Below are positions 1-36,797 of a stretch of 36,797 bases of DNA, piece by piece. Within the stretch, counting starts at the first letter, position 1, and the number at the start of each line of letters is the position of its first letter. This DNA comes from a virus. A model generated the notes under the pieces. It worked only from the letters and a program-made list of their open reading frames with translations. It had not been told where the DNA came from and searched no databases. Position numbers and translations under genes: made by a program. Where the stretch lies: IMG/VR virus record IMGVR_UViG_3300047586_000040, positions 1-36,797 of that record, one strand, 5' to 3'.

Positions 1-148
1 ACTCCGCCACAAACGACACTAGAGATTTTCTGGCCCCCTATGGCCATTGTGGTGCCCTGTGGCGCATTCTAGCATTCCTTATGTCTTGTAAGGCAGAAAA
101 GGGTTCCAAGGCGCTACGTTTCGATTCTGTGGGGCACGCACGTTCTAT
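1..148. other. Left-end non-coding segment
   Basis: No convincing reading frame is visible. It lies downstream of the PAPS-reductase-like gene. If the ends join, it lies just upstream of the terminase genes, where a packaging site would be expected. A short inverted repeat (TGGCC, 6-nt loop, GGCCA) lies at about 31-46. No terminal direct repeat with the right end of the window was seen. Confidence 0.4.
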
Positions 149-1036
149 TCACGCCCAACACGCTACGCCTGGTGCCTCGCACTCATGCACGATGTCAGCC
201 CAGTCGATAGTGAACTCTACTTCGGGAAGGGGAACGAGAGAGCGGTGCAGATATACGTCCGGCTCTCGCTCCTGAATCGCCTGCTCAGTCTCGATAGCGC
301 GCAGCCAGTCCTCGGGGTAGTCGCGCTTCGTGCGCTGCCAACTCCTGTTGTCCTGTTGGGGGCAGAAGTAGCACGACGTTCTTGGCGGCCTGGGCCAGCC
401 TGCCTCACCTATCATGTCCAGGCAGTCTTGTCGGCTGATGCCCAGGTCGACCAGCGGGTAGCGGTACTCTAGCCATTTCAGTGAGGAGAGGTGGACGCGG
501 TGCGACTCGTCGGCTGAGATGCCTATCCAGTTAGCGGCTCGGGCTATCCCTTGCTCGCGCATCCAGCGCTTGGCAACGGCGGTCTTCCATCGCCCACTGC
601 AATGGGTGTCGAACCTGATGACCTCGCCATCGCCGGCCCTCTTGTAGCACGGCATACGGACGCAGCCGGAGGCGTCGAAGATGCTGTTCTCGCCGTAGTC
701 TGTCGTCTTGACGACGTTCAACTGCACGCCTACTTCAGCAAGGCGAGGCATCGTGACGCTGTTGACGTACTCGAACGTGGCCTGCTTCTCCCAGCCGCAG
801 TCGGTGATCAGCGCGAAGTCAGGCTTGGGTAGGCGTCCCTGAACGATCATCAGGGCGATGGCCGTGCTCTGGACGCCACCGCCGCAGCTCCAGACCGTCG
901 CGGCATCACCGCTGAGTTTCGCCGTTTCCCTTGTCCTGGCATTCGCCTTGTTGGAGCATGAGTAGCCGGGGCAATAGCGGCGGGAACTCCTGTTCGTCTC
1001 GAAGGGTTGGTGGCACTCATCGCAGGTCTTCCACAC
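149..1036 (-). CDS. PAPS reductase-like PP-loop enzyme with N-terminal zinc finger
   Basis: The 295-residue product has a PP-loop (S50-CGGGVQ-S57) like that of the adenine-nucleotide alpha-hydrolase / PAPS reductase family, which binds ATP or PAPS. A later block with ISADESHR and a CYFC cysteine pair is typical of phage-borne members. Residues 5-27 form a probable zinc finger (C5, C8, C22, C27). Start is GTG, four bases after the HNH stop. Phage homologues are usually annotated as PAPS reductase/sulfotransferase and their substrate is unknown; a role in DNA or nucleotide sulfur modification is inference. It is the last gene before the left end. Confidence 0.75.
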   Translation of the reverse strand: MWKTCDECHQPFETNRSSRRYCPGYSCSNKANARTRETAKLSGDAATVWSCGGGVQSTAIALMIVQGRLPKPDFALITDCGWEKQATFEYVNSVTMPRLAEVGVQLNVVKTTDYGENSIFDASGCVRMPCYKRAGDGEVIRFDTHCSGRWKTAVAKRWMREQGIARAANWIGISADESHRVHLSSLKWLEYRYPLVDLGISRQDCLDMIGEAGWPRPPRTSCYFCPQQDNRSWQRTKRDYPEDWLRAIETEQAIQEREPDVYLHRSLVPLPEVEFTIDWADIVHECEAPGVACWA

Positions 1037-1039
1037 GAC

Positions 1040-1396
1040 TCAACTCACAGCCCGCATCTTGCCTGCCCTGGCTTCCTGCTGCGCCTTCTTGTTATTGCAC
1101 GGCTCGCAGCTCGCCACGAGGTTGCTTGGATCGTCGGTGCCCCCGAAGAGAACGCCGACAACGTGGTCCACTACCGTGGCGGGCGCGCCGCAGTAGCGGC
1201 AGGCGTAATTGTCGCGCTCAAGGATGGTCTTCTTGAGCCGTTGCCACGCCCAGCCGTTGCCGGCGGGCATAGGCCGGGGGCGGCTGCGGGTCCAGGGCTT
1301 GGTCTCGTACTCTTCCCGATGCCCAGCGCACAGTCCGCCTCGCGTCAGGTTGGGGCAGCCAGGGCGAGGGCAGGCAGAGAGTAGGCGGCTTGTCAT
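1040..1396 (-). CDS. HNH endonuclease (terminase-associated type)
   Basis: The 118-residue protein has the compact phage HNH fold. C66-x2-C69 and C97-x2-C100 form the structural zinc site, D77-H78 is the first catalytic block, and N92 with N101-N-K-K completes it. An extra N-terminal cluster (C9, C14, C23, H26) may bind a second zinc. Such proteins commonly sit next to terminase and support nicking or cleavage during cos packaging. Here it would lie two genes upstream of TerS if the molecule is circular. Its ATG overlaps the previous stop as ATGA. Confidence 0.8.
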   Translation of the reverse strand: MTSRLLSACPRPGCPNLTRGGLCAGHREEYETKPWTRSRPRPMPAGNGWAWQRLKKTILERDNYACRYCGAPATVVDHVVGVLFGGTDDPSNLVASCEPCNNKKAQQEARAGKMRAVS

Positions 1397-1611
1397 GATG
1401 GCACCATGTACAGCCGCCGGCTCACTCGCATCCTAGCGTCCTCGTCCTTCGTCGCCTCAGCCCTCAGCATCGCTTCGAGGGCAGGGTCGCTGTGTACCGG
1501 AGCATACTCGTATCCGCACATGATGCAGGGGTGCGAGTAGCCAGCGTCCTCACACCAGCAGGTCACGTTCCCACAGTGTGGGCATCTTCCGAGCGGTACT
1601 CGCTTGCACAT
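1393..1611 (-). CDS. Small zinc-ribbon protein, unknown function
   Basis: The 72-residue product is cysteine-rich: C2, C10-P-H-C13, C18-W-C20, C29-I-M-C32, a pattern that should bind one or two zinc ions. The rest is charged and helical. The frame stays open to an ATG at 1653, but that start would put an intrinsic terminator hairpin (1627-1651) inside the gene, so the ATG at 1611 is preferred. Neither start has a clear Shine-Dalgarno sequence. Its stop overlaps the HNH start (ATGA). It may act as a small nucleic-acid-binding or adaptor protein; no family recognised. Confidence 0.6.
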   Translation of the reverse strand: MCKRVPLGRCPHCGNVTCWCEDAGYSHPCIMCGYEYAPVHSDPALEAMLRAEATKDEDARMRVSRRLYMVPS

Positions 1612-1615
1612 CTTG

Positions 1616-1651
1616 AACACACAAAAGCGCCCCGCTTCTGTCGCAGGGCGC
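1616..1651 (-). terminator. Intrinsic terminator closing the early block
   Basis: In minus-strand RNA a 9-bp stem (GCGCCCTGC / GCGGGGCGC, one G-U pair) with a 7-nt loop occupies 1651-1627 and is followed at once by UUUUGUGUGUU. It lies 40 bases after the stop of the 147-residue gene. Confidence 0.75.
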
Positions 1652-1665
1652 ATATCAACAGCTTA

Positions 1666-1694
1666 GGTGTACCACGCTTAGAGCGCGTTGTCAA
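1666..1694 (-). promoter_or_regulatory. Weak sigma70-like promoter candidate
   Basis: A perfect TTGACA lies at 1694-1689 on the minus strand, overlapping the stop of the upstream gene. After 17 bases comes TACACC, a poor -10. Any transcript would meet the terminator at 1651 almost immediately, so this is either an attenuated start or chance. Confidence 0.2.
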
Positions 1695-2134
1695 GCACGC
1701 ATTGCTTGCATTACTTGCGTGGATGGCTCCACGAACCCGCCGCCCTCAGCGGCGCAGATGTACCGAAACGCTGCGTTCAGCAGCCGGCTCGCCGTGCTCT
1801 CACTGACCGGCCGCGCCAGCCGCTCGCCGATGTCCTCGAGCGTCGCGCTGTGCCCCTCGGGATCTCCCTCGCCCATCCACATGTCGACCACCATCTTGAG
1901 GCGGGCGCCGTCAGGGTGCTCCTTCTCCAGGCGGCCGATAGCCGCGGCGAGTTCCCAATAGTCGCTGGCGATGGGGTAGGTCTTGGCGCTCGGCTTGCCG
2001 CTGCCCATCTTGATCACCGAGCGTGGCGGCTCCCCGCTACGGCAGCCCTTCATCCCCTGCGCCGCCAGCCTCATGTACGGGGCGCGGCGCTTGACCTTGC
2101 TCCACCAGGGCTCGTCTTCAGGTCTCGGCGTCAA
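1691..2134 (-). CDS. Hypothetical early protein, possible HTH regulator
   Basis: The 147-residue product has a conserved-looking central part (YWELAAAIGRLEKEH, VVDMWMGEG) and a helix-turn-helix-like stretch near residues 95-125 (ATLEDIGERL, STASRLLNAAF). This suggests a DNA-binding or transcription-regulating role, but no named family is recognised. Start is TTG, overlapping the stop of the 19-residue ORF upstream as TTGA. It is the last gene before the terminator at 1616-1651, and therefore probably the end of the early transcript. Confidence 0.6.
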   Translation of the reverse strand: MTPRPEDEPWWSKVKRRAPYMRLAAQGMKGCRSGEPPRSVIKMGSGKPSAKTYPIASDYWELAAAIGRLEKEHPDGARLKMVVDMWMGEGDPEGHSATLEDIGERLARPVSESTASRLLNAAFRYICAAEGGGFVEPSTQVMQAMRA

Positions 2135-2190
2135 GCATCCCTACCTGTCTCCCGCCGTTCCCACCGCGCCGCTAGTTCCTCAACGCTCAT
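2131..2190 (-). CDS. 19-residue micro-protein
   Basis: ATG-started ORF encoding MSVEELAARWERRETGRDA, a short amphipathic, highly charged helix. Its ATG overlaps the stop of the Ea22-like gene (ATGA) and its stop overlaps the TTG of the next gene (TTGA). It fills the gap between them exactly, which argues for translational coupling. It may itself be made, or serve only to hand ribosomes across. Function unknown. Confidence 0.5.
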   Translation of the reverse strand: MSVEELAARWERRETGRDA

Positions 2191-2705
2191 CCCTTCACGT
2201 CCTTGGGCAACAGGGCGGCGGCGCGGGCGCGACCATCCTCATCTACCCTGACATCGCACAATGGCCCGAATCTTTCCCGCAGGGCAGGTCTCCACAGGGT
2301 GGCCAACTCGTGGGCAACCTGCTGCGGGGTACGATCCAGGGCAGGCAGCCCTCGTACCTGGACGCCGAATACGAAACCAGTGTCATATTGGCCCCAGGAG
2401 AGCCGCAGCGCCGTCCGCAGCGCCCTCACTTCCCGCACGAGGGCGGGCAGGTCGCGGCGGGCCTTGATGATGAACTCGACATCCACAAGATGATTCACGC
2501 CGCATGAACACCCGTCGTTGTCACCGCCCATAACGATGATGGCCTGAAGGCCCCGCGCATCCTCCTCTGCGGTTGCGACGATATAATGCTGGCCCTCGTC
2601 ACGTCCGCTACCATCTTCCCAGCCGTGATCCCACGGACCAGGCGACGCCGCCGCAAGGTACGCCTCTATCGCGTCCAGGTCGGTCATGGGCTGATGTTCG
2701 GTCAT
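2187..2705 (-). CDS. Ea22/Ead-like phage protein
   Basis: The 172-residue protein begins with the pattern seen in Ead/Ea22-like phage proteins: DLDAIEAYLAAASPGPW, then a middle block ending FIIKARRDLPALVREVRAL. Such proteins are common in early regions of temperate and lytic phages, and their function is unknown. The C-terminal third (from about residue 105) looks independent. The ATG is locked to the upstream 18-residue ORF (ATGA). Family assignment is by pattern recall only. Confidence 0.65.
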   Translation of the reverse strand: MTEHQPMTDLDAIEAYLAAASPGPWDHGWEDGSGRDEGQHYIVATAEEDARGLQAIIVMGGDNDGCSCGVNHLVDVEFIIKARRDLPALVREVRALRTALRLSWGQYDTGFVFGVQVRGLPALDRTPQQVAHELATLWRPALRERFGPLCDVRVDEDGRARAAALLPKDVKG

Positions 2706-2758
2706 GGTGGCACCTCCACTTTCAGTAGCAGGCGGTCAAACGCCTCCTCAACCGTCAC
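2702..2758 (-). CDS. 18-residue micro-protein with perfect Shine-Dalgarno
   Basis: GTG-started ORF encoding VTVEEAFDRLLLKVEVPP. AGGAGG lies 7 bases before the GTG, one of the best ribosome sites in the window. The start overlaps the upstream stop (GTGA) and the stop overlaps the Ea22-like start (ATGA). The ribosome site could also serve to reinitiate into the next gene, making this a leader peptide. Function unknown. Confidence 0.5.
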   Translation of the reverse strand: MTVEEAFDRLLLKVEVPP

Positions 2759-2901
2759 GGCTTCACCTCCTGTACCGTCACCGGCACAACGCTCGCGCCG
2801 GCGTACCCAGCAAGGTAGTCCAGTCCGGCTTCGGAGAGGTCTATCCGCTCCCCGAGTCCGTCGCCGACGCTACTACATCCTGGGCAGGAGTCAGATCGCA
2901 C
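2755..2901 (-). CDS. Small hypothetical protein
   Basis: The 48-residue frame ends in a protein-like segment (IDLSEAGLDYLAGYAGASVV). It overlaps the C-terminal coding of the 167-residue gene in another frame. The start is uncertain: GTG at 2901 gives the length stated, GTG at 2919 or TTG at 2910 would lengthen it, and none has a good ribosome site. A CPGC pair lies near the N-terminus. The stop overlaps the next GTG (GTGA). The frame stays open upstream to 3543, but that part looks like shadow of other genes. Confidence 0.4.
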   Translation of the reverse strand: MRSDSCPGCSSVGDGLGERIDLSEAGLDYLAGYAGASVVPVTVQEVKP

Positions 2902-3344
2902 CGCAGACAAGCACCGCACGCCGGACAACTCACATATGAGTAGGTTCCGCCCACATGGTATGTCGGCGTGCGCGGGTCCGACGGCGGCGATGCTGCTGTC
3001 TCCTGACCAGTAGACGCCCCCGCAGGCCATCCCGCTGCCGTTATAGGATTCGCCGTAGTGCGTGGCGAGCGCAGGCCACTCCGCGTCCGCATCCCCAGCG
3101 CCTCCAGGCGGTTCTCCAGTCCCCGTATCACTCCCTCCAGGTTGACTCTCTGGTCCCCAGGTAGTTGCCTGTACACGTCCCAGAACGATAGGCGGGTATC
3201 CTCCGCCGGCCCCGCCGACGGCTCGGCAGGAGGGGGCGGCTCCAGGGGTTTCACCGCCTTCTCTAGCAGACTCTCCAGGTCTATCAAGTCCACATGAAGA
3301 AGTCGCTGCGAGTCCATCAACTCTGCAAAGTCTCTCGGGTCCAT
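2841..3344 (-). CDS. Hypothetical protein with C-terminal zinc-binding motif
   Basis: The 167-residue product has a helical N-terminal half (about 1-85, DFAELMDSQRLLHVDLIDLE), a Pro/Thr/Ala-rich linker, and a C-terminal cysteine cluster C-P-A-C-G-A-C-L-R-C (about residues 140-149) that looks like a zinc ribbon. ATG is preceded by GGAGG at 6 bases, and the upstream gene ends 3 bases before. No family recognised; the layout suggests a helical interaction module tethered to a small metal-binding end. Confidence 0.6.
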   Translation of the reverse strand: MDPRDFAELMDSQRLLHVDLIDLESLLEKAVKPLEPPPPAEPSAGPAEDTRLSFWDVYRQLPGDQRVNLEGVIRGLENRLEALGMRTRSGLRSPRTTANPITAAGWPAGASTGQETAASPPSDPRTPTYHVGGTYSYVSCPACGACLRCDLTPAQDVVASATDSGSG

Positions 3345-3347
3345 CGC

Positions 3348-3503
3348 CTACCTCCGTCTCTCGTTGGCCTCCTTCAGAGCCGCCTTGAAGTCCGGCTGCC
3401 CAGAGTTGCGCCTCGTGACCCTCTTGGCGAGAGGTATCACGACAACGAACTGGAGCAGTGCAGTCAAGATGATCGTTAGTGTAACCGCTAGGTATGGGTT
3501 CAT
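3348..3503 (-). CDS. Small single-pass membrane protein
   Basis: The 51-residue ORF starts at ATG with AGGAGG 8 bases upstream. An N-terminal hydrophobic segment (about residues 4-25, LAVTLTIILTALLQFVVV) is followed by a strongly basic tail ending NERRR, giving an N-out, C-in orientation by the positive-inside rule. It ends 3 bases before the next ATG. In the early region such proteins often act in superinfection exclusion or host takeover, but nothing here shows which. Confidence 0.6.
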   Translation of the reverse strand: MNPYLAVTLTIILTALLQFVVVIPLAKRVTRRNSGQPDFKAALKEANERRR

Positions 3504-3578
3504 TGGCAGGGCCTCCTTTCCCAAGAACTAAGCCTGCCGCCATCGGTAGAAGTAGCGCGGCGAGCAGGCGTGCCCACT

Positions 3579-3704
3579 TCAGTTCGTTCCCTTCTTGCTA
3601 GTTTCCACCCCGGAGACCTCCTTCTCTTCCATCTCCTCGATCAATTCGAGAAGTACGTCGGGAGGAACCCCACGAGCAAGTAAGTCCCTTCCGGCCGCAC
3701 TCAG
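3579..3704 (-). CDS. Small hypothetical protein, probable CTG start
   Basis: The 41-residue frame reads like real protein (RDLLARGVPPDVLLELIEEM, then a lysine/glutamate tail). There is no ATG, GTG or TTG near its left boundary; CTG at 3704, four bases after the upstream stop, is the simplest start and would rely on coupling. Alternatives are a sequencing indel joining it to the preceding gene, or a later internal ATG. The 74 bases after it (3504-3578) contain an overlapping hydrophobic frame discussed under findings. Confidence 0.4.
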   Translation of the reverse strand: MSAAGRDLLARGVPPDVLLELIEEMEEKEVSGVETSKKGTN

Positions 3705-3708
3705 CGGC

Positions 3709-3984
3709 CTACAGTTCGCCGCTCTCGATGGCGGCGCGCAGGCCAATGGCGATCTTGGCTTCTTCAACGAGTTCCCTCGTCTCCGATTCCCCCTGGCCCA
3801 AGCCCTCCAAGCCGTCGAGCCAGCAGATCGTCTTCTCAACAGCGTCGTTCGCCGCCGCCAGCGCCAGCGCACGGCCGTAGGCGTCGATAGCGTCCTCAAC
3901 ATGAAACTTCCCCACCGAACTGTCACCCCAGGTTGCGGCCATGTGCAGGGCCTTCGCCCGCGCAGTCTTCACGTCGTCAGTCAT
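3709..3984 (-). CDS. Hypothetical helical protein
   Basis: The 91-residue product (MTDDVKTARAKALHMAATWG...) is mostly alpha-helical and acidic at the C-terminus. The frame opens at ATG 4050, but the ATG at 3984 has AAGGAG 7 bases upstream and begins 12 bases after the previous stop, so 3984 is chosen. Two helices (residues 28-45 and 63-88) suggest a small helical bundle. No family recognised; same operon as the DUF7666-like gene. Confidence 0.6.
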   Translation of the reverse strand: MTDDVKTARAKALHMAATWGDSSVGKFHVEDAIDAYGRALALAAANDAVEKTICWLDGLEGLGQGESETRELVEEAKIAIGLRAAIESGEL

Positions 3985-3995
3985 GGGTTTCTCCT

Positions 3996-4598
3996 TCAGC
4001 ACGGCGGCGGCACGGCGGCGAGCCTCCTCGTTGATGTCTGCGGCGTCCATAGCGCCCCGATGGGCACGGGCACGGCCTTATTGAGATACTTCGCCAGCCG
4101 TTTCCGTTGCCACTTGATTTCGGCGGCGTCGGCGGCGGCGGCGTAGGCGGCGGCGTCGGCGGCGGCGGCGGCGGCGGCGGCGTACAATTCCTCTCGCGTC
4201 GCCTTGCCTTCAACAAACGCCCGCCCGACTTTCACGGCGTGCCAACTCGCCAGGCTCGGCTCCCGCCCAGCCTTCCGTTCCCGCTTTAATGCACGTTCCG
4301 CGCAGTCGCAGGCGAAGAGCCGCAGTTCCTTTTCAACATTTGCTGCCGCTATGAGAGTCCGCGTTCGGCTTACCGCCTTCTCCGTGTCCTTGGCCTCTGG
4401 CGCTGAAATCTCCACGATGCAGGCCACGGGGCCTGGGGCGTACCGCAGCGCAGCGTGCCAAGACGGGCTGCTGTGGTAGCCTCGTTTGCAGAGCGCCAGC
4501 GTCTTCGCCTCATGTGTTCGGCTCTCGCCGACAGTCCAGGGCGGTTCGTTGCCTTCGCCAGATCGCATGTCGGCCTTCAGGAAATGGTACGCCTTCAA
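3996..4598 (-). CDS. DUF7666-like phage protein with poly-alanine insert
   Basis: The 200-residue product starts MKAYHFLKADMRSG and contains an LCKRGYHSS / ALRYAPGPVACIVE pattern matching small phage and bacterial proteins of the DUF7666 type. A helical middle (EKELRLFACDCAERAL) resembles the companion domain in longer homologues. Residues about 140-160 are nearly all alanine, coded by a GCC repeat. Start is TTG with AGGAGG at 6 bases; the ORF immediately follows the palindrome-rich control region 4644-4717. Function is not known for the family. Confidence 0.6.
   Translation of the reverse strand: MKAYHFLKADMRSGEGNEPPWTVGESRTHEAKTLALCKRGYHSSPSWHAALRYAPGPVACIVEISAPEAKDTEKAVSRTRTLIAAANVEKELRLFACDCAERALKRERKAGREPSLASWHAVKVGRAFVEGKATREELYAAAAAAAADAAAYAAAADAAEIKWQRKRLAKYLNKAVPVPIGALWTPQTSTRRLAAVPPPC
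4121..4182 (+). repeat. GGC trinucleotide microsatellite
   Basis: About 20 units of GGC (plus strand), broken by GTC and GTA units, code for the poly-alanine stretch of the overlapping minus-strand gene. Copy number changes by slippage would stay in frame. Confidence 0.85.
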
Positions 4599-4643
4599 TC
4601 TAGCCCTCCTGTCTCACCGTCACCCGCCCTGAAGCTTGGGTGG

Positions 4644-4717
4644 CTAAGTGTCAATCTCCCTATATAGTCATAGGGACAGGCTGACACATATAAATATGTG
4701 TGTAGCCCTACACTTAG
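4644..4717. promoter_or_regulatory. Nested inverted repeats: operator or origin candidate
   Basis: Outer arms CTAAGTGT (4644-4651) and ACACTTAG (4710-4717) enclose two palindromes, CCCTAT-N6-ATAGGG (4658-4675) and ACACATAT-AA-ATATGTGT (4684-4701). The block is much richer in A+T than its surroundings. GTGTCA or its complement recurs at 4648, 4682, 4764 and 4775. It separates the ATPase gene from the DUF7666-like gene. A repressor operator or a replication origin fits; no clear promoter was identified inside it. Confidence 0.55.
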
Positions 4718-5949
4718 GTGACAACACTTACTGAATACAAAACCTCGTGTCCACGGCGCGTTCGTGTCAGCGAAGTGTCAGCCGCCAACAGCGCGCTAAC
4801 TGTTTGGCGGGCGAAACCAAGTTCTCTTGAGATAACACCTGCCCCCGCCTCGCCTACTTGCAGTAGGTACTCACGTATTTGTTCCTGGGCCGTCATGGTC
4901 CTCTTGGGATCAATCTCGGGGAACTCACCCCGCCTCGCAACGCGGGCTCCAGACAACCCGTACTCATCGAACGAGTAGGACAGGACTTGCAGCGGCGGGA
5001 AGGCGATGTCGTTGGCCTTCACTACCTTGAGTCCGATGCCGAGGGTGCCGTTCCCTGTGAGCTGAGTAATGAGCTGGAGCCCCACGTCCTCGCCTGCGTC
5101 CATCATCTGGGAGCCGTAGGCGTGGGTTTCGTCCTGCCGGGGCGTGTGGGCCAGTGCAACCCACGTTCCGCAGATGCGCGAGAGTGTGTCGATGATGGCG
5201 TTCGCTGGCCGGTCTTCTATCAGCGAACCCAGGCCGGCGCGGGAGATCGAGTCCATGAAGACAACCTCGACGCCATGCTTGGCGACACTGCGACGTGCTG
5301 CGTCCTCTATATCGCGCAGGGTCTTTCCCCTAGCGTTGATGAACAGTAGGGGCCGTTGGGCTTCGAGGCCCAGAGCGAGGTTCACCAGGGCAACGCGCCG
5401 CTGAAGCGATAGCCGCGACCTCTCAAGGTTCAGGAACATGGCGGGCCGTGGCCGATCAACCGGCCAGATACGCGAACACCCGGAGTCAACAGAGGCCGCC
5501 ATGAGGAGGGCTGTGTACGACTTCCCTCTCCCCGGCGGCGCAAAGAGGATCGTGCCGCCACCCAGGACGATGTAGGGCCGCAGGGCAAACTCCGTAGGCG
5601 TCATCTCGCCGCTCGGTGCCAGGAACTCGGCCTCAAACCTCTCTGTGTATGAGTCCCAGAGGTGCTCGCAGAACTGGTCGAGGAAGTGCTTGAGGTCCGC
5701 CGACTTGAACACCTTTTGTTCCTCGGCGGCCAGGTGTTTCCATGCGCTGTTCGTCAGTCTCACCCTGTCGGGATCGTCCTCTACATTCAGGCTTGTCCAT
5801 GCCAGGGTGTGCTCGTCAACCTTGATGAAGATGCGCGCCTTGCAGGAGCCGCGTTCCTGCCGGATGCTGTCGGCTATGACCTTCATGGTCGGACCCGTGG
5901 CGAGGGGCAGCGTTGCGCTTGCCCGTTCTCCCTGCCAGTTAAAAGGCAT
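4714..5949 (-). CDS. RecA-like replicative ATPase (RepA/AAA_25 type)
   Basis: The 411-residue protein has a Walker A motif APPGRGKS at 137-144 and a Walker B VEVVFMDS ending at D233-S, with the order and spacing of hexameric RecA-fold ATPases of the RepA/AAA_25 class, used by phages as helicase or helicase loader. The C-terminal 55 residues (from about 355) look like a winged helix (AQEQIREYLLQ, VISRELGFARQTVSALL). The frame is open to 6048, but ATG 5949 is the sensible start, overlapping the upstream stop by 11 bases. The neighbouring repeat block at 4644-4717 would suit an origin. No primase or polymerase was found. Confidence 0.75.
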   Translation of the reverse strand: MPFNWQGERASATLPLATGPTMKVIADSIRQERGSCKARIFIKVDEHTLAWTSLNVEDDPDRVRLTNSAWKHLAAEEQKVFKSADLKHFLDQFCEHLWDSYTERFEAEFLAPSGEMTPTEFALRPYIVLGGGTILFAPPGRGKSYTALLMAASVDSGCSRIWPVDRPRPAMFLNLERSRLSLQRRVALVNLALGLEAQRPLLFINARGKTLRDIEDAARRSVAKHGVEVVFMDSISRAGLGSLIEDRPANAIIDTLSRICGTWVALAHTPRQDETHAYGSQMMDAGEDVGLQLITQLTGNGTLGIGLKVVKANDIAFPPLQVLSYSFDEYGLSGARVARRGEFPEIDPKRTMTAQEQIREYLLQVGEAGAGVISRELGFARQTVSALLAADTSLTRTRRGHEVLYSVSVVT

Positions 5950-6190
5950 CTGGTTTGTATCCTGGCTTCTCTCTCTTCGGCGGGGTGATGGTCTTCGGTT
6001 TCTCGGGTGGAGCTTTCGGCGCGGGCTTCCCCGCGAACCAAACCTCATTCGGCGGCGGGAACTCAGCTTGGCAGTGGTGCCGCACGCCCGTCTCGTCTAC
6101 AGCCTGGTAGGGCTGCACGCGGTCCCGCTTCTGGATGTAAGGCGTAGACTCAAAGCGAATTGGGGCGTGACAGTAAGTACACCCAGTCAA
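5939..6190 (-). CDS. Small zinc-ribbon protein
   Basis: The 83-residue product opens with CTYCHAPIRF, and a later H-H-C (residues 38-40) may complete a zinc site. The second half is Lys/Pro-rich and disordered (PPEKPKTITPPKREKP). Start is TTG with GGAG 7 bases upstream, within the end of the previous gene (41-base overlap). It directly precedes the ATPase, so a DNA-binding or loader accessory role is possible but unproven. Confidence 0.55.
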   Translation of the reverse strand: MTGCTYCHAPIRFESTPYIQKRDRVQPYQAVDETGVRHHCQAEFPPPNEVWFAGKPAPKAPPEKPKTITPPKREKPGYKPDAF

Positions 6191-6383
6191 CGGTCGTCTC
6201 CTCTATCAGCACGATGCACCTCTCGGTGCCACACACGCGCCGGTCAGGATGGAACACCAACGTCCACTGCGGGTAGTCCGACTGGCCCCGAACCGTCAGG
6301 TGCGCGTGGAGCACTTCCTTGCCCGCTAGTGCTGCCGTCAGGCGGGCGCGCTGAACTAACATGGCGAGCGGTGTAAGTGTCAT
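6150..6383 (-). CDS. Hypothetical protein
   Basis: The 77-residue product has a helical N-terminus (LAMLVQRARLTAALAGKEV) and a beta-rich C-terminus (YPQWTLVFHPDRRV, IVLIEETTVDWVYLL). No family recognised. The ribosome site before the ATG is weak, and the end overlaps the next gene by 41 bases in another frame. Confidence 0.5.
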   Translation of the reverse strand: MTLTPLAMLVQRARLTAALAGKEVLHAHLTVRGQSDYPQWTLVFHPDRRVCGTERCIVLIEETTVDWVYLLSRPNSL

Positions 6384-6413
6384 GCAGCCGCCGGCGGGGG
6401 CGCACTGGGCGCT

Positions 6414-6926
6414 TCACCCCCGTATCTCATCGATGAACTCCTTGGTGCTTTTGTCCCCCGTGAAGTCCGGGTCACTGCCAGTCAACTCCCTTGTCGTCGG
6501 AAGGGGCGCGGGGCCGGCGCACTCGGGCGGGTTCGTGGCAGGGCAGCCCAGGCGAGTCAGGGTCTCATCCAACTCTCGCAGGGACTTGTCCAGCGGTGAG
6601 GGCACCGGTGCTCGCTTCTCCCAGAAGCTTGCCGCCGCCTCGACGGTTCCGAGAGCACCCGGGCGAGTGCCGACGTAGATGGGTGACTCGACGGCGTTGC
6701 AAACACCCAGCAGGATCACCGCGAGCGCGCCCGTGAGTTCCCTAAAGAAGGCTATGGTTCCGACCATCGCTGCGTTCGCCTGCTGCTCCTGCCGGATCAT
6801 GTCCTGCTGATCACGCACCACGCTAAGGAGCAGGATCAGGCGGCTCTCCATGGTCAGGTCACCGTCGGCCACGTCCTTGAGAACGGTCTCAACGGTCTGG
6901 CTCTTGACTTGTTCTCCCGTGGTCAT
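6414..6926 (-). CDS. Hypothetical protein with one hydrophobic segment
   Basis: The 170-residue product has helical N-terminal residues 1-52, a hydrophobic stretch at about 53-78 (AMVGTIAFFRELTGALAVIL) long enough for a transmembrane helix, and a Pro-rich, acidic C-terminal half. ATG follows GGGGGAAACC. Membrane attachment at the early stage of infection is inference; no family recognised. Confidence 0.5.
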   Translation of the reverse strand: MTTGEQVKSQTVETVLKDVADGDLTMESRLILLLSVVRDQQDMIRQEQQANAAMVGTIAFFRELTGALAVILLGVCNAVESPIYVGTRPGALGTVEAAASFWEKRAPVPSPLDKSLRELDETLTRLGCPATNPPECAGPAPLPTTRELTGSDPDFTGDKSTKEFIDEIRG

Positions 6927-6937
6927 GGTTTCCCCCC

Positions 6938-7138
6938 TCAGTCCAACCCGAGGGCTTTGATGCCCTGCCTGTTGGCTCGATCCGAACGTCTAAGTGCTGT
7001 CTTCTGCTGGCGCCGGAGGGCCCGCCTGTTCGCGGCCTCGGCGCGCGACCTCTGGGCCTGCTTGTCCGGCTTCCGCCAGCGCCCGTTACCTAGGACCTCA
7101 GTCGAGCCAGGCCCAGGTACGTCCGTGCAGGATGTCAT
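6938..7138 (-). CDS. Small basic protein
   Basis: The 66-residue product is rich in arginine and lysine (RWRKPDKQAQRSRAEAANRR, then RRQQKTALRRSDRANRQG) and is probably a single long basic helix, suitable for nucleic acid binding. Its ATG overlaps the upstream stop (ATGA). Function unknown. Confidence 0.5.
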   Translation of the reverse strand: MTSCTDVPGPGSTEVLGNGRWRKPDKQAQRSRAEAANRRALRRQQKTALRRSDRANRQGIKALGLD

Positions 7139-7437
7139 TGATCCTCCCGTGGGATACTCCGAATCGGCGTGGCCTCCGGTGGGAAGAGATAGGCCGCCAC
7201 AACAGAGGCCAGGGCGTTCAGGGCTCCCTCGATGCTGTCGCCAGTGGACCGCTGCATTCGCGGCCGGGTGTTACCTCGCCTGACGACTGGAACCTCGGCC
7301 ATGAAGTCCCCGCCAAAGTACCGATGCCAGACTTTCGGGGAGACGGCGTGCCCCGCGAGGTTGCGAATCTGCTGGAACCATTGGGCCTCCTCGGTTTGTA
7401 GGCTCGCCTGAATCTTCTCGTAATCTAGGTTGCTCAT
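7135..7437 (-). CDS. Hypothetical protein
   Basis: The 100-residue product has a helical N-terminus (LDYEKIQASLQTEEAQWFQQ), a central HRYFGGDFMAEVPVVRRG, and a helical segment DSIEGALNALASVVAAYLF. No family recognised. It is joined to the methylase gene by ATGA and to the next gene by another ATGA, so all three should be co-translated. Confidence 0.5.
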   Translation of the reverse strand: MSNLDYEKIQASLQTEEAQWFQQIRNLAGHAVSPKVWHRYFGGDFMAEVPVVRRGNTRPRMQRSTGDSIEGALNALASVVAAYLFPPEATPIRSIPREDQ

Positions 7438-7925
7438 GGCGTGGCCTCGTGCCGCCAGGCGACTATCACGGAAGGGAACGGTGCCGACGCCGTGGCGCCG
7501 ACGAACTTCACGCGGCCCTTGAGGAAGCGGACCTCAGCCAGTTGGCAGCGCTCACCGACGTAGGAGTGCCACCAGATCGTGTCAACCCTCGCAGGTAGGA
7601 GGGCGACCACGCACTGGGCGTTACCGAGTTTGAACTCCTGGTGCGCCTTGTGGACCCAGGCCTCTAGTCCCCTTCCGTAGGGCGGGTTGATGAAGACTCG
7701 GCCATACCACGGTTCAACCAGCCCGCCATATGACCAGGAGACCCGACACTGTTGGCTCGCGTAGGAATCCGCCGCGCCGCACGGGTCAAGGTCGAACGGG
7801 CCGAACTCGGCGGCCAGCTTGTCGAACAAGACGGGGGGAGTGAACCAGTGGGTTCTCTTGGCGGGCGGCATGTAGCCGCGAGAGGTAGGCCCGCCCGCCG
7901 CCGGAGGGTCTGCAGCGTCATTCAT
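7434..7925 (-). CDS. dam: Phage Dam-type DNA N6-adenine methyltransferase
   Basis: The 163-residue protein matches the phage Dam family. It has a W-F-T-P-P entry motif (27-31), FDLDPCG (44-50) for the cofactor site, and the catalytic NPPY at 80-83, typical of N6-adenine methylation. It is an orphan: no partner endonuclease with a cognate specificity is visible, so protection from host restriction is the likely purpose. The ATG overlaps the VRR-NUC stop by 8 bases; GGAGG lies just upstream. Confidence 0.85.
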   Translation of the reverse strand: MNDAADPPAAGGPTSRGYMPPAKRTHWFTPPVLFDKLAAEFGPFDLDPCGAADSYASQQCRVSWSYGGLVEPWYGRVFINPPYGRGLEAWVHKAHQEFKLGNAQCVVALLPARVDTIWWHSYVGERCQLAEVRFLKGRVKFVGATASAPFPSVIVAWRHEATP

Positions 7926-8301
7926 CCTCCCCCTCCCAGCGACCTACAGCCGCCACAGGACCGTGTGTCGGGCGTGAACGGTCCCTTGGTTCGCCCGCCC
8001 AGGACGGTCTGAGGGCCGCTTCTATCACCGGCCAATCTTCCGGCCTCCAACAGAAGGCGTCCACGTATTCGACTTCGCGGAGGGCGTCAAGCCATTCCTC
8101 CTGTGCAGGTTTCAGTTTGCCCCTCTGGGATTTGAGTTCCACGAAGAGGGCCTCCTTGCCGCGCACGAGTACGAGGTCTGGGAAGCCAGCAGGCGAATGA
8201 ATAGAGGTCCAGGAGAAGTAGCAGCGCCAACCGAGCATGCGGGCGAGGTCCAGTACCTGTTGCTGGAATACCTTTTCGGTTACGAATGTCGGCGGGGTCA
8301 T
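7918..8301 (-). CDS. VRR-NUC domain nuclease
   Basis: The 127-residue protein is a minimal VRR-NUC nuclease of the PD-(D/E)xK superfamily. D42 in GFPDLVLV, E55 and K57 in LFVELKSQRGKLKPAQ, and Q67 are the catalytic set seen in the family, as is an N-terminal helix with Q13-Q15. Phage VRR-NUC proteins act as Holliday-junction or branched-DNA nucleases. ATG 8301 is chosen (ATGA with the previous stop); the longer frame to 8394 lacks support. It neighbours the methylase and recombination genes. Confidence 0.85.
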   Translation of the reverse strand: MTPPTFVTEKVFQQQVLDLARMLGWRCYFSWTSIHSPAGFPDLVLVRGKEALFVELKSQRGKLKPAQEEWLDALREVEYVDAFCWRPEDWPVIEAALRPSWAGEPRDRSRPTHGPVAAVGRWEGEDE

Positions 8302-8492
8302 AGGGCCAATTCCTCCAGGCGGGTGCCGACCGATACCAATCCCACCTTTGCTAACATCGCACCGTCCCTCAGGCCTACCAGGTAGTAGTGGCACCGGGCC
8401 GCCCAGACGTCCTCCTCTGTTGGCTCCATGTACACCTTCTTCGGCGGCAGGTGGCGGGCGCGTTTCACCTTGAGGGGGCCGGTGCGGGTCAC
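8298..8492 (-). CDS. Small hypothetical protein
   Basis: The 64-residue product starts with GTG overlapping the upstream stop (GTGA) and ends in ATGA with the nuclease gene. It has a basic N-terminus (KVKRARHLPPKKV) followed by a helical part (DVWAARCHYYLVGLRDGAML). No family recognised. Confidence 0.5.
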   Translation of the reverse strand: MTRTGPLKVKRARHLPPKKVYMEPTEEDVWAARCHYYLVGLRDGAMLAKVGLVSVGTRLEELAL

Positions 8493-8704
8493 GGGGTGGC
8501 CTCCGGCAGTACGCCGTTCGCTTCGACGTGGGCGATGGTGGCCTCCATCAAGTGCATGAAGGGCACCGGGAACGGGCTGAGGTAGAACTCGACTGCTTGC
8601 CGCAGCGCCTTCAGCGCGCCCGCCGTGTAGCCAGCGGCACGGGCATTCTCCACGCGGTCCTTGTGACATTTGGAACAGTAAGTTGTGTCGCAGAAGTGTG
8701 TCAT
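8489..8704 (-). CDS. Small cysteine-motif protein
   Basis: The 71-residue product begins MTHFCDTTYCSKCHKD, a C-x4-C-x2-C-H cluster that may bind metal, followed by two helices (AGALKALRQAVEFYL, HLMEATIAHVEA). ATG 8704 has GGAGG 7 bases upstream; the ATG at 8710 is too close to it. The longer open frame to 8914 overlaps the end of the DUF5131 gene and is not adopted. Function unknown. Confidence 0.55.
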   Translation of the reverse strand: MTHFCDTTYCSKCHKDRVENARAAGYTAGALKALRQAVEFYLSPFPVPFMHLMEATIAHVEANGVLPEATP

Positions 8705-8706
8705 GC

Positions 8707-10167
8707 TCATTCCTCCCCGCCAGGGTGCGGCGGGCGGGCTGTCGCCGCGATAGGGCCAGGTGAACTCGATGCGGAAGACGTCGGAGCCCGACGTCCAGCG
8801 AAGGCACACGGCATCTGCTTGATCGCCCACAACTCGTCGGGGATGTCCCCCTGCTGCCCTGGCCGCGCGGCTGACGCCTGCTTGACGTATGCTTTGACGC
8901 CTGCCGCCTGACACTGGCGCACGATGCTCTCTATCCAGGCCGGATCGCAGGGGCGATGGCGCGGGCCGGACTCGCCGCCAATGACGACGAAATCTATGCC
9001 TGTTGGCGTCTTTGTCTGAGAGCTATTCGGGAGACAGTTTGGAAGGTGATGCCGAAGTCCTGGGCGATTGAGGTTAGTTTCTCGCCCTGTGCCCTCCGGC
9101 TGCGGATTTCCCCTACCTGGCTGGCACTCAATTTCGCCATTGAATTGCGGCTGCCGTTCTGATCGAGTCGGCCCCGCTTCAGGATGTGCCGCGCGTGAGT
9201 CACCTGCTCCAAGTAGGTTGCCAGTTCGAGGTTCTCTGGACGGTTGTCCACCTTGTCGCCGTTCTTGTGGTTCACTGTCATGTTCGGCGGGATCGGACCG
9301 AAGAAGTGACGCCAGACGAGACGATGGGCCATTGCGTGAGTCCGTCTGGAGTTCCACATAACCCGGACTTGGAGGTATTCGCGCTTGCCCGTCCTGTTCT
9401 CGGCCCGTCGGCGCTCGTGCCGATTCAGGCGGGTGCAACCCTTCCAGCGATCCCAGCCCCTGCTCGCCAGCCGCCACACGCGTCCCTGAGCGTCGATCTC
9501 CAGTTCGCCGTCCAGTACCGCTTGGTAGACGATTTCCTCGGTCAGCTTCGGTTTCATCGACTGGAGTATACCATAGATATGGCGAAAGGTCTACCGCCTC
9601 CAGCAGCGGCTCCGCGCTGATCCAGATGTGTGAAGCTGCGCCCTTCTCCTTCATCTCCAACAGTAGCGGTATGCGCTCATCGGCCGTCGCCTGGTTCTCG
9701 ATGCTCGTTCCAGGCCACACGTTTCGGAGCGGCCAGGCCCCGGCCGTGCAGTGAATCAGTGTGGCCGTTCTGATCCGCGCCGAGCCCTTTTCTACGGGCA
9801 GGGGCCACTCGGCAACGTCTGAGGCCAGTTGGGTCATGTAGGCCTTCATCCGCCCCGGCCGCTTCGTCAGCAGGAGGTAGGTGTGCTGGGGCGTGAGCGC
9901 CATCGTCGCGAACACCTTGTCAATGAACTCGTCCGGCACGTCCTCGTGAAACAGGTCTCCCATGAAGGCAACGGCCACCACCTGCGGCTTCCGCCAGTGC
10001 ATCGGCTCATCTAGCCGTTCGGGGTGCAGCGTGACCTTCCAGGGCCAACCCATGCGCTGTGAGAATTGTTCTGCCCAGCAGTTCTTACAGCCCGCCGAGA
10101 CCTTCGAGCAGCCCGTGACGGGATTCCAGGACTTCGTGTCGTAGCCGTGGGGACTGCCCGTGCTCAC
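8707..10167 (-). CDS. DUF5131 (phage Gp37/Gp68-like) protein interrupted by a nested HNH gene
   Basis: Two separated blocks match the DUF5131 family: residues 1-198 (SWNPVTGC, C20/C27/C30, FMGDLFHEDVP, LLTKRPGRM, WISAEPLLEAVDL) and from residue 390 (GIDFVVIGGESGPRHRP ... YVKQASAARPGQQ). In uninterrupted relatives these follow each other closely. Between them lie about 190 residues of low-complexity Arg/Gly/Pro/Ser-rich sequence, which is the other-frame reading of the HNH gene at 8994-9557. The whole 486-codon frame has no stop. The three-cysteine cluster resembles a radical-SAM site, but activity is unknown. Start GTG with AGGAGG. Residues after about 454 may be spurious, as a different frame there also looks coding. 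Confidence 0.7.
   Translation of the reverse strand: MSTGSPHGYDTKSWNPVTGCSKVSAGCKNCWAEQFSQRMGWPWKVTLHPERLDEPMHWRKPQVVAVAFMGDLFHEDVPDEFIDKVFATMALTPQHTYLLLTKRPGRMKAYMTQLASDVAEWPLPVEKGSARIRTATLIHCTAGAWPLRNVWPGTSIENQATADERIPLLLEMKEKGAASHIWISAEPLLEAVDLSPYLWYTPVDETEADRGNRLPSGTGRRTGDRRSGTRVAAGEQGLGSLEGLHPPESARAPTGREQDGQARIPPSPGYVELQTDSRNGPSSRLASLLRSDPAEHDSEPQERRQGGQPSREPRTGNLLGAGDSRAAHPEAGPTRSERQPQFNGEIECQPGRGNPQPEGTGRETNLNRPGLRHHLPNCLPNSSQTKTPTGIDFVVIGGESGPRHRPCDPAWIESIVRQCQAAGVKAYVKQASAARPGQQGDIPDELWAIKQMPCAFAGRRAPTSSASSSPGPIAATARPPHPGGEE
8994..9557 (-). CDS. HNH homing endonuclease nested in the DUF5131 gene
   Basis: The 187-residue protein carries a homing-type HNH domain: AHRLVWRHFFGPIPPNMTVN with H97-K-N-G-D, N105 and N109 (about 75-113). 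A C-terminal helix-turn-helix (KLSASQVGEIRSRRAQGEKL, IAQDFGITFQTVSRI) is usual in this family for DNA recognition. It lies in a different frame inside the DUF5131 gene. Its ATG is about 15 bases after the first DUF5131 block ends, and its TAG lies within the codons for I-D where the second block begins. No Shine-Dalgarno site is visible. The insertion is too short for a group I ribozyme outside the ORF. Confidence 0.8.
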   Translation of the reverse strand: MKPKLTEEIVYQAVLDGELEIDAQGRVWRLASRGWDRWKGCTRLNRHERRRAENRTGKREYLQVRVMWNSRRTHAMAHRLVWRHFFGPIPPNMTVNHKNGDKVDNRPENLELATYLEQVTHARHILKRGRLDQNGSRNSMAKLSASQVGEIRSRRAQGEKLTSIAQDFGITFQTVSRIALRQRRQQA

Positions 10168-10241
10168 GTTTCCTCCTGACGTATCAACTCAAGCCTTCCG
10201 GCCAGAGGATATCGGCCGCCTTGCTCGTTCAACGCCCTCAC
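10164..10241 (-). CDS. 25-residue micro-ORF
   Basis: GTG-started frame VRALNEQGGRYPLAGRLELI-RQEET fills the gap between two genes. It starts three bases after the upstream stop and its TGA overlaps the GTG of the DUF5131 gene (GTGA). It may be a coupling ORF; the DUF5131 start has its own AGGAGG. Low confidence that the peptide matters. Confidence 0.3.
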   Translation of the reverse strand: MRALNEQGGRYPLAGRLELIRQEET

Positions 10242-10243
10242 AC

Positions 10244-10396
10244 CTACGTCACCCTTGCCTCGCGCAAGTACCGTCGCATCTTCCGCCTCCCGTATCGCTG
10301 CCGGAGCCGCTTCCAGAAGGCGGCGCGCCCTGGGTGCCGGTTATGCTTCTCCGGCACCCAGCCCCGCTCGCGCAGTTGTGCGGTCGTGAAGGTCAT
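10244..10396 (-). CDS. Small basic protein
   Basis: The 50-residue product (MTFTTAQLRERGWVPEKHNR...) is strongly basic (FWKRLRQRYGRRKMRRYLRE). Its ATG overlaps the stop of the RecT-like gene (ATGA), so the frame beyond it to 10459 is not used. It probably binds nucleic acid, but no family is recognised. Confidence 0.55.
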   Translation of the reverse strand: MTFTTAQLRERGWVPEKHNRHPGRAAFWKRLRQRYGRRKMRRYLREARVT

Positions 10397-11412
10397 TTCG
10401 CCGCAGCCTCTAGCTTGCGCCATGCCGCCGGCAGGTCCGCGATATCGGTCTCCCGGCATCCCAACGCCGCAAGCACGGCGGCCCTGTTGGGGTATCCCAG
10501 GAGCTCATGGGCCTGCGTATAGAGGTCGCCCAGGTTGCGGAGCTTGGGCATCTCGCCTTCGGGCACGGGCTCAGGTTCCTCTTCAACAGGTGCCGGTTCT
10601 ACCTGTGGCTCGCCGGCTCCCTCATCACCCTCGTTGACAAGCGCCGCAGGCGGCAGTACGTTGACCTCCACGCCGGTCACCTCCTCAGCCAGGCCCGCCA
10701 TCATGTCCTCGGCCTCACCAACGTCAACGCCGCTGATGGCGTTGATGAGGTCAGGGGCACCGAGGCGGCAGGCGCGCTTGACGGCAGCCCACGAGAGCAT
10801 GTCGGCCGGGTACAGATGCCACGGGCCGCCCTTGGCGAGCTGGCCCGAAGTCTTGGCGTCCTGGAGGCTGTACTGGATACGGACGATGCTTCGCCCCCTG
10901 CGCCAGAGTTCCACATCGCAGACTTGCGTGGTGCGCGTGTGGAAGACGAAGCGTGCACTGGAGTCCTTTGCGCGGACGATCCCCATCATCAACTGCGCGT
11001 CGGGTTCGGTGCGGCCGTTAACGACGAAGATGTGACGTAGGGCAGTCATGGGCTTTGCCCCGACCTCCCAGCCGGCGAGCATCACCGCGAACGCCTGATC
11101 CTCCGTCTGGATCGCCTTCGGGACCAGGCCCTCAGCCTTCGCTGCTCGGCCCGCGATGAGAGCCATGATGTTGATCTCTTGGACGCTCGGCAACGCGGCC
11201 TCTGGCGGGTTCACCTGTATCGGCACGAGGGCCATCGTCTCCGGGGGGTCTTCTCGTTCGTTCATCTTCAGTCCTTCCCCCTGGTGCCAGCAGTGACCGT
11301 TATTGCTGTAGCCAGGGCAGTTGCAGATCGCGATGCCGTTCAAGATTTGGACGTGGTAGACGGGGCCAAAGGCATCGCGCGAGTGGACACGGTAGAGTTT
11401 CGGAGAGGTCAA
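10393..11412 (-). CDS. RecT-like annealing protein fused to N-terminal SWIM zinc finger
   Basis: Residues 20-43 carry a SWIM zinc finger, C30-x-C32-x8-C41-x-H43, preceded by the usual beta-hairpin (YHVQILNGIAIC). From about residue 80 the sequence resembles phage RecT-like/Bet-like single-strand annealing proteins: AFAVMLAGWEVGAKPMTALR, IFVVNGRTEPDAQLM, and GPWHLYPADMLSWAAVKRAC. An acidic Glu/Pro-rich linker and a C-terminal helical part follow. An internal ATG at 11265 (residue 50) has AAGGA 6 bases upstream and could give a SWIM-free form. Family assignment of the core is moderate. Its ATG overlaps the upstream stop. Confidence 0.6.
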   Translation of the reverse strand: MTSPKLYRVHSRDAFGPVYHVQILNGIAICNCPGYSNNGHCWHQGEGLKMNEREDPPETMALVPIQVNPPEAALPSVQEINIMALIAGRAAKAEGLVPKAIQTEDQAFAVMLAGWEVGAKPMTALRHIFVVNGRTEPDAQLMMGIVRAKDSSARFVFHTRTTQVCDVELWRRGRSIVRIQYSLQDAKTSGQLAKGGPWHLYPADMLSWAAVKRACRLGAPDLINAISGVDVGEAEDMMAGLAEEVTGVEVNVLPPAALVNEGDEGAGEPQVEPAPVEEEPEPVPEGEMPKLRNLGDLYTQAHELLGYPNRAAVLAALGCRETDIADLPAAWRKLEAAAK

Positions 11413-11840
11413 TCCTTCTCCTTGTCTATGAGCAACGCCACGCTTCCCTTCCCTGGGAGCAGGAAGCCCCGCGCGTCGTCGATCTCGACCGCCTTGCCCA
11501 CCATGCCCTTCCAGCCGTTCGCGTCGAGCTTCAGGCAGCCTTGACGCGCCAGCCAGAGGAGAAGGTCGGGCTTCACCTCGGCCAGGCGGATGGCGTCGAT
11601 CTCCTGGGCGCCAGCACGGGCCTGAAGGCGGGCGGATATCCCCGTCTCCCCGTCGCGCAGGAAGTCCTCGGGGTGTGCGTCCAGCCAGGCGCGGACGATC
11701 TTCGTGGCGGTCTCGTACCGCTTGGCGGTGTCATCCCGCATCCGCTTGAGCTGGTAGATGCCGGGCAGTAGGGCGACGACCGATGCCTCCGTGAACTCGG
11801 CGCCGCTGACCTCGCCGGTCTCGGCGTTGAGGCCGGTCAC
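11409..11840 (-). CDS. Hypothetical recombination-associated protein
   Basis: The 143-residue product is helical in its first half (LPGIYQLKRMRDDTAKRYET, VRAWLDAHPEDFL), with a possible second domain (KPDLLLWLARQGCLKLDANG). ATGA overlaps link it to both neighbours. Being immediately upstream of the RecT-like gene it may serve the same pathway, but no nuclease or inhibitor motif is recognised. Confidence 0.55.
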   Translation of the reverse strand: MTGLNAETGEVSGAEFTEASVVALLPGIYQLKRMRDDTAKRYETATKIVRAWLDAHPEDFLRDGETGISARLQARAGAQEIDAIRLAEVKPDLLLWLARQGCLKLDANGWKGMVGKAVEIDDARGFLLPGKGSVALLIDKEKD

Positions 11841-12304
11841 GATGGCACCTCCCGCCCCTCCCTCGGCTCGTTGTACGTTCGGCTGTCGCGCGGCTCGTAC
11901 CGTGGGGGGTTGTCGTGCTCACCCGTGCCCGTGCCCTCCACGAGGTTACCGGCCTTCGCCGGCGGCGCGTACCCGGACGTGTCGAGTGCGGCGAGGGCGC
12001 CTAGGGCATCCTGCTGTTCCTCGGTCCAGAGTTCGTGATTGTGGCCAGGTAGTTCCTCTGTCGGCGTGGACTTCTTCGTGAAGCCCACGACATCGGTGAC
12101 GCGCAGTGCCCACGCCGCCTTGCAGACGAGCGCGCGGAACGTGCCGAACTCCTCCCCTTGAATCCTGAGCGCAGACTCCAGCGCCTCGATCTCCTCCTGC
12201 TGCTCCTTGAGGAGCGTGCGGAGGGCAGCGGTTTCCTCTGCGGGATTCGAGGCGTTGTCCCACATGTGCTGGCCTTCAGTCTTGCCCTGTGTTGCTGTGG
12301 TCAT
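11837..12304 (-). CDS. Hypothetical coiled-coil protein
   Basis: Of 155 residues, about 20-55 form a coiled coil (AEETAALRTLLKEQQEEIEA). The middle contains a compact segment (FRALVCKAAWALRVTDVVGF) and the last 45 residues are Pro/Glu-rich and probably disordered. ATG follows the structured segment at 12305-12603. No family recognised. Confidence 0.55.
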   Translation of the reverse strand: MTTATQGKTEGQHMWDNASNPAEETAALRTLLKEQQEEIEALESALRIQGEEFGTFRALVCKAAWALRVTDVVGFTKKSTPTEELPGHNHELWTEEQQDALGALAALDTSGYAPPAKAGNLVEGTGTGEHDNPPRYEPRDSRTYNEPREGREVPS

Positions 12305-12603
12305 TGGTGTATCCCCGATTCGCTAAGACCGCCTTGACTGGCGGCATTGGGAGCCCCGACCTGAGTTAGTCGCCAGGCCGGGGCTCTCGCTGTTATCTCG
12401 GGTCTGGGGCTCGGAGGATATCGGGCCGTGGGCCCGTGCCGCGATTCGGCTGGCTCGGCGCCCGCCCTCCGGCGACGCGGTAGCTGCCACCGGAGAGACG
12501 GGCGAGATTGCAGTGGCCCCGGCGCTTTCCGTGGCGCGTCCTTGCCCGTCGGGGCCAACGTCCTTGTTGGGGGTCATGAACTTCGCACTATAACTATTCT
12601 TAT
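12305..12603. other. Structured segment without a convincing gene
   Basis: All three minus-strand frames are partly open but none reads like a natural protein. The best is an 84-residue Ser/Pro/Ala/Arg-rich frame, ATG 12577 to 12323. Three inverted repeats are present: 12422-12436 (CGGGCC-N3-GGCCCG), 12351-12386 (see its own entry) and 12329-12344 (CCGCC-N6-GGCGG, then UCUU in minus RNA). A leader with attenuation, or an intergenic control RNA, is plausible. Confidence 0.4.
12351..12386 (-). promoter_or_regulatory. Strong RNA hairpin upstream of the coiled-coil gene
   Basis: In minus-strand RNA GAGCCCCGGCCUG pairs with CAGGUCGGGGCUC: 13 pairs, one of them G-U, loop of 10. The plus-strand version would have an A-C mismatch, so the helix is complete only in the transcribed strand. 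No U-run follows directly. Confidence 0.6.
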
Positions 12604-12750
12604 TTAGCGTCCCCTGACTTCCGCTTCCAGGTATGCGGCCATCTTCGCGGTGACTCGCAGGCGTCGTTGAAGCGTCACGGCCGTGCATATCGAGCGGTCC
12701 TCACTCAGTTCCCTGGCCTGCCGGATGAGGGTTGCGATGGGGGCTCGCAT
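12604..12750 (-). CDS. Small basic helical protein
   Basis: The 48-residue ORF (MRAPIATLIRQARELSEDRS..., ending AYLEAEVRGR) reads as two amphipathic basic helices. It overlaps the end of the HTH gene by 46 bases in another frame. In the same frame, upstream of the ATG, the sequence HPACILCHCDTFG also looks protein-like, so either the real start is further upstream or a frameshift joins it to the HTH gene. No good ribosome site before ATG 12750. Confidence 0.5.
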   Translation of the reverse strand: MRAPIATLIRQARELSEDRSICTAVTLQRRLRVTAKMAAYLEAEVRGR

Positions 12751-12962
12751 CCCGAAGGTGTCGCAGTGACACAGGATGCAGGCGGGGTGTGCGGAGGGTG
12801 TAGCCCATCCCTGAGCTTCACGATCTCATCGTAGTCCCACTTGCGGTATCTGCCGGGGCCGTCGCGGATGGGCTCGGGCAACATGCCAGCCTCGACGCGG
12901 CGCAGGACGGTGGCCCGTGAGATTCCCAGGATGTTTGCGACGGCGGTTGGGGTGATTAACAT
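12705..12962 (-). CDS. MerR/excisionase-like HTH DNA-binding protein
   Basis: The first 52 residues form a helix-turn-helix of the HTH_17/excisionase type (LITPTAVANILGISRATVLR, RVEAGMLP, YRKWDYDEIVKLRDG). The last 33 residues are Pro/Ser-rich and unlike a folded domain; a coding-looking alternative frame begins there. It overlaps the end of the 116-residue gene. As the second gene after the early promoter it is a natural regulator of early transcription. No integrase is present, so a true excisionase role is unlikely. Confidence 0.7.
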   Translation of the reverse strand: MLITPTAVANILGISRATVLRRVEAGMLPEPIRDGPGRYRKWDYDEIVKLRDGLHPPHTPPASCVTATPSGCEPPSQPSSGRPGN

Positions 12963-13306
12963 GCGGCGGGTTCCCTCGCGCCCTTGATGGCGGCGTAGGC
13001 ATCATCCTCGCAAACCGCACAGTAGCCGCGAAGGTGATCGCCGCTGTAATGCGGACAGTCCAGAATCCCCTCCAGCACCGCGAGGAGTACGGGTGCGGCT
13101 AGCAACAGCTTTGTGACCTGTGTGACCTTGGCACGGTACTCTGCGGTCCTCACCTCAGCGAGGGGGCCTCCGAAGGTCACGGTGCCCAAGATGCCGAGAC
13201 TGACCCAGTGCCCACCACCCTTTATCTCTAGGTTGTAGGGTGGTCCCGCTGCCTCGCTCCCTGGCGGCCCCGCCGCTATGCGTACTTCTGGTGTGTGCTC
13301 GCTCAT
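12956..13306 (-). CDS. First early-operon protein, unknown function
   Basis: The 116-residue product starts at ATG 13306 with GGAG 8 bases upstream, about 18 bases downstream of the -10 of the early promoter. It has a Gly-rich beta part (YNLEIKGGGHWVSLGILGTV), a hydrophobic helix (TKLLLAAPVLLAVLEGIL) and a probable metal site C-P-H-Y-S-G-D-H...Y-C-A-V-C. No family recognised. Confidence 0.55.
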   Translation of the reverse strand: MSEHTPEVRIAAGPPGSEAAGPPYNLEIKGGGHWVSLGILGTVTFGGPLAEVRTAEYRAKVTQVTKLLLAAPVLLAVLEGILDCPHYSGDHLRGYCAVCEDDAYAAIKGAREPAAC

Positions 13307-13323
13307 CTTGTCACTCCGAGAGA

Positions 13324-13363
13324 ATGATAAGGTTGGTGGAGGTTCCTGTCAAGGGGGTGTCAA
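13324..13363 (-). promoter_or_regulatory. Strong sigma70-type early promoter
   Basis: Minus strand TTGACA (13352-13347), 17-base spacer, TATCAT (13329-13324), which is 11 of 12 consensus bases. A second TTGACA lies 11 bases further upstream (13363-13358), almost one helical turn. It points into the gene starting at 13306 and marks the start of the early/replication transcript. Confidence 0.8.
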
Positions 13364-13440
13364 GCGGGGAACATTAAGATTTCATGAAGAAGAGGGGGAT
13401 TCTTGCGGCGCAGCGGCGGCTGAGTCCGGGGGATCGGCGT

Positions 13441-13611
13441 CTATGATGCGATTATACTGTTTATAGGATCATCGGGGGCAGGCGGCGAAGGGGGAGGCTG
13501 TCGCTTGAGGATGTAGACCGCCGCTCCGTCCTCAGCCTCAAGGACGATCAGCAGCGGCAACTTGCCCTTCACGCGAAAGCGGCGGGCTATGATCCCCAGG
13601 CACCGTGTCAG
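13441..13611 (-). CDS. Possible small protein with CTG start
   Basis: A 56-codon frame reads like protein (RRFRVKGKLPLLIVLEAEDG, then AVYILKRQPPP). It has no ATG, GTG or TTG at its beginning; CTG 13611, near GGTGAG, is the only sensible start. A 25-residue ATG frame (MADTVPG...) in another phase is the alternative. The remaining part of this interval (13364-13440) holds nothing recognised. Confidence 0.35.
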   Translation of the reverse strand: MTRCLGIIARRFRVKGKLPLLIVLEAEDGAAVYILKRQPPPSPPAPDDPINSIIAS

Positions 13612-13621
13612 CCATAATGTC

Positions 13622-14044
13622 TCACCGAATGTCCCCCTTCAATCCGTATCTGGCGCGCGCGGGCAAATGTCCAGCGCCCTGTCGAATCAAATCAACAACC
13701 TCGGGGATCGACTCGCGGGCCACGCGCAGGGTATAGTGGGTTGGCTCAGAACCTTCTGGCGTGCCCTCGGGTTCCACGAACTCGGCGAGCGGCCCCAACA
13801 CGGCCTGTAGTTCGCGCCACCGGTCATAACACAGCATGACGTAGGCGCGGGTATCGTCCTTGCTCCCCAGGTGTCCCTGGCATGATGCGAAGGTCCGCAG
13901 GCCAGGAATCCGATTGAGGGCCACGACCAACGGTGCGACCTCGCGGTCGATGTCTACCCACACCTGTACCGGCACGGTGTTCCACGAGTGTTCTACCGAC
14001 TCATCCATCACGCCGGCCAGGGCTTGCCCAGGTGGCTCGGTCAT
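13622..14044 (-). CDS. Hypothetical protein of the lysis/early border
   Basis: The 140-residue product has a folded-looking core (VDIDREVAPLVVALNRIPGL, ASCQGHLGSKDDTRAYVMLC) with C55/H58-type residues and a C-terminal alpha/beta part. Similar small proteins occur in other phages and bacteria without known function. It is coupled to the muramidase gene by ATGA and is the last confident gene before the early promoter. Confidence 0.55.
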   Translation of the reverse strand: MTEPPGQALAGVMDESVEHSWNTVPVQVWVDIDREVAPLVVALNRIPGLRTFASCQGHLGSKDDTRAYVMLCYDRWRELQAVLGPLAEFVEPEGTPEGSEPTHYTLRVARESIPEVVDLIRQGAGHLPARARYGLKGDIR

Positions 14045-14826
14045 GTCGTCTTCCCCGCGTACTGCCCGATGCGCACGGCCAACTCGCCGACGCGCTTCTG
14101 CGTCTCCAACACAGCGAGCACCTGCTCAAGGCCGCCGGTCACGTCCTTGCACTGCTCGGCCCGTGCTCGTATCTCTTCCCAAAGGTCATGGATTTCAGTC
14201 GGTACTATCACGGGGCCCTCCTCAAAGAAACTGGAGTCAAAGGTGTTCAGGTCTACCTCTTTCCCCAGCAGGCCAGAGTCGGTGTCGTACTGACGCCCGA
14301 CGAGTTGGCCGTCCAGCCACGGCCCATAGCGCCGCGCTGTGGCGAGTGCGGGATCGTGCTGGATAGTATCAGATGTCCAGAGCGGGAAGCGGGCGAGGGA
14401 AGCCCAGGCGGGTTGGCCTGCCCTGTCCCACACCCACTTTCCGCAGTAGATGCAAACCTTCTTCCCTTTGGCCTCGAATGCTACGGCCAGGTCGTAGATG
14501 TTCGCTTCGCTGATGCCCGCTATCTCCGCGTCCACGCCAACGATGCGAACGGCGTCCCACATAGCGCCGGCGTTGGCCTTCGTCTCAAGAACCGAAGTGA
14601 CGACGGGCCACCAGGGGTTTGCGTTGCTGTAGATGACGGGGATCAGGCCCGCCGCCTTCGCGTTCTGAAGGTTGGCCTCAGCCACGACTCGAAGGGCCTC
14701 ATTGTTCTCGTAACCCCCCGCCCAACAGTCCTGGGCGAAGACGCGGTGCCCCATCGCCGCAACGTGGGCGAAGAAGGTTGGGTCTAGGGATGCAAAGCTG
14801 GCGTCGAGTCCTCGCCATTCGCTCAC
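14041..14826 (-). CDS. GH25-like muramidase (endolysin)
   Basis: The 261-residue protein begins WRGLDASF, the first strand of the GH25/GH25-like barrel with D8. VDAEIAG supplies the D99-x-E101 pair of GH25 lysozymes, and QYDTDSGLLGKEVDLNTFD is the usual last-strand pattern. A C-terminal helical segment (about 205-261) may dimerise or bind wall. It would cut the glycan chain of peptidoglycan. No signal peptide, so a holin is needed for release. GTG 14826 is preferred (GTGA with the upstream stop). Confidence 0.75.
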   Translation of the reverse strand: MSEWRGLDASFASLDPTFFAHVAAMGHRVFAQDCWAGGYENNEALRVVAEANLQNAKAAGLIPVIYSNANPWWPVVTSVLETKANAGAMWDAVRIVGVDAEIAGISEANIYDLAVAFEAKGKKVCIYCGKWVWDRAGQPAWASLARFPLWTSDTIQHDPALATARRYGPWLDGQLVGRQYDTDSGLLGKEVDLNTFDSSFFEEGPVIVPTEIHDLWEEIRARAEQCKDVTGGLEQVLAVLETQKRVGELAVRIGQYAGKTT

Positions 14827-14969
14827 GGCTTCCCCTTCTCCGGGCACTTCGGCCCGTCAGCCGCCAGCCAATTGTTGTGATCGTCCAGCGCACGGCCGCA
14901 CTTGGCGCAGAAGCCTGACGGTCCGTCGGGCGGGGCCTTGCGGCCCCAGTCGCCTCGTGCCTCGGTCAT
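14823..14969 (-). CDS. Small zinc-knuckle protein between lysis enzymes
   Basis: The 48-residue product carries C-A-K-C (26-29) and a later P-K-C (about 43) in an otherwise hydrophilic chain. It is locked between the cysteine protease (ATGA) and the muramidase (GTGA). Function unknown; three cysteines and nearby His/Asp may bind a metal. Confidence 0.5.
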   Translation of the reverse strand: MTEARGDWGRKAPPDGPSGFCAKCGRALDDHNNWLAADGPKCPEKGKP

Positions 14970-15634
14970 ACCTTCACCTCGATGGCGCCGCACGCCTCGC
15001 CGCCGTTGGCGAGCAGCCACACCATATCCTTGCGGAGAATGCGGAATCGCCCATGCAGCGGTCCCCAATCGCCCCAAGAGTTCTGTAGGTAGTAGTAGGT
15101 GCCCGGAGTGAACCCGCCGTAGACCTTGAGGCCGTGGCCGCCGGCCTCGCCGGAGGCTGGGTCAACCTTCACAAACCCCTTCTTGTCAGGGTTCCACATG
15201 GAGTTCATCCAGGGGATGCCGATCACCGCCGGCCCCTGAGTCATCACCCACTGCCAGAGCGTTTCCTCGTCTGGAGCCCAGAGGTAGCGCCCGAGCCGGT
15301 CCTCAGCCTTCATCACGGCCATCGCCGCCTCTACCGACGTTCCGTCGTGGGGAAGCGGCCAGCCGTCGATAGCCTGACACTTCGCGTAGAGCACCGCCGC
15401 CGTGTCGACGGCGCTGGCCTTGTCCATGATCTGCGCGCCCATCTCCCAGGCCAGGGTCGCGTTTGCCACGCAGGTAGGGCCGTCTTGGGCGAGTATGGGG
15501 CCCGGCTTCCAGATACGGCTTCTCGGGATGACGACGGGGGCCGCAGCCAGGGCCGTCAGCATCAGGTTCTCGGGCCTGAAGCGGCGGGGGTCGGTGCTGG
15601 GTAGGCGTCCGAGTCTGGGGTCGATGTCGGGCAC
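14966..15634 (-). CDS. Papain-like (C1A-fold) cysteine protease
   Basis: The 222-residue protein shows the papain-fold catalytic set in order: oxyanion Q50 and nucleophile C55 in QDGPTCVANA, H167 in GGHGLKVYGG, and N185 in LQNSWGDWG. The N-terminal 35 residues may act as a short propeptide; there is no clear signal peptide. GTG start has AGGAGG at 6 bases. Its place between membrane proteins and the muramidase suggests a lysis role (peptide cross-bridge cleavage), but tail-fibre or head maturation, or a role in the host, cannot be excluded. Confidence 0.8.
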   Translation of the reverse strand: MPDIDPRLGRLPSTDPRRFRPENLMLTALAAAPVVIPRSRIWKPGPILAQDGPTCVANATLAWEMGAQIMDKASAVDTAAVLYAKCQAIDGWPLPHDGTSVEAAMAVMKAEDRLGRYLWAPDEETLWQWVMTQGPAVIGIPWMNSMWNPDKKGFVKVDPASGEAGGHGLKVYGGFTPGTYYYLQNSWGDWGPLHGRFRILRKDMVWLLANGGEACGAIEVKV

Positions 15635-15679
15635 GGCGTTCCTCCTGGGCCAGAAGGCCCATAGTCGGTTCAGAGCGTT

Positions 15680-16081
15680 CTATCCCCCGAGGGCGTGCCG
15701 AGTGCGATCCGTGAGCGTCCAGTAGGTTCCCTTCGGGTCAGGAGGCAGCCGGGAACCCTCCACACAGGTCGCCTGCTTCCGGGTCCGGCTGTTGGTCCAC
15801 TGGCCGCTAACGGGGCATATCTGGCCGGGGAGTAGGTGCCACGTTCTGACGTACGGCGCGCCCAGCATGGCGACGGGGACCACGGACGTGGGCGCCCCGT
15901 AGTTCGTCCAGGCGACGAACGCGGCCCTGCCTCCGGCGACGAGGGCGGCGATGACGAGGCCGGCGGCGAGGGCGTGCCAGTTGTCAGCGGTGACGCCCTT
16001 TATGGCTACCTCAACGCTGGCGCTCGCGCCCGCCACGAAGGCGATGATCAAGGTCTCGACGAGTCGATACTGTCGGTTCAT
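15680..16081 (-). CDS. Two-helix membrane protein, holin candidate
   Basis: The 133-residue product has two hydrophobic helices (about 9-27 and 36-57) followed by a soluble C-terminal part with C-P-V-S-G-Q-W and an ending (LPPDPKGTYWTLTDRT) reminiscent of small SH3-like/YjzC-type modules. Helix number and position beside the lysis enzymes support a holin; the C-terminal domain is unusual for one. ATG 16081 has GAGG 6 bases upstream; the frame beyond it is not used. Confidence 0.6.
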   Translation of the reverse strand: MNRQYRLVETLIIAFVAGASASVEVAIKGVTADNWHALAAGLVIAALVAGGRAAFVAWTNYGAPTSVVPVAMLGAPYVRTWHLLPGQICPVSGQWTNSRTRKQATCVEGSRLPPDPKGTYWTLTDRTRHALGG

Positions 16082-16144
16082 GTCTACCTCACTTCCCGAG
16101 TAACAGCCGAAGCAGTTGAACGGCGGCAATCACTGACGTTGCGA

Positions 16145-16519
16145 TTACCTCGTGAATAGCGCCCAGATCATCACGGCGATGGGCGCGGCGAATCCGATGA
16201 CGGCGAGTACGCCCTGCACCTTGTTTCTGAACCCATTGAGGTTATCCAGGCGCTTGAGAATCAGTTTGTGTGCGTCTTCGTTGGCCTGCCACCTGCCACT
16301 AGCAATGTCCGCCACGTCCTCCGCAACGTGCAGGCGAGTGTCGGCCTCAGCGCCGACCGCCTTCTCTACCCGTTCATGTCCGGGCAAGTAGACCTGCTCG
16401 CGCCAGTCGCGGAACTCGCGCCCCAGGTTCTTAATCTCCGCGGTAAGTACGGCTATGGAGGAGCCGTCAAATAGGGCCTTGGGTGGTATTGGCTCTGTCC
16501 CCGTCGCTGTGTCGGGCAT
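16145..16519 (-). CDS. XhlA-like holin-associated protein
   Basis: The 124-residue product has a long amphipathic coiled coil (about 22-95, AEIKNLGREFRDWREQVYL) and one C-terminal transmembrane helix (about 102-122, GVLAVIGFAAPIAVMIWALF). This is the architecture of XhlA/haemolysin-type phage lysis proteins, which anchor in the membrane and assist the holin. It sits between baseplate and lysis genes, as XhlA does elsewhere. Confidence 0.65.
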   Translation of the reverse strand: MPDTATGTEPIPPKALFDGSSIAVLTAEIKNLGREFRDWREQVYLPGHERVEKAVGAEADTRLHVAEDVADIASGRWQANEDAHKLILKRLDNLNGFRNKVQGVLAVIGFAAPIAVMIWALFTR

Positions 16520-16530
16520 CTCAAATCACC

Positions 16531-18834
16531 TCACCACGTCTGCGGGTGCGTCCTGAATGACCGCACCGTGTCGGCTATCTGGGCCACAATCGAGTCATCC
16601 GGCGTCTGAAGCGCGCGGTCAAGGTTGCTCACCACAAGATCGGAGTGCTCCGTGCCGTCGGCGGGGAAGCGCCGCGTGCGCTCCAGGATGTACAGGTCGT
16701 CATTGATGTCCAGGTAGACGTACTTGGTGCCCTGCTGTAGCGCGTAGCCCCGCCAGCGGACGCGCACGCTGTCCCCGGGCTTCACGGCGGGGTCAAGCCC
16801 CGTCACCGTCAATTTGTAGGCCGTCTGCTTCTGAGACCACCACCGCTGTAGTTGGCTGGCGGCCAGGTCGTACAGGGCGTTGGCGGCGTTCTGGACGTCC
16901 GTGGCGCCCGTGGACGCGGGCACGATGTCCTTTGCCACCATCACGCGCTCTCGCTGGCCGTAGAGGGCGATGGAGGCGGCGTCGGCGATGTAGTAGACGG
17001 GATTCCCATCGGGGCCGGTCATAGTCTGGATCGTGTAGGGCATGACGCGGGTTGAGGAGGCAAGCGTGAGTTGCAAGGCACCGGCGCCCGCGCCGAGCGG
17101 AATGATCCAGTTCCAGAGTTCGGTGATCGTGTCCTCTACCTCTATGCTCTCGATGGCGGCCAGTTTCGCCGCGTCGAACAGCTCCTCGTCCGCCTGCCCG
17201 CCCATGAGGACGATGCCGGAGGGCAGCGTGCCGAAGACTCCCGCCTCCAGTTGCCTCACGAGGGCACCGCCGGTCTCGCTGACCGCCTCGCGCAAGTGTA
17301 GGGAGTCCTGGGCGAGCACTAGGAGCAGGGCCTTCAGCATCGACTCGCCGTCGAAGCGGCAACTCATGGTGGCCCCGCGCCAGTCGCACGAGGACGCGCA
17401 GAGCAGCGAGGCGGCGACCAGTTCATAGCAGATGGCGTTTTGAATCCTGCTGGGCTGCGCGCCGTCGCTATCCTTGACGGCCAGGAAGTCCGTCACGACC
17501 TCGCCCGGCCCCGTGGGGACCACGAGCGCAGCGGTTGCGCCGCTGCCGCTGGCCGAGACGAAGGCACCGTGCGGCGTGGTGGTGTCGACGCCGAGCCAAC
17601 TAGTGGCCCCAGCGTTGACGGCGGCGGCACCCGAGAGCGTGACGGTGATCGTGCCGGTGCCCGCCGGAGGGTCGACGTACTCCCAGGTCTCCAGGCGAAT
17701 CTTACTGGAGACCTGAACCGCGCCTACCAGGGTGAGGGCGTAGGTCTCGGGGCTCGTGTAGTAGACGGTGACCCGAACGTGATCGCAGTAGAGGGTCGTC
17801 GTCAGGGTGCCGGAGCCATTTATCCCGTAGAGTGCAAACCCAAAGTCGGAGGCATTGATCTGCGCTGGCGTCCAGGTCAGGCCCCACATCGATGAGGAGC
17901 CGCCTCCGTAGGCATAGAAGGCGTACTGGCCGACGGACTCGTGTGTGACCGTGCTGCCTATGGTCCCGCCCTTGATGATCCTGAAGTATGCGCTGACTGA
18001 GCCGCCGCTGGGCGGGGCCTTTACGTAGGCTTCAACTTTGATCCCTGTGATCGTCGCGCTCGACGGAATGTTGAACCCGTACCCTGTCGACTTCAGGACA
18101 TGGCTCGTGACGCCGGGGGCTAGGCTTACCGTCGCCAAGGCGCCGTCCTTGTACTGCGCGTTGGTGGGTGCCGTCCAATCGACCGTGCCGTAGGTCGAGT
18201 CATTGACGAGCGTGGCGGAACTCAGGACAGAGTTCGGCCCACTGCTATGCGAGGTGGCAGGCCCGAGGCCCCACACGGCGCCGCTCACGGTTCGCGAGGC
18301 TTCCCTGATGGCGACGCCCACCTGGAGTATCTTGCCCCCGACGCCGATGGTGTGAGTCCAGGCGAGGGCTGAGGCGCTCGCGCTGTACGCCACGCTGTTG
18401 GCGTCCTGGCCGATGGCATCCCACGCCGCTGGTTTCAGGGACAGGCCCCCGATGGCCCAGCCGTCCTGGTCCGTCAGTACCCACGAGAGGGCCAGTGAAG
18501 TCAGGTCGCTCCCTAGCCGCCTCCAGGCCGTGTCGGACAGGAGGCCATCGATGATGGCGCCCATGCCCTCGCTGTTGTAGAGGCGGGCGAGCAGCGTGTT
18601 CTTGTACAGCAGTTCGGCCAGCAGGGTCGGGCCGGAGATTTCGAGCACGTCTTCCGGCTGCTTGTTCACGTCCTCAATGAGGCCCGCGAACACGAAGCCC
18701 TCGCCCTCGCGCGTGTGTTTCCAGATGCGTCCTACCTGCGCGGCAGCCGCCCGCGGGTCAGTGAGAGGCAGCTTGACCTTGAACGTGCCGGCCTGGTCGA
18801 GCTTCTGCGTCACTGTGGCGTCAAGGATGCTCAA
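16531..18834 (-). CDS. Baseplate hub / tail-associated protein with inserted domains
   Basis: The 767-residue protein begins and ends with the pattern of the siphovirus ReqiPepy6 gp37-like hub family (VTQKLDQAGTFKVKLPLTDP ... FVFAGLIEDV; C-terminal LTVTGLDPAVKPGDSVRVRW, LYILERTRRF). Between them, residues about 145-455 form a beta-sandwich (WTHTIGVGGKILQVGV ... YALTLVGAVQVSSK) that is itself split at about 191-364 by a second beta domain homologous to the 190-residue protein at 21318-21890. It should form the tail-tip hub with built-in carbohydrate or surface binding. Start TTG overlaps the previous stop (TTGA). Confidence 0.75.
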   Translation of the reverse strand: MSILDATVTQKLDQAGTFKVKLPLTDPRAAAAQVGRIWKHTREGEGFVFAGLIEDVNKQPEDVLEISGPTLLAELLYKNTLLARLYNSEGMGAIIDGLLSDTAWRRLGSDLTSLALSWVLTDQDGWAIGGLSLKPAAWDAIGQDANSVAYSASASALAWTHTIGVGGKILQVGVAIREASRTVSGAVWGLGPATSHSSGPNSVLSSATLVNDSTYGTVDWTAPTNAQYKDGALATVSLAPGVTSHVLKSTGYGFNIPSSATITGIKVEAYVKAPPSGGSVSAYFRIIKGGTIGSTVTHESVGQYAFYAYGGGSSSMWGLTWTPAQINASDFGFALYGINGSGTLTTTLYCDHVRVTVYYTSPETYALTLVGAVQVSSKIRLETWEYVDPPAGTGTITVTLSGAAAVNAGATSWLGVDTTTPHGAFVSASGSGATAALVVPTGPGEVVTDFLAVKDSDGAQPSRIQNAICYELVAASLLCASSCDWRGATMSCRFDGESMLKALLLVLAQDSLHLREAVSETGGALVRQLEAGVFGTLPSGIVLMGGQADEELFDAAKLAAIESIEVEDTITELWNWIIPLGAGAGALQLTLASSTRVMPYTIQTMTGPDGNPVYYIADAASIALYGQRERVMVAKDIVPASTGATDVQNAANALYDLAASQLQRWWSQKQTAYKLTVTGLDPAVKPGDSVRVRWRGYALQQGTKYVYLDINDDLYILERTRRFPADGTEHSDLVVSNLDRALQTPDDSIVAQIADTVRSFRTHPQTW

Positions 18835-19418
18835 GGAATGACCTGCCCCTCAATGGTTCCTGCGCTATTCGTGATGGTGCCCCGCTGCCGGAGCGCGTGC
18901 TTCCAGGGCGGCGGTACGGGCGGCGTCCACGGCGCAGCCGCGATAGGCACCGTGAGAACCGACACGCCCTCCGGCGACCGCCGAGGACGGCGCACAGGCT
19001 CCGACGCGGGCCTGTACCACGTCGCCATCCCCACGGGCCAGTTGGGTTGCGCGTAGACGGCGAAGTGGCCGCCCTCCGGCCTTCGTGGGGCCAGCCGCAC
19101 GGGTTCGCTCGCGGGCCGCTGCCAGGTGGTGACGAGTACCGGCCATTCAGCCAGGCCGAGAACCAGCGCCTCGCCACCTTCCCGCCTGGGCAGGGGTAGG
19201 CGTACTGGCTCGCTCGCTGGCCGATACCACGAGCTGAGGAGTACCGGCCACTGAGCGAGCCCCAAGACGAGGACCGACGCGCCTTCAAGCCTCCGTGCTG
19301 GTGCCCGTACAGGATCGGGACACTGCTCATACCAGCCCCACGTAACGGCTGGAGGGGCTGCCGCCGGCACATAGACCGGCTGGGCCTTGATCTGGTACTG
19401 CCACTGACGAGCGGGCAC
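18831..19418 (-). CDS. Tail-tip protein with four W-x-RPASEPVR repeats
   Basis: The 195-residue protein is built from four tandem units of about 33 residues. Each carries a W-Y/Q-x-P-x-S/D-x-PVR motif, an Arg/Glu-Gly turn and an aromatic-Pro end (QWPV, EWPV, NWPV, APWTP). Similar repeats occur in uncharacterised phage structural proteins. GTG start lies two bases before the upstream stop. Its place next to the hub suggests a tail-tip part. Confidence 0.6.
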   Translation of the reverse strand: MPARQWQYQIKAQPVYVPAAAPPAVTWGWYEQCPDPVRAPARRLEGASVLVLGLAQWPVLLSSWYRPASEPVRLPLPRREGGEALVLGLAEWPVLVTTWQRPASEPVRLAPRRPEGGHFAVYAQPNWPVGMATWYRPASEPVRRPRRSPEGVSVLTVPIAAAPWTPPVPPPWKHALRQRGTITNSAGTIEGQVIP

Positions 19419-19419
19419 A

Positions 19420-19689
19420 CTAGAGCCTCTCTATGTCCCTAAAGAGCTTGGCCCTGGCCTCAGCGATCTCCAGCGCCTTCTCCCACGGCTCGCAGCGGCT
19501 CATACACGCGGGCGCGCCGCACGTCGGGCCATCGCATCGCCAGCACCAGCCGCGTTGCTTGCCGGACCCGGGCTCTATCATCCAATGCGCCTGACAGTGA
19601 ACGCACTGGAGCGTGTCGCGCTCGACCACCTGCCCCTCTGGATAGGTGATGATGACGTGGCCCTTCGGTTGGCGGGCGGTGTACAGCAC
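19420..19689 (-). CDS. Small phage zinc-finger protein
   Basis: The 89-residue protein matches a widespread small phage type: YPEGQVVERDTLQCVHCQAH, then GSGKQRGWCWRC, CGAPAC and C-E-P-W-E-K. Eight or more cysteines (CVHC, CWRC, C-G-x2-C, x-R-C) should hold two zinc ions. Such genes regularly sit among tail or head genes; the function is unknown. GTG overlaps the preceding stop (TAGTG); GGAGGAG precedes it closely. The frame to 19992 is not used. Confidence 0.7.
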   Translation of the reverse strand: MLYTARQPKGHVIITYPEGQVVERDTLQCVHCQAHWMIEPGSGKQRGWCWRCDGPTCGAPACMSRCEPWEKALEIAEARAKLFRDIERL

Positions 19690-20156
19690 TACTCCTCCCA
19701 GTGCATGGACACGTCTAGCTGTGGCGTTGCCGAGGCGTGCAGGGCGCAGGCCGCGATGCCTGCATACTGTGTCGCCGCTGCCTTCAGTTCGCCGCCGGGG
19801 ACAGCGACCCACCGGAACGACGCCCGCTGATTCAGCGGTATCAGCAGCAGCGCCGCAGACAGCGTGGGCACCACCGTCGCCGCGCTCTGATAGCCAACCG
19901 CTATCGCGGTGGGCGAAGCAGGATCGAGCGCGACAACCGTTGGCGCGCTGCCCCCTGTTGGAGCCGCTGCCGAGGCCCGCTTGACGGTCCATGAGATCGC
20001 GTTGTCGGCGGGGGCCGTCACGTCCGCGCCGATAACCAGGTCATAGACGCTGATGCGGCTCGTTGGCGCAGCCGCCGTATGGTAGACCTCACCCATGACC
20101 TTCTCTGTCGTGGTGAGGGCCGTTGATACGCAACCTATCGCGTATCGTTCTGCCAT
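19689..20156 (-). CDS. Structural protein, tail or decoration type
   Basis: The 155-residue, beta-rich protein (MAERYAIGCVSTALTTTEKV, DNAISWTVKRASAAAPTGG) resembles a small phage structural type found near head or tail genes, with no known function. Its C-terminal LHASATPQ is shared at DNA level with the next protein upstream. No membrane or catalytic motif. ATG is preceded by AAGGAGG about 6 bases upstream. Confidence 0.6.
   Translation of the reverse strand: MAERYAIGCVSTALTTTEKVMGEVYHTAAAPTSRISVYDLVIGADVTAPADNAISWTVKRASAAAPTGGSAPTVVALDPASPTAIAVGYQSAATVVPTLSAALLLIPLNQRASFRWVAVPGGELKAAATQYAGIAACALHASATPQLDVSMHWEE
19718..19744. repeat. 27-bp direct repeat, copy 1
   Basis: Identical to 20203-20229 (begins GCTGTGGCG, ends GTGCAGGG); both copies encode the same residues LHASATPQ near the C-terminus of two different proteins. 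Confidence 0.9.
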
Positions 20157-20167
20157 GATCTACCTCC

Positions 20168-20788
20168 TTAGTACCCCACGATCTGCAGGGGCTGAATGAA
20201 GGGCTGTGGCGTTGCCGAGGCGTGCAGGGTCGGTACGGTTGCCAACCCGTACACCACGGTCAGCTTCGGCTTGCGGCTCGGGCTGTTCGTGTCGTCATCT
20301 GAGGCGGAATCGAAGCCGGACGTGTCATTGGAGTACACATAGTCGGCAATCTGTAGACTGGCGACCCCCGCGCGGCTGTCCAGCGCATCCTGTAGAAACG
20401 CTGCGAGGCCCGCGCCCGTAACCGTGTACCAGCCGGTAGCGGACGGCTCCGGGTAGTAGAACAGCACACCAGTCCAGCCTGGGGGGGCGTTCCACGTGAC
20501 GACGTTTTCATCCCAAGCAGTGGTTAGTCGCGCGAACCCCACTCCGTCTGGGTTCGGGTAGCGAACGAAATCGTTGATGTAGAGCTCTAGCTTGCTACTC
20601 GCGTCGACCGTCTGCCCGATGATTGCCGAGATGTTCGCCTCCACTAGCGCGCTGGAGTGGTACGTACCTTTGCCGCCGCTGCTATCAGTCCACGCACTTA
20701 GGACGGCCGAGCTGCCGTAGTTCGTATCTGGGTATTGTTGGTAGATATAGGTGCACTTAGGGATCGGGTCTACTACGTAGGTACTCAC
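20168..20788 (-). CDS. DNRLRE-type adhesin-like tail protein
   Basis: The 206-residue protein follows the DNRLRE/disaggregatase-related domain pattern: PDTNYGSSAVLSAWTDSSGG at the start, then a segment of A-L-V/L-E-L strands, RLTTAWDENVVTWNAPPGW, a GWYTVTGAGLAAFLQ block, and the closing SRKPKLTVVYG. These jelly-roll domains bind carbohydrate or protein surfaces, so receptor binding at the tail tip is likely. GTG start overlaps the previous stop (GTGA). Confidence 0.7.
   Translation of the reverse strand: MSTYVVDPIPKCTYIYQQYPDTNYGSSAVLSAWTDSSGGKGTYHSSALVEANISAIIGQTVDASSKLELYINDFVRYPNPDGVGFARLTTAWDENVVTWNAPPGWTGVLFYYPEPSATGWYTVTGAGLAAFLQDALDSRAGVASLQIADYVYSNDTSGFDSASDDDTNSPSRKPKLTVVYGLATVPTLHASATPQPFIQPLQIVGY
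20203..20229. repeat. 27-bp direct repeat, copy 2
   Basis: Partner of 19718-19744, 485 bases away, in the DNRLRE protein gene. Confidence 0.9.
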
Positions 20789-21321
20789 AGCGCCGCCAAC
20801 GCCGCCTTCAGCGCGGCCAGATACGAGTCGTCAAGGGCGGCTTCGGCATGGTAGACAAGCGGTGCGCCCTGGCCCACGGCTGTTGCGGCCACGCGGCCCC
20901 GGACCTCCACCTTGAAGTTCCGTACCAGAGCCAGGGTTTGGAGGATGGGCGTGTTCGACGCCTCGATCTCGCCCACGCCTATGGTGCAGCCCGCCGCTAC
21001 GTCTAGGGGGTAGGCAGCGATCAACATGCTCAGGGACACGCCGATGCGCTGTTGAAGGGGGAGAGTGCTGGACGTGACCCAGATGCAGGTAGCAGTCGGG
21101 GGGTTGAAGTTGTGCAGGATAAGGCCGAGCGAGGTCTTGGGGGTTGCAGGGTCGTAGGCCACCAGAGGGCTCAGGGCCATTATCTTTTGCTGGACGGTGA
21201 TGTTCCAGACGACAGTGGGACGCCCAACACTCGACCAATAGTCCTTCTGTGCCTGGCCGCAGCACAGCGCCATGAACGCCAAGTCGGACTGCACAGCCGG
21301 TCGGACGGGATAGGGGGTCAT
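20785..21321 (-). CDS. Tail-tip protein, unknown function
   Basis: The 178-residue protein looks alpha/beta and globular (AFMALCCGQAQKDYWSSVGR, IMALSPLVAYDPATPKTSLG, RIGVSLSMLIAAYPLDVAAG) and ends in an alanine-rich helix. No family recognised. It is coupled by ATGA and GTGA to its neighbours, all of which are tail-tip proteins. Confidence 0.6.
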   Translation of the reverse strand: MTPYPVRPAVQSDLAFMALCCGQAQKDYWSSVGRPTVVWNITVQQKIMALSPLVAYDPATPKTSLGLILHNFNPPTATCIWVTSSTLPLQQRIGVSLSMLIAAYPLDVAAGCTIGVGEIEASNTPILQTLALVRNFKVEVRGRVAATAVGQGAPLVYHAEAALDDSYLAALKAALAAL

Positions 21322-21890
21322 GCTGTGACCTGTCCCGTCACCGTGCCGTCGGCCAGCGTGACGGTGGCCCGGTGACGCAGCGGTGCCGTGGGCACGCCGG
21401 TATGGAAGACGGTGATCCGCATGTGGTCGACGAAGGCGTGCTGGTTGCCGCTACCCGCCACGCTGATGGCGCTGAGGGCAACGCCGAACGTGGGGTCGGC
21501 GAAGTCGGCCGGCGTCCAGGTCTCCCCCCAGAGGTCAGAGTCGCCGCCGTAGCCAACGTACGCCTCATAGCCAGTGATCCAGTTCACGGCCAACGCCCTC
21601 TCGGTAGCCCCGATGGCGCCCCCCTTCACGGTGCGCAGCCGGTAGTCCTGCACGAGGCCGAAGCCCTGATGCTGTATCTCCACCAGGATGCCCAAGACGG
21701 TGACATCGGGCGGCAGCCAGAGGCCGAAGTTGGTGGCCTTCAGGTAGTGGCTGATCGTGCCGTGGGGAAGAGTCGGGTCCGCGAAGAGGCCATCGCTGAC
21801 CTGGGCGTATGTTGGGTTCGTCCAGGTGCGAGTGCCGACCGACGCATCATCAACGACGGTGCCGGGGCTGTTCGGGCCTACTATGCGCAT
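21318..21890 (-). CDS. Beta-sandwich tail protein, paralogue of the hub insert
   Basis: The 190-residue protein carries the domain W-T-N-P-x-Y-A-Q-V-S-D-G ... SHYLKATNFGLWLPPDVTVL ... YGGDSDLWGETWTPADF ... DHMRITVFHTG, which matches residues 199-360 of the hub protein block for block. ATG 21890, just after the distal-tail stop and with AGGG at 6 bases, is preferred over TTG 21920. Likely a tail-tip adhesin; exact ligand unknown. Confidence 0.65.
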   Translation of the reverse strand: MRIVGPNSPGTVVDDASVGTRTWTNPTYAQVSDGLFADPTLPHGTISHYLKATNFGLWLPPDVTVLGILVEIQHQGFGLVQDYRLRTVKGGAIGATERALAVNWITGYEAYVGYGGDSDLWGETWTPADFADPTFGVALSAISVAGSGNQHAFVDHMRITVFHTGVPTAPLRHRATVTLADGTVTGQVTA

Positions 21891-21891
21891 G

Positions 21892-22827
21892 TCAGTCCCT
21901 ATATGAATGATACCAGGCAATATACAACTTCAAATTGGGGGTGCCCCCGTCTGTGTATCGGAAGCTGTTGGTCCCCGGCTGGAGTTCCATCAACACGGCC
22001 TGCGTCGCCCCGAGCAGCAGCGCGGGCGTGTCGTCAACCCACGTCGCCCCGGCGTCGGCGCTCAGTTGCGCGCGGCCCAGCCCTGGCGCGCTGTTTACGG
22101 AGAGCACGCTGTTGGCCGTCGCGCCATCCGTCGTGCTGCTGAAGCTCTGGCCGTTCGTCAGGTTCTCAATGAGCGGGTTGGTAAACCCAGCCGTGCCCTG
22201 GCTGGCGAGCCGGAAGATGCAGCGGTGGCACTCCAGGTCGCCGCTGTTGATGAGGCTGAAGGTAAAGGGGCTGCTGGTGATCGTGAAGGTGTCGAACACG
22301 TAGTCCGGGGCGATGGGTTCCCCTACAATGCCGGGGGTGCTCGTGAAGTCGGTCGGCGTATGGCCTATGCCAGTGAGCCAAGCGGATGTCAGGGGATCGT
22401 AGAAGTAGGGTTCGGGGAGTTCCAGCCCCACGTTGGCCTTCGCGATCACCACCTGCTCGGGCGGCCTCTCGATGTCCGGCGTGGCCCGCGCCTTCGCGTA
22501 GGTCCAGCGGGGGGCCGTAGCCCCCTCAGCGCGCCACAGCTTGCGCCGGCCCTTGTCGCGCGTCCCGCCTTCCACGGCCGCCATGAGCGCGTCGATGGAC
22601 GTCTGGAGCGCGGCAAAGCTGGCCGCCTCGAACTCGAACTCCAGGTCCGCGCTGCTCCTGTCGCTGGGCGCGCGCCGGTCCCCGTGAAGGTCGTAGGCCC
22701 CGTCCGCGCCGATAGGGTTGAGCATGGCGAGCCGGTGTGGGGTGACGAGCTTCTCAGAGTAGCCGTTGCGCGGGATGGCGTAGGCATTGGTGCCGTCCAG
22801 GTCGGTGAGCTGGTAGAAGAGCCTCAA
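21892..22827 (-). CDS. Distal tail protein (Dit-like)
   Basis: The 311-residue protein has the siphovirus distal-tail layout: an N-terminal beta part (MRLFYQLTDLDGTNAYAI, ADLEFEFEAASFAALQTSID) joining the tube, and a C-terminal galectin-like beta part ending LKLYIAWYHSY. It follows the tape measure directly, the standard place for Dit. Start TTG overlaps the tape-measure stop (TTGA). Confidence 0.7.
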   Translation of the reverse strand: MRLFYQLTDLDGTNAYAIPRNGYSEKLVTPHRLAMLNPIGADGAYDLHGDRRAPSDRSSADLEFEFEAASFAALQTSIDALMAAVEGGTRDKGRRKLWRAEGATAPRWTYAKARATPDIERPPEQVVIAKANVGLELPEPYFYDPLTSAWLTGIGHTPTDFTSTPGIVGEPIAPDYVFDTFTITSSPFTFSLINSGDLECHRCIFRLASQGTAGFTNPLIENLTNGQSFSSTTDGATANSVLSVNSAPGLGRAQLSADAGATWVDDTPALLLGATQAVLMELQPGTNSFRYTDGGTPNLKLYIAWYHSYRD

Positions 22828-24689
22828 GGCGTCATCCCTCGCAGCCGAAGGGCCTGGTAGAGGCCCTGCTGGGCAGCCTGACGGACGGCGTTGGGGTCGG
22901 CGGGGCCGTTGAAGGTCTGGTTGATGGTGATCCCGCCAATGCCGCCCTGAGCGGCGCCGGCGGCTGCGGCGGGTATGGTGGCTGCCATCTGCGGCAGCGC
23001 AGAAGAGAGCGGCTTCCAGCTATCCTGCATCCCGAGACGCAGGCCCTCAGTAATGTTCTTCCCCATTTCAAACATCACCTGTGAGGGCGAGCCGATATGA
23101 AGAGCGCCACCTATTGCCCCCGCGATGTCGCCGGCGATGTCGCGAGCCCTATTCAGGAGACCAGGCACTAGGTTCTCGATGCCATCCCAAAGCCCCTGTA
23201 TCAACGCCTTGCCAGCGTCGAAGAGCAGGTGGCTCAGGTCTCCGAGGGCCCCCAGTATCTGGCCGGGGAATGCCCGAATCTCGCCCACGATCACCGCCCA
23301 AACGTAGGCTATAACATCGTGGAGGGCCTGCCACGAGACCTGCGCCTGGGCCTTGACTGCGTCCCAGGCGAGCCCCATGAGGGCACCGAGCAACTTCAAC
23401 CCATCACTGACCGTCGCCTTTATCCCATCCAGGACATCGCTCACGAGCTGCTTGATGGCATCCCACGCCGCCTGCCAGTCTCCGTGGAAGACGGCGCTGG
23501 CGAAGTCGAAGATGTCCTTGAGCACCTTGAACCAGGTCGTGAAGTAGACCTGGATCATGTCGAGGTAGGTGGTCACGATGGTTTTGATCCGGCCCCAGGC
23601 GTCCTCGAACGTCGTCTTCAGGAAGCCGAACTTGTCATTGAGGAAGTCGCTGATGCTGTTCCAGACCTCCAGCGTCTTCGCCTTGATTTCGTCCCAATGG
23701 TCGATGAGCGCCTTGATGGCCAGGCCAAGGAGTGCACCAGCAGCGATGATGGCGAGGATGGGCCAGGTGGCCGCGATGGTGGCTGCGGCCCAGGCGATGA
23801 AGGCCGGGACGACGGTCACGAGGGCCGGGACGACGGTCACGAGGACGATGGCACCGAGGGCGGCAAGGGCTCCCACGACCATCTCCTTGTGCTCCCCGAT
23901 GAAGTTCATCGGCCCCTTCAGTTGTTCAAAGGCCGCCGTCAACGGGGGGCCAACCACATCGGCAAAGTGCTGAATAGCCGGGATGATCTGCGTCGTCAGG
24001 ACACCGACCAGAGCCGTCATCACTGGCAGGAGCAGGGTGCCGATCTGCACCTCCAGCTCGTGCATCTGAATCTTGGCGGCCTCCATCTGCCCCGCTGAGG
24101 AAGCAGCGAAGGCATCCGCCTGTCCGCCGAACTTCTCCTGAATCTTGCCGAAGAGTTCCGCCTCTCCGGCACCCTTCTGAATGACAATGCCGTACCGCGA
24201 GAGGACGTTCACATTCTCGTCAGTCGCCTTGCCCAAGAGTTTAGATGCGGTGTAGAGGTCGATGTGAGCACCACGGGCCAGATCCTCGGCCAGCGTCATG
24301 CGCTTCTGCGCTTCGTCCGCGCTTCCCGTCTGAGCCGTCAGCAGCGCAAGGGCGTCCGACTGGTCCTGGTAGGCAAAGCCAGCCTTCTCGCCGGATTCGA
24401 TGGTGGCATCTATCTGCGGCTTGATGGCCTCATAGGAGGTTCCGCTATTGTCGATGGCAGTCTTCAGGCGGATTTGAGCGGCCTCATGGTCGGCAGCCGC
24501 CTGCGTAGCATTCTCAAGGAGCTGGGGGGCCTGCATGACACCCTGCGCCATGATGAAGCCGCCAGCGATTGTGCCGATCTTGCCGACCGTCTGCCCAAGG
24601 CCGCCTGCCTTCTTCTCAATGTTACCCAGGACAGCACTCGCCTCGTCCGTCGCCCGAATGTAGATTCCCAGGTCTGCGGTGTTACCCAC
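22824..24689 (-). CDS. Tape measure protein
   Basis: The 621-residue protein has the tape-measure signature: N-terminal DEASAVLGNIEKKAGGLGQT, a helical region, hydrophobic segments at about 265-335 (VLVTVVPALVTVVPAFIAWA), more helices, and the C-terminal GALHIGSPSQVMFEMGKNIT found at the end of many. At about 1.5 angstrom per residue it predicts a tail near 90 nm, a siphovirus length. Start GTG with GGGGG about 8 bases upstream; that site overlaps the -35 of the divergent plus-strand promoter. Confidence 0.9.
   Translation of the reverse strand: MGNTADLGIYIRATDEASAVLGNIEKKAGGLGQTVGKIGTIAGGFIMAQGVMQAPQLLENATQAAADHEAAQIRLKTAIDNSGTSYEAIKPQIDATIESGEKAGFAYQDQSDALALLTAQTGSADEAQKRMTLAEDLARGAHIDLYTASKLLGKATDENVNVLSRYGIVIQKGAGEAELFGKIQEKFGGQADAFAASSAGQMEAAKIQMHELEVQIGTLLLPVMTALVGVLTTQIIPAIQHFADVVGPPLTAAFEQLKGPMNFIGEHKEMVVGALAALGAIVLVTVVPALVTVVPAFIAWAAATIAATWPILAIIAAGALLGLAIKALIDHWDEIKAKTLEVWNSISDFLNDKFGFLKTTFEDAWGRIKTIVTTYLDMIQVYFTTWFKVLKDIFDFASAVFHGDWQAAWDAIKQLVSDVLDGIKATVSDGLKLLGALMGLAWDAVKAQAQVSWQALHDVIAYVWAVIVGEIRAFPGQILGALGDLSHLLFDAGKALIQGLWDGIENLVPGLLNRARDIAGDIAGAIGGALHIGSPSQVMFEMGKNITEGLRLGMQDSWKPLSSALPQMAATIPAAAAGAAQGGIGGITINQTFNGPADPNAVRQAAQQGLYQALRLRGMTP
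23802..23842. repeat. 21-bp tandem duplication in tape measure gene
   Basis: Two copies of a 20-base unit (starting GGCCGGGACG) with period 21 encode the heptapeptide repeat VTVVPAL-VTVVPAF in the hydrophobic segment. A seven-residue period keeps the helix register. Confidence 0.85.
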
Positions 24690-24700
24690 GGATCGCCCCC

Positions 24701-24729
24701 TTGACAGTCGGCGTAATTCGTATTAGCAT
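24701..24729 (+). promoter_or_regulatory. Plus-strand sigma70-type promoter of the moron gene
   Basis: TTGACA (24701-24706), 17-base spacer, TAGCAT (24724-24729): perfect -35 and 4 of 6 in the -10. It opens 27 bases before the plus-strand ATG at 24756 and overlaps the leader of the tape measure gene on the other strand. Confidence 0.65.
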
Positions 24730-24755
24730 TTGGGTGCCCCGCCAGGAGGAAGACG

Positions 24756-25031
24756 ATGTTTCACTTGGCACCTACCTTGTCGCGGGATGGCTTGACCGTC
24801 GATGGCGGCCAGATCGTCATTCACCAGCGAACCGCCGGAAAAGGCGACATCTCCATCCGCGCCAGCGACGTCACCGAGGTGCGGCCCTCGCATTCTCAAG
24901 GCGATCTCCCGTTTCTACAGGGCAGCATCAATCTGAGGGTCGGAGGCAAGAAGTATGTTCTCCGGCGCCTCCCGAAGAAGGAACGAGATACGGCTGTAGG
25001 GGCACTGCGAGAGGCCATCGCCGCTCCTTAG
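24756..25031 (+). CDS. Lone plus-strand gene: PH-like small protein (moron)
   Basis: The 91-residue product has AGGAGG 6 bases before its ATG and its own promoter. The sequence (DGLTVDGGQIVIHQRT, DISIRASDVTEVR, QGSINLRVGGKKYVLRRL, KERDTAVGALREAIA) fits a short bacterial PH-like fold: a beta-sandwich closed by a C-terminal helix. It occupies the entire minus-strand gap between tail chaperone and tape measure. Its TAG (25029-25031) interlocks with the minus-strand TAA (25030-25028). Lysogeny-conversion or superinfection roles are usual for such genes, but here only inferred. Confidence 0.75.
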   Translation: MFHLAPTLSRDGLTVDGGQIVIHQRTAGKGDISIRASDVTEVRPSHSQGDLPFLQGSINLRVGGKKYVLRRLPKKERDTAVGALREAIAAP

Positions 25032-25620
25032 CGACCCCCACCACGCACCTTCTCCTTCGCCTTTCGCTCCGCCGCGCCCAGCCGCTCGGCATCGGCGCGC
25101 GCTTCGGCTATCAAGAGCACATCTCTGCGGTAGAACTCCGGTTGCCGCAGCCACGCGTCGTAATCCTTGATGCCCATCGCCTCCATCTCGGCGATATACC
25201 CTAGTTCTCGGGGCCAGGTCCCGCCGGACTCCCCTCGACCGGCTACTCGGTAACAGGCGAGGAGTTGGCGGTAGAGTCTTTTTTTTCGACGTCGCTCCGG
25301 CCAGGGTTCAGGCAGTCGATTTCGGCTCGAATGCGGTCAGCCGCCTCGGGAGGCAATCGCCCGATGTTCGCTGGCGTGACCCGCGCCTGGTCACTCCAGG
25401 CAACGATCATCCGCTCCAGAAGAACTTGACCCCAGAGGCCGGGGTCGATAGTCGCGCGGGCAGGCCCCATCTCACCATCCAAACCCTGCTCCCTGACGAC
25501 CGTCATGGCCCGGCTGTTGAGGGCGTTTCGATCCGCCGAAGTCATGTGGCGGCGGACATCGACCCACTCTCCGTCGCCCAGGTCGATCCGGTGGGTCTCC
25601 GGTTCTAGAAGTAGGCTCAC
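25028..25620 (-). CDS. Tail assembly chaperone, frameshift fusion (gpGT-like)
   Basis: Ribosomes slipping back one base at the A8 run (25279-25286) join 114 codons of the short chaperone to 83 further codons in the -1 frame, ending at TAA 25030-25028: about 197 residues. The second part reads as natural protein (LGYIAEMEAMGIKDYDAWLR, RDVLLIAEARADAERLGAAE) and has no good start of its own. Lambda-like phages make G and GT this way immediately upstream of the tape measure gene; the fusion recruits tube subunits to the tape measure. Confidence 0.85.
25243..25620 (-). CDS. Tail assembly chaperone, short form (gpG-like)
   Basis: The unshifted product has 125 residues (MSLLLEPETHRIDLGDGEWV ...). 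The middle part (IDPGLWGQVLLERMIVAWSD) resembles gpG-type chaperones of GC-rich phages. It lies between tail tube and tape measure, as expected. GTG start with GAGGAGG about 6 bases upstream. After the slippery A-run the zero frame continues for only 11 codons. Confidence 0.8.
   Translation of the reverse strand: MSLLLEPETHRIDLGDGEWVDVRRHMTSADRNALNSRAMTVVREQGLDGEMGPARATIDPGLWGQVLLERMIVAWSDQARVTPANIGRLPPEAADRIRAEIDCLNPGRSDVEKKDSTANSSPVTE
25279..25287 (-). promoter_or_regulatory. Programmed -1 ribosomal frameshift site
   Basis: Minus-strand codons GAA AAA AAA GAC contain A-AAA-AAA, a classical slippery heptamer within an 8-A run. GACTC directly after it can pair with GAGTC about 40 bases on, a weak possible stimulatory stem. 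Confidence 0.8.
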
Positions 25621-25630
25621 GGGTTCCTCC

Positions 25631-26659
25631 TCAGGGAAGTACAGTTAAGAGGTTTTTCGCTACCGCCTTGAAGTGGGCGGCGCCGGTCGCGTCGTAGAGC
25701 GGCACCAGCTTGAGGTTGACGATGTGCTGACCTTCCTTGGTGCCCACCTCAGCGATGTCGCCGTTCTCGTGCTGCACGGCCATGTCGATGTCGACCTCGC
25801 GGGCCGAGCTGCCCGTGGCCTTCAGGCGCACAAACCGCGTAGCCGCGGCCTTAGCCGCCGTCCGCTCTAGGGCCATCTGGGTGTCAACCCACATGGTGAT
25901 GTCCAGGCTCGCGCCCTTCGCGATGCCCGGAGAACCGGCGAAGCTGTACTTGCTGAAGTACAGGTTGCCGTCGGGCGTGAAGCGAGCGAACAGGCCCGTG
26001 TCAAAGTTCAGGGTGAAGTCGATGATCTGGCCCACGACCTGCGTGGTGCCCAGCGCAGCCCAGGTGTCGTTGATCCAGAGGCTCGTGTTCTGGACAAGGA
26101 TTTCTTCGACGGACGGCACGGCGATGGAACCCGTCAGGGTTGAGGCTGAGACCTGCCGCCCCACAATATCGGCGTCGATCTCCCACACGGCCTCTTCGCC
26201 CTCCGCGCCCTTGAAGGTGAGCTTGCGGGCGAAGCAATACTCCATCTCGATGTCGTCATAGCCGGGCGTGGCCAGCATGTCCTTGAGGCGGCGCTCGATG
26301 GTGAAGGTGGTGGGCGCGGGGTCGACCAACTCGGTAGGGTTGAACGTCCAGACGGTCGGCGCGGTGCCGACGCCAACGACGCCGCCCATCACGCCCATCT
26401 CGAGGTAGTAGAGAATCTGCTCGAAGCTCAGGGGGCCGGCCGCCTTCATCTGCGCGAACTTGCGCGTGATGCTCGTTGGCCCAGAGCGCACGAGCGTCCC
26501 GACGGCTGGCGTCGGCTTGTGGGTCGTAGCCCCTGGATCGACACTCAGGCTGTCCAGCATGAGCCGGTTGGTGGCCGCGACGGCTGTGCCGCGTGCCGTC
26601 TCCTTGCCGATCTGAAAGATGGTTCCGGCTTCAATCGCCGGTCCTGCGAGTGGGCTCAT
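25631..26659 (-). CDS. Major tail protein (tail tube)
   Basis: The 342-residue, beta-rich protein has the tail-tube pattern: an N-terminal GTIFQIGKETARGTAVAATN, a central FTIERRLKDMLATPGYDDIE, and ARKLTFKGAEGEEAVWEIDA. It lies between tail terminator and chaperone genes, as major tail proteins do. The ATG overlaps the stop of the 56-residue gene (ATGA). No extra Ig-like domain is seen at the C-terminus. Confidence 0.85.
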   Translation of the reverse strand: MSPLAGPAIEAGTIFQIGKETARGTAVAATNRLMLDSLSVDPGATTHKPTPAVGTLVRSGPTSITRKFAQMKAAGPLSFEQILYYLEMGVMGGVVGVGTAPTVWTFNPTELVDPAPTTFTIERRLKDMLATPGYDDIEMEYCFARKLTFKGAEGEEAVWEIDADIVGRQVSASTLTGSIAVPSVEEILVQNTSLWINDTWAALGTTQVVGQIIDFTLNFDTGLFARFTPDGNLYFSKYSFAGSPGIAKGASLDITMWVDTQMALERTAAKAAATRFVRLKATGSSAREVDIDMAVQHENGDIAEVGTKEGQHIVNLKLVPLYDATGAAHFKAVAKNLLTVLP

Positions 26660-26826
26660 CGGTCGCCCTCAACTTTCTCCGGCTTCTCGGGCCGGTCGGA
26701 CACGCGGCGGTAGATGCTCGACGCCTTCAGATCGGCCTCGATGCCCCGCTCGTGCGCCTCTTCGTCGCTGATGTCCTGGGCGGGGATGCCTGGGAGCCAG
26801 GCCCCGTCGCCCTCATACTTCCACAC
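26656..26826 (-). CDS. Small acidic protein before the tail tube gene
   Basis: The 56-residue product (VWKYEGDGAWLPGIPAQDIS..., ending EKPEKVEGDR) starts at GTG with AGGAGG 6 bases upstream and ends in ATGA with the major tail protein. WLPGIPAQDIS-D-E-E resembles the short linker proteins often found before major tail genes. Function unknown; a structural or assembly peptide is likely. Confidence 0.7.
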   Translation of the reverse strand: MWKYEGDGAWLPGIPAQDISDEEAHERGIEADLKASSIYRRVSDRPEKPEKVEGDR

Positions 26827-26839
26827 GGTTGACCTCCTC

Positions 26840-27280
26840 TCAGGCGAACGTCACCGCGTCGTGCATGCTCACGACAAGCGGCAACTCGAAACCGATGTAC
26901 TGTGTTTTGGCGTACTCAAGGCCCGTCACGCCCGCCGTCGCGCCGAGTTGGGCGACGGTACAGGTGCCGGCGAGCCGGATGTCACCGTTGAACGCCGTCC
27001 GCGTCGCCTCCAGGAAGGCGCGGGCGATGGCTGACGCGTCGGCGGCCTTCTCATCTCTGCATAGAAACTGCATCTTGACGTGGAGCCTCTGCCGCTGATA
27101 GCCGGGGCCATACGTAACCTCGCCGGGCTCAACGATGTTCAGGAAGCAGGGGACATCCTCGACAGTTGCCGGCGGGTCCTTGTAGGCGCGCACGACGGCC
27201 TTGGTTATCGGGCTGGTAATGGAGATCGCCGCCTGGATGGCGACGATCCTGTCCAACGCGGCGTTGAGGGTGTAGGTCAT
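26840..27280 (-). CDS. Tail terminator-like protein
   Basis: The 146-residue product (MTYTLNAALDRIVAIQAAIS ...) has the small alpha/beta layout of tail terminators (gpU-like), with LHVKMQFLCRDEKAADASAI and a C-terminal strand LEYAKTQYIGFELPLVVSMH. ATG 27280 overlaps the upstream stop (ATGA); the frame further to 27460 is a shadow. Order neck, tail completion, terminator, tube supports the call. Confidence 0.7.
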   Translation of the reverse strand: MTYTLNAALDRIVAIQAAISITSPITKAVVRAYKDPPATVEDVPCFLNIVEPGEVTYGPGYQRQRLHVKMQFLCRDEKAADASAIARAFLEATRTAFNGDIRLAGTCTVAQLGATAGVTGLEYAKTQYIGFELPLVVSMHDAVTFA

Positions 27281-27762
27281 GAGCCCCACCGCCTCTCGAT
27301 GGCGCTGACGGCGGCGCTCACGAGTTCCTTCACCTTCGCCTCGGTGTCCTTCGCCGCGTGCTCGAACATCTTGACGCCCTTCGTGCCGCTTTGCCTTATG
27401 GCAAGCAGAATTGGCCCAACACTCTGTTTTGGCCCGATGTACCCGTGCCGCCTGGCCCAAAGGGCGAGGGGCTTTGCGGGCACGCGGTGAGCCCCACCTT
27501 CCTCAACCTTCGCGGCGAGCCCCGCGATTGCACGGTATGGAACGATAGTGGCCTCAAGCGGCACGGCACCGGCCCCGAGTTTCAGTGTGATGTTCCGCCC
27601 CAGCGCGCCGGTGTCAGCAGCGTGGGGCTTCGAGTATTCGGCTGTCTTCTCGCGGGCGAAGATGCCCGCCTCCCTGACGATGCCACCGATAGGCTCCATT
27701 ACGCCGCCCAGCTTCTTCTCCAGGGCCTCTACTCCCTCGACGGTGATCGTGAACTGGCTCAT
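27277..27762 (-). CDS. HK97 gp10-like tail completion protein
   Basis: The 161-residue protein begins with FTITVEGVEALEKKLGGV and continues KTAEYSKPHAADTGALGRNI, both typical of the HK97 gp10-like family that joins head and tail. RVPAKPLALWARRHGYIG and the C-terminal helix EAKVKELVSAAVSAIERRW complete the pattern. Start overlaps the connector stop by one base. Confidence 0.85.
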   Translation of the reverse strand: MSQFTITVEGVEALEKKLGGVMEPIGGIVREAGIFAREKTAEYSKPHAADTGALGRNITLKLGAGAVPLEATIVPYRAIAGLAAKVEEGGAHRVPAKPLALWARRHGYIGPKQSVGPILLAIRQSGTKGVKMFEHAAKDTEAKVKELVSAAVSAIERRWGS

Positions 27763-28391
27763 CAGAACGGTTGCGGCAGTCCGTACATGCGTCGCACGTC
27801 CTGGAGCATCAGGAACGTCTCGCGGGAGATCCCGACCCCCGAGCCACCAATGCTCAGGGTGTCTACCGGCCCGGCCAACGTCCGGTCCCGCCAGTCACGC
27901 GTGATGTTGCAGGTCAACTCCATGATGATGCCCGGCACCGCCGGCCAGCCCCAGATCGCGGCGATCTGGATCGACCGCTGCTGAAGCGGCCAGCAGGAAA
28001 GCAGGGTCGAGTTCGGACTGACCTCGATGTACTCCCACGGCCGGGGCTCCGGCCCCTTGTCCGCGTTCGGCGGGCCGAGCCAGAAGTCGGTATCGAGGAC
28101 CAGCGCCGTCTCATCGGTGAACAGGTAATCCGCGTCCAGGTCCGCCTTGACGACCAGGCCCGTGCTGGTCGCGATGTCCGGCAGCCAGAGGCGCATCTCG
28201 CCGTTGCCGTCGAAGACGCGGGTGATAGCCGCGGCATCCTTGGTGAAGAAGCGCCGCAGCTCCTTGTCGAGCCAGCGCGAGACGGAGGTGAGTTGGGCGA
28301 GGATCAGGGTGTCGTCGCTCGTGCCGGTCTTGTCGACGCGGGCGCGGTAGTCGGCGGCGACAGCGTAGGGGTCGGTCACAGCAGCGGGCAT
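27762..28391 (-). CDS. Head-tail connector (adaptor, gp6-like)
   Basis: The 209-residue protein has the gp6/Ad1 connector pattern: N-terminal helices (DDTLILAQLTSVSRWLDKEL), a beta insert (RVFDGNGEMRLWLPDIATST) and a C-terminal IQIAAIWGWPAVPGIIMELT. It would bind beneath the portal. ATG follows GGAGC at about 6 bases. Confidence 0.8.
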   Translation of the reverse strand: MPAAVTDPYAVAADYRARVDKTGTSDDTLILAQLTSVSRWLDKELRRFFTKDAAAITRVFDGNGEMRLWLPDIATSTGLVVKADLDADYLFTDETALVLDTDFWLGPPNADKGPEPRPWEYIEVSPNSTLLSCWPLQQRSIQIAAIWGWPAVPGIIMELTCNITRDWRDRTLAGPVDTLSIGGSGVGISRETFLMLQDVRRMYGLPQPF

Positions 28392-28441
28392 ACCCTGCTC
28401 CTCTCAGTGGACGTGCTAGGAACCCTGATTCCCTTAGTGCC

Positions 28442-29266
28442 CTAGGTTTCCTGCCCGGTGAATAGGCCGGTCGCCAGAACGTCAGCGACGAAGGTGGCGA
28501 AGGCATCGGCCAGGGTGTCGATGGTGAGCGCGTCACAGTCGATGACCCGAAGGACGCTGGCGTTCGTGATGCCGCTCCAGTCTTCCGTGGAGGGCACCAG
28601 ATCGCCGGGTGCGGCGAGGGCCGCCATTATCCCTGACAGGTCAAGGGTCAAGACCTGGCCCGCCGCAAGGTCAAGCGCAGCGTCCGAACCCGCGCCGAGC
28701 GTCACAGGATCATGCGCGGTAGGCAGTTCACCACCCGGACCCGAGGAGCCGCCGCCTACTATGCCCACGCCAGGGTGAGCGCCGAGCACGTGATGAACGA
28801 TGACATGAGCCCTGCCGACGGTGGGTGGCCCGCCCAAGTTGGCGGCAGCAACCACGAGATCACGCGGCACGGTCTCGAAGGCGCCAACGTCCGGTCCTGG
28901 CAGGGGAATCTTGACGCCCGTGGTGGTTATATCAACCGTGCTGACGTAGATGGCCATGTCGTATGCGGGGTCTCCGCTTATGGCCGTGCCGTAGACCTCC
29001 ACGAAGGTCCCCGCCGAGAAGGCCTGATGAACGAAGATCTCCACGCCAGTGACGCGGTGATTAGCGGGCAGGCGGCGCATGAAAGCATAGTCATGGGGTG
29101 CCGTAATCCAGCCCTCTATCACTCCGGGGCCTGGCATGTAGAGGCGGGCTGAGGGCGGGTCGCTTTCATCATCGAGTTCCAGATACTCGGAGACCTCGCC
29201 CTCTTCCACGAAACCACCGGATGGGTCGCGTATGACCCTTTCGACCGTATACAGTTTCTTGCCCAT
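28442..29266 (-). CDS. Virion-region protein, unknown function
   Basis: The 274-residue protein has a beta-rich N-terminal half (KLYTVERVIRDPSGGFVEEG, RVTGVEIFVHQAFSAGTFVE), a Gly-rich linker (IVGGGSSGPGGEL) and a helical end (TLADAFATFVADVLATGLF). Its place between decoration-like and connector genes suggests a head-surface or fibre protein. ATG 29266 is chosen because of GGAGG at 6 bases; that site lies inside a small hairpin (29271-29284). Confidence 0.65.
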   Translation of the reverse strand: MGKKLYTVERVIRDPSGGFVEEGEVSEYLELDDESDPPSARLYMPGPGVIEGWITAPHDYAFMRRLPANHRVTGVEIFVHQAFSAGTFVEVYGTAISGDPAYDMAIYVSTVDITTTGVKIPLPGPDVGAFETVPRDLVVAAANLGGPPTVGRAHVIVHHVLGAHPGVGIVGGGSSGPGGELPTAHDPVTLGAGSDAALDLAAGQVLTLDLSGIMAALAAPGDLVPSTEDWSGITNASVLRVIDCDALTIDTLADAFATFVADVLATGLFTGQET

Positions 29267-29270
29267 AGTT

Positions 29271-29284
29271 GCCTCCTCTGAGGC
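29271..29284 (-). promoter_or_regulatory. Hairpin covering a Shine-Dalgarno site
   Basis: Minus RNA GCCUC-AGAG-GAGGC forms a 5-bp stem that includes the GGAGG of the gene starting at 29266, so translation may be damped unless upstream ribosomes open it. Confidence 0.5.
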
Positions 29285-29286
29285 GA

Positions 29287-29314
29287 GGCGGGGCCAGCGA
29301 AGGCCAGCCCCGCC
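29287..29314 (-). promoter_or_regulatory. Strong hairpin after the decoration-like gene
   Basis: Minus RNA GGCGGGGCUGGC-CUUC-GCUGGCCCCGCC: 12 pairs (two are G-U), tetraloop CUUC. It lies 14 bases after the stop at 29329. No U-run follows, so it looks more like an mRNA stabiliser or processing signal than a terminator. Confidence 0.65.
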
Positions 29315-29328
29315 CTTAGTCGCTTCCG

Positions 29329-29760
29329 CTAGACGCCGGTCGCGATGACGTTCTGCGTCAGGCCCGTCGATGGCGGGCGCGTCCCCCGCTTGCCGTAGGG
29401 GATCGCCGTCACGCCGAACACGCTGGCAGCCGTCGCGGGCGTCACGACGCAGCGCACGTACTGCTGGCTGGGCGTCGGAACCGCGATGGCGTAGCACTTG
29501 CTACCGCCCGAAGCCGCCAAAAGCTGCGTCAGTGCGGCGCCGGTGATGTCCGTCGGCGAGCCGAAGGCCAGGGCCGCCGAACGCTGAATCTTCATGTCCA
29601 GGGTGCCGGTCGCCGTCATGACGCCGACCTCCAGGATGAAGACGACGCCCTCATAGTCCGTCGTGTCGATGACGGCACCGTTCTGTGCTCCAGAACTGGC
29701 CGACACAGGCGCCAGCCCCTGGAGGAATTGCATGGTTTCAGTCGGTCTCTTGAAGGCCAC
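29329..29760 (-). CDS. Putative capsid decoration protein
   Basis: The 143-residue protein (ETMQFLQGLAPVSASSGAQN, VIDTTDYEGVVFILEVGVMT, ATGTLDMKIQRSAALAFG, DITGAALTQL) matches a common small beta-sandwich type encoded directly after major capsid genes in GC-rich phages. It is usually unannotated; decoration or cement function is inferred from position. GTG start after AAAGG. Confidence 0.65.
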   Translation of the reverse strand: MAFKRPTETMQFLQGLAPVSASSGAQNGAVIDTTDYEGVVFILEVGVMTATGTLDMKIQRSAALAFGSPTDITGAALTQLLAASGGSKCYAIAVPTPSQQYVRCVVTPATAASVFGVTAIPYGKRGTRPPSTGLTQNVIATGV

Positions 29761-29789
29761 TGTTTTACCTTTCTGCGGGTCAGACCCCG

Positions 29790-30014
29790 CTACCCTCGCT
29801 TGCGCGCTCGCGGCGCGGGCTTCATGGCGTTCTCGGGGGCCTCTGCGGTCGCCGTCTCCGGCCCTACCTCCGGGTCTGGCTCGGGCGGGTCAAGGGACAC
29901 GGCCCTATTGAGCCGGATGATGATCTCGGCTTCGTCCTTCGGCAGTTCGAGTTCCTCCCCCACTGCACGGGCAGCCCCACCAGCCACGACGCCCTCTGTA
30001 ATTCGTACTCGCAT
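29790..30014 (-). CDS. Small protein after the capsid gene
   Basis: The 74-residue product starts MRVRITEGVVAGGAARAVGE, a small beta module (LELPKDEAEIIIRLNRAVSL), followed by an acidic Pro/Glu tail and a basic end (APRARKRG). ATG 30014 with AGGAGG is preferred over 30080, whose extension runs through a hairpin. Similar head-region proteins exist in many phages without defined role. Confidence 0.65.
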   Translation of the reverse strand: MRVRITEGVVAGGAARAVGEELELPKDEAEIIIRLNRAVSLDPPEPDPEVGPETATAEAPENAMKPAPRARKRG

Positions 30015-30030
30015 GGCGCCTCCTAAGTCA

Positions 30031-30060
30031 GAGGGGGCCAGTCCCTTGACCAGCCCCCTC
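30031..30060 (-). promoter_or_regulatory. Strong hairpin after the major capsid gene
   Basis: Minus RNA GAGGGGGCUGGUC-AAGG-GACUGGCCCCCUC: 13 continuous pairs including two G-U, tetraloop AAGG. It lies 26 bases after the capsid stop and 17 bases before the next start. No U-run follows. Confidence 0.7.
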
Positions 30061-30085
30061 GCGTTCTCTCTGTTCAGCACTCGGC

Positions 30086-31414
30086 CTAGCCGGTCAGGAC
30101 GCCGAGCAGCGCCCCGAAACTCTCCGGGTGCCTCACGCCGATGTCAATGTCCTGGAAAGCGACTACGCGCACGATGCCAGCCGTGCTCTGGCTGTAGGGG
30201 TCAACCAGGATGTCAAGCCCGCCCCACATGGCGATGATCAGGTCACCCCAGTTGCCGAAGAAGAGGGCCGAACAGGTCCCCGAGGAAGAACCCGCCGTCA
30301 GGGTGCTACTGACCTGGTTCGTTACCAGGCACGGGTAGCCGTTCAGCGGCGTGTCGTTGTCCGCCCAGATCATCCGGCTGTCAGAGGAAGCGACGGCGGC
30401 GGTAGTCTTCGCCTGGCCGCGCACCTTCGCGTTCGTGATGTACGCCAACCTGCCGATGTCCGCGTTGGCGGTGGCTACTACGGTCTCCAGGGCGATCACC
30501 TGCGCCAGAGCCAGCACCAGTCCGATGCTGGAGTAGTTCACCGGAGCGCCGATACCCGAGGTGTGGTCAATCCCCGTGGGCTGGCTACCGCTGCCCGAAC
30601 CGTGGAGACAAACGCGGTCGATCTCCAGGGCCTCGACGGTGGCCAGGTCGTTGCGGACCAGGGCCTCCACGTCGATGCTCGACTGGAGCAGCAACTTGCG
30701 GCTGATGTCCGTGAACGCCCCGAGGCTCTTGGGGGTGAATGTCACCTGCTGGAAAGCCTGCTGCCCCTCGGTAGGGACAAACGACTCAGCGCCCCAGTAG
30801 GCCGTCCCACTGCCCGACTGACGGGGGATCGCGATGTCGCCCACCAGGCCGTCAAGGACGACCGCCCCAGCCTGCTTCACCACCATCTTGTTGCGGAGCA
30901 TGTCGATGAAGGAAGCGGAGAGTAGGTCCGTGCTCACCAGGTTGCCGCCCAAGCCCGCCGTAATCTTCACGAGGTCGCGCTGCTCACGCGCCTCCCGCTT
31001 CACCAGGAAGTCGCGCGGCACGAAGAAACTGCGCGGCGACTTGCCTAACTGCTTCTCGACCGCCTTGCTCGCCTCACGCTCCAGGCCGGCACCCGACCAG
31101 TCGTTGTCAGCGGCCGCGCGGATGGCGCGCACGAGGCTGTAGCGCGACAGTTCGTCGTCGCCCATGCCGATCTTGCCGTCGCCGCCCGGCTTGCCCGCTA
31201 CGGGCCCAGGGCTGGCGAACCGACCTTCTCGCGTGGCCAGCCCCTCGTCGCGCGTGATGCGCCCCTCGAGAGCGTCTGCCTCAGCGATCTTGGCGTCACT
31301 GTCTTTCTTTTCCTCGTCCGTCAGGTCGCGGCTCTCGCCGTCGGCCTTGTCCGCGATGGCGCGGGCCTCATCCAAGAGAGCCTTCCGCGCTCGCTTCAAC
31401 GCATCGCTGTCCAA
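30086..31414 (-). CDS. Major capsid protein, HK97 fold
   Basis: The 442-residue protein has a charged helical N-terminal delta/scaffold region (about 1-75, RKALLDEARAIADKADGESR) and then HK97-type shell sequence (SFFVPRDFLVKREAREQRDL, VVLDGLVGDIAIPRQSGSGT, VTFTPKSLGAFTDISRKLLL, C-terminal DIGVRHPESFGALLGVLTG). The delta part is probably removed by the protease encoded upstream, after about residue 85-110. The frame reaches 31639, but TTG 31414 has AGGAAGG 9 bases before it and follows the protease stop, so it is the preferred start. Confidence 0.9.
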   Translation of the reverse strand: MDSDALKRARKALLDEARAIADKADGESRDLTDEEKKDSDAKIAEADALEGRITRDEGLATREGRFASPGPVAGKPGGDGKIGMGDDELSRYSLVRAIRAAADNDWSGAGLEREASKAVEKQLGKSPRSFFVPRDFLVKREAREQRDLVKITAGLGGNLVSTDLLSASFIDMLRNKMVVKQAGAVVLDGLVGDIAIPRQSGSGTAYWGAESFVPTEGQQAFQQVTFTPKSLGAFTDISRKLLLQSSIDVEALVRNDLATVEALEIDRVCLHGSGSGSQPTGIDHTSGIGAPVNYSSIGLVLALAQVIALETVVATANADIGRLAYITNAKVRGQAKTTAAVASSDSRMIWADNDTPLNGYPCLVTNQVSSTLTAGSSSGTCSALFFGNWGDLIIAMWGGLDILVDPYSQSTAGIVRVVAFQDIDIGVRHPESFGALLGVLTG

Positions 31415-31445
31415 TGTCTTGTTCCTTCCTGCCGCCCCGTGCGGC

Positions 31446-32606
31446 CTAGATGCACGTTCTGTCGAGCACGTCCAAGCGCCGACGCAGCACAGTGAGACGG
31501 CCTGGCGCCTCACCACTCTGCTCGACTTCCGAGTGAAGACCTGGCTCCGGCTCGGCGGGGACGTACTCCCTAAGCAACTCAATCGTTGACTCGATGATCT
31601 CTCGGTCGTCCGCGCTCCTGGCTTCCCCGTCCGGCCCACACCGGCTCAGGGCTTCGGCAAGCGGCTCCCACTGGAGGCCCGCTGCCGCCAGAAGCGAACG
31701 CAGGCCGACGTCGGTCTGCGGGTAGGCGGGGAACGTGACAACCGACACGTCCGACAGGGCCGCCTCGGTCAGTTCCCTAGAGGGGAATGTCTCGCCGCCC
31801 TCGGTCGACGTTCCCCAGGCGTCCTTGATGGCCATGAAGCTGAATGATCCCTGGTCGATGTCGCCCCGGTCGACGCTCACGAGCAGGTCGTGCGCCCACT
31901 GCGTTGCCGGCGGTTCGGCGTCGAAGGCCAGGCCGGTGTCATCCTCCTGAACCAGAAGGGTGCCGCTCTTCGTCCGGCCCAGCACGTAGTCCGGGTTGTG
32001 GTTGAAGAGGCCGCGCACGTCGGCCTCCTTGAGCGTCTTGGTGAACGCTCCTGTCCTGATGATCTCGCGGAAGCCGCCGCTGCCGAAGCCCAACGGGTCC
32101 GACCATTTGTTGAAGACGGCCGCATGGCCGACGATATGCGGCGGGCCGTCCGCCTGACGCCGCTCGACGCGCAGTTGCTCGAGCACCAGGCCGCGCCGTT
32201 CGATGTCCAAGCCGCCCGAACGCTCGCGCAGCGGCGGTGGCGTCTTGTCGTCATCCTCAAGGTGCCGCGCCAGGTGCCGCCAGATGCCTTGCCGGTCGCC
32301 CGCCCACTTCGGCCGTGTGCCGGGGCGAAGGCGGCCGCCATTGAGCACCCCGATCCCCGTCGAGCAGGCGGTCATGTTCGCCGGGCCCACGTCGCCGTTA
32401 CCAGCGACTTCATGGTGAATGAAACTGTAGTCGGCCTTCACCGTGCCGTCGCCACTGGAGTCGCGCCAGGCGTAAGCCTCTGCGTAGTAGTCTGCCGACT
32501 CGCCCTCGCGGAGACGCCTCTCGTTGGCCCCGCCATCCCAGGCACCGTCAGAGGTCGCCGTGCTGTGTGCCGCGATAGCGGCGCGGTCCTCGATTGCTAC
32601 TGTCAT
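31446..32606 (-). CDS. HK97-type prohead protease with N-terminal extra domain
   Basis: Residues about 145-310 form the protease: GHAAVFN (160-166), catalytic H203 in FNHNPDYVLGR, S254 in QGSFSFMA, and LTEAALSDVSVVTFPAYPQT. It cleaves the capsid delta domain during maturation. Residues about 20-125 (GGANERRLREGESADYYAEA, HHEVAGNGDV) are a separate domain seen on proteases of some GC-rich phages. The C-terminal part is acidic. ATG is preceded by GGAGG. Confidence 0.85.
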   Translation of the reverse strand: MTVAIEDRAAIAAHSTATSDGAWDGGANERRLREGESADYYAEAYAWRDSSGDGTVKADYSFIHHEVAGNGDVGPANMTACSTGIGVLNGGRLRPGTRPKWAGDRQGIWRHLARHLEDDDKTPPPLRERSGGLDIERRGLVLEQLRVERRQADGPPHIVGHAAVFNKWSDPLGFGSGGFREIIRTGAFTKTLKEADVRGLFNHNPDYVLGRTKSGTLLVQEDDTGLAFDAEPPATQWAHDLLVSVDRGDIDQGSFSFMAIKDAWGTSTEGGETFPSRELTEAALSDVSVVTFPAYPQTDVGLRSLLAAAGLQWEPLAEALSRCGPDGEARSADDREIIESTIELLREYVPAEPEPGLHSEVEQSGEAPGRLTVLRRRLDVLDRTCI

Positions 32607-32615
32607 GTCTCCCTC

Positions 32616-34568
32616 CTAACCCGGCGCAACGTCACAGCAACACCCGTCGTGAAGAGGGGGGTGCCCAAGTTCTGTCGTCACCGGCATGGAGTCACCCCCA
32701 GCGTCCAGGGAATCCCCCGCGCTGAGAAACGTCTTGGTGATCTCGGTCGTCTTCCCGTCCATCTCTTCGCAGTAGGGGCAACAGTTCGCGCCCGCTACCC
32801 ACACGAGGCGCTCGATTCCGGCCTCTTGATATGTCTCTTTCGCCACAGCGTTGCCCGCCCGCACGGTCTCCCAATCGGCCGTCTTGTCCGGCCGCTTCGC
32901 CTGCCACTCGTCAAGGCGCGTGGTGAGTGCGGCTAGGGGGTCTTCGCCTGCCCGGATAGCGTCACCGGCGACGCTCAGGAGCTGGCCGCGAGAGGAACCG
33001 ATCCATCGATCCGCGAAGGAAGCGGTGTAGGCCGCCATGAAGGGCGCCAGATCAGGCACGTCGCCGCCCACCTGCTCCGCTGCGTCGGCGCTGATCTGCT
33101 CCGCGTAGGAGCTCAGGACTGGCGCCATCTGCCGCGTGACGTAGGGCACATGGCCCCCGTAGAACTTGTTGAGCCAGGCGTCGAAAGAGGCGTGGTCACT
33201 GCGTCCAAGATGCTTCTCGGCCGCCGCCAGCACCTCGCGCCGTTCGCGGTTGACGATCCGCGTGCCTGCGGCGGCGATAAGGGGCCGGTAGGCGCCGGCG
33301 ATCCGGCGGCGCGTCGTGATGGAGCGGTTCTCGCGCTGCGTCCGAACCGGAGGAGGCGGCGTTGGCTCCGGCGGCGTGCCGGCGGGCTGCATGTTCAGCG
33401 GCACGTAGTAGATGTCCCCACCTTCGACGGGGTTCCTGTTCTCCAGCTCAAGGATGTCGTTGGTGCAGAGCCACTTGCCCCAGGCGGTGCCGTAAGCCTG
33501 GTAGCGGCTCACCGTGTCGCCGCGCAGGAGGCCGTCGACCAGGAACTCGGTGAAGAACGCCTTGCGGTCCGCCGGCGGTATGAGTTGGGTGAGGATCGCC
33601 TGCTCCCAGCGCACGAGCCAGGGCCGAAGGGTGTCCGTCACGTACTCGATGCCCTGATGCTCGATGTTGGTGAAGGTGGCGTGGCTGAGTTCGCCGATCT
33701 TGTGCGGCGGCATCCGATAGCCGCGGGCGATCTCGGTCACCTGAAAGGTCCGCGTCTCCAGGAACTGCGCGTCCTCCGGCGGGATTCCCACCTCCTTGAT
33801 GGTCATGCCCTCCTCAAGAAGCGAGACGCGCTGGGCACGACTCAGCCCTTGGTGTCGCTGTTCAAAGGTGTCGACGACGCGCTTGTGTGCCTCCTCGCTC
33901 ATTCCCTTCGGGTTCGGGTGCATCAGGACGATCCCCGGTCGCGCATCGTTGGAGAAGAACCGCTCGCCGAACTCCTCTGTGGCCAGGCCGAGGCCGATGG
34001 CCTCACGCATCAGACCAATGGGCGAGAGGGCCGTCACGCCGTCCATCAAGACCCACGGCACTCGGAAGACCTGACGGTAGGCCAGGTCCACGGAGCCGCC
34101 GGTCGCGGGTTCCACCCTGTAGAAGAGTTGGCCGCTGCCGCTGTCGCGCCGGATGGTGATCCGCCGTGGCGGGATGGGCCAGAGTGCGACGGGCCAACCG
34201 TTCGCCATCTCGATCTCGGCGTAGCAACTGCCCCAGAGACCGGCGTGCATCTGGAGGCAGGCCCGCCACTGGAAACTGTCGAGTTCAGGATTCGGCTGGT
34301 TGTGTAGGAGCTCATAGAGCGGGTAGTCCGGCGCGCGTTCCTTGCCGCGCGGCTGAAGGCGCTGGTAGGTGATGAGAGGCAGGCCCGCCACGTCCTCAAA
34401 GAGGACGCGGACGCAGGCGAGGACCGCCGTGTAACGCAGCGCCGTCTCTTCCCTGACCGGCACGCCGGCCTTCGACTGAATCGTGAAGCCTGCGTTGGCC
34501 AGGACGCTCAGGGCCGCGTTCAGTTTGTACTCGCGTTGCTCTTTGCGTGGGAGAAAAGGAAGTCTCAT
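32616..34568 (-). CDS. Portal protein fused to MuF-like minor head domain
   Basis: Residues 1 to about 410 match HK97-type portals (REETALRYTAVLACVRVLFE, MQPAGTPPEP at the end). The remainder is a MuF/SPP1 gp7-like domain, with helices and the closing cysteine motif CPYCEEMDGKT (597-607) and HPPLHDGCCCDV (636-647). Portal is the DNA gate; MuF proteins are minor head proteins that may be ejected. In most phages these are two genes. A Pro-rich linker (PTPPPPVRTQR) joins them here. The ATG overlaps the TerL stop (ATGA). Confidence 0.85.
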   Translation of the reverse strand: MRLPFLPRKEQREYKLNAALSVLANAGFTIQSKAGVPVREETALRYTAVLACVRVLFEDVAGLPLITYQRLQPRGKERAPDYPLYELLHNQPNPELDSFQWRACLQMHAGLWGSCYAEIEMANGWPVALWPIPPRRITIRRDSGSGQLFYRVEPATGGSVDLAYRQVFRVPWVLMDGVTALSPIGLMREAIGLGLATEEFGERFFSNDARPGIVLMHPNPKGMSEEAHKRVVDTFEQRHQGLSRAQRVSLLEEGMTIKEVGIPPEDAQFLETRTFQVTEIARGYRMPPHKIGELSHATFTNIEHQGIEYVTDTLRPWLVRWEQAILTQLIPPADRKAFFTEFLVDGLLRGDTVSRYQAYGTAWGKWLCTNDILELENRNPVEGGDIYYVPLNMQPAGTPPEPTPPPPVRTQRENRSITTRRRIAGAYRPLIAAAGTRIVNRERREVLAAAEKHLGRSDHASFDAWLNKFYGGHVPYVTRQMAPVLSSYAEQISADAAEQVGGDVPDLAPFMAAYTASFADRWIGSSRGQLLSVAGDAIRAGEDPLAALTTRLDEWQAKRPDKTADWETVRAGNAVAKETYQEAGIERLVWVAGANCCPYCEEMDGKTTEITKTFLSAGDSLDAGGDSMPVTTELGHPPLHDGCCCDVAPG

Positions 34569-36124
34569 ATGTGAAGCACTCCGCGCGTCTCATAGATCGA
34601 GCGGTGGTCCTCGTGTCGCATCGCCCGGTCCAGGCCCATCACCAGCGCCACGATCCCGTCAATCTTCCCCTGGCTTGCGGCCTTGTCCGGCTTCAGGTTG
34701 CCGGCGGGGTCCTGTCTCACCGCCACGTTATCCGCCATCCACCGCAGCACAGGGTTGCCGCCGTGGTGAACCTTCCGCCCAAGCAGGCGCCGCATGAAGT
34801 CCTGCATCGGCGCCGCCATCGAGAGGAAGCCCATGCCGAAGCCGGCCACGGTTATCCCCTCGTCGTCCAGTTCCCCGCAGAGTTGGTGCGCCTGAAAGAG
34901 CCGGTCCACGTTCATGTCGACCAGCCGGAAGGTGGCCGCGTCCTGGAGAATCTGCGCCTTGACGAAGGCATAGTCCGTCGCCTCGCCCGGCGTCGCCGTG
35001 AGCCAGCCTTGCCGCGCCCACACCTGGTAGGAGTCGCGGTAGCGGTTCGCCGTATCCTTGAGCCGCGCCTCCGGGCACCAGAAACGGGCCACCACGTCGA
35101 TCTCCTCTGGGTCCTCGCGCGGGAAGACCATCAGCCAGGCCGTCAGGTCGGAGACGGAGCCCAGGTCGAGCCCGCCGTAGCAGGCCCGCCCTCTCAGCGC
35201 GTCCTCGTTGACGACACCCGCGTTGGCATCCCAGAGGTCGAGGTCGATCCAACGCGACTCCTGCTGCGTCCATTGGCAAAGGTGCAGCCGGCGGAAGGTG
35301 TTCTGGAAAGATGGCATCTCCCGCGCCTTGCGTTCCTCTTCGACGAGGTGCTCCATCCGCAGGAAGTCGCCCAGCGCCGGGTTGCAGGCCCGCCACACCT
35401 TCCGGCTCTGCCAGTCGGCCTCCTCGGGCGCCGCGTAGATGGTCGCGTAGAACGTCGGGTCCTCGACTGTGCCTGCCAATACCCGGAGGGCATAGCCGTG
35501 GATTTCCGCGCAGATGGATTCCTGGTCGTATCCAGCCGTCGTGATCATAAACGTGAGCGGCTGCTCCCTGGCCCCCGTCGACGTCATCAGCGCGTCGTAC
35601 AGGTCGCGGTTGGGCTGGACGTGCAACTCGTCGAAGATGATCCCATGCGCGTTGAAGCCATGAGAGCCGGCCGCGTCGGCAGGTATCGCCCTGTAGACGT
35701 TCCCCGTCTTCGGCACGTAGATGCGCTTCGAGGAGTCGATGATCTTGCAGCGCTTGCGGAGCCGGGGAGACCGTCGCACCATATCGGCCGCCACGTTGAA
35801 GACGATGCTGGCCTGGTCGCGGTCGCGGGCCGCGCCGTAAATCTCGGCGCCCTGTTCCCTGTCCGAGAAGAGCAGGTAGAGGGCCACGGCTGCCGCCAGT
35901 TCCGACTTCCCGTTCTTGCGCGGAATCTCGATGTAGACGGTCCGATACTTGCGCGCCCCGTCGGGGTTCTTCCAACCGAAGACCTCCCTGATGATCTTCT
36001 TCTGCCACTTGCGCAGCTTGAACGGCACGCCCGCCCAGCGGCCCTTCGTGTGCTGTAGGCGCTCTATGAAAACGACCGCCCTGTTGGCGGCCGATTCGTC
36101 GAAGTAGTAGCCAGGGTCTTTCAT
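34565..36124 (-). CDS. terL: Terminase large subunit
   Basis: The 519-residue protein is an HK97-type terminase. Walker A PRKNGKSE lies at 68-75, Walker B GIIFDE ends with D165-E166, and the coupling motif ITTAG is at 194-198. The RNase H-like nuclease domain begins GGLDLGSVSDLTAW with D320 and D326, and a later D lies in GKIDGIVALVMG. It pumps and cuts DNA at the portal. ATG overlaps the stop of the 49-residue membrane protein (ATGA); no strong ribosome site of its own, so coupling is expected. Confidence 0.95.
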   Translation of the reverse strand: MKDPGYYFDESAANRAVVFIERLQHTKGRWAGVPFKLRKWQKKIIREVFGWKNPDGARKYRTVYIEIPRKNGKSELAAAVALYLLFSDREQGAEIYGAARDRDQASIVFNVAADMVRRSPRLRKRCKIIDSSKRIYVPKTGNVYRAIPADAAGSHGFNAHGIIFDELHVQPNRDLYDALMTSTGAREQPLTFMITTAGYDQESICAEIHGYALRVLAGTVEDPTFYATIYAAPEEADWQSRKVWRACNPALGDFLRMEHLVEEERKAREMPSFQNTFRRLHLCQWTQQESRWIDLDLWDANAGVVNEDALRGRACYGGLDLGSVSDLTAWLMVFPREDPEEIDVVARFWCPEARLKDTANRYRDSYQVWARQGWLTATPGEATDYAFVKAQILQDAATFRLVDMNVDRLFQAHQLCGELDDEGITVAGFGMGFLSMAAPMQDFMRRLLGRKVHHGGNPVLRWMADNVAVRQDPAGNLKPDKAASQGKIDGIVALVMGLDRAMRHEDHRSIYETRGVLHI

Positions 36125-36270
36125 GCATTGGTCAAGAGAACAAGTACTGCCGCGATCACAAACAGCGGCCAGGCTAGGACTCGCTCTCTCCCTTCAGTGG
36201 ACTGAGCACACATCCCGGCCAAGAAACTACAGACTAGGGCGAGGACAAGAATCAGGTCAGTCCAGATCAT
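36121..36270 (-). CDS. Two-helix membrane protein between terS and terL
   Basis: The 49-residue ORF starts MIWTDLILVLALVCSFLAGM, a first membrane helix, then a charged turn (STEGRER) and a second helix (VLAWPLFVIAAVLVLLT). It overlaps the TerS end by 14 bases and the TerL start by 4 (ATGA), so TerL translation should depend on it. GGAGGGAG lies about 10 bases upstream. The hairpin form is that of small class II holins, but the position at terminase is unusual; membrane anchoring of packaging is another idea. Confidence 0.65.
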   Translation of the reverse strand: MIWTDLILVLALVCSFLAGMCAQSTEGRERVLAWPLFVIAAVLVLLTNA

Positions 36271-36709
36271 CCTCGTTGTCTCCCTCCGGCGGCTTCACCG
36301 ACAACCGGCTGCGCGCGCTCGGCGTCAGACCGAACTCGGAAGCCAGGTTCTTCATGAGTTGGAGCGACTTCTGAGCGATGGAGACGTAGGGGAGCTGCTG
36401 CACATAGCCGCTCTCCGTCTTGCCGATCATCCCGTACTTCTCTATCGCCTCCTCGGCCTGCCGCCAGCGGGCGTAGGCTTGGCAGTATCCGGCGAGGGTC
36501 AGGCGGTCGACGATGGTCAGCAGCCCCAGCCGGTCAAGTTCCGGCACGATGCGCGCCCACTCCTTCTTCGCCAGCACGTTCAGCCAGCGAGGGCATGGCG
36601 GGCGGCCCGGCGTCGGCTTGGGCTCGTTCCCGTTCAGCGGGCGCTTCGAGGGGTTGCCCTCGATGATCCGCAGGCGGGTCGGTTTCGGGGCTGGCCCGCG
36701 CCTACCCAC
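36257..36709 (-). CDS. terS: Terminase small subunit, P27 family
   Basis: The 150-residue protein has the P27 small-terminase pattern: GRRGPAPKPTRLRIIEGNPS-K-R-P, then CPRWLNVLAKKEWARIVPEL, LTIVDRLTLAGYCQAYARWR, and a C-terminal YVSIAQKSLQLMKNLASEFG with a basic SARSRLSVK. It recognises phage DNA and stimulates TerL. GTG 36709 with GGGAGG at 6 bases is preferred; the frame also opens at TTG 36742 without a good site. Confidence 0.85.
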   Translation of the reverse strand: MGRRGPAPKPTRLRIIEGNPSKRPLNGNEPKPTPGRPPCPRWLNVLAKKEWARIVPELDRLGLLTIVDRLTLAGYCQAYARWRQAEEAIEKYGMIGKTESGYVQQLPYVSIAQKSLQLMKNLASEFGLTPSARSRLSVKPPEGDNEDDLD

Positions 36710-36761
36710 GCTGCGCCTCCCGGCCTGTGAACTGCTGGACAACCTGCCGGACTTCCCGCAT
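36702..36761 (-). CDS. 19-residue micro-ORF upstream of terS
   Basis: ATG-started frame MREVRQVVQQFTGREAQRG, an amphipathic basic helix, ends 5 bases inside the terS start, so translation could be coupled. The ribosome site of terS lies within it. No strong site for its own ATG. The 36 bases right of it hold nothing recognised. Confidence 0.35.
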   Translation of the reverse strand: MREVRQVVQQFTGREAQRG

Positions 36762-36797
36762 AATGCAGTCGTGCGAACACGAGAAAGCGTCCGCGAG

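Follow-up and report, generated by a model that had tools for sequence, protein, structure and literature searches.

The DUF5131 gene of the viral DNA analysed here (the window, 36,797 nucleotides, positions 1 to 36,797 of IMG/VR record IMGVR_UViG_3300047586_000040) is interrupted by an insertion that keeps the phase of its host gene, carries no stop codon in the host frame and is nearly filled by an intact HNH homing endonuclease gene in another frame of the same strand. The first-pass annotation had described an HNH gene nested out of frame in a stop-free insertion of a DUF5131 gene, and the open reading frames, the profile matches and the switch in coding score bear this description out. 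As an explanation of the whole we favour the in-phase insertion of an I-HmuI-type HNH gene into DUF5131 which is not spliced, with both proteins made and the endonuclease active in homing, a reading that we consider likely. The anatomy is the same as that of the ShiLan domain, where an HNH gene is hidden in a stop-free stretch inserted into a phage methylase (Arsenault et al., 2025; PMC11855218), while the host gene, the HNH subfamily and the relative frame are new.

The host gene and the insertion

The DUF5131 ORF begins with a GTG at 10167, upstream of which the sequence reads AGGAGG, and scores 209 bits against the PF07505 profile, for which the curated cut-off is 28.9 (Table 1). Alignments with homologues reveal that the conserved cysteines C20, C27 and C30, all three of which are invariant, are intact, and that invariant residues are kept in both halves of the protein. 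The first matches of the DUF5131 model in Foldseek were to spore photoproduct lyase, a radical SAM enzyme (E 6e-3, prob 1.00), and NCBIfam gave a sub-threshold match to rSAM_mob_pairA, a radical SAM mobile-pair protein.

Table 1. Features of the interrupted DUF5131 gene, in positions of the window.
Feature	Position	Strand	Description
DUF5131 (Gp37/Gp68, radical-SAM-like) ORF	8707..10167	-	486 codons, open through the insertion; PF07505 E 1e-61, in two stretches
N-terminal DUF5131 part, ends ...WISAEPLLEAVDLSPYL	9574..10167	-	HMM positions 2-199; DUF5131-frame coding score positive
C-terminal DUF5131 part, GIDFVVIGGESG...DELWAIKQMP	8811..9000	-	HMM positions 206-262; coding score again in the DUF5131 frame
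Insertion, ~573 nt (191 stop-free codons when read in the DUF5131 frame)	about 9001..9573	-	homology edges, coding-score switch, low pLDDT at ~residues 201-385
HNH homing endonuclease gene, I-HmuI type	8994..9557	-	187 aa; HNH core followed by C-terminal helix-turn-helix; HNH_3 E 1.8e-17
HNH stop codon TAG, within conserved host Ile-Asp codons (aTAGat)	8994..8996	-	sequence reading and alignment
Extended -10 promoter-like box, TGGTATACT, at left insertion edge	9565..9573	-	TATACT ends 7 nt upstream of the HNH ATG

In the homologue alignments the first block of DUF5131 homology stops at SPYL (9574) and the second resumes with GIDF (9000), and in the codon-usage score the HNH frame takes over from the DUF5131 frame near 9576 and gives way to it once more near 9000; both switches are sharp, as an insertion predicts. 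Both alignment and codon score thus agree with the earlier placing of these two blocks and of a gap of some 570 bases between them. Alignment with DUF5131 homologues, which had been proposed as a means of fixing the edges, puts them at 9001 and 9573, but each only to within ~20 nt, since no close uninterrupted relative was found. The HNH ATG lies 16 nt past the left edge and its stop at the right edge, so that only ~16 nt of the insertion fall outside the HNH ORF.

Beyond the second homology block, the final 33 residues of the DUF5131 ORF (8707-8810, minus strand) match no homologue. The codon score over this stretch shifts to the third frame, reading VCLRWTSGSDVFRIEFTWPYRGD..., and the next gene therefore probably starts at a GTG near 8807, overlapping the end of DUF5131.

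The HNH gene and its candidate promoter

The frame of the HNH ORF starts at the second base of the DUF5131 codons. The HNH family profile matches I-HmuI (1u3e) with an E of 5.7e-32, over nearly its full length; the single sequence without the family profile gave no match to 1u3e, while the first match of the structure model was 1u3e_M (E 9.3e-6). The HNH protein and I-HmuI are homologues; in the former the motif residues H97, N99, G100, D101 and N109 are invariant and both the motif and the C-terminal helix-turn-helix are intact. Since its TAG falls within the codons of a conserved Ile-Asp pair of DUF5131, the stop of the HNH gene is apparently supplied by the host gene.

Inspection of the sequence found no Shine–Dalgarno site before the HNH ATG, unlike the GTG of DUF5131 with its AGGAGG. 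At the left edge, TGGTATACT is the sole match in the window to the pattern TGNTATAMT, for which 0.15 matches are expected, and a promoter scan pairs it with a TAGACC starting at 9593 across a spacer of 17 nt. Because the box ends 7 nt before the ATG, a spacing that would suit a leaderless transcript, this match to the consensus suggests that the HNH gene may have its own leaderless promoter. A -10-like box 5-8 nt from the start was found for 5 of 46 GC-rich HNH genes, compared with 7 of 698 control ORFs; the five include the window's own gene and two others that share the same upstream sequence. Three related HNH genes (L020, L050 and L053) have -10-like boxes (TATAAT, TACAAT) exactly 7 nt before the ATG, a hint that leaderless promoters may occur in this family.

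The insertion site and the predicted fold

The loop that holds the insertion, between two barrel strands, is highly variable in length. Among 242 distinct DUF5131 sequences, the window's own included, the stretch from EPLL to GGESG comprises 12-138 residues in the homologues (median 41, 5-95% range 17-77) and 207 here. Because homologues carry loops of such different lengths, the site is one that tolerates insertions. An AlphaFold2 model built from 59 sequences gives pLDDT values mostly above 85 for the DUF5131 flanks and of 30-40 for ~residues 201-385; it is thus predicted that both flanks fold as one domain across the insertion, and that the insert is disordered.

Is the open host frame due to chance?

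Permutation of synonymous codons within the HNH gene gives an expectation of 4.0 stops in the DUF5131 frame, where none is seen (P = 0.006), and resampling with the codon usage of the window gives P = 0.007 for zero stops in this frame. The same permutation test applied to the published ShiLan insertion gives 0 stops against 2.3 expected (P 0.015); for Pacc40, the second case of the ShiLan type (PMC11855218), the test is uninformative, with 0 stops expected. When the phage's own genes are divided into 705 overlapping stretches of 187 codons, 61 prove open in the same relative frame, 56 of these 61 in the terminase gene. Most of this chance openness has its source in a 466-codon alternative ORF (34728-36128, minus strand) which overlaps the terminase large subunit gene on the same strand. 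Several other HNH relatives likewise have few stops in the corresponding frame, and one of them (L011) has none. These figures favour selection for an open host frame, though they are biased by the choice of cases, each having been noticed because it was open; the open frame is unusual, but not impossible by chance.

Discussion

We propose that a free-standing HNH gene of the I-HmuI type entered DUF5131 at its length-variable loop, in phase and with the host frame free of stops, and that the insertion would be removed by splicing neither from the RNA nor from the protein. The DUF5131 protein would then be translated as a single polypeptide that includes a disordered loop of ~190 residues, and may well have retained its function. 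The HNH protein would be translated from its internal ATG, on a leaderless mRNA probably arising from its own -10 promoter at the edge of the insertion, and its translation would end at the TAG supplied by the host. Spread would occur when the endonuclease cuts uninterrupted DUF5131 alleles of co-infecting phages and its gene is copied into the break. A naturally length-variable loop may explain how the host protein could survive such an insertion, and a leaderless promoter of its own is a testable answer to the question of how a hidden HNH gene is expressed.

The first-pass annotation had left the choice between a disordered loop translated from an in-phase insertion and a very compact intron whose ribozyme overlaps the ORF. 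The former is the better supported of the two, given that the phase is kept, the loop is variable and the flanks are predicted to fold. A self-splicing group I (or II) intron is suggested by I-HmuI itself: the gene for this nearest solved relative of the HNH protein lies in a group I intron carried by a Bacillus phage (PMC2988022). Against this, the covariance search for intron cores which had been put forward as a check found no match to the intron families of Rfam, either at gathering thresholds or at permissive ones (E up to 10), and the folding energy of the insertion RNA equals that of shuffles (z -0.18). A conserved group I ribozyme core is absent by both tests, and hardly any room for one is left outside the ORF (~16 nt), through which the conserved HNH positions run. 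The intron reading was rejected on these grounds and we hold it to be very improbable. An intein-like or otherwise protein-spliced element would, as inteins are, be in frame and stop-free, which fits the insertion. In the DUF5131 frame, however, no intein family was matched, Pfam finding DUF5131 only, and the translated insert, with its many Arg, Gly and Pro and with 68% disorder-promoting residues, is predicted to be disordered. The junctions (L/W and T/G) have neither the Cys or Ser required at the start of the insert, nor a His-Asn at its end, nor a Cys, Ser or Thr after it. This reading too was rejected, the missing family match and the wrong junction residues leaving it scarcely any credence.

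A different possibility is that a recent insertion of the HNH gene inactivated DUF5131, that the frame is open by chance, that the long product lacks function or is never produced and that an accessory gene is being lost. The DUF5131 gene is dispensable, because a related sibling phage (L250) has none at the corresponding place, between RecT and a nuclease gene, and frames other than the coding one can stay open in this GC-rich phage, as the terminase gene illustrates. An insertion that is both in phase and stop-free, however, would arise by chance with a probability of only ~1/3 times 0.006 to 0.09, both halves of DUF5131 retain conserved residues and host codon usage, and the insertion lies in a loop of the fold that is highly variable in length; we therefore regard inactivation as unlikely. 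That the assembly joined unrelated pieces of a metagenome might be suspected for a single IMG/VR contig whose junctions were not found in a second copy. The host frame is nevertheless preserved across both junctions, at the right junction conserved host codons provide the HNH stop, and an HNH gene occurs independently inside another DUF5131 gene (L100), all of which make an artefact most improbable.

The in-phase, unspliced insertion that we favour finds its closest parallel in ShiLan, where the HNH start lies 18 nt into the insertion and the stop in its last four bases, no splicing signature is present, the loop is predicted to protrude and leaderless translation has been proposed (PMC11855218). 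Both are stop-free, in-frame insertions in a phage enzyme gene with an HNH gene in another frame, which starts ~16-18 nt into the insertion and stops at its end; both lack an intron or intein signature and a Shine–Dalgarno site, and in both the loop is predicted to be protruding or disordered. The host gene is DUF5131 here in contrast to a methylase in ShiLan, and the HNH protein of the window, of the I-HmuI type with a helix-turn-helix, differs from the zinc-finger-flanked HNH of ShiLan to the extent that alignment is confined to the HNH core (63 columns, 35% identity). The relative frame is also another one, and the HNH gene of the window, which has an ATG start, is preceded by a candidate -10 box, whereas no box comparable to TGGTATACT was seen at the HNH start of ShiLan. 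Finally, the insertion occupies a variable loop here but lies between the codons of highly conserved residues in ShiLan, which we treat as a property of the ShiLan site and not as defining for this kind of insertion.

The earlier remark that introns, inteins and the spaces between genes are the normal places for homing endonucleases overlooks ShiLan (PMC11855218) as well as mobE in nrdA of phage Aeh1 and mobA in T4 gene 60, HNH homing endonucleases which lie inside coding regions with no intron (PMC2988022). The window shares with mobE and mobA the intronless insertion of an HNH gene in a coding region, with retention of host function demonstrated for Aeh1 NrdA (PMC2988022); there, however, the split host gene encodes two polypeptides, while here the frame is continuous. 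I-HmuI belongs to the same protein family as the HNH protein of the window but differs in its group I intron, none being detected here. In the reports that we found, hidden out-of-frame HNH insertions are confined to DNA methylase genes of mycobacteriophages, to which DUF5131 is an unrelated host. An unrelated gene, an unrelated HNH subfamily and another frame together suggest a general, splicing-free lifestyle of homing endonucleases inside genes. The long host-frame product resembles that of an ordinary annotated gene, and such elements are thus easily missed. Much more tentatively, the insertion might represent a self-contained and portable gene-within-gene parasite under selection in both frames, with its own leaderless promoter, a stop borrowed from the host and synonymous codons that keep the host frame free of stops, which would settle without splicing in tolerant loops of unrelated phage enzymes; this is conceivable, but we would not at present call it probable.

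Relatives of the nested gene and of its host

No close relative with an empty or an occupied site was found in viral or genome collections, and a search for the exact empty site by way of the RecT neighbour and terminase relatives found it in none of 11 related records, several of which are short fragments. Among ~80 HNH loci elsewhere none is truly nested, there being partial overlaps only (L050, L053). HNH genes of the window's kind lie directly upstream of DUF5131 in three cases (L097, L171 and L217) and HNH genes abut it downstream in three more (L192, L391 and L086), and in phage LunaStella an annotated HNH gene follows DUF5131. This adjacency is consistent with HNH genes that may repeatedly target DUF5131. 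Of ~240 distinct DUF5131 genes, L100 alone contains an HNH gene, at the 3' end and in the frame of the tail: the HNH gene (4218-4670) has a product fused to a DUF5131-type C-terminal tail, GKKRAGRQLDGRTWDEYP, and the upstream DUF5131 ends in a different, shorter tail type, which looks like an insertion with replacement of the DUF5131 end.

Some homologues have additions of their own in the variable loop. In L100, L333 and L334 it is extended to 127-138 residues. These extensions were considered as possible hidden genes and rejected as such: all three are alike and seem to be natural lengthenings of the loop, and on account of this similarity they probably constitute a genuine domain of unknown function. 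In three further DUF5131 proteins (L117, L134 and L172) the loop at the site of the HNH insertion contains CxxC pairs resembling zinc ribbons.
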